Below, one piece after another: positions 1 through 64,000 of a DNA stretch of 64,000 bases. The notes under the pieces were generated by a model that saw nothing but the letters and a program-made list of their open reading frames with translations, was not told where the DNA came from and did not search any database. Position numbers and translations under genes: made by a program. This stretch comes from Sphingomonas glaciei (lineage in GTDB: Bacteria; Pseudomonadota; Alphaproteobacteria; Sphingomonadales; Sphingomonadaceae), in contig NZ_CP097253.1 of assembly GCF_023380025.1 (NCBI RefSeq), forward strand, positions 1,883,501-1,947,500, read 5' to 3'. Positions within the stretch are counted from its first letter, which is position 1. Each line of letters starts with the position of its first letter.

Positions 1-42
1 GGGCGGGCAAGCGCCTCCCTTCGACGCTGCTCGGGACGGGCC

Positions 43-771
43 TCAGGCGCGTTGCTGCCACCCGCCCAGCGCTCGATCGCCAGGTTGGGCAGCCACAGGG
101 AGCAGATTCGCCGGGTCATCGCCGGTGTCTTCCGCGCCGACCAGCCAGCTTGCCGGTGCCCGATGGCGCGAGCGGAACAGCTCGGCCGCCCAGCGTGGGC
201 TCCCGGGGGCCTTGGGGTCGAACGGGTGCGGGGCGCTCGGCGCGCTCGCCAGCCGCCAGCGTTCGCGGGCGCCGCTGAGGTTGGCCTCGCCCCCAAGTCG
301 GATCAGCCAACAAGCGACTTGGCTGCGCTCCGCCGCCACCGCCAGCCGCCGGCTCGCGGTGAAGTCGAGCGCCTGGGGATCGCCCCACAATTCGCCGATC
401 ACGCCGCCTAGCGCCGAGCATCGCAGGCCCTCTTCCATCGCCCACAAGGCGACCTTGGAGTCGCGCGCCTCGACATGGATGAGGCCGGGTCCGAGCGGTC
501 CCAGGCCCGCGGGGTGGACCCGTCCCGCCTCGAGGATCGCCATCCGTTCCTGCACCCACAGCAATGGCCTGGCGGGGGAGAGATGACGGAGGACGAAGCC
601 GATCCATCCGGCATCGCGCGGCAGGGCGGGAAAGAGTTCGGAGAGGATGCTTGCCGGCTCGGTGATCGGGGCATGCAGGGAAGGCACTGGCCCCCTGCCG
701 TCACAGGGGACCAATGGTTCCTCAGCCGCACGGGAACCCCCGCCGGCGACGAGATGAAGACCTCGTTCCAC
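43..771 (-). CDS. imuA: ImuA, RecA-like accessory protein of the mutasome
   Basis: Predicted 242-residue protein of the ImuA family, which works with ImuB and DnaE2 in SOS-induced translesion synthesis and mutagenesis. Family-typical stretches are WVQERMAILEAGRVHPAGL, LWAMEEGLRC and the TASRRL segment followed by a C-terminal W-x-V-G end. The only usable start is a GTG at 769-771: an in-frame stop lies at 805-807 with no ATG between. A canonical alphaproteobacterial SOS box lies 19-33 bases upstream of this start. The protein is short at the N-terminus relative to many ImuA proteins. imuB would be expected next on the minus strand, but only 42 bases remain before the window edge, so it cannot be confirmed. 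Confidence 0.85.
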   Translation of the reverse strand: MERGLHLVAGGGSRAAEEPLVPCDGRGPVPSLHAPITEPASILSELFPALPRDAGWIGFVLRHLSPARPLLWVQERMAILEAGRVHPAGLGPLGPGLIHVEARDSKVALWAMEEGLRCSALGGVIGELWGDPQALDFTASRRLAVAAERSQVACWLIRLGGEANLSGARERWRLASAPSAPHPFDPKAPGSPRWAAELFRSRHRAPASWLVGAEDTGDDPANLLPVAAQPGDRALGGWQQRA

Positions 772-789
772 ACGACTCGCAACGCTCTT

Positions 790-804
790 GTTCTGCTTTT
801 GTTC
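790..804 (-). promoter_or_regulatory. SOS box (LexA operator) upstream of imuA
   Basis: The bases read GTTC-N7-GTTC on the plus strand, equal to GAAC-N7-GAAC on the coding strand of imuA. This is the direct-repeat LexA site known from alphaproteobacteria. It sits just upstream of the imuA GTG start, where LexA binding would block transcription. Both half-sites are exact. Confidence 0.8.
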
Positions 805-880
805 TTATTCGCGCGAGTTCGCGAGCAGAGTCAATCGGGCGACTCGACGAGCCGCCCGGAGCGTGGCAAGGGTGAGCGGC

Positions 881-2275
<1,395 letters not shown>

Positions 2276-2286
2276 GAGCCTCCGTC

Positions 2287-2307
2287 ACCCCGGACCTGAT
2301 CCGGGGT
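2287..2307. repeat. Short intergenic palindrome (ACCCCGGA arms)
   Basis: Arms ACCCCGGA (2287-2294) and TCCGGGGT (2300-2307) around a 5-base loop. It belongs to the CCCCGGA-x-TCCGGGG type of dispersed palindrome frequent between genes in sphingomonads. It lies just upstream of fumC, 12 bases from the start codon. Confidence 0.6.
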
Positions 2308-2343
2308 CTGCCTGTTTTCGGGCGTCGTAAAGAAGGAAGGCGG

Positions 2344-2364
2344 ATGCCGGGTCAAGCCCGGCAT
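2344..2364. repeat. Short intergenic palindrome (ATGCCGGG arms)
   Basis: Arms ATGCCGGG (2344-2351) and CCCGGCAT (2357-2364) around TCAAG. It is a relative of the neighbouring repeat at 2287-2307 and lies just beyond the 3' end of sspB, where it could also act as a weak terminator. Confidence 0.55.
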
Positions 2365-2382
2365 GACGGCTTTGGCGAGCCG

Positions 2383-2868
2383 CTACTTCTTGCGGGTGAA
2401 GTCGACCGAGACGACGTTGGAGCCATCTTCCACCGGCACCGCGGCCGGGACGTCGTTCTCGGCGTCGTCATGGTCTTCGTGGCCGTCGTTCTCCGCCCCA
2501 TTCGCCTGGAACTTGAGGCTGAAGTCGACCGCCGGATCGACGAAGTCGGTGACCGCCGCGAACGGCACCCGAAGCATCGCCGGCACCCCGCCGAAGCTCA
2601 GTCCCACGGTGAAGAAGTCGGGCGCGACGTGGAGGTCCCAGTAGCGGTGCTGGATGACGATCGTCATCTCGTCCGGGAACCGCTGGGTGAGATGCTTGGG
2701 AATCTCGACCCCCGCCATCCGCGTGCGGAAGGTGATGTAGAAATGATGGCCGCCCGGAAGCGAGCCGCCCTTCTCGACCGAGGACAGCACCCTGCCGACC
2801 ACATCACGCAGCGCTTCCTGCACGATCTCGTCATAGGGAATCAGGCTTTCTGGACTCTCGTCGGCCAT
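2383..2868 (-). CDS. sspB: SspB-type ClpXP adaptor
   Basis: Predicted 161-residue protein of the alphaproteobacterial SspB family, an adaptor that tethers ssrA-tagged substrates to ClpXP. The N-terminus (MADESPESLIPYDEIV) and the HFYITFRT strand match the family. The tail is acidic and poorly ordered and ends in the VVSVDFTRKK element that in SspB proteins docks to ClpX. The ATG at 2866-2868 is chosen; the frame stays open upstream to 3339, but that part is antisense to the HIT gene. Divergent from the HIT gene, 51 bases apart. Confidence 0.88.
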   Translation of the reverse strand: MADESPESLIPYDEIVQEALRDVVGRVLSSVEKGGSLPGGHHFYITFRTRMAGVEIPKHLTQRFPDEMTIVIQHRYWDLHVAPDFFTVGLSFGGVPAMLRVPFAAVTDFVDPAVDFSLKFQANGAENDGHEDHDDAENDVPAAVPVEDGSNVVSVDFTRKK

Positions 2869-2919
2869 GCGTCGAACTGGTAGCGAGGCGCCCAACAGGG
2901 TCAACCGGGAAACGCGTTC

Positions 2920-3297
2920 ATGCCAATTGATCACAAGCAGCCGTACGACGAGGGCAACATCTTCGCGCGGATCCTGCGCGGCGAGCTGCCGTGCCGCAAG
3001 GTATTGGAAACAGACCATGCCCTGGCCTTTCACGACATCAATCCGGTGGCCGCGGTGCACGTGCTGGTGATCCCCAAGGGCGCTTACGTCAGCTGGGACG
3101 ATTTCGCGGCCACCGCCCCCGAAGCCGAGATCGCCGGTTTCGTCCGGGCGATCGGCGAGACCGCGCGGCTGGTCGGGGCCGAGCCCGGTGGCTACCGGAT
3201 CCTCGCCAACAGCGGCAAGCGCGCCGGCCAGGAAGTGCCGCACCTCCACGTCCACCTGTTCGGCGGCCAGCCGCTGGGACCGATGCTCGCGCGGTGA
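2920..3297 (+). CDS. HIT family protein (histidine triad nucleotide-binding)
   Basis: Predicted 125-residue cytoplasmic HIT/Hint-type nucleotide hydrolase. It carries the triad HLHVHLF near the C-terminus, the IFARILRGELP N-terminal element and the HVLVIPK strand. Members hydrolyse phosphoramidates of AMP such as AMP-lysine; the physiological substrate is unknown. Divergently transcribed from sspB. Confidence 0.92.
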   Translation: MPIDHKQPYDEGNIFARILRGELPCRKVLETDHALAFHDINPVAAVHVLVIPKGAYVSWDDFAATAPEAEIAGFVRAIGETARLVGAEPGGYRILANSGKRAGQEVPHLHVHLFGGQPLGPMLAR

Positions 3298-3397
3298 GCC
3301 GCCCCTTGTGGCGGGCATGTGACAGAGGGATTGCGCCACCGGAACAAGCCGCTAGGCTCCGCGCCGATCTCACATCCAAGTTCTCGGGGGAGCCTTC

Positions 3398-4981
3398 ATG
3401 GCCAGTGTAGCGCCAAAGAAGACACTGATTGGGCGAATGTTTGCCCGCAAGTCGATTGCCCAGGTCCAGCAGGAGTCCGCGTCGAGCGAGCTCAAGCGCA
3501 CGCTCGGCAAATGGAACCTGCTGCTGCTCGGCGTCGGCTGCATCATCGGCGCGGGCATCTTCGTCCGCACCGGTAGCGCCGCCGCGCTTCACGCCGGGCC
3601 GGCGGTGCTGCTGTCGTTCGTCGTCGCCGGCATCGTCTGCGCCTTCGCCGGCCTGTGCTACGCCGAACTGTCCTCCACCCTTCCGGTGTCGGGTTCCGCC
3701 TACACCTATGGCTACACCACGCTGGGTGAGTTCGTCGCCTGGATCATGGGCGCGCTGCTGCTGCTCGAATATGGCCTGGCGGCGTCGGTCGTCGCGGTCG
3801 GCTGGAGCGGTTACGTCGTCAGCCTCCTGGCTGACTTCGGCCTCGTCATTCCGCCGCAGTTCACCGGCCCCGCAGGCTATACGCTGATGCGCGATGGCGC
3901 GCCGGTGTTGGTCAACGGCGCCGAAGTAACCACCTTGTTCAACCTTCCCGCCTTCCTCATCTGTCTCGCGCTTGCCGCCCTGCTGGTGGTCGGCGTGTCG
4001 GAATCAGCCAAGGTCAACAACCTGATCGTGTTCATTAAGGTCAGCGTCCTTGCCGCCTTCATCGTGGTCGGCGGCGCGATCGTTCTGAGCAACCTGCCGG
4101 CGCTGATGGAAGCCAACTGGACCCCGTTCATTCCGGAGAACACTGGTCCGGGCGAGTTCGGCGTCGATGGCATCATGCGTGCCGCCTCCATCGTCTTCTT
4201 CGCCTACATCGGCTTCGAGGCGGTCTCGACCGCCGGCCAGGAAGCCAAGGATCCCAAGCGCGACATGCCGTTCGGGATCATCGGTTCGCTGATCGTCTGC
4301 ACCGTCATCTACATGCTGGTGGCGGCGATCATGACCCTGCTGGTGCCCTACAACACGCTGAACGTGCCCGACCCGGTCGCGGTCGTCGTCGATGCCTTCG
4401 GCCCGCAGTGGAGCTGGCTCGCCAAGATCATCAAGATCGGCGCGATCATCGGCCTGACGTCTGTGGTGCTGGTACTGATGTATGCCCAGACCCGCATCTT
4501 CTACACCATGGCCCGCGACGGCTTGCTGCCCAAGGTCTTCGCGCGGGTTCACCCGCGCTTCCAGACCCCGCACATCAACACCATCCTGGTCGGCCTCCTC
4601 ACCGCCGTCGCAGCCGGGTTCCTCGACATCAACGTGCTGGGTGACGCGACCTCGGTCGGCACGTTGGCAGCCTTTGCCATCGTCTGCCTGTCGGTGATTT
4701 ACCTACGCCGTTCGGCGCCCGACCTGCCGCGCGGGTTCAAGGTGCCGTTCTATCCGGTGCTGCCGATCCTCGGCATCCTGTCGTGCCTGTACCTGATCAC
4801 CACCGTGCCGGCGCACATCCTGATGTATTTCGGTATCTATATGGTGATCATGACCCTGCTCTACTTCGTGTACGGCATGAGCCATTCGGAGCTGGGCAAG
4901 GGCCACACGGTCACCGCCGATGGCGAGATGCCCTACTTCCCGGAGGATAATCCGGACGGTGGCACCGTCACCCGCGACTGA
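3398..4981 (+). CDS. APC-family amino acid permease
   Basis: Predicted 527-residue integral membrane transporter of the amino acid-polyamine-organocation superfamily, close to the cationic amino acid transporter group (YhdG/CAT type). The first helix carries the GVGCIIGAGIFV motif that binds the substrate carboxylate. About 12 to 14 hydrophobic segments follow, with a conserved FFAYIGFEAVSTAGQEAKDP stretch. The substrate cannot be read from sequence. It stands alone, with a strong terminator 20 bases after the stop. The C-terminal tail after the last helix is hydrophilic. Confidence 0.9.
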   Translation: MASVAPKKTLIGRMFARKSIAQVQQESASSELKRTLGKWNLLLLGVGCIIGAGIFVRTGSAAALHAGPAVLLSFVVAGIVCAFAGLCYAELSSTLPVSGSAYTYGYTTLGEFVAWIMGALLLLEYGLAASVVAVGWSGYVVSLLADFGLVIPPQFTGPAGYTLMRDGAPVLVNGAEVTTLFNLPAFLICLALAALLVVGVSESAKVNNLIVFIKVSVLAAFIVVGGAIVLSNLPALMEANWTPFIPENTGPGEFGVDGIMRAASIVFFAYIGFEAVSTAGQEAKDPKRDMPFGIIGSLIVCTVIYMLVAAIMTLLVPYNTLNVPDPVAVVVDAFGPQWSWLAKIIKIGAIIGLTSVVLVLMYAQTRIFYTMARDGLLPKVFARVHPRFQTPHINTILVGLLTAVAAGFLDINVLGDATSVGTLAAFAIVCLSVIYLRRSAPDLPRGFKVPFYPVLPILGILSCLYLITTVPAHILMYFGIYMVIMTLLYFVYGMSHSELGKGHTVTADGEMPYFPEDNPDGGTVTRD

Positions 4982-5003
4982 TCCTCACGGGCCTGACGCC
5001 AAA

Positions 5004-5041
5004 AAGAAAGGGCCGGCGCAGCGATGCACCGGCCCTTTCTT
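5004..5041 (+). terminator. Rho-independent terminator after the amino acid permease
   Basis: A 13-bp perfect stem (5004-5016 pairing with 5029-5041) with a 12-base loop, A-rich on the 5' side and T-rich on the 3' side. It lies 23 bases after the permease stop and could act in both directions, also ending transcripts of the minus-strand kinase gene. Confidence 0.85.
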
Positions 5042-5047
5042 TATGTC

Positions 5048-5074
5048 CGTCGTCCCGGCGGAGGCCGGGACCTC
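5048..5074. repeat. Intergenic palindromic repeat, copy 1
   Basis: Contains arms GTCCCGGC (5052-5059) and GCCGGGAC (5064-5071). The whole 27-base unit is repeated in inverted orientation at 5100-5126 with one mismatch. Similar units are common between genes in sphingomonads. Confidence 0.65.
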
Positions 5075-5099
5075 AAGCGACTGAGGCGTCCAATCGAAC

Positions 5100-5126
5100 G
5101 AGGTCCCGGCCTTCGCCGGGACGACG
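5100..5126. repeat. Intergenic palindromic repeat, copy 2 (inverted)
   Basis: Inverted copy of 5048-5074, matching 26 of 27 bases, with its own arms GTCCCGGC (5103-5110) and GCCGGGAC (5115-5122). The pair sits between two convergent genes. Confidence 0.65.
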
Positions 5127-5131
5127 CATTT

Positions 5132-6124
5132 TCAGAGCAGGTCGCCGGCCAGCGCCTTGAGATCCTTTTCGGGCCGCGCGCCATAATGCTGGATCACCTC
5201 GGCCGCGGCGATGGCTCCGAGGCGGAGCGAGGCTTCGAGGCCGAGCCCGCGGGCCTGTCCAGCGAGGAAGCCGGCGGCGAACAGGTCGCCCGCACCGGTG
5301 GTGTCGACCAGCCGCTCGATCGGCTCGGCCGCGACCGAGGCGCGCTCCGACCCGGCGACGGCGACCGCGCCCTGCTCGCTGCGCGTTACCGCAAGCACCT
5401 GGACTTTGGCCGAAAGAGCGGCAAGGCCCGCCTCGAAGTCGCTCTCACCCGTCATCGCTGCCAGTTCGGCCTCGTTGGCGAAGAGAATATCGACCTTCTT
5501 CTCGTCGAGCAGGCGGTGGAAACCGTCGCGGTGGCGGTCGACGCAGAAGGTGTCGCTCAAGGTGAAGGCGACCTTGCGGCCGGCCTCGCGCGCCGCGGCG
5601 ATCGCGGCTTCCATCGCGGCCCGCGGCACTTCGGGGTCCCACAGATAGCCTTCGAGATAGAGGATCCCGGCGTCGCGCACGGCGCCCAAGTCGATGGCGT
5701 CGGGCGACAGCTGCTGCGCGGCGCCGAGGAAGGTGTTCATGGTCCGCTGCGCGTCGGCGGTGACCAGGATCAGGCAGCGCGCGGTGGCGCCGACATCGCT
5801 GCGGGCCGGGGTGTCGAAGTCGACGCCCAGGCTGCGGATATCGTGGCGGTAGATGGCGCCGAGCTGGTCGTCGGCAACCTGGCCGATGAAGGCGGTCTTG
5901 ATGCCCAACGCGGCGAGACCCGCGGCGGTGTTGCCGGCCGACCCGCCGCTCGCTTCGCGGCCCGGACCCATCAGGCCGTACAGCCGCTCGGCCTCGGCCT
6001 CGTCGATCAGCCGCATGCTCGCCTTGTCGAGGCCCTGCGCCTGCAGGAAGGCATCGTCGGCATCGGCGATCACATCGACGATGGCATTGCCGATGGCGAG
6101 CACGTCGTAGCGGGGAGCGGTCAT
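5132..6124 (-). CDS. PfkB-family kinase, adenosine kinase-like
   Basis: Predicted 330-residue ribokinase-fold kinase. The N-terminal GNAIVDVIA strand, the GGSAGNTAAGLAALG element and the C-terminal DTTGAGDLFAAGFL motif, with the catalytic Asp of GAGD, define the PfkB family. Overall similarity in layout is to alphaproteobacterial adenosine kinase-like proteins; sugar kinases cannot be excluded. Start is the ATG at 6122-6124. An in-frame upstream extension to 6298 is not needed for the fold. Stands alone. Confidence 0.88.
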   Translation of the reverse strand: MTAPRYDVLAIGNAIVDVIADADDAFLQAQGLDKASMRLIDEAEAERLYGLMGPGREASGGSAGNTAAGLAALGIKTAFIGQVADDQLGAIYRHDIRSLGVDFDTPARSDVGATARCLILVTADAQRTMNTFLGAAQQLSPDAIDLGAVRDAGILYLEGYLWDPEVPRAAMEAAIAAAREAGRKVAFTLSDTFCVDRHRDGFHRLLDEKKVDILFANEAELAAMTGESDFEAGLAALSAKVQVLAVTRSEQGAVAVAGSERASVAAEPIERLVDTTGAGDLFAAGFLAGQARGLGLEASLRLGAIAAAEVIQHYGARPEKDLKALAGDLL

Positions 6125-6243
6125 GGAATGTCCTGATAGTTGGGAAGTGGCGCGCGCCCTACCGCCATCCGGCCATTCAGGGAAGGTCAGGGTCGGCAAC
6201 GCCATGGATTGCCTCGCCCCACCGAGGATGACAAAGCCCCACC

Positions 6244-6603
6244 ATGCGTCGCCTGTTTCCGCTTGCCGCCCTGTTCGTTGCCGCCTGCGCCACCACACCC
6301 CGACCCACCCCAGCGCCGATACCCAGCGGGCCGGCGCCGGCGGAAGTGCGGACCAACCTCAGCGGCCTGTCCGAGGCCGAATTGCTGGCGCGGTTCGGCC
6401 CGGCGCCGTTCCGGGTGCGCGAGGGAAGCGGGCTCAAGCTGCAATGGCAGAACGCCGCCTGCGTCCTCGACACCTACCTCTACCCGCCGGCAAACGGAGC
6501 GGGCGCTGCGACGGTGCTCCACGCCGATGCGCGGCGACCGGGGACGGGCGAGACGGTGCCGGTCGAGGGGTGCGTGGTCAGCCTCGCTATTCTTCCCCGT
6601 TAG
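6244..6603 (+). CDS. Small predicted lipoprotein of unknown function
   Basis: Predicted 119-residue protein with a lipoprotein signal: a short basic start, a hydrophobic stretch and the lipobox FVAAC with Cys at residue 15, followed by a Pro-rich linker. The mature part has a LSEAELLARFGPAPFRVREG segment reminiscent of the small alpha/beta fold of BamE/SmpA-like lipoproteins, and two further cysteines. Function not recognised. The stop codon overlaps the start of a palindromic repeat. Confidence 0.75.
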   Translation: MRRLFPLAALFVAACATTPRPTPAPIPSGPAPAEVRTNLSGLSEAELLARFGPAPFRVREGSGLKLQWQNAACVLDTYLYPPANGAGAATVLHADARRPGTGETVPVEGCVVSLAILPR

Positions 6604-6682
6604 TCCTGAGCGGAGCGCCGCAGGCGCGTAGTCGAAGGGCGATTCCGGCAAGATCGACCGGTCCTTCGACTTCGCTCAGGAC
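6603..6682. repeat. Large inverted repeat between convergent genes
   Basis: GTCCTGAGCG (6603-6612) is matched by CGCTCAGGAC (6673-6682), and AGTCGAAGG (6630-6638) by CCTTCGACT (6663-6671). Each half is also self-complementary. This is a widespread sphingomonad intergenic repeat. Both flanking genes end inside it: the lipoprotein stop is at 6601-6603 and the queG stop at 6676-6678. It may serve as a bidirectional terminator. Confidence 0.7.
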
Positions 6683-7734
6683 GAACGAGAGGTTTGGCCA
6701 AGGCGCGCAAACGCCCACTCCGCCGCTTCCGCCACCACCGGATCCTCGTTGCCGCACAGCGCTTCGACCCGCGCCGCCAGCGCCGCATCGCCGCTGTTGC
6801 CCGCCGCGATCAGGCAGTTGCGGAGGAAGCGCCCCACCCCGATCCGCTTGATCGGGCTGCCCGAGAACAGTTGGCGGAAGCTCGCATCGTCGAGCGCGAG
6901 CAGGTCGGCCAGCGCCGGAGCGACCAGTTCGGCGCGGGGCAGGAAGGCGCGGTTGGCCTGCGCCTGCTGCGCGAAGCGGTTCCACGGACAGGCGGCCAGG
7001 CAATCGTCGCAGCCGTAGATGCGATTGCCCATCGCCTCGCGAAACTTGAGCGGGATCGGGCCCGAATGCTCGATCGTCAGGTAGGAGATGCACCGCCGCG
7101 AATCGAGCCGCCGCGGCCCGTCGATCGCCCCGGTCGGGCAGGCCGCCATACACGCGCTGCAGCTGCCGCAATGGTCGCGGCCCGGCGGGTCGGGCTCCAG
7201 GTCCAGCTCGGTAAAGATGACGCCGAGGAACAGCCAGTTGCCATGGGTCCGCGACAGGAGGTTGGTGTGCTTACCCTGCCACCCGATCCCGGCTGCAGCC
7301 GACAGCGGCTTTTCCATCACCGGGGCGGTGTCGACGAACACCTTGAGCTCGCTCGGGACCGCTTCGACGATGAAGCGGGCAAGCGCCTTGAGCGCCTTCT
7401 TGACCGTCTTGTGATAGTCGGCGCCCTGGGCATAGACGCTGATCCGGCCGAGCGACGGCTCCGCTTCCAGCGCCCGCGGGTCGCCGTCGGGCGCATAGCT
7501 CATCGCCAGCGCGATCACGCTCTTCGCCTCGGGCCACAGCCCCTGCGGCGAAACCCGCTGCCCGGCGCGTTCTTCCATCCAGCCCATCGAGCCGTGGCGC
7601 CCCTCGGCCAGCCATTCGCGCAACCGCTCTGCCGCCTCCGGCACCGCATCGGCGCGGGCGAAGCCGCACGACACGAAACCCAGCCGCTCGGCCTCGGCGC
7701 GTATCCGTTCCTTAAGGCTTGCGGGTTCAAGCAC
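6676..7734 (-). CDS. queG: Epoxyqueuosine reductase QueG
   Basis: Predicted 352-residue cobalamin and iron-sulfur enzyme that reduces epoxyqueuosine to queuosine in the last step of tRNA wobble-base modification. Two [4Fe-4S] cysteine clusters are visible: CGSCSACMAACPTGAI and CDDCLAACPW. Length fits the family. The start is a GTG at 7732-7734; other starts would cut into the N-terminal helix. The last residues (QTSRSS) are encoded within an intergenic repeat unit, so the C-terminus may have been altered by repeat insertion. Confidence 0.94.
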   Translation of the reverse strand: MLEPASLKERIRAEAERLGFVSCGFARADAVPEAAERLREWLAEGRHGSMGWMEERAGQRVSPQGLWPEAKSVIALAMSYAPDGDPRALEAEPSLGRISVYAQGADYHKTVKKALKALARFIVEAVPSELKVFVDTAPVMEKPLSAAAGIGWQGKHTNLLSRTHGNWLFLGVIFTELDLEPDPPGRDHCGSCSACMAACPTGAIDGPRRLDSRRCISYLTIEHSGPIPLKFREAMGNRIYGCDDCLAACPWNRFAQQAQANRAFLPRAELVAPALADLLALDDASFRQLFSGSPIKRIGVGRFLRNCLIAAGNSGDAALAARVEALCGNEDPVVAEAAEWAFARLGQTSRSS

Positions 7735-7774
7735 CGGCGCTCACTACAAGGGCACGTGCGGGGAGGCCAGTCGA

Positions 7775-8713
7775 GTGCAGCGTGAAGCAGAGGCCGCGGT
7801 CGAAGCGCGCGACCTCGTCAAGATTTTCGGGACCAAGCGCGCGGTCGACGGGGTTAGCCTGGAGGTGCCGAGGGGCAGCATCTTCGGCCTGCTCGGCCCC
7901 AATGGCGCGGGCAAGACCACCACGCTGCGCATGCTGCTGGGGATCATCGACCCCGATAGCGGCACGCGCTCGCTGCTCGGCCGTTCGGCTCCGCTGACCG
8001 CCGCCAACGAGGTCGGCTACCTGCCCGAAGAGCGCGGGCTCTACCCTTCGATGACCGCGCGCGAGGCGATCGCCTTCATGGGCGCGCTGCGCGGACTGCC
8101 GATCGCCGAAGGCCGCCGCCGCGCCACCGCCCTGCTCGCCGATCGCGGCCTGGCCGAGTGGGAGAAGAAGCCGATCCGCACCCTGTCCAAGGGCATGGCG
8201 CAGACCGTCCAGCTGCTAGGCACCCTCGTCCACAAGCCGCGCCTGATTGTGCTCGACGAGCCCTTCTCTGGGCTCGACGCGATCAACCAGGAGAAACTGG
8301 AAGCGCTGATTCGGGCCGAGGCCGAAGCCGGCGCGACGGTGATCTTCTCGACCCACGTCATCGCCCACGCCGAGCGCCTGTGCGAGCGGATCGCGATCAT
8401 CGCCGCGGGCAAGGTCGCGTTCGCGGGGGCGGTCGACGAAGCGCGCGACCGGCTGCGCCCGGTGGTCAGGCTACAGACCCGCGCCGGCGACGGAGCGTGG
8501 CGCGCCGCGCTTCCGGCCGGGGCACGGCAAGTCGGCCGCGAATGGCGCTTCGAGCTTCCCGAAGGCGGCCCCGAGCCGCTGCTGCGCGCGCTGATCGACG
8601 GCGGCGCCGGCATCGACACGCTTTCGATCGAGCGGCCCGGCCTGCACGATGCCTTCGTCGCCATCGCCGGGGCATCGGCCGCGGCCGAAATGGGCAAGGA
8701 AGTGCCGGCATGA
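7775..8713 (+). CDS. ABC-2 type exporter, ATP-binding subunit
   Basis: Predicted 312-residue ATPase of the NatA/DrrA-type group. Walker A GPNGAGKTT (about residue 42), Q-loop region, signature LSKGMAQ in place of LSGGQ, and Walker B LIVLDEPFSGLD are present. A C-terminal extension follows the nucleotide-binding domain. Start is a GTG. The stop overlaps the start of the permease gene (ATGA), so the two subunits are translationally coupled. Substrate unknown. Confidence 0.92.
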   Translation: MQREAEAAVEARDLVKIFGTKRAVDGVSLEVPRGSIFGLLGPNGAGKTTTLRMLLGIIDPDSGTRSLLGRSAPLTAANEVGYLPEERGLYPSMTAREAIAFMGALRGLPIAEGRRRATALLADRGLAEWEKKPIRTLSKGMAQTVQLLGTLVHKPRLIVLDEPFSGLDAINQEKLEALIRAEAEAGATVIFSTHVIAHAERLCERIAIIAAGKVAFAGAVDEARDRLRPVVRLQTRAGDGAWRAALPAGARQVGREWRFELPEGGPEPLLRALIDGGAGIDTLSIERPGLHDAFVAIAGASAAAEMGKEVPA

Positions 8714-9924
8714 CCCGCCACCTCAACAAACTCGAGGCCGCGTTCGTGATCGCCCGCCGCGACTACACCGCGACGGTCTTCAGCCGCGCCTTCCTGTTCT
8801 TCCTATTGGGGCCGCTGTTTCCGATCCTGCTTGGTGTGCTGTTCGGCGGGATCGGCGCCAAGGTGGCGAGCGATTCAGAGCGCGTCCGGCTGGCGGTGAT
8901 CGCCGCACCGGCCGACTTCGCCCGCCTCGACCGAGCGCGCGGCGAACTCGCCGCCTTGCCCGGGGCGAGCCAGTTCCCGCTGCTGAAACCGATGCCGCGG
9001 GGCACGAACAACAGGAGCCTGCTCGCTGCCGAGGCTGAGCCGGTGATCGCCGTGCTCGACTATGAAGCCGGCATGGCCTCGCTGATGGGCAAGGTCGGTC
9101 CGGGCGACCCGCTGGTCGGGCAGGTGCGATTGATGGTCGACCGCGCCCGGGTCGGCTCCACCCCCATCCCCGAGATCGGCCTGATCCCCCTCCGGCAGAC
9201 CGCCGGCGCGACCCGCAACGCGCGCGAGATCACCGCCCGCGCCGGCCAGGCAATGCTGTTCCTCCTCACGCTGCTGCTGTCCGGAATGCTGCTGAGCCAG
9301 TTGATCGAGGAGAAATCGAACAAGGTGATCGAGGTGCTGGCGGCCGCCGTCCCGGTCGAATCGATCTTCATCGGCAAGCTGTTCGCGATGCTGGCGATGA
9401 GCCTGACCGGGATCGCGGTATGGATGACCGTCGCGATCAGCTTTCTGCTGCTGTTCGCACCCGGGCTGTTCGCGGTGCTTCCGGTGCCGGCGATCGGCTG
9501 GCCACTCTTCCTCCTGCTGGGCGCGCTCTATTACGGGATGAGCTACCTGTTGATCGGCGCCGCCTTCCTCGGGATCGGGGCGCAGGCCAGCACCGCGCGC
9601 GAGGTGCAGACGCTTTCGATGCCCGTCACCATGGGCCAGGTCGGGCTGCTGCTGCTGGCCAATTTCGCGATCAGCGATCCGCACGGCTCGGCGGGTATTG
9701 CCGCGGCGGCTTTCCCTCTGTCCTCGCCGTTCGCGATGATGGCCAGGGCTGCGCTCGACGGGTCGGTCCTTCCGCACGTCGCGGCCTTGCTGTGGCAGGG
9801 ACTGTGGGTTGCGCTGATGCTGAAGCTGGTCGCGGCCTGGTTCCGGCGCTCGGTCCTCAACAGCAGCGGACCGCGTCGACGCTGGTGGAGACGCGCCCGC
9901 AAGGTCGGCGAAGCGCTGCCTTAA
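8710..9924 (+). CDS. ABC-2 type exporter, permease subunit (NatB-like)
   Basis: Predicted 404-residue membrane protein. One N-terminal membrane helix is followed by a large extracytoplasmic domain (about residues 55-175) and then five or so helices from about 180, the layout of the NatB/YhaP-type ABC-2 permeases. The segment LIEEKSNKVIEVLAAAVP is characteristic. A basic C-terminal tail closes the protein. ATG overlaps the ATPase stop. Its stop codon shares the bases TTAA with the stop of the convergent diguanylate cyclase gene. Confidence 0.9.
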   Translation: MTRHLNKLEAAFVIARRDYTATVFSRAFLFFLLGPLFPILLGVLFGGIGAKVASDSERVRLAVIAAPADFARLDRARGELAALPGASQFPLLKPMPRGTNNRSLLAAEAEPVIAVLDYEAGMASLMGKVGPGDPLVGQVRLMVDRARVGSTPIPEIGLIPLRQTAGATRNAREITARAGQAMLFLLTLLLSGMLLSQLIEEKSNKVIEVLAAAVPVESIFIGKLFAMLAMSLTGIAVWMTVAISFLLLFAPGLFAVLPVPAIGWPLFLLLGALYYGMSYLLIGAAFLGIGAQASTAREVQTLSMPVTMGQVGLLLLANFAISDPHGSAGIAAAAFPLSSPFAMMARAALDGSVLPHVAALLWQGLWVALMLKLVAAWFRRSVLNSSGPRRRWWRRARKVGEALP

Positions 9925-10502
9925 GCGGCGGCCTTCTGCTCGTACATTGCGCGGTCGGCGCGGACGAGCACGCTTTCGGGCGTGTCGTCGCCGCGGATCT
10001 CGGCAATCCCGATCGCCGCCGACAGCGGGATACACACTCCGCCGAAGCTGAAGTTGCTGCCGGCGATCCGGTCGGTCAGCCGGGTCGCGGTTTCGGTCGC
10101 CTGGTCGAGGTCGACCCGTTCCAGCAGCACCGCAAATTCGTCGCCGCCGAACCGCGCCACCGTGTCGCTCTGGCGCACCCCCCCGGTCAGCAGTTCGGCG
10201 ATGTGAATCAGCGCGGCATCGCCGGCATCGTGCCCGAAGCTGTCGTTGACGAACTTCATCCCGTCGACATCGACGAACAGCAGCGCCCCGACGTCGCCAT
10301 AGCGTTCGGTGCGGTCGATCAGATGCGCCAGTTGGCGCTCGAACCCGCGCCGGTTGGGCAGCGGGACAAGGGGGTCGTGGTGGGCCAGACGGTCGAGCTC
10401 ACCGACCTGCCGTTCGAGCTTGGCCACCGTCGCCCGCAGGCGTGCGATCTCCGCCCACATTACGGTGGGGTCATCGCTGTTAACCTCATTCCCCTCGTTC
10501 AT
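9921..10502 (-). CDS. Stand-alone diguanylate cyclase (GGDEF)
   Basis: Predicted 193-residue cytoplasmic protein. A short coiled coil (about residues 16-40) precedes a single GGDEF domain with an intact active site RFGGDEF (119-123) and an inhibitory I-site RQSD (110-113), so it should make cyclic di-GMP with product feedback. No sensor or membrane domain is present. The usual D-x-LT-x-LPNRR segment reads HDPLVPLPNRR. Start ATG 10500-10502. Confidence 0.9.
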   Translation of the reverse strand: MNEGNEVNSDDPTVMWAEIARLRATVAKLERQVGELDRLAHHDPLVPLPNRRGFERQLAHLIDRTERYGDVGALLFVDVDGMKFVNDSFGHDAGDAALIHIAELLTGGVRQSDTVARFGGDEFAVLLERVDLDQATETATRLTDRIAGSNFSFGGVCIPLSAAIGIAEIRGDDTPESVLVRADRAMYEQKAAA

Positions 10503-10628
10503 GCCGTACAAACCATTCCGCTGGCGGTCCGACCGAGCATAACGCAGATCAACCTGTTTGGGGAGCGGGTGACATAAAGCTGGCGCGCCCTTAGGGAAGT
10601 GGCCGTTCGACCGGGGAGCGATGCACGA

Positions 10629-11102
10629 ATGGACGTCGGGATCATCATGGGCAGCCAGTCCGATTGGGAAACGATGCGACATGCCGCGTCGATCCTGGAG
10701 GAGCTTGGCATTCCCCATGAAGCAAAGGTCGTCTCGGCGCACCGCACCCCGCAGCGACTGTACGATTATGCGACAGGCGCAAAAGCGCGTGGATTGAAGG
10801 TGTTGATCGCCGGCGCGGGCGGCGCGGCACACCTCCCCGGCATGGCCGCGGCGATGACCCCGCTGCCGGTGCTCGGCGTACCGGTCGAGAGCAAGGCGCT
10901 GTCCGGGCTCGATAGCCTGCTGTCCATCGCCCAAATGCCCGGCGGCGTGCCCGTCGGCACGCTGGCGATCGGCAAGGCGGGGGCTATCAACGCCGGCCTG
11001 CTCGCCGCCGCGATCCTTGCCCTGTCGGACGAGGCGCTGGCCGGGCGGCTCGAGGCGTGGCGGTCGGCGCAGACCGATTCGGTCGCCGAGACTCCTGAAT
11101 GA
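10629..11102 (+). CDS. purE: N5-carboxyaminoimidazole ribonucleotide mutase
   Basis: Predicted 157-residue class I PurE, converting N5-CAIR to CAIR in purine synthesis. GSQSDWETM at the N-terminus, the SAHRTP motif with the catalytic His, and GGAAHLPGM are present. The ATG at 10629 follows a GGGGAG ribosome binding site at 10614-10619; an in-frame GTG at 10599 is less likely. Overlaps purK by 4 bases. Confidence 0.96.
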
Positions 11103-12154
11103 TCGCGCCTGGCGGGACGATCGGGATCATCGGCGGAGGCCAGCTCGGCCGGATGCTGGCGCTCGCCGCCGCGCCGCTCGGCTACAAGGTCCACGTGTTC
11201 GATCCACACGATCGGCCCTGCGCCGCCGACGTCGCCGCCGACTTCACCTGTGCCGAGTTCGACGATGTCGCCGCGCTCGAACGGTTCGCCGCGGCCTGCG
11301 ACGTCGTCACCTACGAATTCGAGAATCTGCCGGTGGGACCGTTGGCGACCATCGCCGGCAAGCTTCGCCCCGGCACCGCCAGCCTCGCTATCGCCCAGGA
11401 TCGCTGCGCCGAAAAGGCGTTCGTGGAGAGCGCCGGTGCACGGCCCGCGGCCTGGCGCCCGGTCGATGGCCCGGCCGACATCGACGCAGCGGTCGAGGCG
11501 CTCGGCCTGCCGCTGGTGCTAAAGACCCGCCGCGACGGCTATGACGGCAAGGGACAGGCCTGGCTGCGCACGGCGGACGACGTCGCGAACGCATGGGACG
11601 CGCTTGGTGGCCGCCCGCTGGTGGCCGAGCAAGCGATCCGGTTCGAGGCTGAATTCTCGGTCGTGCTGGCGCGCGGCGCCGACGGAGGCCTCGTTTTCTA
11701 CGATTCGACCCGCAACACCCACGAAGACGGCATCCTGCGGCGGTCGGAGCTGCCCGCGGGGGCGCTGATCGAAAGCCAGGTCGTGCAGGCGCGGCAGCAG
11801 GCCGGTGCGATCGCCGAGCGGCTCGGTCACGTCGGCGTCCTGACCGTCGAGTTCTTCGCCTGCGCCGACGGCCCGCTGGTCAACGAGATCGCGCCGCGTG
11901 TCCACAACAGCGGCCACTGGACGATCGAAGGCGCGGCCACCTCGCAGTTCGCGCAGCATATTCGCGCCATCGCCGGGCTTCCGCTCGGCAGCACCGCGCT
12001 GCGCAGCCCGCGGGTGGTGATGGACAATCTGATCGGCGACGAGATCGACGATTGGTCCGCGCTTGCCGCCGACCCGGCCGCCGCGCTGCACCTCTACGGC
12101 AAGGGCGCCGCCCGCCCGGGCCGCAAGATGGGCCACGTCACCCGCCTCGGCTGA
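11099..12154 (+). CDS. purK: N5-carboxyaminoimidazole ribonucleotide synthase
   Basis: Predicted 351-residue ATP-grasp enzyme that carboxylates AIR using ATP and bicarbonate. [10 protein letters not shown] at the N-terminus, [20 protein letters not shown] and [13 protein letters not shown] are family motifs. It follows purE with an ATGA overlap, forming the usual purEK pair. A terminator hairpin follows. Confidence 0.96.
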
Positions 12155-12163
12155 AGCGCCACG

Positions 12164-12198
12164 AAAAAAAAGGCCCGGAGCATCGCTGCCCCGGGCCT
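12164..12198. terminator. Bidirectional terminator between purK and the M16 peptidase
   Basis: Stem AGGCCCGG (12171-12178) with CCGGGCCT (12191-12198), 12-base loop. A run of eight A bases at 12164-12171 gives a U-tract on the minus strand, so it is strongest for the M16 peptidase transcript; for purK the 3' tract is only GATTTCGTT. Confidence 0.8.
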
Positions 12199-12221
12199 GA
12201 TTTCGTTGCTTGGCTTAAGCC

Positions 12222-15017
12222 TTACTTGGGCTCGATCACCTGCACCGGATAGCCGAGCTTATCGAGCTGCGGCTTCACCTTGGCGGCGTCGCCGACAACC
12301 AGCCAGGTGAACCCCTTGGGATCGATCGCGCCGCGCAGCGCGGTGTCGATGCCGCCCTGGTTCAGTGCGCGGTAGCGGACCGCCAGCTGCTCCTGATAAT
12401 TGTCCGGCCGGCCCAGCAGGCTGTTGGACATCATCGCGCCCAGCACCGCGCTCGAAGTTTCGAACCGGCCGGGCAGCGTGTTGACGTTGTTGCTGACGAC
12501 ACGCTCCAATTCTTCGCCGGTGACGCCCTTGCTTCCGAGCAGGTCGTTCACCTGGCTGTTCAGCGCAGCGATCGATTCGCCGGTGCGGTCGGCTTGGACC
12601 GGCGCGGTGATGGCGTATCCGACGCCTTCACGAGCGATGTCGAAGTTGCTCCGGACACCGTAGCTCCAGCCCTTGGTTTCGCGCAGGTCCATATTGATGC
12701 GCGACAGGAAGTTGCCGCCCAGCACCTCGTTGCCGGCCTGCGTAGCGATGATGTCGCCGCGCGGATCGACGCCGGTGTGCTGCGCCGCGACGATTACCGA
12801 CTGGGGCGCGCTGGGCACGTTCACCAGATAGATGGTCGGCGTCGCGGGGCGGGCCGGGGCAGCACTGAACTGCTTGGTGCCCTTGGCGACGGACGGCGCT
12901 GCCCAGTTCCCGAACCGACGCTCGAGCTGCGGGGTCAACTGCGCCAGCGGCAGGTTGGAGACCACGAAAATCTCGGCATTGTCGGGACGCAGCCACTTCT
13001 GCTGGAAGCCGACGATGTCGTTGCGGGTAAAGCCCTTCACCGCCTCGGCCGATCCGTTGCCGACGATTGCATACGGGTGATTGGCACCCCAGATCAGGCT
13101 CGGAATGATCCGGGCAGCGATGCCGTTAGGGTCACGCTGCTGCGCGGCGATACCGGTCAGCGCCTGGGCGCGAACCCGCTCCAGCTCGGCCGGAGCGAAG
13201 GTCGGTTGCTCGACCACCGTCTCCAGAAGATCGAGGCTGGGAGCAAGATTGGCCGAGAGCGCGGACAGGGTCACCATGCTGCGGTCGAGCGACGCACTGG
13301 TGCCGATGTTGGCGCCCAGCTCTTCCTGGCGTTCGGCGATCTGCTGGCTGGTGAGGTTGCCCGCACCCTCTTCCATCAGCCCCATGGCAAGGCCGGCGAG
13401 GCCGCGCTGGTTGGGGACCTCGGCTGCTTGGCCAGCATCGAACGAGAGCGCCATGGTGGTCACCGGGACCGCGGTGCGCTGCGCATAGTTGATGCGGATG
13501 CCGTTCGACAGCGTGGCGCGCTGAACGTCCGGGAAGTCGAGCGCGGCGAAGTTGCCAACCGGCGGCACTTCGCGCTTGGTCGGCGGCGGCGGGGTGCCGA
13601 CACCCTTCTGCGCGGTCGGGCCCTTGGGCTCGATCGGCGCGGGGCGCTCGCCCGGCTCGAGCCGGATCTTGAGCGGCGGACGGGTCAGATACTGACGGAA
13701 CGCGGCTTGGACCTGCGCCGGGGTGACCCGGGCATATTCGTCCAACTGCTTGCGGAACCAGTTGGGGTCGCCGGCATAGAGCTGGCCCTGGGCCAGCGCG
13801 ACGGCCTTGCCGCCGAACCCGCCGACCTGCTCAAGCCCGCGGATGGTACCGGCGACTTCGCTGGTCGCGGCGCGGCTCAGTTCGGCGCGGGTCGGACCGG
13901 TGGCGACGAACTCGGCCATCAGTTCATCGAGGCGCTTCTCGACCTGCGCCGGGTCGACGCCAGGGCGGACGACGGCCTGGACCTGGAAGAGGCCCACGCG
14001 ATGCTGCGGCGAAGCGCCGGCCGAGACCTGGACCACCAGCTTCTCGTTGCGGACCAGCGCATTGTCGAGGCGCGAGCTGGCGAGACCGCCGAGCACCGAA
14101 CCGCCCAGCTCCAGCGCGGGGGTCTGCTTGTCGAGCATGCCCGGAATCGCCCAGGTGCGGATAAGGGTGGTCGCGGGAACGCGGTCCTTCATCACGATCG
14201 TCTTGCCGTTGGCAGGCGGCACCGCGGCCATTGCCGGGGTGTTCACCGGACCGCGCTTGATCGCGCCGAAATACTTCTGGACCAGCGGGCGGGCCTCGGC
14301 GGCGTTGATGTCGCCGGCCAGCACCAGAACCGCATTGTTCGGGCCGTAATTGTCGGTGAACCACTTCTGGACGTCGGCCAGGCTGGCGGCGTCGAGGTCG
14401 GCCATCGAGCCGATCGGGGTGTGGTGATAGGGGTGGCCGGCCGGGAACAGGTTGCCGAAGATCTCATATTGGGTGAGGCCGCCCGGACGGTTGTCGCCCT
14501 GGCGCTTCTCGTTCTGGACGACGCCGCGCTGGTTATCCAGCTTGGCCTGCGTCACCGCGCCGAGCAGGTAGCCCATGCGGTCCGATTCCATGAAAAGCGC
14601 CTTGTCGAGCGCGGCCTTGGGGACGGTCTGGAAATAGTTGGTGCGGTCGAAGCTGGTCGTGCCGTTGAGATCGGTCGCGCCGATCTGCGTGGTGTACTTG
14701 AAATAGTCGTCGGGCAGGTTCTCCGACCCGTTGAACATCAGATGCTCGAACAGATGGGCGAAGCCGGTCTTGCCGGTCGGCTCGTCCTTGGAGCCGACGT
14801 TGTACCATACGCTGACCGCGACGACCGGCGCCTTGCGATCCTCGTGGACCACCACGGTCAGGCCATTCTGCAGCTTGAAGGTCTGGTTGGGGATCTTCAC
14901 GTCCTTGACCAGCGTCGGCAGCGGCGCGGCGCCCTGGGCCTGCGCGGCGGCGGGGGTAGCGAGCGCTCCGAGCGAGGCTCCGGCAAGCAACAGCGAAAGG
15001 CGAACGGAATCACGCAT
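12222..15017 (-). CDS. Periplasmic M16 (pitrilysin-type) zinc peptidase
   Basis: Predicted 931-residue exported peptidase. Signal peptide about residues 1-25 ending AAAQA. The first M16 domain has the inverted zinc motif HLFEH (88-92) with the FNGSENLPDDYF context and a downstream Glu region (NEKRQGDNRP). A Pro-rich linker precedes a second M16 half from about residue 490 that lacks HxxEH, as usual for a catalytic plus non-catalytic pair fused in one chain. Substrate unknown. A palindrome at 15073-15086 may regulate it. Confidence 0.92.
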   Translation of the reverse strand: MRDSVRLSLLLAGASLGALATPAAAQAQGAAPLPTLVKDVKIPNQTFKLQNGLTVVVHEDRKAPVVAVSVWYNVGSKDEPTGKTGFAHLFEHLMFNGSENLPDDYFKYTTQIGATDLNGTTSFDRTNYFQTVPKAALDKALFMESDRMGYLLGAVTQAKLDNQRGVVQNEKRQGDNRPGGLTQYEIFGNLFPAGHPYHHTPIGSMADLDAASLADVQKWFTDNYGPNNAVLVLAGDINAAEARPLVQKYFGAIKRGPVNTPAMAAVPPANGKTIVMKDRVPATTLIRTWAIPGMLDKQTPALELGGSVLGGLASSRLDNALVRNEKLVVQVSAGASPQHRVGLFQVQAVVRPGVDPAQVEKRLDELMAEFVATGPTRAELSRAATSEVAGTIRGLEQVGGFGGKAVALAQGQLYAGDPNWFRKQLDEYARVTPAQVQAAFRQYLTRPPLKIRLEPGERPAPIEPKGPTAQKGVGTPPPPTKREVPPVGNFAALDFPDVQRATLSNGIRINYAQRTAVPVTTMALSFDAGQAAEVPNQRGLAGLAMGLMEEGAGNLTSQQIAERQEELGANIGTSASLDRSMVTLSALSANLAPSLDLLETVVEQPTFAPAELERVRAQALTGIAAQQRDPNGIAARIIPSLIWGANHPYAIVGNGSAEAVKGFTRNDIVGFQQKWLRPDNAEIFVVSNLPLAQLTPQLERRFGNWAAPSVAKGTKQFSAAPARPATPTIYLVNVPSAPQSVIVAAQHTGVDPRGDIIATQAGNEVLGGNFLSRINMDLRETKGWSYGVRSNFDIAREGVGYAITAPVQADRTGESIAALNSQVNDLLGSKGVTGEELERVVSNNVNTLPGRFETSSAVLGAMMSNSLLGRPDNYQEQLAVRYRALNQGGIDTALRGAIDPKGFTWLVVGDAAKVKPQLDKLGYPVQVIEPK

Positions 15018-15072
15018 GGGATTGAGGCTCCAAGAGAATCTTCGGCGGATTGAGTGAGCAGAAAACGCGAAG

Positions 15073-15086
15073 TGAACGCTCGTTCA
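15073..15086. promoter_or_regulatory. Palindromic operator candidate upstream of the M16 peptidase
   Basis: TGAACG-CT-CGTTCA, two 6-base arms with a 2-base centre, 56 bases upstream of the peptidase start. The form resembles TetR-type operators. No regulator gene is adjacent, so this is a weak call. Confidence 0.35.
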
Positions 15087-15145
15087 TCTACCAACGGCGG
15101 CTGGGCTTCGACGGGCGGCGGTGCCCGCCACGGAACCGGGCAGCT

Positions 15146-15616
15146 TCAGGCGGATCGTGGATTGAGCCTGACGATCCGACAGTTGAGCCACGCGGCAAAG
15201 CTAACCCAAAGCAGGTAGGGCAGGATCAGCAGGCTCGCCTTTTCCGAGATCGGCGCCAGTCCGACCACCAGCGCGACCAGCGAGACCCATAGGAACACCA
15301 CTTCGACCAGTGCCCAGTCGGGCCGCTTCCATTTGAAGAACAACGGGCTCCACAACAGGTGCAGCAACGCGTTGGCGCCGAACAGCAGCACCACCAGCCG
15401 CCGCTCCCCATCGGTCGCCGCCGCGTTCCACGCGATGCTGGCCGACCAGGCGGCAAGCCCGAGGATGACCGTCCAGGCCGGCCCGAACAGCCAGTCGGGC
15501 GGGTTGAGGCGCGGCTTGCGCAGGCCGTGGTACCAGCATCCCACCTCGGTCAGGAGGCCGCCGGCGATTCCCAGCAGGATCGCGACGCCGAAGCAGATGA
15601 TGACCGGCGTGCTCAT
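15146..15616 (-). CDS. tspO: TspO/MBR family membrane protein
   Basis: Predicted 156-residue five-helix membrane protein of the TspO family, which binds porphyrins and in alphaproteobacteria affects tetrapyrrole and photosynthesis gene control. Seen motifs are WYHGLRKPRLNPPDWLFGPAWT, LLHLLWSPLFF and the C-terminal LNCRIVRLNP. Length is typical. Divergent from lepA, 78 bases apart. Confidence 0.9.
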   Translation of the reverse strand: MSTPVIICFGVAILLGIAGGLLTEVGCWYHGLRKPRLNPPDWLFGPAWTVILGLAAWSASIAWNAAATDGERRLVVLLFGANALLHLLWSPLFFKWKRPDWALVEVVFLWVSLVALVVGLAPISEKASLLILPYLLWVSFAAWLNCRIVRLNPRSA

Positions 15617-15694
15617 GCCGCTGCTTGTGGCACGATGGCGGGCCGGAGGTCCAGATGACAGGAGGCCCCGCCCCTGCTAGCGGCTCCCCCCGAC

Positions 15695-17518
15695 ATGACC
15701 GACCTTTCCCACATCCGCAATTTTTCGATTATTGCCCACATCGACCATGGCAAATCGACGTTGGCCGACCGATTGATCCTGCGCACCGGGGGGCTGACCG
15801 AGCGCGAGATGACCCATGGCCAAGTCCTTGATAACATGGAGATCGAGCAGGAGCGCGGGATCACCATCAAGGCGCAGACGGTGCGCCTCGCCTACACCGC
15901 CAAGGACGGCGAGACCTATACCCTGAACCTGATGGACACGCCGGGCCACGTCGACTTCGCCTACGAGGTCAGCCGCAGCCTCGCCGCGTGCGAAGGCGCG
16001 CTGCTGGTGGTCGACGCCGCGCAGGGGGTCGAGGCGCAGACGCTGGCCAACGTCTACCAGTCGATCGAGCACGACCATGAAATCGTGCCGGTCATCAACA
16101 AGATCGACCTCCCCGCCGCCGAGCCCGACAAGGTCAAGGCCGAGATCGAGGAAGTGATCGGCCTCGACGCCAGCGACGCGGTCCTGACCAGCGCCAAGGC
16201 CGGGATCGGGATCGAGGAAGTGCTCGAAGCGATCGTCACCCGCATCCCCCCGCCCAAGGGCGATCCCGACGCGCCCCTGAAGGCGATGCTGGTCGACAGC
16301 TGGTACGACCCCTACCTCGGCGTGGTCATCCTGGTGCGCGTGATCGACGGCTATATCCGCAAGGGCCAGGAGATCGTCTTCATGGCGGCGGGCACCCGCC
16401 ACCTGATCGACCGCGTCGGCTGCATGAATCCCAAGCTCCAGCTGCTGCCCGAGCTCGGGCCGGGCGAAATCGGGATCATCACCGCGCAGATCAAGGAAGT
16501 CGCCCAGACCCGCGTCGGCGACACCATCACCGACGCCAAGCGCCGCACCGCCGAGCCGCTGCCGGGCTTCAAGGAAGTCCAGCCCGTCGTCTTCTGCGGC
16601 CTGTTCCCGGTCGACGCCGCCGACTTTGAGAAACTGCGCGAAAGCATCAGCAAGCTGCGCCTCAACGACGCCAGCTTCAGCTTCGAGACCGAAAGCAGCG
16701 CGGCGCTGGGCTTCGGCTTCCGCTGCGGCTTCCTCGGCCTGCTTCATCTCGAGATCATCCAGGAGCGGCTGACCCGCGAATATGATCTCGACCTCATCAC
16801 TACCGCGCCGAGCGTCGTCTATACCCTGCACCTCAGCCACTCGAAGACCGAGGACGCGCAAACCATCGAGCTTCACAACCCGGCCGACATGCCCGATCCC
16901 AACCGGATCGCCAGCATCGAGGAGCCGTGGATCGAGGCGACCATCTACGTCCCCGACGAATATCTCGGGCCGATCCTCAAGCTGTGCCAGGACCGCCGCG
17001 GGATCCAGAAGAACCTGACCTACGTCGGCGGCCGCGCGCAGATCACCTACGAGCTTCCGCTCAACGAGGTGGTGTTCGATTTCTACGACCGGCTGAAGAG
17101 CATGTCGAAGGGCTATGCGAGCTTCGACTATCACCAGATCGGCACCCGCGAGGGCGACCTCGTCAAGATGAGCATTTTGGTCAACGAGGAGGCGGTCGAC
17201 GCCTTGTCGATGATTGTTCACAGGGGCACCGCCGAACAGCGCGGCCGCGGCATGGTCGAGCGCCTCAAGGAGCTGATCCCGAGGCACATGTTCAAGATCC
17301 CGATCCAGGCCGCGATCGGCGGCAAGGTCATCGCCCGCGAAACGCTGAGCGCGCTGCGCAAGGACGTGACGGCGAAGTGCTACGGCGGCGACGCCACCCG
17401 CAAGCGCAAGCTGCTGGAGAAGCAGAAGAAGGGCAAGGCGAGGATGCGGGAATATGGCAACGTCAGCATCCCGCAGGAGGCGTTTATCGCCGCGCTCAGG
17501 ATGGGGGATGAGGGGTGA
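15695..17518 (+). CDS. lepA: Elongation factor 4 (LepA)
   Basis: Predicted 607-residue translational GTPase that acts on ribosomes during initiation and stress. G1 motif [14 protein letters not shown] near residue 15, G3 DTPGHVDF, G4 NKIDLP, and the LepA-specific C-terminal domain with basic end are all present. Length matches the family (about 600). A long antisense frame (15677-17629) is a shadow of this gene. Confidence 0.98.
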
Positions 17519-17670
17519 ACGCCCGCTCGTGAGAGAGTGCGAAGTGCTACGGACTCGATCCGGCGCGCATTGGGCGCGGGCGACTGACGGATGGGATGCC
17601 TCATAAGCCCGCCGCAAATCGTATGGCAAAATAGCCCCTCGGTCTTGATGCTAGATCATATTCCAGCAAT

Positions 17671-17690
17671 CCTCGTTTGGCCGAACGAGG
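17671..17690 (+). promoter_or_regulatory. Inverted repeat holding the ribosome binding site of the phosphoesterase-STAND gene
   Basis: Arms CCTCGTT (17671-17677) and AACGAGG (17684-17690) with a 6-base centre. The GAGG of the 3' arm is the likely ribosome binding site, 7 bases before the ATG at 17698. As RNA the hairpin would hide this site; as DNA it could be an operator. Only sequence symmetry supports it. Confidence 0.5.
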
Positions 17691-17697
17691 ATAACTG

Positions 17698-20600
17698 ATG
17701 AACGACGAGAGAACTTTTCGCTGGCTTCACTTGAGCGACCTACATGTCGGCATGAAGGAGCAGTCGTCCCTCTGGCCTAACGTTAAATCCGCGCTTCTGG
17801 CAGACTTGCAGTCTCTGTTGAAGAGAACGGGAACTATCGACGTAATTATCTTCTCGGGGGACATGACGAACCGTGGCAAGCCAGACGAGTTTGCAATCCT
17901 TCAGAACATCCTCACGGAAATACGAGACGTCGCCAAACTGTACGGCCCTTCTCCGCAGTTCCTCTTCGTTCCAGGAAACCACGACTTACAAAGGCCTCGG
18001 AAATCCGCGGCACCGCATCTTGTCCTTAAGCGCTGGTGGGACGAGCCCGCCGCGCAAGAGCAATTTTGGGAACCCAGATCCGATCTCCAGCGAGCTGTGA
18101 CAAAATCCTTTCTGCACTACAGCAACTGGACGGCGTCAGGCTCAGCCCTGCACAGCTTGAGTACTCATTCGCGCGGCATTTTGCCGGGCGATTTTTCGGG
18201 AAGCTGGCAGGGTCCTGGAATCAAAGTGGGAATTGTAGGCCTCAATAGCACGTGGCTTCAGCTCGACGCAGGAGACTACGAAAAGAAGCTTCACGTCGAT
18301 CTGAGACAAATACTTGCTGTCACAAATCATGCACCCGAAGAGTGGTGTGCCAAGAATGATATAAACCTTATTGTCACACACCACCCACCCAGCTGGTTAC
18401 ACCCCTCTAGTTTGGCTACATGGGAATCCGAGATCAATCCCCCCGGAAGATTCGATGTCCATTTCTTCGGACATATGCATGTTCCAGATGCGCAAACAAT
18501 CTTACAGTCTGGCAGTACGGGGCGCACCACTGTTCAAGCGGCATCGGCTTTCGGTCTGGAAAGCTTAGGGAACGGTCAAAGCAGAGTGCACGGCTTCAAT
18601 GTCGGAGAGATTCGGCTAGACAAGACCAAAAAGTATCGAAGAATTTGGCCAAGAGTTCTAAAGCGACATACGAGTGGACGAATGCGATTTGTAGCTGATA
18701 CTGATTTCGAACTTAATGAAGGGAATTACTTCGAAGAACAGTATGGTTCAGCACCTGACAGGCAGCATGCCTTAGATAGCCTGCCAGCAACCCTAGCTAC
18801 TAAGAAAATCTCGCCGGGTGAAGGTACTAGTGCTGAGGAACTCGAGGCAGTTCGCTACAAACTTCTGCCGGCTACTTCACACAGAAATGTCAGACTGCCA
18901 GAGCAGGAAGCGTGCATAGGTTACCTCAAAACCACCCGCACTGCTTGGATACAAGCGGATTGGGGCCTTGGTAGCGACGGTTTCGTTTGGTCTGTTCTCC
19001 AAAGACGGGGACATCTTGAGGGCACAGTCTACCGGTTTGACTGCAGTAACTACGAGAGCCGTGATCGCTTCCTTGACGGCGTGCGACGCCTTGCAGGAAT
19101 TAGTTTTGAGAAACTCTGCGAAGTGATTTCGCGTCAGTCGAATGCTTACATTCTATTCGACAATGTCAATCCAACTTGTACTGACGAGAATGGGCATTCG
19201 ATTGCATACGACATTGCAGAGCTTATGCTTGTCGTTAACGATTATTGCCCTGAGGCGTCAGTGCTTGTGCGGAGTCGTGGCGCTCCCCCAGCCGAGATAC
19301 CGTCAGTGCGCCTTAGGGCACTCGATGAGCCAGATATTGCGGTCTATGTATCAGATTCACCCTATTCAGCTCAAGCGCTGAAGTCTCCTGATTTCCCCTC
19401 TAAACTTCACAGACTTACTGATGGCACGCCAAGTCGCCTAGACCGGGCACTGCGCGAACTTAATGTTGTCGGAATATCCGATTTGGTAGCTTATAATTCA
19501 GACTACGTCCCGGCATTGACAACGCAATCTTCTGCCCCAGCGACCTTGGTGCAAGCTATAACGGTTCTCTCACAATCCGACGACATCGCAGAACAACGCG
19601 CGTTGTCTCTATTGCAGGTTCTATCTACATTTCCCCAAGGGGAAGAGCTTGAAGGCATTAGACGGTTCAATGTCACGTATCAGTTCTTTGCGACCAGTGC
19701 CACGCTACTGCACGATCAAGGCCTGATCGACTCCAATTCCCTATCCGAGGTCTCAGGCAAAACAAGCGGTCGCGATGTACGGGTTCTCAGTGTTGCTCGT
19801 GACGTTCGCGACTACATCCGCGCCACAATCGGTGACGAGTCAGCGGAACGGCTCCACAACAGAGCCATGGAACTTTATTTTGGCTCGGACTGGCGGAATG
19901 GCCTGCTTAAAACAAAGTCTGGCCATCGCTATGATGAGCCTCTGCAGTTCGAATTTCGCATCTCGAATGCAAGCGCATTGCTTTTGCGACATATCGCAAG
20001 CCTTCAGAGTAGCGGAGATGATATTGCTATTCGAAGCAGCTTCCGGTTGCTGACCACTTATCTAGGATCGCTGGTTGAAGGCGCCCATTACAGAAGCGTT
20101 GTTGCCTTATCTTCTGATCTTGAGCCGTTTGTAAGTATGGCGAGCGCAGTCGAAAGAGATCTAATTGCGTACCAAAATGCAAAAAGCCTTCGCATGCTCG
20201 GTGAGGGGGAGAGAGCAAGAGAAGTGCTTGAAGGCATAAATTCAGCCTTGCTGACTAAAGATTTACGAAGAAGTACTCTTCTCAATTTGGCACTCTGCTA
20301 CCAATCGTTAGACGACCCGAGGGCAGTTTCAACCGCCGAGAAAGTCATCTCTATGGGCAAAGCTGAGTCTTCAGCAGTGCAGGCCGAAGCAATCATCATT
20401 CGCTCTGCTTATACAGGTGACGAGAGGCGAAAGCGTCTCCTCGATCTAGAAAACACTGCTAAGCGCAAGAAGTTTGATCAGATGGTAAATACCATCGCTT
20501 TAATCAGGGCGGACGACATGAGCCTTGATGAAGTCCAGAGGACGCAGATTCTTGACGAGGTGCTAGATCGATCGCGTAACAAGAAAGATTTCTACAATGG

Positions 20601-20991
20601 CGTTCGGGCCTTGATCAAAATCTGTGCCGCAAAGATTGCGAAGGGTGAATATCTTACCGAGCGTGACAGATCCCATCTAATCGATGCCTATCACTTCCTT
20701 TACAATGAGCGTCTTTCCGCCTTGTTCGAAGAATGTAGCGATACACTTTGGGCAGACTTTGAGCGCACAGGCGATGTCGGTAATCTGCTTAGGCTGTTTA
20801 GGCATAGCTCGTTCATCTGGCGCCTGCTCGGACGGGAGCAGAAAGAAAAAGGATATATCAAACGCCTTGCAAAGAGGGCGCCGAAGCTCGGTGTTTCCGT
20901 CGAGTTAGAGCGAGAGCGCGCTTATTATCTAGCACGAGCAAGCGCGACAATTGCTTCCAATGATGAGCTGCCAAGAAAAATTGAAAGGTAA
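17698..20991 (+). CDS. Metallophosphoesterase fused to a degenerate STAND ATPase and helical repeats
   Basis: Predicted 1097-residue cytoplasmic protein. Residues 8-300 are a calcineurin-like phosphoesterase with all metal motifs: SDLH (13-16), GD (54-55), GNHD (93-96), THHPP (227-231) and GHMH (258-261). Residues about 400-600 look like a STAND/NB-ARC-type module: the P-loop position reads DWGLGSDGF (421-429) with no Lys-Thr/Ser, Walker B-like YILFDNV (484-490), sensor-like VLVRSRG (522-528) and a GTPSRLD (576-582) at the GLPL position. A winged-helix-like part (about 620-740, ending VRDYIRATIG) and an alpha-helical TPR-like tail follow. GC is near 50%, far below its neighbours, which suggests transfer. 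The plan resembles single-gene STAND antiphage proteins; that role is inferred. Confidence 0.8.
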   Translation: MNDERTFRWLHLSDLHVGMKEQSSLWPNVKSALLADLQSLLKRTGTIDVIIFSGDMTNRGKPDEFAILQNILTEIRDVAKLYGPSPQFLFVPGNHDLQRPRKSAAPHLVLKRWWDEPAAQEQFWEPRSDLQRAVTKSFLHYSNWTASGSALHSLSTHSRGILPGDFSGSWQGPGIKVGIVGLNSTWLQLDAGDYEKKLHVDLRQILAVTNHAPEEWCAKNDINLIVTHHPPSWLHPSSLATWESEINPPGRFDVHFFGHMHVPDAQTILQSGSTGRTTVQAASAFGLESLGNGQSRVHGFNVGEIRLDKTKKYRRIWPRVLKRHTSGRMRFVADTDFELNEGNYFEEQYGSAPDRQHALDSLPATLATKKISPGEGTSAEELEAVRYKLLPATSHRNVRLPEQEACIGYLKTTRTAWIQADWGLGSDGFVWSVLQRRGHLEGTVYRFDCSNYESRDRFLDGVRRLAGISFEKLCEVISRQSNAYILFDNVNPTCTDENGHSIAYDIAELMLVVNDYCPEASVLVRSRGAPPAEIPSVRLRALDEPDIAVYVSDSPYSAQALKSPDFPSKLHRLTDGTPSRLDRALRELNVVGISDLVAYNSDYVPALTTQSSAPATLVQAITVLSQSDDIAEQRALSLLQVLSTFPQGEELEGIRRFNVTYQFFATSATLLHDQGLIDSNSLSEVSGKTSGRDVRVLSVARDVRDYIRATIGDESAERLHNRAMELYFGSDWRNGLLKTKSGHRYDEPLQFEFRISNASALLLRHIASLQSSGDDIAIRSSFRLLTTYLGSLVEGAHYRSVVALSSDLEPFVSMASAVERDLIAYQNAKSLRMLGEGERAREVLEGINSALLTKDLRRSTLLNLALCYQSLDDPRAVSTAEKVISMGKAESSAVQAEAIIIRSAYTGDERRKRLLDLENTAKRKKFDQMVNTIALIRADDMSLDEVQRTQILDEVLDRSRNKKDFYNGVRALIKICAAKIAKGEYLTERDRSHLIDAYHFLYNERLSALFEECSDTLWADFERTGDVGNLLRLFRHSSFIWRLLGREQKEKGYIKRLAKRAPKLGVSVELERERAYYLARASATIASNDELPRKIER

Positions 20992-21001
20992 GTTCGCCTG
21001 A

Positions 21002-21193
21002 TCACGCCGAGTCTTCATCCTCCACCCCCGGCGGCTCCCGACACACCCGGCCGTCGAGGCTCACCGGCCGCGCCAGCCTTGGCAGCATGCTTTCCTCCTG
21101 ATCCTCCAGCGTCAGCCAGTGGGCGTAGTCGCTGTTGAGGGTGAAGGTGCGCAGACCCTGGCCGCCCTCCTCGAAATCCTTGGGTTCGCGCAT
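21002..21193 (-). CDS. Small hypothetical protein in an HTH-protein operon
   Basis: Predicted 63-residue acidic protein with no recognised domain. The ATG at 21191-21193 lies only two bases after the stop codon of the upstream HTH gene, suggesting coupled translation. GC and codon use match the chromosome, unlike the convergent phosphoesterase-STAND gene whose stop is 10 bases away. Function unknown; no homolog recognised. Confidence 0.55.
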   Translation of the reverse strand: MREPKDFEEGGQGLRTFTLNSDYAHWLTLEDQEESMLPRLARPVSLDGRVCREPPGVEDEDSA

Positions 21194-21195
21194 GG

Positions 21196-22086
21196 TTATT
21201 GGGCCTTTCGCCGGCGGGGCTTGGGTTTGGGCGTGGGCGCCGAAGCCGCCGCCATCTCCTCGCGCATGCTCGCCAGCACCGTGTCGATCTCGGCCTGGCG
21301 GGCGAGGCCTTCTTCGTCGAGGTTGCGCCAGTCGAGCTCGCCCTCGCCGCCGTGGTGGTAGGTGCCGGTGTCGTCCTCGCCCCCGCCGAGCTCGAGCGCG
21401 TTCGTGACCTCGTCGGCGCGCAGGTAGGGGACGGCGGGGTCGAATTCGGGCTGGTGCTCGAGGGCTCGGCGGGAGGCGGCGGCGGCGCTGAGGAGCTGTT
21501 GCAGGGTCTCGATCTGATCGAGGCTGAGGTGGACGGGATCGAAGTGGCGGATGAGCTCGGCCTGGTCGTCGGTGCGTTCGGACTCGGTGGGGGCGAGGGG
21601 TTCTGAGACCTGGGGGAGCGGCTGCGACGCGACGCCGCTGAGGCGGGGGGCGCTCGCGTCGAAATAGGTCTGGCTGTAGCGGCGGCCGTCGGGGGCCTTG
21701 GCGTTCATGCGGAGGCAGAACATCAGCAGGCGGTCGTTGGTCTTGCGGCGGTAACCGACGAGCTTGCCGAAGCTCATCACCGGGACGAGCTCGCCCTCGA
21801 TCGCGCGTTCGAAGGCGAGGTCACGCAAGCGCTGGACGCCGAAGTCGAGCGCGGCTTCCCACGCGCGGCGGAAGCTTTCGGCGCCGGCCTGGCGGCGGAG
21901 GTAATAGGCGCCCTCCGGGCTCATGTTGACCATCGTGGCGGCGCGCGAGACGCTGCCGGTGTCGGCAAGGGCGGCGATGAAGGCGCGCTGGCGTTCCGGG
22001 GTCCAGCCGTCGTGGCGATATTTGCGCTCGACCGGCTGGAAGTCGGGCAACGGCTGGGTGCGGGGAGCGGGGGTGCGGTTCTGCAT
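21196..22086 (-). CDS. HTH-containing protein of unknown function
   Basis: Predicted 296-residue protein. An N-terminal part (about residues 20-75) with WTPERQRAFIAALADTGSV and AATMVNMSPEGAYYLRRQ looks like a helix-turn-helix of the kind in terminase small subunits and transposase-like regulators. The next 60 residues, with AFERAIEGELVPV and RLLMFCLRMN, are well ordered; the rest is acidic linker ending in a PKPKPRRRK tail. Start ATG 22084-22086; the in-frame extension to 22158 crosses a palindrome and is unlikely. Probably DNA-binding and perhaps self-regulated. Confidence 0.65.
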   Translation of the reverse strand: MQNRTPAPRTQPLPDFQPVERKYRHDGWTPERQRAFIAALADTGSVSRAATMVNMSPEGAYYLRRQAGAESFRRAWEAALDFGVQRLRDLAFERAIEGELVPVMSFGKLVGYRRKTNDRLLMFCLRMNAKAPDGRRYSQTYFDASAPRLSGVASQPLPQVSEPLAPTESERTDDQAELIRHFDPVHLSLDQIETLQQLLSAAAASRRALEHQPEFDPAVPYLRADEVTNALELGGGEDDTGTYHHGGEGELDWRNLDEEGLARQAEIDTVLASMREEMAAASAPTPKPKPRRRKAQ

Positions 22087-22095
22087 GAGGCAGAT

Positions 22096-22112
22096 CGAAC
22101 CATAAAGGTTCG
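22096..22112. promoter_or_regulatory. Palindromic operator candidate upstream of the HTH gene
   Basis: CGAACC (22096-22101) and GGTTCG (22107-22112) around ATAAA, beginning 10 bases before the HTH gene start. The position fits an autoregulatory operator. It is an inverted repeat, so it is not the alphaproteobacterial SOS box, which is a direct repeat. Confidence 0.45.
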
Positions 22113-22280
22113 CTGTAGGACAGCGGAATCTTCGCGCGGCCGTGCGGTCAGAATCCATCCCTGGCTAGCCGGGCGCGGTCAAACGCACCTCTCCGCTCGC
22201 TCCGTTATGGCCCCAGTTCCGCGTGCGTGGCCGCAGGGCACCACCTCTTCACTTTTTGCTAACCACGAGAAAAACCGTCC

Positions 22281-22305
22281 GGAACCAACGCGGTGGAGGG
22301 CCGTT
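22281..22305 (+). promoter_or_regulatory. EcfG-type general stress promoter
   Basis: GGAAC (22281-22285), 16 bases, then CGTT (22302-22305). This is the consensus of the alphaproteobacterial general stress sigma factor EcfG. It points at the ferritin-like operon starting at 22584, implying a leader of roughly 270 bases. Apart from this and the palindrome at 22096-22112, the gap 22087-22583 shows no convincing gene. Confidence 0.65.
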
Positions 22306-22583
22306 GCGCGACTGAACATGCTGGAATGTGGTTGAGCTTCCCGATCGGGACGCCGGCTCGTTCGAGGAGGCGTTTCGCAGTGTATCGCGACCATCCCGTT
22401 CCGGCATCGGCGGCTCGTCCGCTCCTTCCGCAGCGCCGCGAATTCGCTGCACACTCCATCCGATCGGCTGGCCGGCCGTGAGCGGGCGTCTCGCTCCTCC
22501 GCCGCAAGCGCATTCAAGCCGCGCATCCGCGCGCAACAACCAGCCGTATCTAGTCTGGATCATCCCTGAAGGAGTGTGCACGC

Positions 22584-23528
22584 ATGCAGGAAGAACTGGC
22601 GCTTCACGCGCTTGAGAGCCGTGAAAAGAGACGCACCGAGCGTCGCGATTTCTTCCGGCTGGCGGCCACGGCGGCGGTCGCCGCGCCGCTCGCGCTGACC
22701 CTCGGCGGTCAGCCGGTCACCGCCCAGACCGCGGTCACCGATGCCGACATCCTCAACTTCGCGCTCAACCTCGAATATCTCGAAGCGCAATTCTACCTCT
22801 ACGCCGTGACCGGCGCCGGGCTTCCCGACGGGCTGACCACCGGCACGGGGACGCGGGGCGCGGTGACCGGCGGCAAGCAGGTGACCTTCACCGATCCTCT
22901 CGTACGCGAATATGCCAACGAGATCGCGTCGGACGAGCAGGCCCACGTCGCCTTCCTCCGCAACGCGCTCGGCACCGCCGCGGTGGCGCAGCCGGCGATC
23001 GACATCGGGACCGATCCCAACGGCGCCTTTTCGACGGCAGCGCGGGCTGCCGGTCTGGTCGGGCCGGGGCAGAGCTTCGATCCTTACCTCAATGACGAGA
23101 ACTTCCTCCTCGGCGCGTTCATCTTCGAGGACGTCGGGGTCACCGCCTACAAGGGCGCTGCGCCGCTGATCACCAACAAGACCTTCCTCGAGGCCGCCGC
23201 CGGAATACTCGCGGTCGAGGCCTATCATGCGGCGCTGGTCCGAACGACCCTGTTCCGCAAGGGCATCCAGACCCCCGCGCTGGTGCAGGCAACCGAGGCG
23301 ATCTCCAACGCCCGCGACAGCCTCGACGGGTCGGCCGACAAGGACCAGGGCATCGCGGTTCGCGACAATGCCTCCAACATCGCCCCGCTCGACGGCAACG
23401 GCCTCGCCTATAGCCGCTCGGCGGGAGAGGTGCTGAACATCGTCTACCTGACGCAGCTGGCGCGCACGCAAGGCGGGTTCTTCCCGGCCGGCGTGAACGG
23501 CAACATCCGCACCAGCCAGGCCAATTAA
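22584..23528 (+). CDS. Tat-exported ferritin-like protein, copy 1
   Basis: Predicted 314-residue secreted protein of the ferritin-like (Ferritin_2) type. A twin-arginine signal RRDFFRL (20-26) precedes a hydrophobic stretch. Four-helix metal motifs are visible: [31 protein letters not shown] and [11 protein letters not shown]. The role is probably metal- or oxidant-related protection in the periplasm, but no enzyme activity is established for this family. Ribosome binding site GAAGGAG precedes the ATG. It heads a stress-type operon with a paralog (39-base gap). Confidence 0.88.
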
Positions 23529-23567
23529 GCTCAGGACATCAGCCCCTGACGGGGCCGGAGACGCATC

Positions 23568-24587
23568 ATGATCGAACAGGATACCTTGAACGAAGTGCTC
23601 GAAGCCTGCGACAAGAGACGCGACGCACGCCGCGCCTTTCTTCGCGGCACCGGAACCGCGGCGATGCTGGTCGGCGCCGGCGCGCTCGCCAGTTGCGGCG
23701 GCGGTGGCGGTGGCGGCAATGACGACCCGCTGATCCAGGTCCCCGGGACGCCGGGCACCAACCCGCCGACGGGCACCACGCCTCCGGGTACCATCTCGGA
23801 CGGCGACATCCTCAACTTCGCCCTCAACCTCGAATATCTCGAGGCGCAATTCTACTCGTTCGCGGCGTTCGGGACCGGCCTTGCGGCCAACCTCCTGACC
23901 GGCACGGGCACCCAGGGCGCGGTCACCGGCGGCAAGCAGGTCACCTTCACCGACCCGGTCGTCGGCCAATATGCCCGCGAGATCGCGGTCGACGAGCGCC
24001 AGCACGTCGCCTTCCTCCGCTCGGCCCTCGGCAGCGCCGCAGTCGCCCAGCCGGCGATCGACATCAGCGCCACCGCGACCAGCGCCTTCTCCAACGCTGC
24101 CCGGGCCGCCGGCCTGATCGGTCCGGGGCAGACGTTCGACCCCTATGCCAATGACGAGAACTTCCTGCTCGGCGCGTTCATCTTCGAAGACGTCGGAGTG
24201 ACCGCTTACAAGGGAGCTTCGCCGCTGATCACCAACAAGACCTTCCTCGAGGCTGCGGCCGGCATCCTTGCCGCAGAATCCTATCACGCGGGGCTGGTCC
24301 GTACGGTGCTCTACGCCAAGGGGCTGCAGACGCCCTCGCTGCGCACCGCGACCGAGTCTATCTCGGACGCCCGCGACAGCCTCGATGGACCGACCGAGGT
24401 CGATCAGGGCGTGGCGATGCGCGGCGCGGCATCGAACATCGTGCCGACCGACAACAATGCGATCGCCTACAGCCGGACGCCGGGCGATGTGCTCAACATC
24501 GTCTACCTGACCGCGGCCGCGGCGCAGCAGGGCGGGTTCTTCCCGGCCGGCGTCAACGGCAACGTCCGGGTCAGCACCGCAGGATAA
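23568..24587 (+). CDS. Tat-exported ferritin-like lipoprotein, copy 2
   Basis: Predicted 339-residue paralog of the preceding gene, with almost identical core motifs ([42 protein letters not shown]). It differs in the N-terminus: twin-arginine RRAFLRG (21-26) plus a lipobox LASC with Cys 43 followed by a glycine run and a Pro/Gly/Thr linker, so it is probably membrane-anchored. A tandem duplication with split location. Confidence 0.88.
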
Positions 24588-24594
24588 TTGAATA

Positions 24595-24626
24595 GGGGAG
24601 CCCGGTTGCGCAGGGCCGGGCTCCCC
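24595..24626 (+). terminator. GC-rich hairpin between the ferritin-like genes and the outer membrane protein
   Basis: An 11-bp perfect stem (24595-24605 with 24616-24626) and 10-base loop, eight bases after the second ferritin-like stop. No U-tract follows, so it may act as an RNA stabiliser or a partial terminator within the operon rather than a full stop. Confidence 0.6.
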
Positions 24627-24650
24627 GCCGTCTCAAGACAGGGGTTCACC

Positions 24651-25658
24651 ATGAGAAAATTCCTACTGGCCAGCGCCGTGCTGATCGGCATCGCCGCTCC
24701 GGCCCAGGCCCAGAACAGCGGCGGTTACTTCGGGGTCGAGGGCGGCATCATGTCGGCCAAGACCAACCGCGCCGACGTGTTCGCCGACTTCACCACCGTG
24801 CAGACCCCGGCGACGCCGGCCGGCCCGGCGTTCGTCGCCGACGTCCTCCTGCCGGGCGCGATCCGTGCCGACTACAAGCGCGGCTACGACTTCGACGCGA
24901 TCGCCGGCTATGACTTCGGCTTCATTCGGACCGAGCTCGAGCTCGGCTACAAGCGGGCCAAGCTCAACAGCTATCGCATCGGCGACACCGAACTGGCCAC
25001 GCTCAGCACCGCGCTGAACCGGCCGTCGGCGGCCCCCGATCCCTTCGCACCGGGCCTCGGCGCGCTGACCACCAGCGAAACCAGTGGGCGGATGACGATC
25101 TATTCGGCGATGGCCAACGCCCTCCTCGACCTCGGCAACGAGCGCTTCTCGGTCTATGGCGGCGGCGGCTTCGGCCGGGCCCGGGCCAAGCTGCTCGGCA
25201 ACCGCGACGATGCCTGGGCGCACCAGCTGATCGCCGGCGCCCGCTTCGCGGTCTCCGAGAACATCGATTTCGGCCTCAAGTATCGCTACTTCCGCACCAA
25301 CCGGCTGAACCTCGGCGATGCCGAGACCACCGTGATTCAGGGCAACCCCGACCTGCTCAATCTTGGCACCACCGCTTCGCCGGTGTTCGTCGAGCGGCGC
25401 ACCAGCGCCGCGCTCGACACGCAGTTCAACGAGCGGTTCCGGTCGCACAGCCTGCTCGCCAGCCTGATCTTCAACTTCGGCGGGCGGGATGTCGCGCCGC
25501 CGCCGCCACCCCCACCGCCGCCGCCAGCGCCGGTCGAAGTCGCGCCCCCGCCGCAGACCCAGACCTGCCCCGATGGCAGCGTGGTGCTGGCGACCGACGT
25601 CTGCGCGGTGCCGCCGCCGCCGCCCCCGCCGCCGCCGGTCGAACCGGTTCGCGGCTAA
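24651..25658 (+). CDS. Outer membrane beta-barrel protein with Pro-rich tail
   Basis: Predicted 335-residue protein. Signal peptide ends AQAQ near residue 21. The body (about 25-280) alternates as expected for an 8-stranded OmpA-type barrel (GGYFGVEGGI, YGGGGFGRA, FGLKYRYFRTN, SLLASLIFNFG). The tail has two proline runs around TCPDGSVVLATDVC, a layout seen in sphingomonad OmpA-like proteins, but the OmpA peptidoglycan-binding domain is absent. Start is the ATG at 24651. Probably in the ferritin-like operon. Confidence 0.83.
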   Translation: MRKFLLASAVLIGIAAPAQAQNSGGYFGVEGGIMSAKTNRADVFADFTTVQTPATPAGPAFVADVLLPGAIRADYKRGYDFDAIAGYDFGFIRTELELGYKRAKLNSYRIGDTELATLSTALNRPSAAPDPFAPGLGALTTSETSGRMTIYSAMANALLDLGNERFSVYGGGGFGRARAKLLGNRDDAWAHQLIAGARFAVSENIDFGLKYRYFRTNRLNLGDAETTVIQGNPDLLNLGTTASPVFVERRTSAALDTQFNERFRSHSLLASLIFNFGGRDVAPPPPPPPPPPAPVEVAPPPQTQTCPDGSVVLATDVCAVPPPPPPPPPVEPVRG

Positions 25659-25673
25659 GCAAAGGGGGCCGCT

Positions 25674-26363
25674 CTACCTCTCGCTGAGGTAGTAGCGGTC
25701 CACCTTCTGCCCATTGTCGTCCAGCTCGTAGACGATCGGCTGTCCGGTCGGGATTTCGAGCCCGGTGATGTCGGCATCGGAAATGCCCGACAGATGCTTT
25801 TCCAGCGCGCGCAGGCTGTTGCCGTGCGCCGCCACCAGCACCCGCTCGCCGCGCTTCAGCGCCGGCGCGATCTCCGCTTCGTAATAAGGCAGCACCCGCG
25901 CGATCGTGTCCTTGAGGCTCTCGCTCGCCGGCACCGCGATCCCGGCATAGCGCCGGTCGTCCTGCAACGCGGCATACGGACTGTCGCCGTCGAGCGGCGG
26001 CGGAGGCACGTCGAAGCTGCGACGCCAGATGCGGACCTGCTCCTCGCCGACCTTGGCCACCGTCTCGGCCTTGTTGAGCCCGGTCAGCCCGCCATAATGG
26101 CGCTCGTTCAGCCGCCAGTCCTTGATCATCGGCAGCCAGATCCGGTCCATCGCCTCCAGCGCCAGATTGGCGGTGCGGATCGCGCGCTTCTGGACCGATG
26201 TGAACACCCGGTCGAGGTCGATTCCCTTGTCGACCAGCAGCTGCCCCGCGGCCCGCGCTTCGGCCTCACCCTGTTCGGTGACGTCGACGTCCCACCAGCC
26301 GGTGAAGCGGTTCTCGAGGTTCCACTGGCTCTGGCCGTGGCGCAGCAGGATCAGGGTCGGCAT
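25674..26363 (-). CDS. gpmA: 2,3-bisphosphoglycerate-dependent phosphoglycerate mutase
   Basis: Predicted 229-residue glycolytic enzyme interconverting 3- and 2-phosphoglycerate. The phosphohistidine motif [10 protein letters not shown] is near the N-terminus, followed by [15 protein letters not shown]; the second active-site His is in [11 protein letters not shown]. Length matches GpmA. Convergent with the outer membrane protein gene, 15 bases apart; three bases downstream of the M14 peptidase gene, so likely co-transcribed with it. Confidence 0.96.
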
Positions 26364-26366
26364 CGC

Positions 26367-27494
26367 TTACTTCGCCTCCAGCTCGGGCAGGATCTGGTGC
26401 AATGCGTCGAGGCAGGAATGCGCCAGCCGCTTGGACCGCTCCGGGCTCCAGCCGTGGACCGCGTCAGCCAACGGCGCGTGATCCTTGAACGGCATTTCCA
26501 GCGTCATCGACACGCAGCCATAGCGCTCGGCCAACTGGGTGGTGCTCATCGACAGATTGGCCTCGCCCGGGCGCGACAGTTCATAGCCCTGCTTGGTCTG
26601 GAAATCGGGGCAGATCCGCTCGAGCGTGTTGGCGAACAGGTGGTACATTTCCTCCTGCCGCGGCTTGAGGCTCGGGATACCCTCGAAGCCCGCGAGGAAG
26701 TTGGCGGCGATCGCCTCGTCCCCGTGAATATCCATCGCGAACACCGGCTTGGCCGCGTCCATCGCGTTGCGGACGCACAGCACTTCGGGGCTGCGCTCGG
26801 CCGACGGCGCGTGCCATTCGCGGTTGAGGTTCACCCCCACCGCATTGGTCCGCAGATGCCCGCGCGCCGACCCGTCGGGATTCATGTTGGGCACGCAGTG
26901 GAAGGTGCAGCGCGCCCGCAGCGCGCGGGCGACGGGATCGTCGGGATCGACCAGCTTTTCCAGCGCACCTTCCATCCACCATTCGGCCATGCTCTCGCCC
27001 GGATGCTGGCGGGCATAGAGCCACACGGTCAGCGGCCCTTCGCCGATTGTCAGGCAATCGATCGCCTGCCCGTCGAGGCTGACGCCCAGCTCGCGGTGGG
27101 TAACCTGCGCAAGCTCGGCCAGCGCGGCGACCAGATCGTGGTGCCGCTCCATCGAATAAGGCGCGAAATAGGCCACCCACAGCAGATCGCTGTCGACCGC
27201 AGTGCGGATCGTAAGTACGCCATTGTCGTAGGACGTGTCGGCCTGCACCCAGGTCTCGCGGTCGGTCGACACCCGCGCCTGATAGCCGGGCCAGCCCATC
27301 GGATAGGCCGACTTGGCGCAATTGGTCAGCCGCAGTGTCAGATCCTGCCCGCGCACCCCCGACAGGCGGAAGTGGAACCACTGGTAGAAATCGGACTGGG
27401 TGTCGTTGACGATCTCGAGGTCGAGGGTCGACCCCTCTGCCTTGACCAGCCGGATGTTGCCGCTGTCGAAGGCGCTGTTGACGGATATGGACAT
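26367..27494 (-). CDS. M14 family cytosolic carboxypeptidase-like protein
   Basis: Predicted 375-residue protein with an N-terminal beta-sandwich (about 1-115) and an M14 catalytic domain, the layout of Nna1/CCP-like cytosolic carboxypeptidases. Zinc ligands are HPGE (164-167) and His 257 in MDIHGDE; NMNPDG and VNLNREW bind substrate; the catalytic Glu is likely in LEMPF near residue 330. No signal peptide. Eukaryotic relatives remove glutamates; the bacterial substrate is unknown. Start ATG 27492-27494, 19 bases after hutH. Confidence 0.9.
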
Positions 27495-27513
27495 GGGGCC
27501 GCGCCTTAAGGGC

Positions 27514-29028
27514 TCAACGGCCAAGATGAAAGCCGCCGCTCATCCGCCCTTCCAGCACCGCCGTCTGCAGCGCCGCCATCTCGTCCGCCCAATAGCGGTC
27601 GGCCTCGAGGTGCGGGCTGATCGCGCGCACTTCGCCATGCAGCGCGGCGAGCGTCGGGGAGGTCGCCAGCGGGGCATGATAGTCGACCCCCTGCGCGGCG
27701 GTGATCAGTTCTACCGCCACCACGCCGGCGGCGTTGCGCGCCACGACCGCCGCCTTGCGCGCGGCGATCGGCGCCATCGAGACATGGTCCTCCTGCCCGG
27801 CCGAGGTCGGGATCGAATCGACCGACGCCGGGAAGGCCAGGCTGCGATTTTCCGCGACCAAGGCGGCGGCGGTGACCTGCGGGATCATCAGCCCGCTGTT
27901 GACCCCGCCATCGTCGGTCAGGAACGCGGGAAGCCCGCTCATCTTGGGATCGACCAGCACCGAAATGCGGCGTTCGGACAGGCTTGCGACCTCGCACAGC
28001 GCCAGGGTGATGGTGTCGGCGGCGAAGGCAACGGGCTGGGCGTGGAAGTTGCCCCCCGAGATGGCGTCGTCGCCCTCCTCGCCGGAAAACAGGATCGGAT
28101 TGTCGGTCACCGCCGCCGCCTCGATGGTCAGCGTGCGCGCGGCATTCTCCAGCAGGTCGAGCGCGGCGCCCATCACCTGCGGCTGGCAGCGGAAGCTGTA
28201 GGGATCCTGCACCCGCCCGCAGCGATGGTGCGAGGAGACGATCGCCGACCCGTCGAGCAGGCGGCTGAGTTCACCCGCGACGCGGATCTGCCCCGGCTGT
28301 CCGCGCAGCGCCGAGATGCGCGGGTCGAACGGCTTGACGCTGCCCTTCAGCGCATCGACCGCCAGAGCGCCCGCCCCCAGCGCCGCCCCGAACACCCGCT
28401 CCGCCGCGAACAGCGCATCGAGCGCGACCGCGGTGCTGAACTGCGTCCCGTTGATCAGCGCCAGCCCTTCCTTGGGCCCAAGTTCCAGCGGCGCGCGCCC
28501 CATCCGCTCCAGCGCGGCCGCGGCCGGCAGCCGCTCGCCGGCAAGGTCGATCCAGCCATGCCCCATCAGCGCCGCGGTCATGTGCGCCAGCGGCGCCAGG
28601 TCTCCGCTCGCACCCACGCTCCCCTGCGAGGGGATGACCGGCATCGCGTCGCCGTCGAGCAGCGCCTGGAGCGCGTCGGTCACCACCCGCCGCACCCCCG
28701 AATGCCCGCGCCCGAGCCCGAGCAGCTTGAGCACGATCATCAGCCGCGTCACGTGCCGCGGCGTCGCCTCGCCCAGCCCGCAGCTGTGCGACAGGATCAG
28801 GTTGCGCTGCAGCTCCGCCAGCCGCTCGCCCGGGATCCGGGTCTGCGCCAGCAGGCCGAACCCGGTGTTGATCCCGTACACCGTCTCCCCCGACGCCACG
28901 ATCCGCGACACGGCGGCGGCGGAGGCATCGATCCGAGCCAGCGCGGCTTCGTCAGGGCGGGCGGGCGCGCCGCTCCACAGCTGGCGAAGGGTGGAAAGGG
29001 TGATGGCTTCGGGATCGAGGATGAGCAT
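27514..29028 (-). CDS. hutH: Histidine ammonia-lyase
   Basis: Predicted 504-residue enzyme for the first step of histidine degradation, giving trans-urocanate and ammonia. The MIO cofactor triad Ala140-Ser141-Gly142 is in [15 protein letters not shown], and the active-site Tyr region YGINTGFG is near residue 53. Full length. It is separated from hutU and hutI by two unrelated plus-strand genes, so the hut genes are not one operon here. Confidence 0.96.
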
Positions 29029-29167
29029 GGGCGCGCCTTAGAACGGAACCCCGCCGAGCGGGAGAGGCACGCTCCCCCTTTCGCTAACCCTTTCGATAGA
29101 GGACCGAGCTACTCTAATGATCCTTGCCCACAAGGCAGGCTAGCAATTTCGACGGACCGGATACGCG

Positions 29168-29884
29168 ATGCTCAGCAGGAATTTAGACCGGGATCGAGCA
29201 CTCCGCATCGCCATGATGATGCTGATTGCTTTTGTCTCTGTCACGCTTTGGCAGACATCGCTTGGGCGTATTCTCCTGTATCCGTTCACCATCTTGGCGA
29301 CTTGGTTTCACGAGTTCGGGCACGGCCTTGCTGCCTTGCTGACCGGCAACGCCTTCCATCAATTGCTGATCTTTCCTGACGGGTCCGGCCTCGCGTTCGC
29401 AGGCGGGCGGACAGGTGCCAATCGCCTTACCCAAGCCCTAATTCCCGCGGGCGGCCTGTTCGGACCTCCCATTGCCGGCGCGCTGCTCATCATTGCCTCG
29501 CGTAGCCGTGAAGCAACGCAGGGCGGCCTCAACCTGCTCGGGATTCTGTTGATCGCCTCGACCGCGATCTGGGTGAGAACCCTTGTTGGATGGTTGATCC
29601 TGCCAGCGATGGGCGCAATCATTCTCGTGATCGCGCACCGCGCGTCTCCCGCCGTCCAGCGCCTCGCAATCCAATTACTCGGCGTGCAAGCCGTCATCAG
29701 CGTATGGGCGCAGCTCGACTATCTTTTCATGTCCGAGGCCACGGTTGCCGGTGAAGTCAGGCGCTCGGATTCGGCCGCCATCGCCGATGCGCTTTTTGCC
29801 CCCTATTGGTTCTGGGGCGCCGCCATCAGCGTCGCGAGCTTCGCGCTGCTCTGGTGGAGTTTGAAGGTCGCCATGCGACGCTGA
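29168..29884 (+). CDS. M50-like membrane metalloprotease
   Basis: Predicted 238-residue protein with five or six membrane helices. HEFGHGLAALLTG (about residues 44-56) gives an HExxH zinc motif within a helix, as in M50B-type intramembrane proteases. The second motif with a metal-binding Asp is not obvious, so activity is uncertain. Divergent from hutH, and inserted between hut genes. Confidence 0.78.
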   Translation: MLSRNLDRDRALRIAMMMLIAFVSVTLWQTSLGRILLYPFTILATWFHEFGHGLAALLTGNAFHQLLIFPDGSGLAFAGGRTGANRLTQALIPAGGLFGPPIAGALLIIASRSREATQGGLNLLGILLIASTAIWVRTLVGWLILPAMGAIILVIAHRASPAVQRLAIQLLGVQAVISVWAQLDYLFMSEATVAGEVRRSDSAAIADALFAPYWFWGAAISVASFALLWWSLKVAMRR

Positions 29885-30177
29885 CGAGGCGCTTGGGAAG
29901 CAGGATTTCGGCTGCTCACCATACTTTCGTGGTCTGCTGCCAAGCCTTGACGGCGTCGAGCATTTCGCCCCGTGCCTACCTTTCCGACTGCACTTCGCAG
30001 ATCAGGGAAGGGGGCGCTCGATTGCCGGCGACCCGCTACGCGACGCGTCATGGTCCACGAGATCGATTCCGCTGTCGGCCGTTGCCAATCTAATTCGCAA
30101 ACCGGATTATTGACTCGCGTTGCGAAAAGAGTCCCTATCATCTGCCGGCTACCCCGCCGGCAAAGAGGGGAAAAACC
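29885..30177. other. Intergenic stretch without a convincing gene
   Basis: About 290 bases between the M50-like gene and the secreted protein gene. An imperfect inverted repeat (GCTTGG..AGCAG with CTGCT..CCAAGC, about 29891-29955) may be the terminator of the M50-like gene. Short frames here have no protein-like character. A GAGGGG ribosome binding site precedes the ATG at 30178. Confidence 0.5.
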
Positions 30178-30957
30178 ATGCTCAAGACTCAGCTCTTAGT
30201 TGCGTGCACCTTGCTGGCGGCGACACCTGCCGTGGCTCAATCACCCTTCGACGGCACCTGGAAGATGGATGCCAGCAAAGCCAAGTGGACCGACAAACCT
30301 GCCGAGGCGGTCCTCGCAGGCGGCATGTACGAGTGCGTGACCTGCACGCCGGCCTATAAGATCAAGGCAGACGGTACTTATCACAGCCGTCCGGGCGGCG
30401 GGGTGGACGAAACGTCCGTGCAGATCATCAACGACCGTTCGGTCAAATTCGCGTCCCGCAAGGCGGGCACCCTGGTCGGCGAGTCGCTGGTGACGATCTC
30501 GGCCGACGGCAACACCCGCACGGTCGAAGCGGCGGACTATGCCCCCAATGGCATCGTGACTCGCTACTCCACCACCCAGCGCCGCGTCGGTGCGGCACCG
30601 GCCGGTGCGCACCAGGCTTCGGGCAAGTGGCTGATGGACCGGATCAACAGCGCCAGCGACGAACAGATGCTGATGACCTTCAAGGTCGACGGCGACAAGC
30701 TGAACATGAGCACGCCCGACGGCTATTCCTATGCCGCGCAGTTCGGCGGAGCGGCGGTTCCGGTCGGCGGGGATCGCTTCGGCGGGAAGGTCCAGTTGCG
30801 CAAGCTGTCGGCCAACAGCTTCGAGGAGATCAACCTGCGCGACGGCAAGGTTCGGTCGGTGTCGACCATCACCCGCACGCCCGAGGGACGCCTTCATATG
30901 AAGTCGGAAAACAAGCTCAATGGCGCTGTCGAAGAGTTCGAATTCGCTCCGCAGTGA
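30178..30957 (+). CDS. Secreted protein of unknown function
   Basis: Predicted 259-residue protein with a clear signal peptide (about 1-20, cleavage after PAVAQ). The mature part consists of beta-rich segments such as FDGTWKMDASKAKW and a related second half starting GKWLMD, suggesting two lipocalin-like repeats. A CVTC pair lies near residue 59. No function recognised. Followed by a strong hairpin shared with the convergent hutU gene. Confidence 0.75.
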   Translation: MLKTQLLVACTLLAATPAVAQSPFDGTWKMDASKAKWTDKPAEAVLAGGMYECVTCTPAYKIKADGTYHSRPGGGVDETSVQIINDRSVKFASRKAGTLVGESLVTISADGNTRTVEAADYAPNGIVTRYSTTQRRVGAAPAGAHQASGKWLMDRINSASDEQMLMTFKVDGDKLNMSTPDGYSYAAQFGGAAVPVGGDRFGGKVQLRKLSANSFEEINLRDGKVRSVSTITRTPEGRLHMKSENKLNGAVEEFEFAPQ

Positions 30958-30964
30958 GTGCACC

Positions 30965-31006
30965 GTCCTGCCTGCCGACGCTGGTCACTGCGGAGGCAGG
31001 CAGGAC
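30965..31006. terminator. Hairpin terminator between convergent genes
   Basis: A 12-bp perfect stem, GTCCTGCCTGCC (30965-30976) with GGCAGGCAGGAC (30995-31006), 18-base loop. It lies between the stop of the secreted protein gene and the stop of hutU. No U-tract, so efficiency is uncertain. Confidence 0.6.
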
Positions 31007-31027
31007 AGGCTTCGAGAAGCTAAGGGT

Positions 31028-32686
31028 TCAGCCGAGGCTCGGCAGGTCCAGCCCCTGCTCCCGTGCGCAAGCCGCCGCGTCCTCATATCCTGCATCGGCG
31101 TGGCGCATGACCCCGGTGGCGGGGTCATTCCACAAGACCCGCTCCAGCCGCCGCGCGGCTTCGGGCGTGCCGTCGGCGACGATCACCATCCCGGCGTGCT
31201 GGCTGTAGCCCATGCCGACCCCGCCGCCGTGGTGGAGCGACACCCAGGTCGCGCCGCTGGCGGTGTTGAGGAGGGCGTTGAGCAGCGGCCAGTCGCTGAC
31301 CGCGTCGCTGCCGTCCTTCATCGCCTCGGTCTCACGGTTGGGCGAAGCGACCGAGCCGCTGTCGAGATGGTCGCGGCCGATCACCACCGGGGCCTTCAAT
31401 TCGCCGCTCGCCACCATCTCGTTGAAGGCGAGGCCCAGCCGGTGGCGCTGCCCCAGCCCGACCCAACAAATCCGCGCTGGCAGACCCTGGAAGGCGATCC
31501 GCTCGCGCGCCATGTCGAGCCAGCGGTGGAGGTGAGGATCGTCGGGGATCAGCTCCTTCACCTTGGCGTCGGTCTTGTAGATGTCCTCGGGATCGCCGCT
31601 CAACGCGACCCAGCGGAACGGCCCTATCCCGCGGCAGAACAGCGGCCGGATGTAAGCGGGGACGAAGCCGGGAAAGTCGAAGGCATGTTCTACCCCGGTG
31701 TCGAAGGCCTCCTGGCGGATGTTGTTGCCATAGTCGAAGACGGGGATGCCCTCGGCCTTGAAGCTCAGCAGCGCCTCGACATGCCGGGCCATCGAGATGC
31801 GCGCGGCGGCGGCGGTGACTTCGGGGTCACGCTCGCGGCGTTCGATCCACTCGGCGACGGTCCAGCCCATCGGGAGGTAGCCGTTGACCGGATCGTGCGC
31901 GCTGGTCTGGTCGGTGATCGCATCGGGGCGGATGCCGCGGGCGAGCATTTCGGGGACGATTTCGGCGGCATTGCCGAGCAGGCCGACGCTGGTCGGTTCG
32001 GTCGCTTGCGCGATGATCTCCAGCGCCTCGTCGATGGTCGCGGCGCGGCGGTCGAGATAGCGGGTTTCGAGCCGCTTCTCGATCCGGCTTTCCTGGCATT
32101 CGATGGCGATGCAGTGGGCGCCGGCCATCACCGCCGCCAGCGGCTGCGCCCCGCCCATGCCGCCGAGCCCGGCGGTGAGGATCCACTTGCCGCTGAGGTC
32201 GCCGCCGAAATGCTGGCGGCCCATTTCGGCAAAGGTCTCGTAGGTGCCCTGAACGATGCCCTGTGTGCCGATGTAGATCCAGCTGCCGGCGGTCATCTGA
32301 CCGTACATCATCAGCCCGGCGCGATCGAGCTTGTGGAAATGCTCCCAGGTCGCCCACTTGGGGACTAGGTTCGAGTTGGCGAGCAGCACGCGCGGAGCGT
32401 CGGCGTGGGTGCGGAAGACGCCGACCGGCTTGCCCGACTGGACCAGCAATGTCTCGTCGCCCTTCAGACGCTCGAGCGTCTCGACGATACGGTCGAAGCT
32501 CGCCCAATCGCGCGCGGCCCGGCCGATGCCGCCATAGACGACCAGGCTCTGCGGGTCCTCGGCGACCTCGGCGTCGAGGTTGTTCTGGAGCATCCGCACC
32601 GCGGCCTCGGTCTGCCAGCTCCTGGCGACCAGCTCCGGCCCGCGGCGGGCCCGGATGATGCGCTGGTTGTCGCGGCGGTCGTTCAC
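31028..32686 (-). CDS. hutU: Urocanate hydratase
   Basis: Predicted 552-residue NAD-dependent enzyme converting urocanate to imidazolonepropionate, the second step of histidine degradation. Family stretches include [39 protein letters not shown], the active-site Cys region [15 protein letters not shown] and [13 protein letters not shown]. The start is a GTG at 32684-32686 overlapping the hutI stop by three bases (GTGA), giving the expected length; the longer in-frame extension is antisense-like sequence inside hutI. Confidence 0.96.
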
Positions 32687-33885
32687 TGATCCATTCCCCC
32701 GAAGATTCGTCGTTCCGGCACCAGGCCGAGCCAGTAGCCGAGCTCGGCCGGCTCGGCGATATTCCACACCGCAAGGTCGGCCGCCTTGCCCGGCTCGATT
32801 GAGCCCACCTCCCCCGCCAGACCCAGCGCGCGGGCGGCGTTGATCGTCATGCCGGCGATCGCTTCCTCCGGCGTCAGGCCGAACAGGTTGCACGCCATGT
32901 TCATCGCTAACTGCGGCACCAGGTTGGGCGAGGTACCGGGATTGCAGTCGGATGCGACGGCCATCGCCACCCCATGCTTGCGAAGCAGATCGACCGGCGG
33001 CTGTTTGGTTTCGCGCAGGGTGTAGAAAGCGCCGGGCAGCAGCACCGCCACGGTCCCGGCCGCCGCCATCGCAGTCGCCCCTGCCTCGTCGAGATGCTCG
33101 AGATGGTCGGCCGACAGCGCGTGATGGCGGGCGGCCAGCGCGGCACCGTTCTGGTTGGACAGTTGCTCGGCGTGGAGGCGCACCGGCAGGCCGTGCTTGG
33201 CAGCAGCCTCGAACAGGCGCTCGGTCTCGGCCGGCGTAAAGGCGATCCCCTCGCAAAAGGCGTCGACCGAGGTGGCGAGGCCGAGCCGGGCGACGGTCGG
33301 CAGCAGTTCCTCGATCACCCGCTCGACGAAGACGTCACGGTCGGCCCCGGCCGGCAGCGCATGCAGCGCCAGGAGGGTCGGCACCACCCGCACCGGTTCG
33401 GACCTGGCAAGGGTCCTGATGACGTTGAGCAGGCGAAGCTCGGAAGCGGGGTCGAGGCCGTAGCCCGACTTGATCTCCACCGTGGTGACGCCGCCCCGCA
33501 TCAGGGACTGCAGCCGCGCCCGGCTCTGCTCCAGCAATTCGGTGACGCTGGCGGCGGCCGTGGCACGGACGGTCGAGGCGATGCCCCCGCCGGCGCGCGC
33601 GATCTCTTCATAGGTGGCGCCGGCGCGGCGGGCGGCGTGCTCCGCGGCGCGCGTCCCGCCGAACACCAGGTGGGTGTGGCAATCGACCAGCCCGGGCGTC
33701 ACGAACGCACCGCCCAGCGGCACGACCTCGGCGGCGCGGGTCCCGGCCAGCTCGGTCCGGCGGCCGACCCGCACGATCCGCCCGCCATGGATTCCGATCG
33801 CGGCATTGCCGATGAGGCCGAGCGGATTGCCGGGCGATGGCACCATCGTCAGGACATGGCAGTCGGTCAGCAGGCGGTCCCACAT
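32683..33885 (-). CDS. hutI: Imidazolonepropionase
   Basis: Predicted 400-residue amidohydrolase for step three of histidine degradation. Metal site [10 protein letters not shown], then [23 protein letters not shown] and SDCNPGTSP are present. Start ATG 33883-33885 is chosen; frames extending to 34488 overlap the divergent hutG-like gene and are rejected. First gene of a hutI-hutU operon, with 36 bases to the divergent hutG-like gene, so a shared regulatory region is likely. Confidence 0.95.
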
Positions 33886-33921
33886 GCGACAAGCCTGTAG
33901 GCGGCTGCTACAGGAGCGGCA

Positions 33922-34827
33922 ATGACCAGCGCCTGGCCCAACCTGTCCGATCTGATCTTCCCCGCCGATACCGCGGCGCCGATCGGGCTGGTCGGGGCAC
34001 CGCTCGGCGCGGGATCGGTGACGCCGGGGCATTGCGACCTGGCGCCGGCGGCGCTTCGGGGCGTGCTGAAGCGCATCGGCCTGTACGATGTCGACAGCCG
34101 GAGCGAGCTGTCGGCCCGGATCGCCGACCATGGCGACTTGGCGCTTGGCGGGCTCGACATCGCAGGCGCGACGGGTCCGATCCGGGAGGCGGTGCGGGCC
34201 TCGGTGCGGCGCCATGACCTGACCGTGCTGGTCGGCGGCAGCAATGCGGTGACCCGGCCCGGACTGCTCGGGATGGCCGAGGCGCTTGGCCTCGACCTGG
34301 CGGAGGTCGGGCTGATCACGCTCGACGCGCATTTCGACATGCGCGGACTGGAGGCGGGCCTCAGCAACGGCAATCCGGTGCGAGCGCTGCGCGAGGACGG
34401 CTTGCCGGGCCGCAATATCGTGCAGATCGGGCTGGCGCCGTTCGCCAATGCGCGGACGATGCACGAGGATGCGCTGGCCGGCGGCCACCTGGTGATCACG
34501 CTCCGCGACCTGCTCGAACAGGGCACGATCGAGGCGCTGGAGGCGGCGGTCGAGCGGCTCGAGGGGGTAAAGGCGATCTTCGTCGATTTCGACATCGATG
34601 TGATCGACCGCAGTCAGTTCCCGGGGGCGCCGGGAGCGCGCGCAGGCGGCATGCTGGCCGAGGAATTTTTTGCCGCCGCACGCTGGCTGGCCAGCCAGCC
34701 CCAGGTTCGGGCGATCGACCTCACCGAGTGGGACCCGCCGCTCGACCCTGGCGACCTCAGCGCGCTCACCGCCGGGCGCTGGCTGGCCGAGGTCGTGGCC
34801 GGGGTCGACGACCGGCTCAGTCGATAA
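33922..34827 (+). CDS. hutG: Arginase-family protein, probable formimidoylglutamase
   Basis: Predicted 301-residue ureohydrolase. The manganese motifs LDAHFDM and VDFDIDVID are present. The GGDH motif that supplies the first metal-ligand His is GGSN here, so one usual ligand is replaced by Asn. Context between hutI and the rest of the hut genes supports hydrolysis of N-formimidoylglutamate to glutamate and formamide, the last step of histidine degradation. Its 3' end overlaps the convergent kinase gene by 11 bases. Confidence 0.82.
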   Translation: MTSAWPNLSDLIFPADTAAPIGLVGAPLGAGSVTPGHCDLAPAALRGVLKRIGLYDVDSRSELSARIADHGDLALGGLDIAGATGPIREAVRASVRRHDLTVLVGGSNAVTRPGLLGMAEALGLDLAEVGLITLDAHFDMRGLEAGLSNGNPVRALREDGLPGRNIVQIGLAPFANARTMHEDALAGGHLVITLRDLLEQGTIEALEAAVERLEGVKAIFVDFDIDVIDRSQFPGAPGARAGGMLAEEFFAAARWLASQPQVRAIDLTEWDPPLDPGDLSALTAGRWLAEVVAGVDDRLSR

Positions 34828-36388
34828 GCGCGTCGATCGCGGCGGCGAGCGCGCCGGCGCTGACCGGCTTCTTGAGGATCCTCACCCGGCCGTCGACCGC
34901 GCGGTCTATTGCCTCGCTGTCGGAATAGCCGGTCAGGAATAGCAGTTTGACGTCGGGCCGCATCTCAAGGGCAGTGGCTGCGACCTGCGCCCCGTTCATC
35001 CCAGGCATCGCAAAGTCGAGCAGGAGCAGCGACGGGCTCCATCGCTCCAGCTCAAGCAGGGCCTGGGGACCATTCTCGGCCTCGGTGACCTGGTGGCCCT
35101 GCTTGCGCAGCATGTCGGCAATCGTCTGGCGCACCTCACGGTCGTCGTCGACCAGCAGGATGTCGGTCAGCCGTGCCGGTCCGTCGCGAGGTGACTTTTC
35201 ACGACCGGTACCGGCCGCCGACCGGATGATCTCTTCGCGCGGCAGATAGAGGGTGACGGTGGTACCCTTGCCCGGCTCGCTGTCGATCCGCAAGTCGCCG
35301 CCCGCCGCCCTCGCCACGCCATAGGCCATCGACAGGCCAAGCCCGGTGCCACGCCCGGGTCCCTTGGTGGTAAAGAAGGGCTCGAGCGCGCGCTCGACGA
35401 CTTCCGGCGTCATGCCGACACCTTCGTCGACGATCCGCACCGCGATCCGATCGGGCGCGTCTGTCGCTGCCTGGACCAGCAGGCGTCCGCCCTGAGGCAT
35501 TGCATCCCGGCTGTTGATGGCAAGATTGAGGATCGCAAGCTCGAGCTGCGTCGCGTCGGAGCGAACGGCACCAAGACCGGGCGCGATCTCGACATCCAGC
35601 TCGATCGTCGGACCGACCGAGTTGCGGAGAAAATCCGACATGTCGTGGAGCAGGCCGCCGACGTCGACCGCGGTCGCTTCAAGCCTTTGGCGCCGGGAAA
35701 AGGTCAGCAGCTGACCGGTCAATCGCGCGCCGCGCTCGGTGGCCTGCGCCGCATTGCCTGCCCAGCGCACGACCTTGTCGCGATTGTCGGGTGCCATCTG
35801 GATCAGCTCGAGGTTGCCCGAGATCGCCTGCAGCAGATTGTTGAAGTCGTGCGCGATGCCGCCGGTCAGCTGTCCGACCGCTTCCATCTTGTTGGCCTGG
35901 ACCAGCGCGGCTTCCGCCCGTTCCCGCTGCGCCACCTCGCCGCGGAGCTGCTCGAGCGCAGAGTCCCGCTCGGCGAGGGCCGCGGCAAGCTCGTCATTCT
36001 TCTTCTGGAGCATCGACGGACTGGGGATCGCAAGCGCGCGGGGCAGCAGCGGCCAGAGCAGGATGGCGGTGGGAACGCTGGCGATGGCGGTGATCGCCTT
36101 GATTGTCGCCTCCGCCGCATAATCGCCATGCCACAGGTTCCAGATGCCCATGACGTGGGTCAGCCCACACGACAGGATAAACAGTGCGAACAGCCAGAAC
36201 ATCTTGCCGAACTCGACGTCGGGGCGCTTGCGGACAAAGGTGACCAGCGCGATCGGGATCGAGAAATAGGATGCGGCGATCAGGGCGTCCGACACGACGT
36301 GGGTCCAGATCAGCTCGGGCTGCCACAGCAGGCAATAACCGTGAGGCGCATAGTCGCCGGCAAAGAAAGCCCTGGCGGATTCAAGCAT
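34817..36388 (-). CDS. Hybrid histidine kinase with ethylene-receptor-like membrane domain
   Basis: Predicted 523-residue protein. Residues 24-120 form three membrane helices that align with the ethylene-binding domain of plant ETR1: Asp34, Tyr41, Pro45, Cys74 and His78 keep the same spacings as ETR1 Asp25, Tyr32, Pro36, Cys65 and His69. A coiled coil (126-165) leads to a kinase core with phospho-acceptor His180 in GGIAHDFNN, N-box NLAINSRDA and GRGTGLGL. A receiver domain (about 408-523) has Asp458. No DNA-binding output. Start ATG 36386-36388 follows AGGA; an upstream in-frame start at 36463 is possible. Confidence 0.88.
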   Translation of the reverse strand: MLESARAFFAGDYAPHGYCLLWQPELIWTHVVSDALIAASYFSIPIALVTFVRKRPDVEFGKMFWLFALFILSCGLTHVMGIWNLWHGDYAAEATIKAITAIASVPTAILLWPLLPRALAIPSPSMLQKKNDELAAALAERDSALEQLRGEVAQRERAEAALVQANKMEAVGQLTGGIAHDFNNLLQAISGNLELIQMAPDNRDKVVRWAGNAAQATERGARLTGQLLTFSRRQRLEATAVDVGGLLHDMSDFLRNSVGPTIELDVEIAPGLGAVRSDATQLELAILNLAINSRDAMPQGGRLLVQAATDAPDRIAVRIVDEGVGMTPEVVERALEPFFTTKGPGRGTGLGLSMAYGVARAAGGDLRIDSEPGKGTTVTLYLPREEIIRSAAGTGREKSPRDGPARLTDILLVDDDREVRQTIADMLRKQGHQVTEAENGPQALLELERWSPSLLLLDFAMPGMNGAQVAATALEMRPDVKLLFLTGYSDSEAIDRAVDGRVRILKKPVSAGALAAAIDALID

Positions 36389-36470
36389 AACGGCATCCTG
36401 CACGGGGCAGGCAGGAATGCCCGCCGAGTCAGCTAGACTACGTTCCCGACCGACGATTGCCAATCACTGT

Positions 36471-37487
36471 TCAGCCGTTGTGGAGCAGCTCCGCCAGACC
36501 GGCCGTCGAAAGGGGATGCCGGAGCTGCTCGCAGCGGCACTGGTCGGCGCCCTTGTCCGGGCGTCGCCTGAGCAGCCGGGCACCATGCCGGAACCGCCCG
36601 TTGGTGACCTGGTCGTAGAGCACTTCCACTACCAGTTCGGGACGCAAGGGCACCCACTCGCTGGTCCGCTCGCGCGACCAGCGGCTGGCCTTGTCGGGGC
36701 GGTTGCCGGAGAACCCCTCGCCGCCTTCCAGCGGGGCCAGTTCGCCCGCCCAGGCGCGCTTTTCGGCGGCCTTGAAGCCCGAGCAGAAGCCGACGTGGTG
36801 GAGCAGGCCGTCGTCGCCATAAAGACCGAGCAGGAGCGAGGCGACGCCGCCGCCCTTAGCATCGCTACGGTAGCCGCCGACTACGCAATCGGCGCTGCGA
36901 TAGCGCTTGATCTTGAGCATCGCGCGCTCTCCGGCGCGATAGGGTTCGTCACCCTTCTTGGCGACCACGCCGTCGAGCGCACCGCCGCTGCGTTCCAGCC
37001 AGCGGCGTGCCGTTTCTATATCGGCGGTCTGCGGGGAAAGGAGCAGCGAGGGCGCCTTAGCCTGGGCAATCAGGCGTTCGAGCGCCCCCCGCCGCTTGGC
37101 GAGCGGAGCCGTTGCCAGCTCGTCCTGTCGCCAGCGCAGGAGATCGAAGGCCATGAACAGCGCCGGCGTCTCGGCCGACAGCTTGCGGACCCGGCTTTCC
37201 GCGGGGTGGAGGCGCTGCGACAAGGCGTCGAAGCTGAGGCCGTCCTGGGTTTCGATGATCAGCTCGCCGTCGAGGGTGAAGTCGCCTGCGGGCAGCCCGC
37301 CGATCAGTGCTTCGACCTCGGGAAAATAGCGACCGAGCGGCTTGCCCGAGCGCGACCACAGCTGCACCTCGCCGTCGGTTCGCACCGCGAGGCAGCGGAA
37401 GCCGTCCCACTTGGGCTCGTAGCGCCACTCGGGGCCGGACGGCAGCTCCTCGACCAGCAGCGCCTCCATGGTCGCGGGGGCGGTCAT
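36471..37487 (-). CDS. ATP-dependent DNA ligase (LigC/LigD ligase-domain type)
   Basis: Predicted 338-residue ligase. The nucleotidyl-transferase motif I KWDGFR, with the AMP-accepting Lys near residue 25, is followed by motif III DGELII, motif IV GALDGVVAKK and motif V MLKIKRYRSAD. An OB domain follows. It lacks the polymerase and nuclease domains of LigD, and no Ku gene is nearby, so it resembles stand-alone LigC repair ligases. It overlaps exonuclease III by four bases (ATGA), implying joint use in base-excision or gap repair. Confidence 0.92.
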   Translation of the reverse strand: MTAPATMEALLVEELPSGPEWRYEPKWDGFRCLAVRTDGEVQLWSRSGKPLGRYFPEVEALIGGLPAGDFTLDGELIIETQDGLSFDALSQRLHPAESRVRKLSAETPALFMAFDLLRWRQDELATAPLAKRRGALERLIAQAKAPSLLLSPQTADIETARRWLERSGGALDGVVAKKGDEPYRAGERAMLKIKRYRSADCVVGGYRSDAKGGGVASLLLGLYGDDGLLHHVGFCSGFKAAEKRAWAGELAPLEGGEGFSGNRPDKASRWSRERTSEWVPLRPELVVEVLYDQVTNGRFRHGARLLRRRPDKGADQCRCEQLRHPLSTAGLAELLHNG

Positions 37488-38254
37488 TTGAGCGCGATCC
37501 AGACGGGCGCGTGGTCGCTGGTCTTGGGCAAGGCGCGGGCGGAGCGATCGACCCCGGCTGCCTTCAGGCGCTTGGCCGCCGCCGCGTTGAGCAGCAGGTG
37601 ATCGATGCGCAGCCCGGCGTCGCGTGCGAAGGCGTTGCGGAAATAGTCCCAGAAGGTGAACACCTGCTCGTCGGGGTGAAGGTGGCGAAGCGCGTCGAGC
37701 CAGCCGGCACCGGTCAGCCGCTCGATCGCCGCCCGCACGTCGGGCACGAAAAGCGCGTCTTCGGTCCAGCGCTCGGGCTTGTAGACGTCGCGCTCGGTGG
37801 GGATGATATTATAGTCGCCGGCCAGCACCACCGGCTGGTCGAGGGGCAGAAGGTCGGCGGCGAGCGCCTCGAACGCGGCGATCCACCGCAGCTTGTAGTC
37901 GAACTTGGGACCGGGGCGCGGATTGCCGTTGGGAAGGTAGAGACAGCCGACCAGCACGCCGTTGACCGCCGCTTCCAGGTAGCGGCTCTGTGCCGGGTCG
38001 GGATCGTCGGGCAGCCCGCGCCGGGTCTCGACCGGAGTGCAGCCGCGGGCCAGGATGGCGACCCCGTTCCAGCTTTTCTGGCCATGCCAGATCGCGCCGT
38101 AACCGGCTTCCTCCAGGGCCTTGAGGGGAAACTTCTCCTGCGGCGCCTTCAGCTCCTGCAGGCACACCACGTCGGGGCTGGTCGCGCCGAGCCACTCGAG
38201 GAGTACCGGCAGCCGGCCGTTGACGCCGTTCACATTGTAGATCGCGATCCGCAC
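37484..38254 (-). CDS. xth: Exodeoxyribonuclease III / AP endonuclease
   Basis: Predicted 256-residue Mg-dependent nuclease of the ExoIII family that incises abasic sites. Motifs YNVNGVNGR, LQELKA with the metal-binding Glu, GDYNIIPTERD, RIDHLLLN and the catalytic SDHAPV are present. It is the first gene of a two-gene operon with the ATP-dependent ligase. Confidence 0.95.
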   Translation of the reverse strand: MRIAIYNVNGVNGRLPVLLEWLGATSPDVVCLQELKAPQEKFPLKALEEAGYGAIWHGQKSWNGVAILARGCTPVETRRGLPDDPDPAQSRYLEAAVNGVLVGCLYLPNGNPRPGPKFDYKLRWIAAFEALAADLLPLDQPVVLAGDYNIIPTERDVYKPERWTEDALFVPDVRAAIERLTGAGWLDALRHLHPDEQVFTFWDYFRNAFARDAGLRIDHLLLNAAAAKRLKAAGVDRSARALPKTSDHAPVWIALK

Positions 38255-38324
38255 AAGGCTTGAACCGCCAGCGGAGGGTGAAGCTCCCTGCGACCGCCCA
38301 CTCCGCCCGATCGGCGCAACAGGC

Positions 38325-38341
38325 TTTACGGAAGCTTTACG
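38325..38341 (+). promoter_or_regulatory. Direct-repeat site, candidate KdpE operator
   Basis: TTTACG at 38325-38330 and again at 38336-38341, exactly 11 bases apart, within two GCTTTACG units. OmpR-family regulators such as KdpE bind tandem half-sites one helical turn apart, and the E. coli KdpE site has two TTTA-type half-sites at this spacing. It lies 86 bases before torF, which leads into kdpFABCDE. Confidence 0.5.
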
Positions 38342-38426
38342 CCAATCGCCCGCTCTTCACATGGCATTGTAACGGCCACGACCGCCATCTCGCTCCCCGA
38401 CGGGCCCCTGCCCTGCGGAGTTTGCG

Positions 38427-39173
38427 ATGCGCGTTTTCGATCTGCTCACCACGGCTGCAATCCTTGCCGCCGCCTTCCCGGTTCGGGCTGCCGCCCAGGA
38501 GGCGCCTGCGCCTGCCTTTGCCGTTAGCGGCGGGACGACCCTCGTCAGCCGGTATCGCTTTCGCGGAATCGGACTGTCGGACGAGATGCCGACCGTGCAG
38601 GGCACCATCAACCTGGCGCATCGCAGCGGCGCCTACGTCGGCGCCTGGGCCTCGGAGCTCGACGGGTTCGGCGAGCTGGGGGGGACCAATCTCGAGCTCG
38701 ACCTCTATGGCGGCTACAAGCTGCCCGTTGGCAAGGCGACCCTCGACGCCGGCCTGCTCTATTACGCCTATCCGGGCAGCAAGGGCGGCAAGTTCGAATT
38801 CTTCGAGCCCTACGCCAACCTCAGCCTGCCGGTCGGCCCCGCCACCGCCAAGCTCGGGTTCGCCTTCGCGCCCGAGCAGGCGGCGATCGGCGGGAATAGC
38901 AATGTCTACCTGTTCAACGACAACAGCCTGCCGCTGAAAGGCACGCCGCTCACGCTCACCAGCCATGTCGGATGGTCGCGGGGCCGCACCACCCTGACTC
39001 CGGGGGGCGACTATCTCGACTGGTCGCTCGGCGCCCAGGCGAGCTGGCGCAATCTCACCGCTGGCGTCGCCTATGTCGACACCGACATCTCGCGCCGCGA
39101 TGCGCTCGCCGCCGGAGCGACCAAGGGCATCGTCGACAGCACCGCCGTGCTCTCGCTCGGGGCAAGCTTCTGA
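38427..39173 (+). CDS. TorF-family putative porin
   Basis: Predicted 248-residue outer membrane protein. Signal peptide about 1-23 (ends RAAAQ). The start of the mature part, SGGTTLVSRYRFRGIGLSDEMPTVQG, and strands like LELDLYGGYK and GLLYYAYPG are typical of the TorF family (TIGR02001-type). The gene ends 37 bases before kdpF, so it is probably the first gene of the potassium operon and may help K+ cross the outer membrane; that role is inferred. Confidence 0.88.
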   Translation: MRVFDLLTTAAILAAAFPVRAAAQEAPAPAFAVSGGTTLVSRYRFRGIGLSDEMPTVQGTINLAHRSGAYVGAWASELDGFGELGGTNLELDLYGGYKLPVGKATLDAGLLYYAYPGSKGGKFEFFEPYANLSLPVGPATAKLGFAFAPEQAAIGGNSNVYLFNDNSLPLKGTPLTLTSHVGWSRGRTTLTPGGDYLDWSLGAQASWRNLTAGVAYVDTDISRRDALAAGATKGIVDSTAVLSLGASF

Positions 39174-39210
39174 TGTCCCCAATCAACTCCGCCGTCGGGT
39201 CGCATCGCCC

Positions 39211-39300
39211 ATGACCCTCGACCTGTGGCTCGGCGCGCTGACCGCGCTCGGCCTTCTCCTTTACCTGCTGGTCGCCCTGCTGCGGCCCGAGCGCTTCTAG
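39211..39300 (+). CDS. kdpF: K+-transporting ATPase small subunit KdpF
   Basis: Predicted 29-residue single-helix membrane peptide beginning [20 protein letters not shown] and ending RPERF, the standard KdpF form. It stabilises the KdpFABC complex. It lies 13 bases before kdpA. Easily missed because of its size. Confidence 0.92.
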
Positions 39301-39313
39301 GAGGCCGCGACCC

Positions 39314-41032
39314 ATGGCCCATACCACACTCGCCGGCTGGCTGCTGATCGTCGGGTTCATTGCCGCCACCTTCGGCATGGCGCGCCTGTTCGGCCCCTGG
39401 CTGTTCGCCGTCTACGAAGGCCGCCCCCCGCGCCTGCTCGCCGCGTTCGGCCCCGTCGAGCGCCTGCTGACCGGGGCCGGCGGCCGCGCCGCCCGCGAGG
39501 AGCAGGGCTGGCGTGCCTATGCGATGCACCTGCTGGTCTTCAACGGCGCGGGCATCCTGCTGCTGCTCCTGCTTCAGCTGCTGCAGGGCATCCTGCCGCT
39601 CAACCCGCAGGGTTTCGCGGCGGTGCCGTTCGGGATCGCCCTCAACACCGCGGTCAGCTTCGTCACCAACACCAACTGGCAGAGCTATGCGGGGGAGACG
39701 ACGATGTCGAACCTGACCCAGATGCTCGGCCTGACGGTGCAGAACTTCCTCTCCGCCGCGACCGGGATCTCGGTCGCCTTCGCGGTCATCCGCGGTTTCG
39801 CGCGGCGGGAAAGCGGCACCCTCGGCAACTTCTGGGCCGACCTGGTGCGGGTGACGCTCTACCTGCTGCTCCCGGCCTGCCTCCTCTACGCCCTGGTCCT
39901 GGTGGCGCTTGGCTTGCCGCAGACGCTGGCGGGCTCGACGGTCGCTCAGACCCTCGAAGGAACGCGCCAGGCCATCGCGCTGGGGCCGGTGGCGAGCCAG
40001 GAGGCGATCAAGATGCTGGGCACCAACGGTGGCGGCTTCTTCAACGCCAACAGCGCGCATCCGTTCGAAAATCCGGGAGCGCTCAGCAACCTCCTGCAAA
40101 TGCTCAGCATCTTCGCGTTGGCCGCGGGGCTGACTTGGTGCTTCGGCAAGGCGGTCGGCAATGTCCGCCAGGGCTGGGCGATCCTTGCCGCGATGATGCT
40201 GCTGTTCGCCGGCCTGACGAGCGTGTCCTATATCGCCGAAGCGGGCGGCAATCCCATCCATCATCATGCCGGGGTCGATCCGTCGGGCGGCAACATGGAA
40301 GGCAAGGAGGTCCGCTTTGGCATTGCCGCCAGCGCCCTGTTCGCCAGCGTCACCACCGCCGCCAGTTGCGGCGCGGTCAATGCCATGCACGATAGCTTCA
40401 CCGCGATCGGTGGGATGGTGCCCTTGTTCAACATGCACCTTGGCGAAGTGATCGTCGGCGGGGTCGGCGCCGGGCTCTACGGGATGCTGCTCTACGTCAT
40501 CCTTGGCATCTTCATCGCCGGGCTGATGGTCGGCCGCACCCCCGAATATGTCGGCAAGAAGATAGAGGCGCGTGAGGTCAAGCTGGCGGTGATCGCGATC
40601 GCGGTCCTGCCGCTGTTCATCCTCGGCCTGACCGCAAGCGCGCTGGTGCTCCCGTCCGGCCTCGCCGGGTTGCAGGAAGCGGGCCCGCACGGGCTGACCG
40701 AAGCGCTCTATGCCTACACCTCGGCGGTCGCCAACAACGGCTCGGCCTTCGCCGGGCTGACCGCCACCAACGACTGGTGGGCCTACAGCTTGGCGCTGGC
40801 GATGCTGGTTGGCCGGTTGGCGGTGATCGTTCCGGTGCTCGCCATCGCCGGCAGCCTGGCCGCCAAGAAGACCACCCCCGAAGGCGCGGGCAGCTTTCCG
40901 ACCACCGGGCCGCTGTGGATCGGCCTCCTCGCCGGGCTGATCGTCGTCCTCGGCGGCCTCACTTTCCTGCCCAGCCTCGTGCTCGGCCCCATCGCCGATC
41001 ATCTCGCGATGATCTCCGGCCAGACCTTCTAA
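39314..41032 (+). CDS. kdpA: K+-transporting ATPase subunit A
   Basis: Predicted 572-residue channel-like subunit that selects and moves K+ in the KdpFABC complex. Ten or so helices with four P-loop regions: [55 protein letters not shown] and [14 protein letters not shown]. Full length, in operon order. Confidence 0.97.
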
Positions 41033-41045
41033 AGGGCGCCGCGTC

Positions 41046-43085
41046 ATGACCCGTCACGAACGACCCTCGACCTCGATTTTCTCGGCCGCCCTGGTGCTGC
41101 CGGCGATCGGGCAATCCTTTCGCAAGCTCGATCCCCGCCAGCTCGCCCGCAATCCGGTGATGTTCACCACCGGGGCCGTCGCGTTGCTGCTGACCGGCCT
41201 GCTGATCGCCGGGCACGGAGTGGGCAGCCTCGGCTTCCAGATCCAGCTGGTCGCCTGGCTGTGGCTGACCGTCCTGTTCGGCAATTTCGCCGAGGCGCTG
41301 GCCGAGGGCCGCGGCAAGGCCCAGGCCGAATCCCTTCGCGACACTAAGTCGCAGCTGTGGGCCAAGCGCCTGCTCGGCGTCGGCGAGACCTACGGCAAGG
41401 TTCCGGCGACCCAGCTGCTGGTCGACGAGATCGTGCTGGTCGAGGCCGGCGACCTGATCCCCGCCGACGGCGAGGTGATCGCCGGCGTCGCGTCGGTGAA
41501 CGAGGCCGCCATCACCGGCGAGTCCGCACCAGTGATCCGCGAGGCGGGCGGCGACCGCTCGGCGGTGACCGCCGGAACGCGCGTCATCTCCGACTGGATC
41601 AAGGTGCGGGTGACGCAGGAAGCAGGCCACGGCTTCCTCGACCGGATGATCGCCTTGGTCGAAGGAGCTTCGTGCCAGAAGACCCCGAACGAGACCGCGC
41701 TGACCATCCTGCTGGTCGGGCTGACCATCATCTTCCTGATCGCGGTCTCCACCGTCCCCGGCTTCGCGGCGTATAGCGGCGGGCAGATCGGGACGCCGCT
41801 GCTGGCCGCGCTGCTGATCACCCTCATCCCGACCACCATCGCGGCGCTGCTGTCGGCGATCGGCATCGCCGGCATGGACCGGCTGGTTCGCTTCAACGTC
41901 CTGGCCAAGTCGGGCCGCGCGGTCGAGGCGGCGGGCGATGTCGACGTCCTGCTGCTCGACAAGACCGGCACTATCACCGTCGGCGATCGCCACGCGACCG
42001 AGTTCCGCCCGCTGTCGGGCATCAGCGAGGCGCAGCTGGCCGAGGCCGCCTACCTCGCCAGCCTCGCCGACGAGACACCCGAAGGGCGTTCGGTCGTGGC
42101 CCTTGCCCGCGAACGCTATGGCGTCGCCGAACAGGCGCTGCCGGCCGATGCCGAGATCATCTCCTTCACCGCCCAGACCCGTCTCAGCGGCCTCAAGCTC
42201 GGCGAACGCAGGATCGAGAAAGGCGCGGTCGACAGCCTGCTGCGCGCCGCGGGCGGCACCGACAACCGCCAAGCCGCCGAGCTGAAGCGCATCACCGACG
42301 AGATCGCCCGCGCCGGCGGCACCCCGCTGGCGGTCGCCGAGAACGGCCGGCTGCTCGGGGCGCTTCACCTCAAGGACATCATCAAGGCCGGGATGCGCGA
42401 ACGCTTCGCCGAGCTGCGCCGGATGGGCATCCGCACGGTGATGATCACCGGCGACAATCCGCTGACCGCCGCCTCGATCGCGGCCGAGGCCGGCGTCGAC
42501 GACTTCCTCGCCGAGGCTACTCCCGAGGACAAATTGGAGCTGATCCGCAAGGAACAGGCCGGCGGACGGTTGGTCGCGATGTGCGGCGACGGCACAAATG
42601 ACGCCCCCGCTCTCGCGCAGTCCGACGTCGGAATCGCGATGAACACCGGCACCCAGGCCGCGCGCGAGGCCGGCAACATGGTCGACCTCGACAGCGATCC
42701 GACCAAGCTGATCGAGGTGGTCGGCCTCGGCAAGCAGTTGCTCATGACCCGCGGCGCGCTGACCACCTTTTCGATCGCCAACGACGTCGCCAAATATTTC
42801 GCGATCATCCCGGCGATCTTCGTTGCGCTCTATCCCTCGCTCGGCGTGCTCAACGTCATGAACCTCGGGTCGAGCGAAAGCGCGATCCTCAGCGCGATCA
42901 TCTTCAATGCGCTGATCATCCCGGTGCTGGTACCGCTGGCGCTGAAGGGCGTCCGCTACCGGCCGGCACCCGCTGGCGACATCCTGCGCCGCAACCTCGC
43001 CGTCTACGGCCTCGGCGGCCTCGTCGCGCCGTTCGTCGGCATCAAGCTCATCGATCTCGCCGTCACCGGCCTGCACCTCGCCTGA
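41046..43085 (+). CDS. kdpB: K+-transporting P-type ATPase subunit B
   Basis: Predicted 679-residue P-type ATPase. Phosphorylation motif [10 protein letters not shown], actuator TGES region (ITGESAPVI), nucleotide-binding KGA segment and hinge [10 protein letters not shown] are intact. It powers K+ uptake through KdpA. Full length. Confidence 0.98.
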
Positions 43086-43095
43086 GGAGTTTTCC

Positions 43096-43686
43096 ATGCT
43101 TTCCGACATCCGCAGCGCGCTTCGCCCCGCATTCGCCCTGCTCCTCCTGCTGAGCCTGCTGACCGGGATCCTCTACCCCCTGGCGATCACCGGCGTCGCC
43201 CAGCTTGCCATGCCCTACCAGGCGAACGGCAGCCTAGTGCGCGACGGCGACCGGGTCGTGGGCTCCACGCTGATCGGGCAGGCCTTCACCGGCGCCAATT
43301 ACTTCCACGGCCGCCCATCGACCGCCGGCGAGGGTTATGATGCCTCGGCCTCGTCCGGCTCCAATTTCGGCCCGACCTCCGCCGCGCTGGAGACCGCGAT
43401 CGGGGAGCGCGTCGCCGCGGCACGGGCGGAGGGCGTGACCGGCCCCGTCCCGGCCGATCTCGCGACGGCCAGCGGCTCGGGCCTCGACCCACATATCTCG
43501 CCGGCCACTGCGCTGGCGCAGGTCCGCCGCGTCGCCGCCGCGCGCCGCCTGCCCGAAGCCCGGCTCCGCGCGCTGGTCGAGCGGAACGTCGAGCATCCCG
43601 CACTCGGCCTGTTCGGCGAACCCCGCATCAACGTCCTGGCCCTTAATCGACAAGTCGCTCGCTTGGCGCCACAGACAGGGAGGTGA
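43096..43686 (+). CDS. kdpC: K+-transporting ATPase subunit C
   Basis: Predicted 196-residue subunit with one N-terminal membrane helix (about 13-33) and a periplasmic domain with FTGANYFHGRPSTA and the DPHISP element. Required for assembly and K+ affinity of KdpFABC. Its stop overlaps the GTG start of kdpD (GTGA). Confidence 0.95.
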   Translation: MLSDIRSALRPAFALLLLLSLLTGILYPLAITGVAQLAMPYQANGSLVRDGDRVVGSTLIGQAFTGANYFHGRPSTAGEGYDASASSGSNFGPTSAALETAIGERVAAARAEGVTGPVPADLATASGSGLDPHISPATALAQVRRVAAARRLPEARLRALVERNVEHPALGLFGEPRINVLALNRQVARLAPQTGR

Positions 43687-46340
43687 ACCCCGCCGAGCCG
43701 CCTCGTCCCTCCCCCGACGCGCTGCTGAACCAGGCGCGACGGGAGGGGCGCGGCCGGCTCAAGATCTACCTCGGGGCCTCGCCCGGGGTCGGCAAGACCT
43801 ATGAGATGCTCTCGGACGGAGGGGTTCTCCGGCGTTCGGGCGATGATGTCGTCATCGGTGTGGTCGAGACCCACGGCCGCGCGGAGACTGCGGCGCTGGT
43901 CGAAGGGTTTGAACTGATCCCGCTTCGGCCGGTCGCCTACGGGGGCCGAACGCTGAGCGAGATGGATGTCGACGCCCTCCTCACCCGCGCGCCGCGCCTC
44001 GTCTTGGTTGACGAACTCGCTCACACCAATGCGCCCGGCAGCCGTCACGCCAAGCGCTATCAGGATGTCGAGGAATTGCTGGACGCGGGGATCGACGTCC
44101 ACACCACCGTCAACATCCAGCACCTCGAAAGCCTCAACGACGTCGTCGCCTCCTTTACCAAGGTGCGGGTGCGGGAAACGGTGCCCGACAGCTTCCTCGA
44201 AGGCGCCGAACTGGAGGTGGTCGACCTTCCGCCCGACGAACTGATCGAGCGGCTGAAGCAGGGCAAGGTCTACGTCCCCCATGAAGCCTCGCGCGCGCTG
44301 GGCCACTTCTTCTCTCGTTCCAACCTTTCGGCGCTGCGCGAACTGGCCTTGCGACAGGCAGCTCAGCGGATCGACCGGGACATGCTGGTCGACGTCGCCG
44401 CGGCCGGGCTTGGCGGCAATTGGGCGGCTGGAGAGCGGGTGCTGGTGGCAGTCAGCGAACTGGCCGGTTCGGACAATCTCGTGCGCGCCGCCAAGCGCCT
44501 GGCCGACGCCCTCCGCGCGCCGTGGGTCGCGCTTCACGTCGAAACGCCCCGTACTGCGGGTTTCGGCGACGAGGAACGACAGCGTCTCGCCGCCACCCTG
44601 CAACTGGCCGTCCGGCTCGGCGCCGAAGTCGCGACCATTCCTGCGACCGACGTTCTCGACGGCATCACCCGCTACGCCGCCGACGCCCGCACCACCCAGA
44701 TCGTGGTCGGCAAGTCCGCCCGCTCGCGCTGGTTCGAGCTGCGCCACGGGTCGGTGGTCGACCGGCTGGTTCGCGACACTCCGGACATGGCCGTCCACGT
44801 CCTTCCGATGAGTGGCCAGCCCGCCGCCAGGAGCGCGCCGGTCAATGCCGGCAGCTGGGGCAAGCCGGGCAATTACCTCTGGTCGCTGCTGGCCATCGGC
44901 GCGGTCACCGTCCTTGGCGTGGTGCTCGCCAATTTCGTCCAGCTCAGCAATCTGGCTTTGCTCTATCTTATCCCCGTGCTGTTCGCGGCGACCCGCTTCG
45001 GACTGCGCCAAGGCATTGCGACCGGCGTCGCGTCCGGCCTGGCCTACAACTTCTTCTTCCTGCCGCCGCTCTACACCTTCACCATCCAGGATCCCGAGAA
45101 TTTGGTGACCATGCTGGTCCTGATCGGGGTGGCGGTGGTAGTCAGCCAGCTCGCCTCCAGGGTCCGCGCCCAGGCCGCCATCGCCCAGGCCAGTGCGACG
45201 CAGAACAGCGCACTGGCCGGCTTCGCGCGCAACCTCACTGGAGTGGCCGACCGGCGCCAGCTGAGCGAGGTGCTCGCGCGTGAGGTCGCCCGGCTCCTCG
45301 GGCTCGATGCGGTGGTGCTCCAGCCGGAGAAAGGCGGGCGGCTCGCCGTCGTCGCCGGAGAGCCGCGGCTGCCGGCGCTCGACCTCATCGACCATGCCGC
45401 GGCCGACTGGGCGTTCGTCCACGCCCAGCCCGCCGGCAGCGGCACGGGCACGCTCGCCGCCAGCGACTGGCGTTTCCATCCCTTGAGCGCGGGCGGGCGA
45501 CCGCTGGCGGTGCTCGGCCTGGCACGCTCGGGCGGCCGCGAAGTGCTGCGATCCGACCAGCATCAACTGCTGGTCAGCCTGCTCGACCAGGCTTCGCTTG
45601 CGCTGCAGCGGGTCGGGCTCGAAGAGGAGATGAGCGAAGTCACGCAACTGCAGCAGCGCGACCGCCTTCGCGCGGCCCTCCTGTCGTCGGTCAGCCACGA
45701 CCTGCGCACCCCGCTGACCACGATCCTCGCCGCCGTCGCCGAACTCAAACGCCAGGGAGAGACCGCCAACGTCGCACTGATCGAGGCGGAGGCCCTGCGC
45801 CTCAATCGCTTCGTCACCAACCTGCTCGAGATGGTGCGGGTCGAAAGCGGTGCCATCGACCTGCGGGTGGAAGCGGTCGACCTGACCGATGCGGTGGGAG
45901 CGGCCGCTCAGGATCTGCGAGCGAGCCTGGCTGACCACCCGCTTCGGCTCGCCGTGCCCCCCAATCTCCCCTTGGTCCGGGCCGACGAACGACTGCTTCA
46001 TCAATGCCTGGTCAACCTGATCGAGAACGCCGCCAAGTTCAGCGAGGCAGGCACCCCGATCACGGTGCAGGGCCGGCGCCTGCCCGGTGAACTGCGGCTC
46101 GAGGTCCTCGACGAGGGGCCTGGGCTGCCTCCGGGCATGGAAGCGCATGCCTTCGAGACCTTCGCCCGGCTGGAAGGATCAGATCAGGTCGGGGGGACCG
46201 GCCTGGGCCTGGCCATCGTGCGAGGGTTCGCGCTTGCCATGGGCCTGACCGTGTCGGCGGCCAATCGCACCGACCGGCCGGGGGCGCACTTCACCATCAC
46301 CTTTCCGGACACTCTGGTGATCAGGACCGAAGCGCCATGA
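43683..46340 (+). CDS. kdpD: Sensor histidine kinase KdpD
   Basis: Predicted 885-residue turgor/K+ sensor. The N-terminal KdpD domain has Walker A GASPGVGKT (31-39) and LVDELAHTNAPGSRH; a Usp-like domain follows. Four membrane helices (about 395-495) precede a GAF-like region and the kinase core with SSVSHDLRTPL and GGTGLGLAI. Start is a GTG overlapping kdpC. Phosphorylates KdpE. Confidence 0.96.
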   Translation: MNPAEPPRPSPDALLNQARREGRGRLKIYLGASPGVGKTYEMLSDGGVLRRSGDDVVIGVVETHGRAETAALVEGFELIPLRPVAYGGRTLSEMDVDALLTRAPRLVLVDELAHTNAPGSRHAKRYQDVEELLDAGIDVHTTVNIQHLESLNDVVASFTKVRVRETVPDSFLEGAELEVVDLPPDELIERLKQGKVYVPHEASRALGHFFSRSNLSALRELALRQAAQRIDRDMLVDVAAAGLGGNWAAGERVLVAVSELAGSDNLVRAAKRLADALRAPWVALHVETPRTAGFGDEERQRLAATLQLAVRLGAEVATIPATDVLDGITRYAADARTTQIVVGKSARSRWFELRHGSVVDRLVRDTPDMAVHVLPMSGQPAARSAPVNAGSWGKPGNYLWSLLAIGAVTVLGVVLANFVQLSNLALLYLIPVLFAATRFGLRQGIATGVASGLAYNFFFLPPLYTFTIQDPENLVTMLVLIGVAVVVSQLASRVRAQAAIAQASATQNSALAGFARNLTGVADRRQLSEVLAREVARLLGLDAVVLQPEKGGRLAVVAGEPRLPALDLIDHAAADWAFVHAQPAGSGTGTLAASDWRFHPLSAGGRPLAVLGLARSGGREVLRSDQHQLLVSLLDQASLALQRVGLEEEMSEVTQLQQRDRLRAALLSSVSHDLRTPLTTILAAVAELKRQGETANVALIEAEALRLNRFVTNLLEMVRVESGAIDLRVEAVDLTDAVGAAAQDLRASLADHPLRLAVPPNLPLVRADERLLHQCLVNLIENAAKFSEAGTPITVQGRRLPGELRLEVLDEGPGLPPGMEAHAFETFARLEGSDQVGGTGLGLAIVRGFALAMGLTVSAANRTDRPGAHFTITFPDTLVIRTEAP

Positions 46341-47059
46341 AAAGCCGCATCCTGGTGATCGACGACGAGCCCGCCATCCGGCGCCTCCTCCGCAGCGCGC
46401 TCCAGCGCGACGGGCACGAGGTCGTCGAGGCAGGCGATACGCGGGCCGGGCTGGGCACGCTCGACATCGACAAGCCCGACCTGGTGCTGCTCGACCTCGG
46501 CCTGCCCGATCGCGATGGGCTGGAGGTCATCCCCCTGATCAAGGCGCGGGGCATTGCCGTGCTGGTGATCAGCGCCCGCGAAGCGACCGACGAAAAGGTC
46601 GCCGCGCTCGATCTTGGTGCCGACGACTACGTGACCAAGCCGTTCGATACCGACGAGGTCCTCGCCCGGGTCCGGTCCGCCCTGCGCCGGCAGGCGGTCG
46701 GCCTAGCCCCCGCACCCAGCGTCGAGATCGGTGCCATCACGATCGACCTCGAAACCCGGCGGGTGACCCGGGACGGCGCGGAAGTGCACTTGCGGCCCAA
46801 GGAATATGCCCTGCTGGCCGAACTTGCGACGCAGCCGGGCAAGGTCATCACCCACGTCCACCTGCTCCGCACCGTGTGGGGACCGGCGCACGAGCGCGAC
46901 CTCGAATATCTCCGGGTCGCCGCGCGCAGCCTCCGCCTGAAGCTTGAGGCGGACCCGGCGTCGCCCGCATTGATCATCAACGAACCGGCGGTCGGCTACC
47001 GCCTCGCCATGCCCTCACAACCTTTCCCCATGCGATCGTCGGCCGGCAGGCAGGCCTGA
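46337..47059 (+). CDS. kdpE: Response regulator KdpE
   Basis: Predicted 240-residue OmpR-family activator. Receiver with acidic DDE (9-11), phospho-acceptor Asp53 in LLDLGLPD and KPFD; winged-helix DNA-binding domain from about 130 with RPKEYALL. ATGA overlap with kdpD. Expected to act at the torF-kdp promoter. Confidence 0.96.
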   Translation: MKSRILVIDDEPAIRRLLRSALQRDGHEVVEAGDTRAGLGTLDIDKPDLVLLDLGLPDRDGLEVIPLIKARGIAVLVISAREATDEKVAALDLGADDYVTKPFDTDEVLARVRSALRRQAVGLAPAPSVEIGAITIDLETRRVTRDGAEVHLRPKEYALLAELATQPGKVITHVHLLRTVWGPAHERDLEYLRVAARSLRLKLEADPASPALIINEPAVGYRLAMPSQPFPMRSSAGRQA

Positions 47060-47173
47060 GGCCGAGGCAATGCGATGAAGCGCAGCCTGGTCTGACTTCC
47101 GCAAATCCTGCCTGGCCGGTCCGCAAACAGGCTGCTCGACTTCGGACGCGACTTCACCTTTGGATTCGTCAAG

Positions 47174-47189
47174 ACCAGACCGATCTGGT
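47174..47189. promoter_or_regulatory. Palindrome upstream of the TIR-FHA gene
   Basis: ACCAGA-CCGA-TCTGGT, 6-base arms, 72 bases before the TTG start of the TIR-FHA gene. The kdpE-TIR gap (47060-47260) holds no gene; an AT-rich stretch (about 47190-47215) after the palindrome may be the promoter. Operator role is a guess from symmetry and position. Confidence 0.35.
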
Positions 47190-47260
47190 AAACCTTGGTT
47201 AAGCAAAGTTTTTGGGCGTCGAATCACCAGAAAAGCTGAATCTTTGAGCAGAGGTGCGAT

Positions 47261-48172
47261 TTGGCCGGGCGCGATATCTTCATTTCCTACAGTCGTGACG
47301 ATCGCGCCGCCGCCCGGCACTTCGCCAAGTGCCTCGAGGAAGACGGCTTCACCGTCTGGTGGGATGCCGCGCTCCATTCGGGCGAAAGCTTCGACCAGGT
47401 CATCGAACGTGAATTGCGTGCCGCAGCGGCGGCGATCGTCCTGTGGTCCCCGCGCTCGGTCGCCTCGCGCTGGGTCCGTGCGGAAGCGACGCTGGCCGAC
47501 CGCCAGGGCAAGCTGATCCCCGTCATCATCGAACAATGCGAACGCCCGATCATCTTTGAGCTGACGCACACCAACGATCTTGCCGACTGGATCGGCGACA
47601 AGAACGATCCGCGGTGGAAAGGGCTGGTCGACGACATCGCCCGGCTGGTCGGTGATCGCCGCGCAAGGACCGCAGGTCCGGCCGCTGAAAAGCCTGCTGC
47701 GCAGCCGGTGCCTTTCGCTGCCGCGCTTCCCCTGCAGCGCGAACAGCAGGCGCCACCGCACCAGCCGGCGATGGTCCCGCCGCAGGACAATGACGATTCG
47801 CAGGCCACGCAATTTTTCGTCGGCGCCGACTGCCAGGACATTTTCCACTGCCTCGAGATCAGCACCGAGGAGCATGGCGAGCGCCGCTATATCGTCGCGC
47901 CGCAAGGGCTGCGGATCGGACGCTCCCCACCCGCCGACATCATCCTTTCGGATCGGCAGGTGTCGCGGTCGCACTGCCTGGTCGAACTGGACGGAAACGC
48001 GCTCAGGATCACCGATCTCGGCTCGACCAACGGCACTTATGTCGATGGAAAGCGGGTCGAGCGCTCGGCGTCGTTGGCCGTCGGATCGGTCCTGACCGTC
48101 GGAACGGTGAGCATGCGGCATCAGGTGCGCAGCGCGCGGGTGATGAGCCAACGGAGATACGCCGTCGGTTGA
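47261..48172 (+). CDS. TIR domain-FHA domain fusion protein
   Basis: Predicted 303-residue protein. Residues 3-130 are a bacterial TIR domain: DIFISYSRDD, GFTVWWD and a candidate NADase Glu75 in SRWVRAEA. A disordered linker (130-180) leads to a C-terminal FHA domain (about 205-290) with GRS (220-222), SRSH (235-238) and STNGT (255-259), the phosphothreonine-binding set. Start is TTG after GAGG with 6-base spacing; no ATG fits. It ends at TGA 48170-48172, and the same frame stays open into the SLOG gene. TIR enzymes cleave NAD+; the FHA part predicts control by the neighbouring kinase and phosphatase. Confidence 0.88.
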   Translation: MAGRDIFISYSRDDRAAARHFAKCLEEDGFTVWWDAALHSGESFDQVIERELRAAAAAIVLWSPRSVASRWVRAEATLADRQGKLIPVIIEQCERPIIFELTHTNDLADWIGDKNDPRWKGLVDDIARLVGDRRARTAGPAAEKPAAQPVPFAAALPLQREQQAPPHQPAMVPPQDNDDSQATQFFVGADCQDIFHCLEISTEEHGERRYIVAPQGLRIGRSPPADIILSDRQVSRSHCLVELDGNALRITDLGSTNGTYVDGKRVERSASLAVGSVLTVGTVSMRHQVRSARVMSQRRYAVG

Positions 48173-48196
48173 GCCCGGCGCGCGAAGGGGGGTTTT

Positions 48197-49948
48197 CTGG
48201 AAGTTGCTCATCCGCCGCGGCCGCGGCTCACGCTCAATGTCGGCATCACAGGGCATCGGGCTTCCATCCTTCCCACCGACCTGATCGACGATCTGGTCCC
48301 CGTCGTCGACGAGGTGTTCCGCCAGCTGGCAGCGGGGATGAACCGCCTGCATGCGCGGGAACGAGCCTTGTTCGATCCCGCTCCGCCCCAGCTGCGGCTG
48401 CACACGCCGCTCGCGTCGGGCGCCGATCAACTGGCGGCCCGGGGCGCGCGGGCAAGCGCGTTCGAGATCCGTGCCCTGCTGCCCTTCGCCCCCGACGACT
48501 ATCGCGCTGACTTCACCGGACGGGCCGAGCGCGCCGACTTCGAGCGCGAGCTGAGTGCCGCCGACCAGTTGTTCTCGCTTCCCGGACAGCGGTCCGACGA
48601 AGAGGGCGCCTATGTCCTGGTCGGCAAGGCCGTCGTCGCCGCGGCCGATATCCTAGTCGCAATCTGGGACGGCGGCGCCGCGAACGGGCCTGGCGGGACC
48701 GGGCACGTGGTCGACCAGGCGCTCGCCAACGGCGTGCCGATCATCCATCTGCTGGTCGATCGCGACGGCGGGCAAAGCGGCACGCTTCGCCTGCTGTCCG
48801 ACGGCGAAGTCGGCGCCCCTAGGGTCAGCCCCTTCGGCACGCCGGACACCTATGACGCGCTGCTTGGCGATACCCTGCTTCCGCATACGGCCGACGAACG
48901 ACAGCACATCACCGATTATTATGCCGAGACCACCCGGCGCCATAACTGGCGGCTGGAATATCCCCTTCTGCTCACCACCCTGTTCGTGAAAAGCCTGCCC
49001 CGCGCCGCCTGGCGCGAGGCGCCGCCCCCCGCCTCCGACCGGGTCCGCCGCCCCGATCTCGCGACCTATGCCTGGGCCAATCTGCTCGCCATCCGCTACG
49101 CCCAGATGTTCCGCAGCGGGCATGTCGCCAATTACGTCCTGTCCGCATCGGCGGTGCTGCTGGCGCTGGTCGGGCTGCTGCTTCCCGCGGCCAAGGTGTA
49201 TCTGGTGATCGCCGAACTGGGCGCCATCGCCCTGCTGTTCCGCAACACACGTGCGGGGACGGAGGGCGACTGGCACCGCCGCTGGCTGCAGTACCGGCAC
49301 TTGGCGGAGTCGCTGCGTCCGCTCTACTTCCTCAAGGGCACCGGCCTGATCAGCACGCCGTTCCGAAGCGACTTCGTCCGCGGCAATGCCCACTGCGAGA
49401 CCGGCGCCGACTGGACCCGCTGGTATGCGGCGGCAGTCTGGCGCGAGATGGACAGCCCGACCGGATCGATCGGCCCATCCGAGACGGCCACCTTGGCGCG
49501 CCAATTCAGCGAAGAACAGATCATCCCGCAGGCCGAGTATCACCGCATCAACGCCGCGCGGATGAGCAAGCTCGACCACCGCCTGCACGAGGTCGGAAAC
49601 TTCCTGATCGGCGCGGTGATCTGCGTCTGCTGCCTCTACCTCGTCGGCTATGTCCTCATCCACGACGTCGCCAAGTCGCTGACCAACGCCTTCATCTTCC
49701 TCACCGCAGGCCTTCCAGCCGTCGGCGCCGCCATCTTCGGCCTGCGCGGACACGGCGAGCATCTGCTTGCGGCCAGCCGCTCGGTCAGCTCCGCCACCGC
49801 ACTCGATGCTTCCGCGGCGCGGCTCGGCAAGGTATCCGACGCGGAAGGCCTGTCCCGAGAGTTCGAGCATGCGGCATCGATCATGCTCGCGGATCTCAAC
49901 GAATGGACGATCGCCTATCGCGAACGCTCGCTGGAAATCCCCGCCTGA
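48197..49948 (+). CDS. SLOG-like domain protein with SLATT-like membrane region
   Basis: Predicted 583-residue protein if read from CTG 48197, which follows an AAGGGGGG site. The nucleotide-binding SLOG signature GITGHR is encoded at 48242-48259, upstream of the first conventional start (GTG 48314), so that start would destroy the fold. Further SLOG elements are LASGADQLAARGA and VAIWDGGAANGPGGTGHVVDQA. The C-terminal half has two helix pairs (about 312-349 and 466-515) with WHRRWLQYRHLAESLR between, reminiscent of SLATT/2TM effectors. No stop separates it from the TIR-FHA frame except TGA 48170. Confidence 0.75.
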   Translation: MEVAHPPRPRLTLNVGITGHRASILPTDLIDDLVPVVDEVFRQLAAGMNRLHARERALFDPAPPQLRLHTPLASGADQLAARGARASAFEIRALLPFAPDDYRADFTGRAERADFERELSAADQLFSLPGQRSDEEGAYVLVGKAVVAAADILVAIWDGGAANGPGGTGHVVDQALANGVPIIHLLVDRDGGQSGTLRLLSDGEVGAPRVSPFGTPDTYDALLGDTLLPHTADERQHITDYYAETTRRHNWRLEYPLLLTTLFVKSLPRAAWREAPPPASDRVRRPDLATYAWANLLAIRYAQMFRSGHVANYVLSASAVLLALVGLLLPAAKVYLVIAELGAIALLFRNTRAGTEGDWHRRWLQYRHLAESLRPLYFLKGTGLISTPFRSDFVRGNAHCETGADWTRWYAAAVWREMDSPTGSIGPSETATLARQFSEEQIIPQAEYHRINAARMSKLDHRLHEVGNFLIGAVICVCCLYLVGYVLIHDVAKSLTNAFIFLTAGLPAVGAAIFGLRGHGEHLLAASRSVSSATALDASAARLGKVSDAEGLSREFEHAASIMLADLNEWTIAYRERSLEIPA

Positions 49949-50398
49949 TCAGATCTTCTCGCCCGGGCCCTGGCGCCCCCACAGCCGCTCCATGATCAGG
50001 TAGGTGAAGGACGCGCTCCAGGCGACCAGCACCAGTCCGTTTAAGGCCTCGAGACCAGCGACGATCCGGATGTTGCCATGCGGTAGGATGTCACCGATGC
50101 CGAGCGTCGTGTAGGACGCGATCGAGAAATAGAAATGGTCTGCGAACCAGCCGGGCCCGCCGACGATCGCACCGGTCAGTTCGCCCTCCCCTGCCCAGTC
50201 CAGCAGCGATAGGCCGAGCGCGTAGAGGACCACCTCCACTAGGTGCGCCAGGAAGATCACGGTGAGGATGATCGGAAACGGGTGACGTATCTTGTCCTGG
50301 CGCCGGTAGATCCAGCGACCGAGGCGTTCGAGCGTCCATAAGTGGATCAGGAAGCAGCCGCCGATCAGGCCGATCGCCACCACGAAGGTCAGCAGCAT
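49949..50398 (-). CDS. Small two-pore-helix ion channel
   Basis: Predicted 149-residue membrane protein of the Ion_trans_2 type. Helices about 3-20, 42-63 and 112-135 surround a pore loop YFSIASYTTLGIGDILP; the selectivity filter TTLGIGD departs slightly from TVGYGD, so K+ selectivity is likely but not certain. Start ATG 50396-50398. It lies 40 bases downstream of the Ser/Thr kinase gene on the same strand, and its stop directly abuts the stop of the convergent SLOG gene. Confidence 0.85.
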   Translation of the reverse strand: MLLTFVVAIGLIGGCFLIHLWTLERLGRWIYRRQDKIRHPFPIILTVIFLAHLVEVVLYALGLSLLDWAGEGELTGAIVGGPGWFADHFYFSIASYTTLGIGDILPHGNIRIVAGLEALNGLVLVAWSASFTYLIMERLWGRQGPGEKI

Positions 50399-50438
50399 CG
50401 TTGGTCCTCTGCGAAGGGTGCGTGAAGTACCGCGCCGA

Positions 50439-52667
50439 TTATTGCGCTTGGGTCTGCTTGACGAGGAACACGAGATAGGCCCGGGTACGCTTGGCACTCG
50501 TGATGATGGTGTCGGCCTGTGCGTTGGTCGTCGCCGTTCGCGCGGACCGCTTCAGCACCTTCAGATAATCGTCATAGCCGCGCGCCAGGCGGCCATTCTC
50601 GCCGCGATCGGCCCGCATCACCTGCCGCGCCATGCCGCGCGCTTCGTCGATGATGCCGTTCATCTCGCCCAGCTTCGCCGCCGACGCCGCTCCGGCCGCG
50701 CTCGCAACCGGCGCTGCAGTTGTCGGCGCGGCCGGCTTCGCAGTCGATGTGGCCGCGGCGACAGCCTTTGGCAGGGCGGCGGCCCTGGCCGGGGGCTCCC
50801 GCTCGACCTTCGTCTGCACCGCTGCCAACTTGGCGGTCGGGACGCTGGCCAGTGTCGCCCGCCAGGCGCGATACCTGCCCAGCATCTCACGCGCCGCGGC
50901 GGACGAGGCGGCCGCGTCCGCCGCCCCGTTCACTGCCTGCGCGGCGGTCTGGAACTCCCCCGACTGGCCGTTCAGGCGCGACAGGTAGGACCGTTCCGCC
51001 GAACTGCTCGGGACGGCAGTGCCGCCCGGATCGGTCCACGGAGCAGCGCCCGCCAGTCGCTGCCGCCGCAGCGTCGCATCCTCGGCCAGCACGGCCGCAA
51101 AGGCCTTGTCGGCGGTCAGCGCAGCCTCGTTCATCGAGGCCTGCAAGGCGGCCGCCTCGCCTGACCGGGCCGGATCGCCGAGCAGCGTCTGCACCTGCGC
51201 CTGGTCACCGGCCAGCTTCTCGCTCGCCGCAGTCAGTGCCGCGATCGCGCTGTCCGGCGCGCCCGCCGCGCGAGCCTCTTCGGCCAGCGCCTTGAGGCCG
51301 GGCGCGAGCATTCCCGTATCCGGTCCCGAGTAAGTGGCAACAGCTGCAGGAGCGCCGGTAGCCGGTCCCGCAGGCGCGGTCAGCGCGTCCGTGTTGGTCC
51401 TCGGCATCAAGCTCCAGCCAGCCGCGCCGACCGCCACGACCGCGGCGACGGCTGCTGCGATCAAAGGCCCCTTCTTGCGACCCGCAGCCGCAGGCGAGGG
51501 CACAGGCGCGGCAGCGGGCTTGCGGACCGGCTCGGCTAGCTTGGCCGGCGGCTCCTCCTTGACTACCGCCGGGACGACAGGCTCCGCGGACTTGCGCGCG
51601 ACGCCCGTCTCGTGGCCGGCGCGCTTGAACCTGGCTTCGCCCGGCGTGTCCGGGACATTGGTCTCGATCGGCACGTCGGCCACGTCGGCGGGCGGCGCGA
51701 CCGGAACGATCTCCTGCACCGCCACCTCGTTGATGGTGAAGCGCGTGCGCTCCTCATCCTCGCTGTCCGCGCCGGCCGCCGCCCCTTGCGGGAACAGCGC
51801 CAGCCATTGGGTGATCGATTGCGGCCGCTCCTCGGGCTTGATCGTCATCGCGGTGTCGATCGCGGCCAGGAACTTCTTGCTGTAGCCGGGCCACTTGCCG
51901 GCGCCGAGCGGCTGCCCCTGCCCGCCATGAAGCCGCTCCAGCACCTCGGGCGGTTTGGTCCCGGTGACGCACTCGTAAAGCACCACGCCGAGCGCGTAGA
52001 TGTCGGTCCACGGGCCCTGCTGGTAGGTTTTCACATATTGTTCGATCGCCGCGTAGGGCGGGGTGTGGAAGGTGACCTGGGTGCTGGTCGCCTCCGCGGT
52101 GTCGAACCGGGCGGAGCCGAAGTCGATCAGGACCGACCGGCCTTCGGGGGTGATCAGGATGTTTGGCGGCTTGATGTCGCGGTGGAGCACGCCGACCCGG
52201 TGCGCCCGGTCGAGTCCCTCGGAGATCGGCGCGATGATGTCCCACAGGCTGCGCTCGTTGAAGCGCCCGCCGTTCTTCAGCAGGCGCGACAGCGAGGTCC
52301 CGTCCTCGAAGTCCATCACCATATAGGCGGTGCCGTGAATCTCGAACAGGCTGCGAACGCTGACGATGTTGGGGTGCCGGCTGGGGGTGGAGAGGTTCCA
52401 CAGCAGCTTGGCTTCCTCAACGAACTTCTTCAGGCCGAGCGCATGGACTTCCTCGGCATCGGAATCGATCGGGACGACCGTCGCTTCCTCGTCGCGCTCG
52501 CTGATCGAACTCGGGAAATATTCCTTAATCGCGACCAGTTCGTTGAAGTAAATTCCGCGCGCCTTGTAGACGATGCCGAAGCCGCCGACTCCAAGCACCT
52601 CTTCCAGCCGCCACTCGCGAAGCACGGTCCCCGGCGGCAGGGCCTTGTTCGAATACGCCTTGCTCAT
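50439..52667 (-). CDS. Membrane Ser/Thr protein kinase
   Basis: Predicted 742-residue kinase. The Hanks-type domain (about 18-295) is complete: glycine loop GVGGFG (26-31), Lys48, HRDIKPPN (162-169) and DFG (182-184). A charged Pro/Ala-rich linker precedes one membrane helix (about 399-420) and an Ala-rich helical extracytoplasmic region to the end. A threonine pair in EERTRFTINEV (305-315) sits in an acidic context suited to FHA binding, which is speculative. Divergent from a PP2C phosphatase, and upstream of the ion channel gene. Confidence 0.93.
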   Translation of the reverse strand: MSKAYSNKALPPGTVLREWRLEEVLGVGGFGIVYKARGIYFNELVAIKEYFPSSISERDEEATVVPIDSDAEEVHALGLKKFVEEAKLLWNLSTPSRHPNIVSVRSLFEIHGTAYMVMDFEDGTSLSRLLKNGGRFNERSLWDIIAPISEGLDRAHRVGVLHRDIKPPNILITPEGRSVLIDFGSARFDTAEATSTQVTFHTPPYAAIEQYVKTYQQGPWTDIYALGVVLYECVTGTKPPEVLERLHGGQGQPLGAGKWPGYSKKFLAAIDTAMTIKPEERPQSITQWLALFPQGAAAGADSEDEERTRFTINEVAVQEIVPVAPPADVADVPIETNVPDTPGEARFKRAGHETGVARKSAEPVVPAVVKEEPPAKLAEPVRKPAAAPVPSPAAAGRKKGPLIAAAVAAVVAVGAAGWSLMPRTNTDALTAPAGPATGAPAAVATYSGPDTGMLAPGLKALAEEARAAGAPDSAIAALTAASEKLAGDQAQVQTLLGDPARSGEAAALQASMNEAALTADKAFAAVLAEDATLRRQRLAGAAPWTDPGGTAVPSSSAERSYLSRLNGQSGEFQTAAQAVNGAADAAASSAAAREMLGRYRAWRATLASVPTAKLAAVQTKVEREPPARAAALPKAVAAATSTAKPAAPTTAAPVASAAGAASAAKLGEMNGIIDEARGMARQVMRADRGENGRLARGYDDYLKVLKRSARTATTNAQADTIITSAKRTRAYLVFLVKQTQAQ

Positions 52668-52757
52668 GCGCGACCAGCCCCCACGAAGCTGTTAACCGGG
52701 ATCGCATAAACGGCTTGCAAATGCTAGTCACCCGGACGCGGCAGCGGGGTGCACTCC

Positions 52758-53471
52758 ATGGGCTTTCAATGCGTCAGTCGGACCCACGTGGGACTCAAGC
52801 GCCGGATCAACGAGGATGCGCTTATGGTCCGGACCGAGCGCGGCCTGTGGGCGGTGGCGGACGGCATGGGCGGGCACGAGGCCGGGGATGTCGCCAGCAG
52901 CAAGACCGCCCAAGCCCTGCAGCAACTTCCGATCGTCTACGACATCGATGAACTGGTCGATGCCGCCGCCGCCGCACTGTTCAAGATCAACCACGAACTG
53001 ATCGTCCTCGCGCGCGGTGAAGGCCTGCCCCGAACGATCGGCAGCACGGTGGTCGGCCTCGCCATCGCCGGCCCCGAGTGCAGGTGCTTCTGGGCCGGGG
53101 ACAGCAGGGCCTATCGCCTGCGCGCCGGCAAGCTGGTCCAATTGTCGCGCGATCACAGCCTGGTGCAGGAACTGGTTAGCGCCGGGATGTTGCGCCCCGA
53201 CGAGGCGCTGGATCATCCCCAGTCCAATGTCGTCACCCGCGCGGTCGGCGTAACGGAGGAACTAAGGCTGGAGATCGTCTCGGGTGATGCACAGGACGGC
53301 GATCTCTTCCTGCTCGCCAGCGATGGCCTGACCCGGGTGGTCCCCGACGACGAGATAGCCGACGAGCTGTCTGGCAGCTCGCTCGACGCTGTTGCCGATC
53401 GGCTGATCGAACTGGTGCTGCATCGGGGCGCTCCCGACAACGTGTCGCTGATCCTCATCCGCAAGGACTGA
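52758..53471 (+). CDS. PP2C-family Ser/Thr phosphatase
   Basis: Predicted 237-residue metal-dependent phosphatase. Motifs RRINEDALMV with Asp20, VADGMGGHEAGD with Asp35, WAGDSRAYRL, LASDGLT and GAPDNVSLILI are intact. Start ATG 52758 fits a GGGG site; a GTG at 52749 is in frame. Divergent from the kinase gene (about 90 bases), the usual pairing for reversing kinase output. No type VI secretion genes are near. Confidence 0.93.
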   Translation: MGFQCVSRTHVGLKRRINEDALMVRTERGLWAVADGMGGHEAGDVASSKTAQALQQLPIVYDIDELVDAAAAALFKINHELIVLARGEGLPRTIGSTVVGLAIAGPECRCFWAGDSRAYRLRAGKLVQLSRDHSLVQELVSAGMLRPDEALDHPQSNVVTRAVGVTEELRLEIVSGDAQDGDLFLLASDGLTRVVPDDEIADELSGSSLDAVADRLIELVLHRGAPDNVSLILIRKD

Positions 53472-53482
53472 TACGCGCCTCT

Positions 53483-54352
53483 TCAGCCCTGCGATTGCGA
53501 CTGCCAGTTTCCACCCCGGCCCTGCCGCTGCGATTGGCGCTTGAGCGCCGTGCGGGTGACCTGGACTTCGACCGTCATGTCCTCCTGGCCGCCACCGCGC
53601 CGGGTGCCGACGATCGGCGACACGTCGGCGAAGTCCAGCCCGGAAGCGACACGCACATAGGCATCGTCGGCGCAGATGCCGTTGGTCGGGTCGAACGCGA
53701 CCCAGCCGAGGTTGTCGACCCACGCTTCGGTCCAGGCGTGGCTGGCAGGCTGGGTGCCGGCCCCGTCGCGGCGATAGAGATGGCCGGACACGTAGCGGGC
53801 GGGAATATTGCCGGCGCGCGCCGCGGCGATGAAGATGTGGGCGTAATCCTGGCACACCCCGCGCCCGGCGGCCAAGGCATCGGCGGCACTGGTCGAGACG
53901 ACGGAAGTCGCCGCATCGAACGTCATCCGCTCGGCCAGGCTGGCGCTGAGAGCATGGAGGCGATCGAGCGGTGACGAAACCCTGGCCGCGACTTCCTTCG
54001 CAAAGGCACGGATCGCGTCATCGGGCATAGTCAGCGCCGTCGGGCGCAGGAACACCCCCGGCGGAAGATCGCTCGATAGGCCCGAGACCACCCCGGCGCG
54101 ATCGTCGGTCACCACCTGCCCCTTGGCGGTGATCGTCAGGGTGGTGACCGGCTGGTCGACATACAGCGCGGTCAGGCAATTGCCGTAGCCGTCGCGCGAT
54201 TCCCGCAGGCGGGCGTCGCAGTCGACGTCGATCCGCCAGTCGAGCACCGTCTGGTTGAGGCAGCTTTGCGGTGTCAGCCGAAGCATCTGCACCGCCGCGG
54301 CCAGCGGCCGGGTGAAGCGATAGCGCGTGCGATGGCTGATCGTCAGGTGCAT
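53483..54352 (-). CDS. Transglutaminase-like cysteine peptidase family protein
   Basis: Predicted 289-residue cytoplasmic protein with an N-terminal beta domain (HLTISHRTRYRF, about 1-90) and a transglutaminase core with the Cys of GRGVCQDYAH, the His of SHAWTEAWV and the Asp of FDPTNG. A Gln/Arg-rich tail ends the protein. Its start overlaps the alpha-E gene stop (ATGA). Part of the alpha-E/ATP-grasp cluster. Confidence 0.9.
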   Translation of the reverse strand: MHLTISHRTRYRFTRPLAAAVQMLRLTPQSCLNQTVLDWRIDVDCDARLRESRDGYGNCLTALYVDQPVTTLTITAKGQVVTDDRAGVVSGLSSDLPPGVFLRPTALTMPDDAIRAFAKEVAARVSSPLDRLHALSASLAERMTFDAATSVVSTSAADALAAGRGVCQDYAHIFIAAARAGNIPARYVSGHLYRRDGAGTQPASHAWTEAWVDNLGWVAFDPTNGICADDAYVRVASGLDFADVSPIVGTRRGGGQEDMTVEVQVTRTALKRQSQRQGRGGNWQSQSQG

Positions 54353-55293
54353 CAGGGAAACCGGAACTGCTGCGAGATGGCGGTATCGACCTGTGCATTC
54401 TCGTCGATGCTGTCCTTCAGGAATTCGTGAAGGCCGTTGCGGAACACCTCGTCGATGTTGGTTTCGGACAATCGCGAATGCCGCAGGCGCGCCAGGCGGT
54501 CGGCCTCACCCTGCCGCCCCGTCCGGCCCCCGATCTCGGCCAGCAGGTCGACGACCTCGGCGGCCGAGCCGGTGATCGAGCGCGGCAGCTCGCTGCGGAA
54601 CAGCAGCAGGTCGGCGACCAGCCACGGCTTGGGCGTGTCGTGATAGAACAGGCGGTAGGCGTTGCGCGCCGAGACCGTCTGCAGGATCGCAGTCCACTGG
54701 TCATGGTCGAGCACGCCGCCGACCTTCTGCCCCTTGGGCAGCAGGAGGTAATATTTGACGTCGAGCAGGCGAGCGCTGTTGTCCCCGCGCTCGATCGCCG
54801 AGCCGAGGCGCATGAACCAGAAGCCTTCGTGACGCAGCATGCGCGCCAGGGCGCCCTCGAACCCGCGGCTGTTGGCCTTGAGGGTTTCGACCAAAGCCAG
54901 GGTATTCTGGATTCCGCCTGGGCTGGTGCGGTCGCCGACGTCCAGCCAGGCCCGGTTGATCGCCTGCCACACCTCCGAAGACAAGGCGTTGCGCGCCGAC
55001 CGTGCGTTGTCGCGGGCCCGCGAAAGGCAGGAGCGGATCGAGTTGGGGTTTTCCATGTCGAGCGCGAGCGTTCGGCAGACGTTGAACGTCGTCGCGCCGG
55101 GCGATGCGGTCTCTCCCGGCGCAGGCCCGCGGCCGACCACCGCGAGCGCGCTTTCCCAGGTCGCGCTGGCGGCGTCGGCGCCATAGGATAGCGACGACAG
55201 GCGCAGGGTCGCCTCGATCAGCCGGGTGGTGAATTCGGCGCGCTCCATGTAGCGCCCGATCCAGTAGAGGTTAGCCGCCGTACGGGAGAGCAT
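54352..55293 (-). CDS. Alpha-E domain protein
   Basis: Predicted 313-residue all-helical protein that begins MLSRTAANLYWIGRYMERAE, the hallmark of the alpha-E family (DUF403). Such proteins occur next to circularly permuted ATP-grasp enzymes and transglutaminases and are thought to join in making or attaching a peptide; no activity is known. Start ATG 55291-55293, inside the 3' end of the ATP-grasp gene (23-base overlap). Confidence 0.92.
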   Translation of the reverse strand: MLSRTAANLYWIGRYMERAEFTTRLIEATLRLSSLSYGADAASATWESALAVVGRGPAPGETASPGATTFNVCRTLALDMENPNSIRSCLSRARDNARSARNALSSEVWQAINRAWLDVGDRTSPGGIQNTLALVETLKANSRGFEGALARMLRHEGFWFMRLGSAIERGDNSARLLDVKYYLLLPKGQKVGGVLDHDQWTAILQTVSARNAYRLFYHDTPKPWLVADLLLFRSELPRSITGSAAEVVDLLAEIGGRTGRQGEADRLARLRHSRLSETNIDEVFRNGLHEFLKDSIDENAQVDTAISQQFRFP

Positions 55294-56749
55294 GTTGCTC
55301 CTCCTCGTCGCCATTGGCCGGCGGCGCGGCGATGATCAGGCTGTCCTTGGTGCCCCCGCCCTGGCTCGAATTGACGACCAGCGATCCCTCTTCCAGCGCA
55401 ACCCGGGTGAGGCCGCCGGGAACGATGGTCACGCGATCGGCGCCGCTCAGGATGAACGGCCGGAAATCGACATGGCGCGGTGCGATTCCGGCGTCGGTCA
55501 GCGTCGGCACCGTCGACAGAGCCAGCGTCGGCTGCGCGATATAGCGCTGCGGTTCGGCTGTCAGCGCGGTCCGGAAGTCGGCAATTTCCTGTTTCGAAGC
55601 AGTCGGACCGACCAGCATCCCGTAGCCGCCCGATCCGTCGACTAGCTTCACCACCAGCTGCTCGAGATGGTCGAGCGTATAGCGCAGCGCCTCCGCCTCG
55701 CGGCAGCGGAAGGTCTCGACATTGGGGAGCAGCGCTTCACCGCCCATGTAATAGCGGACGATCTCCGGCATGAAGCTGTAGACCGCCTTGTCGTCGGCGA
55801 TTCCCGTGCCCGGCGCGTTGACGATGGTCACGTTGCCTGCGCGATAGGCCGCCATCAGTCCGGGGACGCCAAGCCCGCTGTCCGGCCTGAACACCAGCGG
55901 ATCGAGGAAGGCGTCGTCGACCCGGCGATAGATGACGTCGACCCGGACCGGCCCCTCGATCGTGCGCATGTAGACGATGTCGTCCGCGACCTCGAGATCG
56001 CGGCCCTCGACCAGCTCGATCCCCATGCTGTCGGCAAGGAAGCTGTGCTCGTAGAAGGCGCTGTTGTAATGGCCCGGGGTGAGAAGGACGCAGACCGGAT
56101 CCTGCGATCCGCGCGGCGCGACCGAATAGAGCATGTCGCGCAAGAGGTCGGGATAGATGTCGATCGGCTGCACTGCGAGCTGCGCGAACAATTCGGGGCA
56201 GAGCCGCAGCATCGCCTCGCGATTCTCGAGCATGTAGGACACGCCGGACGGCGTTCGGGCATTGTCCTCGAGGACGAAGAAGTCGTCGGCGCCAGTGCGG
56301 ACGATGTCGATCCCGCAGATGTGGGTGTAGATGCCGTGCGGCGGCGCGGCGCCGTTGGCAGGAACGCAGAATTGCGGATTGCCGAGGATGACGTCCTCTG
56401 GGACAACCTTGTCCTTGAGGATGTGCCGCGGCCCGTAGACGTCGGCGACAAAGGCATTAAGCGCACGGACCCGCTGCTCGAGCCCGCGCGACAATTTGTC
56501 CCACTCGGCGGATGTGAACAGCCGCGGGATGATGTCGAACGGTATGATCCGCTCCCCCGCCTCCTCATCCCCATAGACATTGAAGGTGATGCCGAGATTG
56601 CGGAAGGCGGCTTCGGCGGTGGCCTGGCGCCGGGCCAGTTCCGTGACCGGAGTATTCTTTACCCAGTCGCCAAGCTGCTCGAACCCGGCACGCGCGGTCT
56701 CGCCGCGGCCCTGCCCCCACAATTCGTCAAAGGCCTTGCGCGCCGCCAT
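55271..56749 (-). CDS. Circularly permuted ATP-grasp enzyme
   Basis: Predicted 492-residue protein of the circularly permuted ATP-grasp type 2 family (DUF404/407-like), with FNVYGDEEAGERIIPFD, FVLEDNARTPSGVSYMLENRE, YHNSAF-type loop (PGHYNSAFYEH) and VVKLVDGSGGYGM. It should form a peptide-like bond using ATP; substrate and product are unknown. First gene of a tight ATP-grasp/alpha-E/transglutaminase run, two bases from the M3 peptidase gene. Confidence 0.92.
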   Translation of the reverse strand: MAARKAFDELWGQGRGETARAGFEQLGDWVKNTPVTELARRQATAEAAFRNLGITFNVYGDEEAGERIIPFDIIPRLFTSAEWDKLSRGLEQRVRALNAFVADVYGPRHILKDKVVPEDVILGNPQFCVPANGAAPPHGIYTHICGIDIVRTGADDFFVLEDNARTPSGVSYMLENREAMLRLCPELFAQLAVQPIDIYPDLLRDMLYSVAPRGSQDPVCVLLTPGHYNSAFYEHSFLADSMGIELVEGRDLEVADDIVYMRTIEGPVRVDVIYRRVDDAFLDPLVFRPDSGLGVPGLMAAYRAGNVTIVNAPGTGIADDKAVYSFMPEIVRYYMGGEALLPNVETFRCREAEALRYTLDHLEQLVVKLVDGSGGYGMLVGPTASKQEIADFRTALTAEPQRYIAQPTLALSTVPTLTDAGIAPRHVDFRPFILSGADRVTIVPGGLTRVALEEGSLVVNSSQGGGTKDSLIIAAPPANGDEEEQHALPYGG

Positions 56750-56751
56750 CG

Positions 56752-58746
56752 TCAGGCCAGGCAGCGAGCGCGCAACAGCGCTGCTTCATCGGGCTCGCGG
56801 CCGCGGAAGGCAGTGAACGACTGCATCGGATCGCGCGCGTCCCCCTGCGCCAGGACCTCGCGCCTGAGGCGGTCGGCAAGCTCGCGGTCGAACAGGTTGC
56901 CTGTCGCGGTAAAGGCCTCGAACACGTCGGCGTCGAGCACCTCCGCCCACAGGTAACTGTAGTAGGCGCTGGCGTAGCCACCGTCGAAGACATGGGTGAA
57001 ATAGGCCAGCCGGTGACGCATCCCGATCGCCTCGGGCATGTGAAGCGCGGCAAGCGTATTGCGTTCGAAGCCGGCGATATCGCTTGGCGGCGGCTGCGTT
57101 TCGTGGAGCTTCAGGTCGACAATTGCCGAGGCGAGGAACTCGATCGTGGCAAATCCCTGCCCAAAGGTTTCCGCGCGTGCGACGGCATCGGCGAGGTCGG
57201 CGGGAATGCCGAACCCGCGCAACGCTTCGGGCGAGGCGACCCAATGCTCCATCAGCTTGCTTGGGAATTCGACGAAGTCGCGGGCGACGGCCGTCCCGGC
57301 GAGGCTGGGATAGGTGACGTCGGATAGCAGGGCGTGGAGCGCGTGCCCGAATTCGTGAAACAGCGTGCGCGCCTCGTCGAGCGACAGCAAGGTATCGTCT
57401 TCGCGCTCGGCCCGGGTGAAGTTGGCGACCGTGTAAACGATCGGCCGCACGGGATGATCGATCTTCTCCTGCACGCGAAGGCTGCCCATCCAGGCCCCGC
57501 CATGCTTTTCGGGCCGCGCGAGATAGTCGGTGAACAGCAGGCCCAGCGGCGTGCCGTCGTCATTGTCGACCGACCAGGCGACGACATCGGGATGGTAGAC
57601 CGACACGTCGGGGCGGCGGGTGAAGCGCAGCCCGTAGAGGCGCTCGGCAGCGGCGAAGACGGCCGCACGGACCTTGCCCAGCGACAGCTTCGAGCGGATC
57701 GCGCCGGCATCATAGGAAAATCGCTCGCGCCGCACGCGGTCGGAGAAATAGCGCCAGTCCCAGGCCGCCAGCCTGAAGCCGCCGCCGTCGCGGTCGATGA
57801 TCTGCTGCAGTGCTTCCGCTTCGCGTTCGGCCTGCAGCAGGCCCGGCTGCCAGACCCGGTCCATCAGCCCCGCGGCGGCGGCGGGAGTCTTGGCCATCGC
57901 ATCTTCCAGTGCGAAGTCGGCATAGGAAGCGTAGCCGAGCAACCGCGCCTTTTCGGCGCGCAGCGCGACGATCTCGGCGATGATCGGGTAGTTGTCGTGG
58001 GGCCCAGACTGGCAGCGCGAGGTGAAGGCACGCCAGACCTGCTCGCGCACGTCTCTGCTGTCGGCGAAAGTCAGCAGCCCCTCGTAAGTGCCGCGGTCGA
58101 GCCCGAACAGCAGCTGGCCGGCCAAGCCCCTCGCCGTGGCAGCAGCGAGAGCGACCGCGCGCAGATCGTCGGGGATGCCTCCCGCATCGGCCTCTGGGAC
58201 GACGATCTCGGTGGCATTGGTCGCGGCAAGGACATTCTGTCCGAAGCAGACCCCAAGCGCGCCGAGCCGTTCGTCGATCTCGGCCAGTCGGCGCTTGGCT
58301 TCCGGGTCGAGCGCCGCGCCGCCGGCGATGAAGCCCTTGTAGCTGTTGTCGACCAGCCGCGCCTGCTCGGGTTCGAGCCGATCGCGCATCTGCCACACCG
58401 CGGCGACGCGGGCAAACAGCGCGGCATTCTGGCTGACCTCGGTGCCCCAAGCGGTCAATCGCGCCGACACTTCGGCCTCGATCGCATGGATGTTCTCGTC
58501 GGCCTGGGCCGAGGCGAGCATCCAGAAAATCCGCCGCACCCGCGCCAGCGCGGCGCCCGAGCGCTCCAGCGCGGCAATCGTATTGTCGAAGTCGGGCGCG
58601 GCAACGTTATCGGTGATCGCGGCAAGCTCGGCCCGGCTTAGCGCAATGCCGAGGTCGATCGCGGGCAGGAACTGGTCGGCGCGAACCGCACCGAAATCAG
58701 GTGATCCCGCCGGCCCGCCCCACTCCTCGAGCAGCGGATTAGTCAA
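56752..58746 (-). CDS. M3 family metallopeptidase (oligopeptidase A/Dcp type)
   Basis: Predicted 664-residue cytoplasmic thimet-type oligopeptidase. The zinc motif FHEFGHALHALLSDV (HExxH) is in the C-terminal third. Only a TTG at 58744-58746 gives a full N-terminus (TNPLLEEWGGP); it overlaps the end of the upstream transglutaminase gene by eight bases, implying coupling. Its place in the cluster suggests it trims or recycles the cluster's peptide, by inference. Confidence 0.92.
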   Translation of the reverse strand: MTNPLLEEWGGPAGSPDFGAVRADQFLPAIDLGIALSRAELAAITDNVAAPDFDNTIAALERSGAALARVRRIFWMLASAQADENIHAIEAEVSARLTAWGTEVSQNAALFARVAAVWQMRDRLEPEQARLVDNSYKGFIAGGAALDPEAKRRLAEIDERLGALGVCFGQNVLAATNATEIVVPEADAGGIPDDLRAVALAAATARGLAGQLLFGLDRGTYEGLLTFADSRDVREQVWRAFTSRCQSGPHDNYPIIAEIVALRAEKARLLGYASYADFALEDAMAKTPAAAAGLMDRVWQPGLLQAEREAEALQQIIDRDGGGFRLAAWDWRYFSDRVRRERFSYDAGAIRSKLSLGKVRAAVFAAAERLYGLRFTRRPDVSVYHPDVVAWSVDNDDGTPLGLLFTDYLARPEKHGGAWMGSLRVQEKIDHPVRPIVYTVANFTRAEREDDTLLSLDEARTLFHEFGHALHALLSDVTYPSLAGTAVARDFVEFPSKLMEHWVASPEALRGFGIPADLADAVARAETFGQGFATIEFLASAIVDLKLHETQPPPSDIAGFERNTLAALHMPEAIGMRHRLAYFTHVFDGGYASAYYSYLWAEVLDADVFEAFTATGNLFDRELADRLRREVLAQGDARDPMQSFTAFRGREPDEAALLRARCLA

Positions 58747-59554
58747 TGCTGTCGACCTGGTCGGTATGGACGTCGAACCCGGTCAGGATCGCCGAGCCGA
58801 AGGCGGTGGTCAGCGCGCAGTCGGTGGCGTCCCGGCCGCGGGCCATCAGGATGCGGCCGATCCGCGGGAAATTGTGCCGGGCATCGACCGTGTGCCATTC
58901 GCCGCCGAGATAGGCCTCGAACCAGGCCGAGAAATCCATCGGCGCGTCTGCCTTGGGAACGCCGATCTCGCCCAGAAAGCCGGTGCAGTAGCGCGCCGGG
59001 ATGTTCATGCAGCGGCAAAGCGCGATTGCGAGGTGGGCATAGTCGCGGCACACGCCCCGCCGCTCCTGATGCGCATCCCAGGCGGTCTTGGTCGACCGAG
59101 CGTGCTGATAGCCGAACTCGATCTGCTTGTGGGTGAAGTCGAGGATCGCCTGGAGCCGGGTCCAGCCCGGTTCGACATGGCCGAACAGCCCCCAGGCGGT
59201 ATCCGACAGGCGGTCGGTCTCGCAGTAGCGGCTGCCCAGCAGATAGACGAGAACCTCGTCCGGAAGGTCCTGCACGGGATGCTGGATCGCGCCGGGGGAG
59301 ACGCGGTCGGGCTCGCCGCTGTCCTCGATCACGAAGCTGTTGGACAGCAAGGTCTCGCCCTCGGGCAGGACGAAGCGGGTGGCGATATTGCCGAACCCGT
59401 CCTTGTAGTCGTGCATCGGGATGGCGGGATCGCTCACCAGCCGGGGCTGGGTCTTGAGATATTGGTGGCGCGATTCATGGACCCCCAGAAGGGCCATCAT
59501 CGGCGTCGGCTGGCGGCAGGTGAAACGGATATCGTAGCCGGCGCGGATCAGCAT
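58739..59554 (-). CDS. Transglutaminase-like protein lacking the usual catalytic His
   Basis: Predicted 271-residue protein with the transglutaminase Cys in RRGVCRDYAHLAI and an Asp in VDARHNFPRIGR, but the HAW motif that carries the catalytic His reads DFSAWFEAYL, with Ser at the His position. It may use another residue or be non-enzymatic. The N-terminal domain (MLIRAGYDIRF) matches cluster-specific members. Start ATG 59552-59554, seven bases after the next transglutaminase stop. Confidence 0.87.
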   Translation of the reverse strand: MLIRAGYDIRFTCRQPTPMMALLGVHESRHQYLKTQPRLVSDPAIPMHDYKDGFGNIATRFVLPEGETLLSNSFVIEDSGEPDRVSPGAIQHPVQDLPDEVLVYLLGSRYCETDRLSDTAWGLFGHVEPGWTRLQAILDFTHKQIEFGYQHARSTKTAWDAHQERRGVCRDYAHLAIALCRCMNIPARYCTGFLGEIGVPKADAPMDFSAWFEAYLGGEWHTVDARHNFPRIGRILMARGRDATDCALTTAFGSAILTGFDVHTDQVDSID

Positions 59555-59561
59555 CGTGGTT

Positions 59562-60482
59562 TTACTTTCTTGAAACAGCGGCGGGGATCGCCGGAATGAC
59601 GGGCTCGACTTGCTCATCGAGCGCGACGTCGACGGTGACTTCCATGCCGAGGTCGCTGGCGGGAAAGCCGCTCCACGTGCCGGATATGGGGATGGCCTGG
59701 GCGGGATCGCGGGCGACGGCGACCCGGATCAAGCCAGAATTCCCGACGATCCCGTTGGTCGGATCGAATTCGACCCAGCCCGATCCGGGCAGGAAAATCC
59801 GCACCCACGCATGTGTACTGCCACCCCCGATGCGACCCGAAGTTCCTTTAGGATTATACAGATAGCCGGAGACGAAGTGGGCGGCGAGTCCCAGCGCACG
59901 GCAGGCTTCGATCATCAGCACCGCAAAATCGCGGCAGGTGCCCTGGCGCTTGTGCAGGGTTTCGATCGGCGACTGGGTGCCCTTCTCGGCGCGCGACAGA
60001 TAGGTGAAGTCGCGGCGGATCGCGTTGGTCATCGCGCTCAGCATGGCCAGCGTGTCGGTCTCGGCGCTCTTCTTGACGAAGCCGCGGGCCCAGTGGTCGA
60101 GAATCCGCTCGGGATCATGGTGCTGCCGCTCCATCGAACGCAGCAGATCGGGAAGTTCGTCGGGCGAGTAGCCGAAGGGATAGCGCCGGGCATAGGGCTC
60201 GATCTCGACCTCGCCGCGAAGCAGCGGGCTGTGCTTGAGGCGGATCCAGCTGTCGATCCGGAGTTCCTTTGCCCGCCGGTCGAAGGTCGCGAGCGCGAGC
60301 GAATTGCCGAACACGTCCTGAGTCCAGCGCAACTCCGCCGGCTTGGGACTGATATCCAGCCGCGCTTCGAGGAGATGCTGGTCATAGCTTTCGCGGGGGC
60401 GGACAAATATACGATGCTCCCCGAACGACACGGGCTGCCGGTAGGTGTAGCGCGTCACATGAGAAATGGTCAGGATCGTCAT
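59562..60482 (-). CDS. Transglutaminase-like protein with intact triad
   Basis: Predicted 306-residue protein with an N-terminal beta domain (LTISHVTRYTYRQPV) and a core with Cys in RQGTCRDFAVLM, His in STHAWVRIF and Asp in FDPTNG. First gene of the minus-strand cluster. Its ATG (60480-60482) shares the bases CATG with the likely start of the divergent amidohydrolase gene, so the promoters must lie inside the opposing genes or one start is wrong. Confidence 0.9.
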   Translation of the reverse strand: MTILTISHVTRYTYRQPVSFGEHRIFVRPRESYDQHLLEARLDISPKPAELRWTQDVFGNSLALATFDRRAKELRIDSWIRLKHSPLLRGEVEIEPYARRYPFGYSPDELPDLLRSMERQHHDPERILDHWARGFVKKSAETDTLAMLSAMTNAIRRDFTYLSRAEKGTQSPIETLHKRQGTCRDFAVLMIEACRALGLAAHFVSGYLYNPKGTSGRIGGGSTHAWVRIFLPGSGWVEFDPTNGIVGNSGLIRVAVARDPAQAIPISGTWSGFPASDLGMEVTVDVALDEQVEPVIPAIPAAVSRK

Positions 60483-61284
60483 GCAAAATCGGCCCACCGC
60501 GGCAGTGTCACCCGTTTCTCCTATCTTGGCCGCCGATGAGCCGCCACCCGTCAATGTGCTGAACCCCGGGGCACCTTCCCCGTTCCTGCTGATCGGCGAT
60601 CATGCCGGCAACCGCATCCCGCGCGAAATGGCCGAGCTCGGCCTCGACGAGGCGGAGCGGACCCGGCACATCGCCTGGGACATCGGGATCGCCGCCCTCG
60701 GCACCGCGCTCTCCGCCCGGCTCGACGCGACCTTCATTCACCAGACCTATTCGCGGCTGGTGATCGATTGCAACCGGCGACCCGGAGCGCCCGACTCAAT
60801 CCCGCCGGTCAGCGACGGCACCGCGATCGCCGCCAATGCATCCCTCGACGAAGCCGGCGCAGCGGCCCGGGCGACGGCCATCCAGGCGCCTTACCAGGCG
60901 GCGATTGGCGCGGACATTCAACGCCGGCTCGACGCGGGCCAGGAGACCATCCTCATCGCGTTGCACAGCTTCACCCCCTCGATGCGCGGCATCGACCGGC
61001 CGTGGAAGGTCGGCATCCTCCACGATGCGGGCGACAACCGTTTCGCGCGCGCCATGCTCGCCTTCTTCGCCAGGGACCCGGAGCTGGTGGCGGGCGACAA
61101 CGAACCCTATGCGATGGACACCATCGACTTCACCATCCCCTTCCACGCCTACCCGCGCCGCCTGCCCTATGCCGAGATTGAGATCCGCCAGGACCTGCTC
61201 GCCGACGCGACCGGCGTTGCGGCCTGGTGCGACCGCGTCGAGCAGGCGCTGAATTTCGCTTACAGGGAGTATGCGAGCCTTTGA
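60481..61284 (+). CDS. N-formylglutamate amidohydrolase-like protein
   Basis: Predicted 267-residue zinc-dependent amidohydrolase of the FGase family. LIGDHAGNRIP, YSRLVIDCNRRPG and ALHSFTPSM are family motifs. An in-frame ATG at 60466 would add five residues. It sits beside the transglutaminase cluster rather than the hut genes, and the window already has an arginase-type hutG, so a role in the cluster's amide chemistry is more likely than histidine degradation. Confidence 0.87.
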   Translation: MQNRPTAAVSPVSPILAADEPPPVNVLNPGAPSPFLLIGDHAGNRIPREMAELGLDEAERTRHIAWDIGIAALGTALSARLDATFIHQTYSRLVIDCNRRPGAPDSIPPVSDGTAIAANASLDEAGAAARATAIQAPYQAAIGADIQRRLDAGQETILIALHSFTPSMRGIDRPWKVGILHDAGDNRFARAMLAFFARDPELVAGDNEPYAMDTIDFTIPFHAYPRRLPYAEIEIRQDLLADATGVAAWCDRVEQALNFAYREYASL

Positions 61285-61447
61285 CCTTGAGGTCAGTCGC
61301 CCTCCCTGAGTTCGCAAGTTCGTTTGGAAGAGTCAGGGGGCTCCGCTGGTACCCGCCGTCGCGCATGACACGGCGGCAATCGACGGCCATCTGCCCTTCA
61401 AAACATTCGAAAGAGGCGGGAGCAGGCCTTGCACGGACGCTGCGGCC

Positions 61448-61486
61448 AAGCGGTTCGTATCCAGCGTTTAAGGGTACGAACCGCTT
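61448..61486. terminator. Hairpin downstream of the RTX-like gene
   Basis: A 12-bp perfect stem, AAGCGGTTCGTA (61448-61459) with TACGAACCGCTT (61475-61486), 15-base loop. It lies 18 bases after the minus-strand stop at 61505. No U-tract on either strand. The rest of the gap 61285-61504 shows no gene. Confidence 0.6.
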
Positions 61487-61504
61487 GCCCGTGTCAGGTC
61501 TCGA

Positions 61505-64000
61505 TCAGATGAGCGAGCCATAATCGAGATTATAGCCGACAAGCACGCCCGTCTGTCCGAAGCCGACGATGTCGATCGCCCCATCATTGTCGATGTCTGC
61601 CAGCTCGCGATGGTAGATGTTGTCGCTGGTCCAGCCCTGGTTGGCGCCGAAATTTGCGACATCGAGGCTGGCCTGCGTGAAGCTGCCATTGTCGAGGCCG
61701 TAGGCGACATAGGTGCCGGCGAGCCCGAACCCGACGATATCCGCATTGCCGTCGCCGTTCACGTCGGCAACCTGGCGTGCAAAGCTGTCCTGGGTCGACC
61801 AGCCCTGGCCCTTCCCGAAATTGTTCAAGGCCAATGTCGTGGCGCTGAAGGTGCCGTCGCCCTTTGACAGCGCCACCAGCGTTCCCGCGGTGCCAAAACC
61901 GATGATGTCGTCGAACCCGTCGGCGTTGACGTCCGCCACCGTGCGGTGAAACTGGTTGTCGCTGGTCCAGCCCTGCTGGTTGCCGAAGTCGCCTAGGGTC
62001 AGCCTGGCAGCGCTGAAGGTGCCGTCGCCGTTGCCGAGCGAAACAAAGGTGCCGGCGACACCGAAGCCGATGATGTCGGCCCTGCCGTCGCCATTGACGT
62101 CACCGGTGACCCGGGCAAAGCCATCCTGCGTCGACCAGCCCTGGTTGGCGCCGAAGTTGGCGATCCCGGTGATCGGATCGCTAAAGCTGCCGTCGGCGCG
62201 CCCGAACGACACCAAAGTCCCGGCGGTGCCGAAGCCGACGATGTCGGCCCGGCCGTCGCCATTGACGTCGGCAAGCTCGCGGTGGAACTGATTGTCGCTC
62301 GACCAGCCCTGCGCCTGTCCGAAGTTTGCCAGCACCTGCCCCGCGCCCGAGAAGCTGCCGTTGGCCGAGCCGAACGAGACCAGCACGCCCGACTGACCGA
62401 AGCCGACGATGTCGGTGTAGCCGTCGCCGTTCACATCGGCGATGTGCCGCGGATAGCTGTTCTGGCTCGACCAGCCGCCGGCACCGACCGCGAAGTTGCT
62501 GACCAGGACCCCGCTCGGACCCGCGAACTGGAACGAGTAGAGTCCATCGCTGAACTGGATCCGCTCGATGCTGGTCAGCGTGTCGATGCCTTCCGCGCCG
62601 GCCTTGACGGTGACCGTGCCATTGGCGTTCAACACCACCGACGCCTGCGCCCGGCTGATCTGGTAGACCGCGGTGTCGATGCCGCCGCCGCCGTGGATGG
62701 TATCGTCGCCCGCGCCGCCTTCGAGGATGTCGTTGCCGCCGACCCAATCGGGGTCGATGAGAAACCCCGGCGCGGCATTGTCGTCGAGGTTGAAGGTGCC
62801 GTCGCCGGCCAGGATGTCGTTGCCGCCGCCGCCACGCAACGTGTCGTCGCCCTGCGCGCCGGCGAGGATGTTGGCATTGCCATCACCGGTCAGGCGATCG
62901 GCGCCGAACGATCCACCGAGATTTTCGATGTTGGTGAGCGTCCAGTTGCCGATTCCAGTCGCCTGCGCGGTACCCTGGAGCGCGAGCGAGACGGTTATTC
63001 CGGCGGACGTATAGGCGGGCTGGAAGGCGAGATCGTAGACTTCGATCGTATCGTTCCCGCTGCCGCCATCGGCGATCTTGTCGCCAAGGCCGACGGTGAA
63101 ATAGTCGTTCCCGCCATTGCCTGACAGCGTATCGGTTCCGCTAAAGGTCCAGAACCAGTTGTCGGCCTCGTTCCCGATCAGCGTGTCGTTGCCGTAGTTG
63201 GAGGTGATGTGTTCGATACCGATAAAGGTGTCGATGCCCATCGACCCGGTGTTCTGCGCGGTGGTCAGGCGAAGATCGACCGTGACCCCGGGGCCGAAGG
63301 AAGTGAACAGGCTGACCCGGTCGTTGCCCTCACCGCCATCGTAGAGGTCGTTGCCGAACGGGCCGTTGTCGCCCGAGGCTTCGGACAGGAAGTCGTTGCC
63401 GGCCCCGCCGTAGAGTTTGTCGTTGCCGAGTCCGCCACGCAGCGTATCGTCCCCGTCCTCGCCCCGCAGTTCGTCATCGCCAGCGCCCCCTTCGATGACG
63501 TCGTCGCCGGCCCCGCCGAGGATCACGTCATTCCCATCGAGCCCGCGCAATGTGTTTGCGTTGACGTCGCCGGTGATGCTGTCGTTGAGGTTGGAGCCGG
63601 TGACGTTCTCGATCTTGAAAAGTTGATCGGTCGAGATGCGATCGTCGTCGGCGTAGATATCGTTTCGGGTCTGTGAGGTGGCGCCGGGGGGAAAGGAGAA
63701 ATATACCTGCGGGCTGGCGCCGGAGGCGGCCTGGACCGAGGATTCGGTCGCGAGGTTCACGGTCATCGCGCCGCGGGCGGAAGAATAATCTACGGTGTCG
63801 ATCCCACCCCGGCCGTCGACGATGTCGTCGCCTGCACCCGGTGTGATGACATTGTCGAGATCGTTGCCATACAAAGCGTCGCCAAGCCCGGTGCCGACGA
63901 TATTCTCGAACCCGGTAACGATGTCCCGGGCGAGACGCGGCGTATCGGAGTTGATCGTCCCGGACGCCGCCCGGACTTCGATCATCCCGGGCGTCTCGAT
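61505..64000 (-). CDS. RTX-like calcium-binding protein with FG-GAP/VCBS repeats (partial)
   Basis: The frame is open to the window edge, so the N-terminus is missing; about 830 residues are seen. The upstream part has hemolysin-type calcium nonapeptides such as GGAGDDVIEGGAGDDEL and GGLGNDKLYGGAGND in several blocks. The C-terminal 320 residues hold six repeats of about 50 residues built on DVNGDGxADIVGFG (variants DVNADG and DIDNDG), each followed by a W-T/S-S/T-D/Q-N/D segment. Such proteins are secreted by type I systems and often bind surfaces or sugars. No transporter is in view. Confidence 0.88.
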   Translation of the reverse strand: METPGMIEVRAASGTINSDTPRLARDIVTGFENIVGTGLGDALYGNDLDNVITPGAGDDIVDGRGGIDTVDYSSARGAMTVNLATESSVQAASGASPQVYFSFPPGATSQTRNDIYADDDRISTDQLFKIENVTGSNLNDSITGDVNANTLRGLDGNDVILGGAGDDVIEGGAGDDELRGEDGDDTLRGGLGNDKLYGGAGNDFLSEASGDNGPFGNDLYDGGEGNDRVSLFTSFGPGVTVDLRLTTAQNTGSMGIDTFIGIEHITSNYGNDTLIGNEADNWFWTFSGTDTLSGNGGNDYFTVGLGDKIADGGSGNDTIEVYDLAFQPAYTSAGITVSLALQGTAQATGIGNWTLTNIENLGGSFGADRLTGDGNANILAGAQGDDTLRGGGGNDILAGDGTFNLDDNAAPGFLIDPDWVGGNDILEGGAGDDTIHGGGGIDTAVYQISRAQASVVLNANGTVTVKAGAEGIDTLTSIERIQFSDGLYSFQFAGPSGVLVSNFAVGAGGWSSQNSYPRHIADVNGDGYTDIVGFGQSGVLVSFGSANGSFSGAGQVLANFGQAQGWSSDNQFHRELADVNGDGRADIVGFGTAGTLVSFGRADGSFSDPITGIANFGANQGWSTQDGFARVTGDVNGDGRADIIGFGVAGTFVSLGNGDGTFSAARLTLGDFGNQQGWTSDNQFHRTVADVNADGFDDIIGFGTAGTLVALSKGDGTFSATTLALNNFGKGQGWSTQDSFARQVADVNGDGNADIVGFGLAGTYVAYGLDNGSFTQASLDVANFGANQGWTSDNIYHRELADIDNDGAIDIVGFGQTGVLVGYNLDYGSLI

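Follow-up and report, generated by a model that had tools for sequence, protein, structure and literature searches.

The five adjacent genes at positions 47261..53471 of the analysed stretch of Sphingomonas glaciei DNA (64,000 nucleotides, here called the window) encode a TIR-FHA protein, a SLOG-SLATT protein, a K+-type pore protein, a PpkA-like kinase and a PP2C phosphatase, which confirms the arrangement and domains given in the original prediction. At about even odds (roughly 0.5), we read them as a threonine-phosphorylation module, free of type VI secretion (T6SS), that may control a TIR enzyme whose product would be read by the SLOG neighbour and drive an output. The analysis establishes which domains are present, that the SLOG region folds as SLOG, which residues are conserved, that the association recurs and that the partner is exchangeable. 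The features are as follows.

47157..47260, + strand: conserved leader 5' of the TIR-FHA gene, at the left edge of the block common to G011 (blastn and side-by-side letters)
47261..48172, + strand: TIR-FHA, 303 aa, TTG start; TIR N-terminal, linker, FHA C-terminal (Pfam; 27-row alignment)
47483..47485, + strand: Glu75 codon, expected catalytic glutamate of the TIR domain (Glu in 27/27 rows)
47807..47809, + strand: Thr183 codon, linker motif A-T-Q-F-F before the FHA domain, candidate phospho-switch (aligned column)
48197..49948, + strand: SLOG-SLATT membrane protein, 583 aa, CTG start (start codons; alignments A1, A2)
48215..48901, + strand: SLOG domain, residues about 7-235 (AlphaFold2 and PDB comparisons)
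48914..49945, + strand: SLATT-like membrane region, residues about 240-583 (NCBIfam and Pfam matches among members)
49949..50398, - strand: small pore protein of the K+ type (149 aa) with T-L-G-I-G-D as its filter-like motif (Ion_trans_2; KirBac3.1; 19-row alignment)
50439..52667, - strand: Ser/Thr kinase, PpkA-like, with an acidic linker, a single likely TM helix and a C-terminal region beyond it (Pkinase; solved PpkA; 23-row alignment)
51744..51746, - strand: Thr308 codon of the kinase, motif [DE]-x-T-[RKQ]-[FIVL], candidate FHA docking site (Thr in 23/23 rows)
52749..53471, + strand: PP2C phosphatase, divergent from the kinase (PP2C match; 25-row alignment)

Phosphorylation proteins and the TIR-FHA fusion

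The TIR-FHA protein matches TIR_2 (6e-24, 85.2 bits) and FHA (5.6e-20) in Pfam, and the solved structures matched by its FHA part include GarA and OdhI; the AlphaFold2 model of the protein is poor (mean pLDDT 60). The phosphothreonine-binding residues of the FHA domain are intact across the homologues (27-row alignment). The Thr183 column is invariant in the 5-row alignment A3 and holds Thr 20, Ser 2, Ala 1 and gap 4 in the 27 rows, so that the linker threonine is absent or substituted in 7/27, one of the seven being truncated. Beyond the family, the fusion was found in at least 1/337 class-wide genomes (E<=1e-45; a lower bound from the best 6 candidates per genome), that one being the genome of the window itself.

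The kinase (Pkinase, 9e-36) has PpkA as its closest solved structure (6e-52; next best 5e-25) and an intact active site, with Lys, Asp and the DFG-Asp in 23/23 rows; it probably carries a single TM helix, as judged by eye. Thr308 is found in 23/23 rows of the aligned column, against 20/23 when the motif is sought by regular expression over a fixed window, and the same pattern also occurs in 8/125 other windows of these kinases. The PP2C gene, whose start is likely ATG 52758, matches Pfam PP2C (1.8e-11) and Stp1_PP2C_phos (2e-57), the latter yet below cut-off (194 of 230 bits). Kinase, PP2C and FHA form a conserved set, with catalytic and phosphothreonine-binding residues intact in the homologue alignments, which supports the link of FHA to kinase and phosphatase drawn in the original prediction.

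With PpkA as nearest match of the kinase and PP2C and FHA alongside, the set could be left over from a T6SS or serve one as accessory regulator, acting through the PpkA/PppA/FHA pathway. This is very improbable. The T6SS gene searched, the sheath gene VipB (PF05943), is missing from the window's own genome, and it is absent in 24/25 carrier genomes (25 of the 27 carriers, L023 and L024 being left out); membership of a T6SS regulator is rejected on this ground. Moreover, the FHA part is far under the TagH cut-off (TIGR03354, 43.8 of 120 bits) and fused to TIR, and the catalytic residues are conserved.

SLOG-SLATT and pore proteins

The predicted SLOG region of the second protein does adopt a Rossmann-like SLOG fold (AlphaFold2 model against the PDB); its matches include ThsA and TRPM2, the best being YpsA and DprA rather than ThsA. 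The SLOG-SLATT profile, run against solved structures, found no match below E 0.6, and the SLOG protein has no SIR2 or macro match in Pfam and no PADLOC family. The catalytic motif of LOG-type SLOG enzymes is PGGxGTxxE. An enzyme of this type was considered and rejected, the Glu position (counted from the aligned G-T) being V/I/T/L in 48/48. The SLATT assignment derives from the family: SLATT_1 (NCBIfam) matches 43/48 members at E<=0.1 (best 1.4e-16) and Pfam DUF4231 40/48 at the same threshold, while the window protein itself reaches 20 of 41 bits and the AlphaFold2 model of the SLATT half is poor. The closest orthologs start with TTG, the window copy with CTG.

The pore protein passes the Pfam cut-off for Ion_trans_2 (1.1e-9, 38.4 bits vs 22.5) and matches the solved KirBac3.1 at about 1e-6. 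Canonical K+ filters read GYG or GFG; neither is present in the 19-row alignment, which has GIG instead, the filter being TLGIGD in 16/19 rows, TLGLGD in 2 and TLGLTQ in 1 (by eye). The pore gene occurs at 0/10 kinase-core loci that lack an adjoining SLOG-SLATT gene, and 4/16 strong pore homologues in the genus are located away from SLOG. By gene position, it associates with SLOG-SLATT and not with the kinase core.

Association of TIR and SLOG across genomes

Contrary to what the original prediction had supposed, the five genes do not travel as one fixed system: complete fives were found at 8/27 TIR-FHA loci (9/27 when a locus is added whose kinase is truncated at a contig end). Beside the 27 TIR-FHA genes there is SLOG-SLATT in 16, a SLOG-only ORF in 1, a TPR-SLOG-cyclase in 4 and no adjoining SLOG match at E<=1 in 6, one of which (L069) is a contig of 8.2 kb; in these six, SLOG-SLATT is present elsewhere in the genome. 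The TPR-SLOG-cyclase protein occurs in 4/61 genomes, always immediately upstream of TIR-FHA, and the SLOG-domain profile made from SLOG-SLATT proteins matches it in 4/4 (E 5e-12 to 1e-6). One locus (L024) holds TIR-FHA, SLOG, channel and PP2C without a PpkA-like kinase alongside. Duplicates L025 (= L028) and L083 (= L026) were removed before counting; in the tree, L065 was grouped with 'SLATT' though its ORF is the SLOG part only, and L075, cut by a contig end, was excluded.

The pairing of TIR with SLOG on which the original prediction drew extends beyond this locus: at 40/50 non-core SLOG loci a further TIR gene lies within 5 kb, against a genus background of 1.79 TIR_2 matches per Mb, the TIR profile being partly built from TIR genes of these SLOG loci, which come from related species and hence are non-independent. 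Counting all SLOG loci of at least 100 bits, window excluded, the figure is 56/66, of which 16 are TIR-FHA loci by selection, so the 40/50 is the fairer one. The remaining 10/50 showed no TIR match in the DNA available around them (one, L080, being a short contig), nor did 5/7 SLOG loci from other families. An independent Pfam scan placed TIR_2 above cut-off in 7/7 TIR proteins tried. A Fisher test over 61 genomes gave 45/5/1/10 (p 3e-7, ignoring descent and with weak SLOG matches in the input tables). Since the gene caller missed SLOG genes in L024, L026, L027, L031, L081 and L083, the within-three-genes count stands at 46/61. SLOG searches in the family and the class took the best 5 and best 3 candidates per genome, respectively, and their counts are lower bounds.

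These counts bear on an alternative in which the kinase core forms one system and the SLOG-SLATT/channel pair another, the two adjoining by chance and TIR-FHA being a stand-alone phospho-regulated NAD+-depleting toxin or scaffold. It would account for the six TIR-FHA loci without SLOG, for SLOG-SLATT found elsewhere alone or with other TIR proteins, and for the channel, found also without the kinase core and without SLOG-SLATT. We consider it unlikely: SLOG adjoins 21/27 TIR-FHA loci, with two output types, the kinase core is accompanied by SLOG in four gene orders, and the non-core SLOG genes mostly adjoin other TIR genes.

Borders of the locus

Compared with its nearest relative (L027), the window shows a matching block at 47157-53462 (blastn) with flanks that differ between the two (blastn, letters compared). 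The genes adjoining the block in the window are presumably kdp; a kdp link was dropped, the nearest relative having no such neighbourhood. As for the defence-gene neighbourhood that the original prediction had proposed to look for, the core flanks seem metabolic when judged by eye, and not those of a defence island.

A physiological pathway for envelope or ion stress, not immunity, in which the kinase would respond to changes in the envelope or in osmolarity and the output would tune membrane potential or K+, is in keeping with the K+-type pore, with the putative kdp genes and with related TIR-TPR/SLOG-SLATT pairs, which in many species lie among neighbours that recur, as is not typical of a defence island. 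We hold it to be rather unlikely, given a kdp neighbourhood that the nearest relative does not share and the sporadic core in the genus, the C-terminal part of the kinase being matched in 20/61 genomes.

Proposed mechanism

To our knowledge, the activation of bacterial TIR systems is largely unexplained. In the preferred reading, a phospho-controlled TIR read by SLOG, we infer the biochemical steps as follows. From the inner membrane, where it would be anchored with a part outside the cytoplasm, the PpkA-like kinase would sense envelope disturbance and phosphorylate Thr in its own acidic linker and in the TIR-FHA linker; FHA would bind the phosphorylated sites, gathering and activating the TIR domains, and PP2C would reset the switch. 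The invariant residues and the known PpkA/PppA/Fha pathway suggest these steps. The clustered TIR domains, given their invariant glutamate, may convert NAD+ into an ADP-ribose-type nucleotide, and the SLOG domain encoded by the adjoining gene may sense it, as its fold and association suggest. In the window, the SLATT helices together with the adjoining pore would depolarise or permeabilise the membrane, and at four other loci the SLOG-fused cyclase would yield a cyclic nucleotide. The use is likely abortive infection or a response to envelope attack. If true, a reversible kinase/phosphatase switch would act directly on a TIR enzyme and be simple to probe by experiment through two threonines, a glutamate and a SLOG pocket; a phosphorylation pathway known from T6SS would be a portable danger-sensing module, and SLOG receptors would relay one TIR signal to differing outputs.

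Comparison with known systems

The set had been called undescribed. Our searches found no published description of it as a whole, while its halves resemble TIR-SLOG signalling (Thoeris) and the PpkA/PppA/Fha pathway. Thoeris type I combines the TIR protein ThsB with the SIR2-SLOG protein ThsA, and a TIR with catalytic Glu is also found here. The window set, however, has no SIR2, its SLOG is N-terminal to SLATT helices, its TIR is fused to FHA, and kinase and phosphatase are additional. The TIR domain resembles ThsB models weakly: the best PADLOC ThsB model (6e-5) ranks below other TIR models, Pfam ThsB_TIR gives 21.6 bits (cut-off 21.2), far under TIR_2, and NCBIfam ThcB4 37 of 220 bits. A known Thoeris type is not supported by the domain content, there being no ThsA effector of the SIR2-SLOG or TM-macro type in the set. 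TRPM2 is a eukaryotic ADP-ribose-gated channel; the resemblance is limited to the SLOG fold, the membrane part differs and no whole-protein kinship was seen.

Burroughs, Aravind and co-workers reportedly predicted nucleotide-centred conflict systems with TIR, SLOG and SLATT in 2015. SLATT has been predicted as a nucleotide-triggered membrane effector occurring with TIR, and the accessible parts of the two sources (PMC7159879, PMC9503650) contain neither FHA/kinase/PP2C control of TIR nor a SLOG-cyclase substitute. In Thoeris with a TM-macro ThsA, according to the part of the source available (PMC11204291), a nucleotide sensor is likewise fused to membrane helices; here the sensor is SLOG, not macro, and phospho-control is extra. 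The T6SS threonine-phosphorylation pathway, as described in the available parts of PMC5995506 and PMC6653060, brings together PpkA kinase, PP2C (PppA) and an FHA protein (Fha), as the window does; unlike that pathway, the window set has no sheath gene, carries FHA on TIR (not of the Fha/TagH type) and has a SLOG partner. Somewhat short of even odds, the PpkA/PppA/FHA pathway would have moved onto TIR to give a general 'phospho-TIR' circuit for immunity or danger response, with an envelope-sensing kinase, an NAD-derived messenger and interchangeable SLOG receptors. These would be either a SLATT membrane effector accompanied by a K+-type pore or a cyclase of class III, converting one messenger into another.

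Organization and genomic position of the block

The window comes from a genome of 2.88 Mb, and the genes under study occupy the following interval of it (window positions):

47261-53471, five-gene block: TIR-FHA, SLOG-SLATT, K+-type pore (channel), PpkA-like Ser/Thr kinase and PP2C phosphatase

The TIR-FHA protein contains TIR_2 (6e-24) and FHA (6e-20) domains according to Pfam. The SLOG-membrane gene begins 24 bases past its end, in the same frame, and its start is most likely the CTG at 48197; TTG occupies the corresponding position in the ten distinct closest orthologs. Close relatives of this protein, among named records, belong to Croceicoccus, another Erythrobacteraceae bacterium and a Sphingomonas MAG. 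The genes for the pore protein (149 aa) and the kinase lie on the strand opposite TIR-FHA and SLOG, and the PP2C gene is divergent from the kinase gene. The window genes beside the block appear to be kdp genes (KdpD and KdpE among them).

A 19-kb stretch of the nearest relative, G011, matched the window solely at 47157-53462 (83%), and in two further 20-kb G011 stretches, to the left and right, nothing besides the block matched. The block is therefore placed differently in the two genomes, and despite this its GC content equals that of the chromosome.

Elsewhere in the window, 17698-20991 encodes a protein of 1097 aa whose N-terminus carries a calcineurin-like phosphoesterase domain (PF00149, 7e-14). 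This part is similar to PADLOC PDC-S60 as well as to a model of an endonuclease effector. GC around it is lower (0.51-0.62 vs mostly 0.65-0.70), and it is a possible defence gene.

Recurrence of the core and its SLOG partners

Among the 61 genomes of the genus set, matches were obtained to the SLOG protein in 46 (a few of them weak), to TIR-FHA-like proteins in 43 (a figure that includes other TIR proteins) and to the C-terminal part of the kinase in 20. A TIR-FHA/kinase/PP2C core recurs in locus neighbourhoods. The five families do co-occur in other genomes, though not as a fixed set: complete fives were seen at 8 of 27 distinct TIR-FHA loci, window counted (9 with L023). The kinase could be aligned at full length in 23 of the 27; contig ends cut its region at L023, L065 and L075.

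SLOG-SLATT is present beside 16/27 TIR-FHA loci, 10 of which also have the channel, and accompanies the core in four gene orders:

Gene orders of SLOG-SLATT with the core
Order 1: as in the window
Order 2: PP2C and kinase swapped (L023, L081)
Order 3: SLOG on the far side of PP2C (L047)
Order 4: SLOG convergent on TIR-FHA, TIR-FHA adjoining PP2C (L096, L097)

At L024 (Croceicoccus bisphenolivorans), TIR-FHA, SLOG-SLATT, channel and PP2C are present without an adjoining PpkA-like kinase, and next to them come sequences weakly similar to KdpD and KdpE of the window.

A SLOG-only ORF stands beside TIR-FHA at one locus (L065), and a TPR-S/SLOG/cyclase protein at four (L066, L067, L074, L075). In the remaining six (L068-L073; L069 spans only 8.2 kb) the SLOG-domain profile found no adjoining SLOG at E<=1, and all six genomes carry SLOG-SLATT at another place. 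The cyclase partner, with Pfam matches to TPR-S and Guanylate_cyc at L066 and L067, has a middle part that hhalign aligns to the SLOG profile at a probability of 97.6 (E 4e-12), and the domain profile derived from SLOG-SLATT matches all four such proteins (E 5e-12 to 1e-6). The protein occurs in 4/61 genus genomes, each time directly upstream of TIR-FHA. The three cyclase loci that are complete cluster together in a tree of TIR-FHA (100/99); partner types take four changes in total, the minimum being two, and the deep branches are weak.

TIR and SLOG genes outside the core

Another TIR gene lies within 5 kb at 40 of the 50 SLOG loci outside TIR-FHA loci; TIR_2 density in the genus is 1.79 matches per Mb. 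The commonest TIR partner there is a ~700-aa protein, with TPR repeats in both members scanned, and a ~150-aa protein, for which the one member scanned gave no Pfam match, often lies between the two genes. This row is probably a second TIR-SLOG system. At least 10 genomes in a draw of 337 were SLOG-SLATT positive, 8 of the 10 outside the family; among seven loci fetched from outside it, a TIR gene adjoins SLOG-SLATT in two (one genus) and none does in five. One also adjoins it at L107, from the family itself.

The row of ~700-aa TIR, often the ~150-aa protein, and SLOG-SLATT (L034-L053, L055, L058, L062, L078 and others) sits among recurring neighbour genes in many species of the genus, and its small protein ends in a D-P-x-x-x-N-G motif. 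TIR_2 matches reach 17 in one genome of 2.4-2.9 Mb (G031, G034), and at E<=1e-6 there are none in 11/61.

Conserved residues and proposed pathway

The nearest solved structure to the kinase is PpkA (6e-52; next match 5e-25). Across 23 aligned kinases the Lys, the catalytic Asp and the DFG-Asp are invariant, as is the Thr of the acidic linker, within the pattern [DE]-x-T-[RKQ]-[FIVL]. In TIR-FHA the TIR Glu is invariant (27/27 aligned rows), and each of the 26 rows covering these positions retains the Arg, Ser, His and Asn of the FHA domain; in the A-T-Q-F linker-motif column 20 rows carry Thr, 2 carry Ser, 1 carries Ala and 4 are gapped. Solved-structure matches of the FHA domain include GarA and OdhI. 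The TIR domain has weak matches of this kind, at 7e-5 to 5e-3, among them the NAD(+) hydrolase AbTIR.

On grounds of sequence and analogy, kinase and PP2C would act on TIR-FHA (probability about 0.75), and the residues of the TIR domain make NAD+ cleavage by it similarly likely. With somewhat less confidence, SLOG is predicted to read the TIR product, and a membrane output is predicted to a like degree. A putative role in an antiphage or attack response is tentative, falling slightly short of even odds.

VipB (PF05943) was not found in 24 of the 25 carrier genomes scanned; the sole one with this T6SS sheath gene is G034:C314 (L101). The literature topics covered were TIR+SLOG+SLATT, TIR+FHA+kinase+PP2C, SLATT+TRPM, Thoeris+SLOG, the PpkA pathway, PpkA+TIR, SLATT+antiphage+TIR and FHA/TIR/SLOG/Thoeris/NADase; among the matches listed from the open-licence literature, in their excerpted text, none describes the TIR-FHA/kinase/PP2C set with SLOG-SLATT. 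As regards its parts, excerpts of the respective papers give 2'cADPR as the product of AbTIR (PMC10022894) and describe T6SS control by PpkA/PppA/Fha (PMC5995506, PMC6653060).
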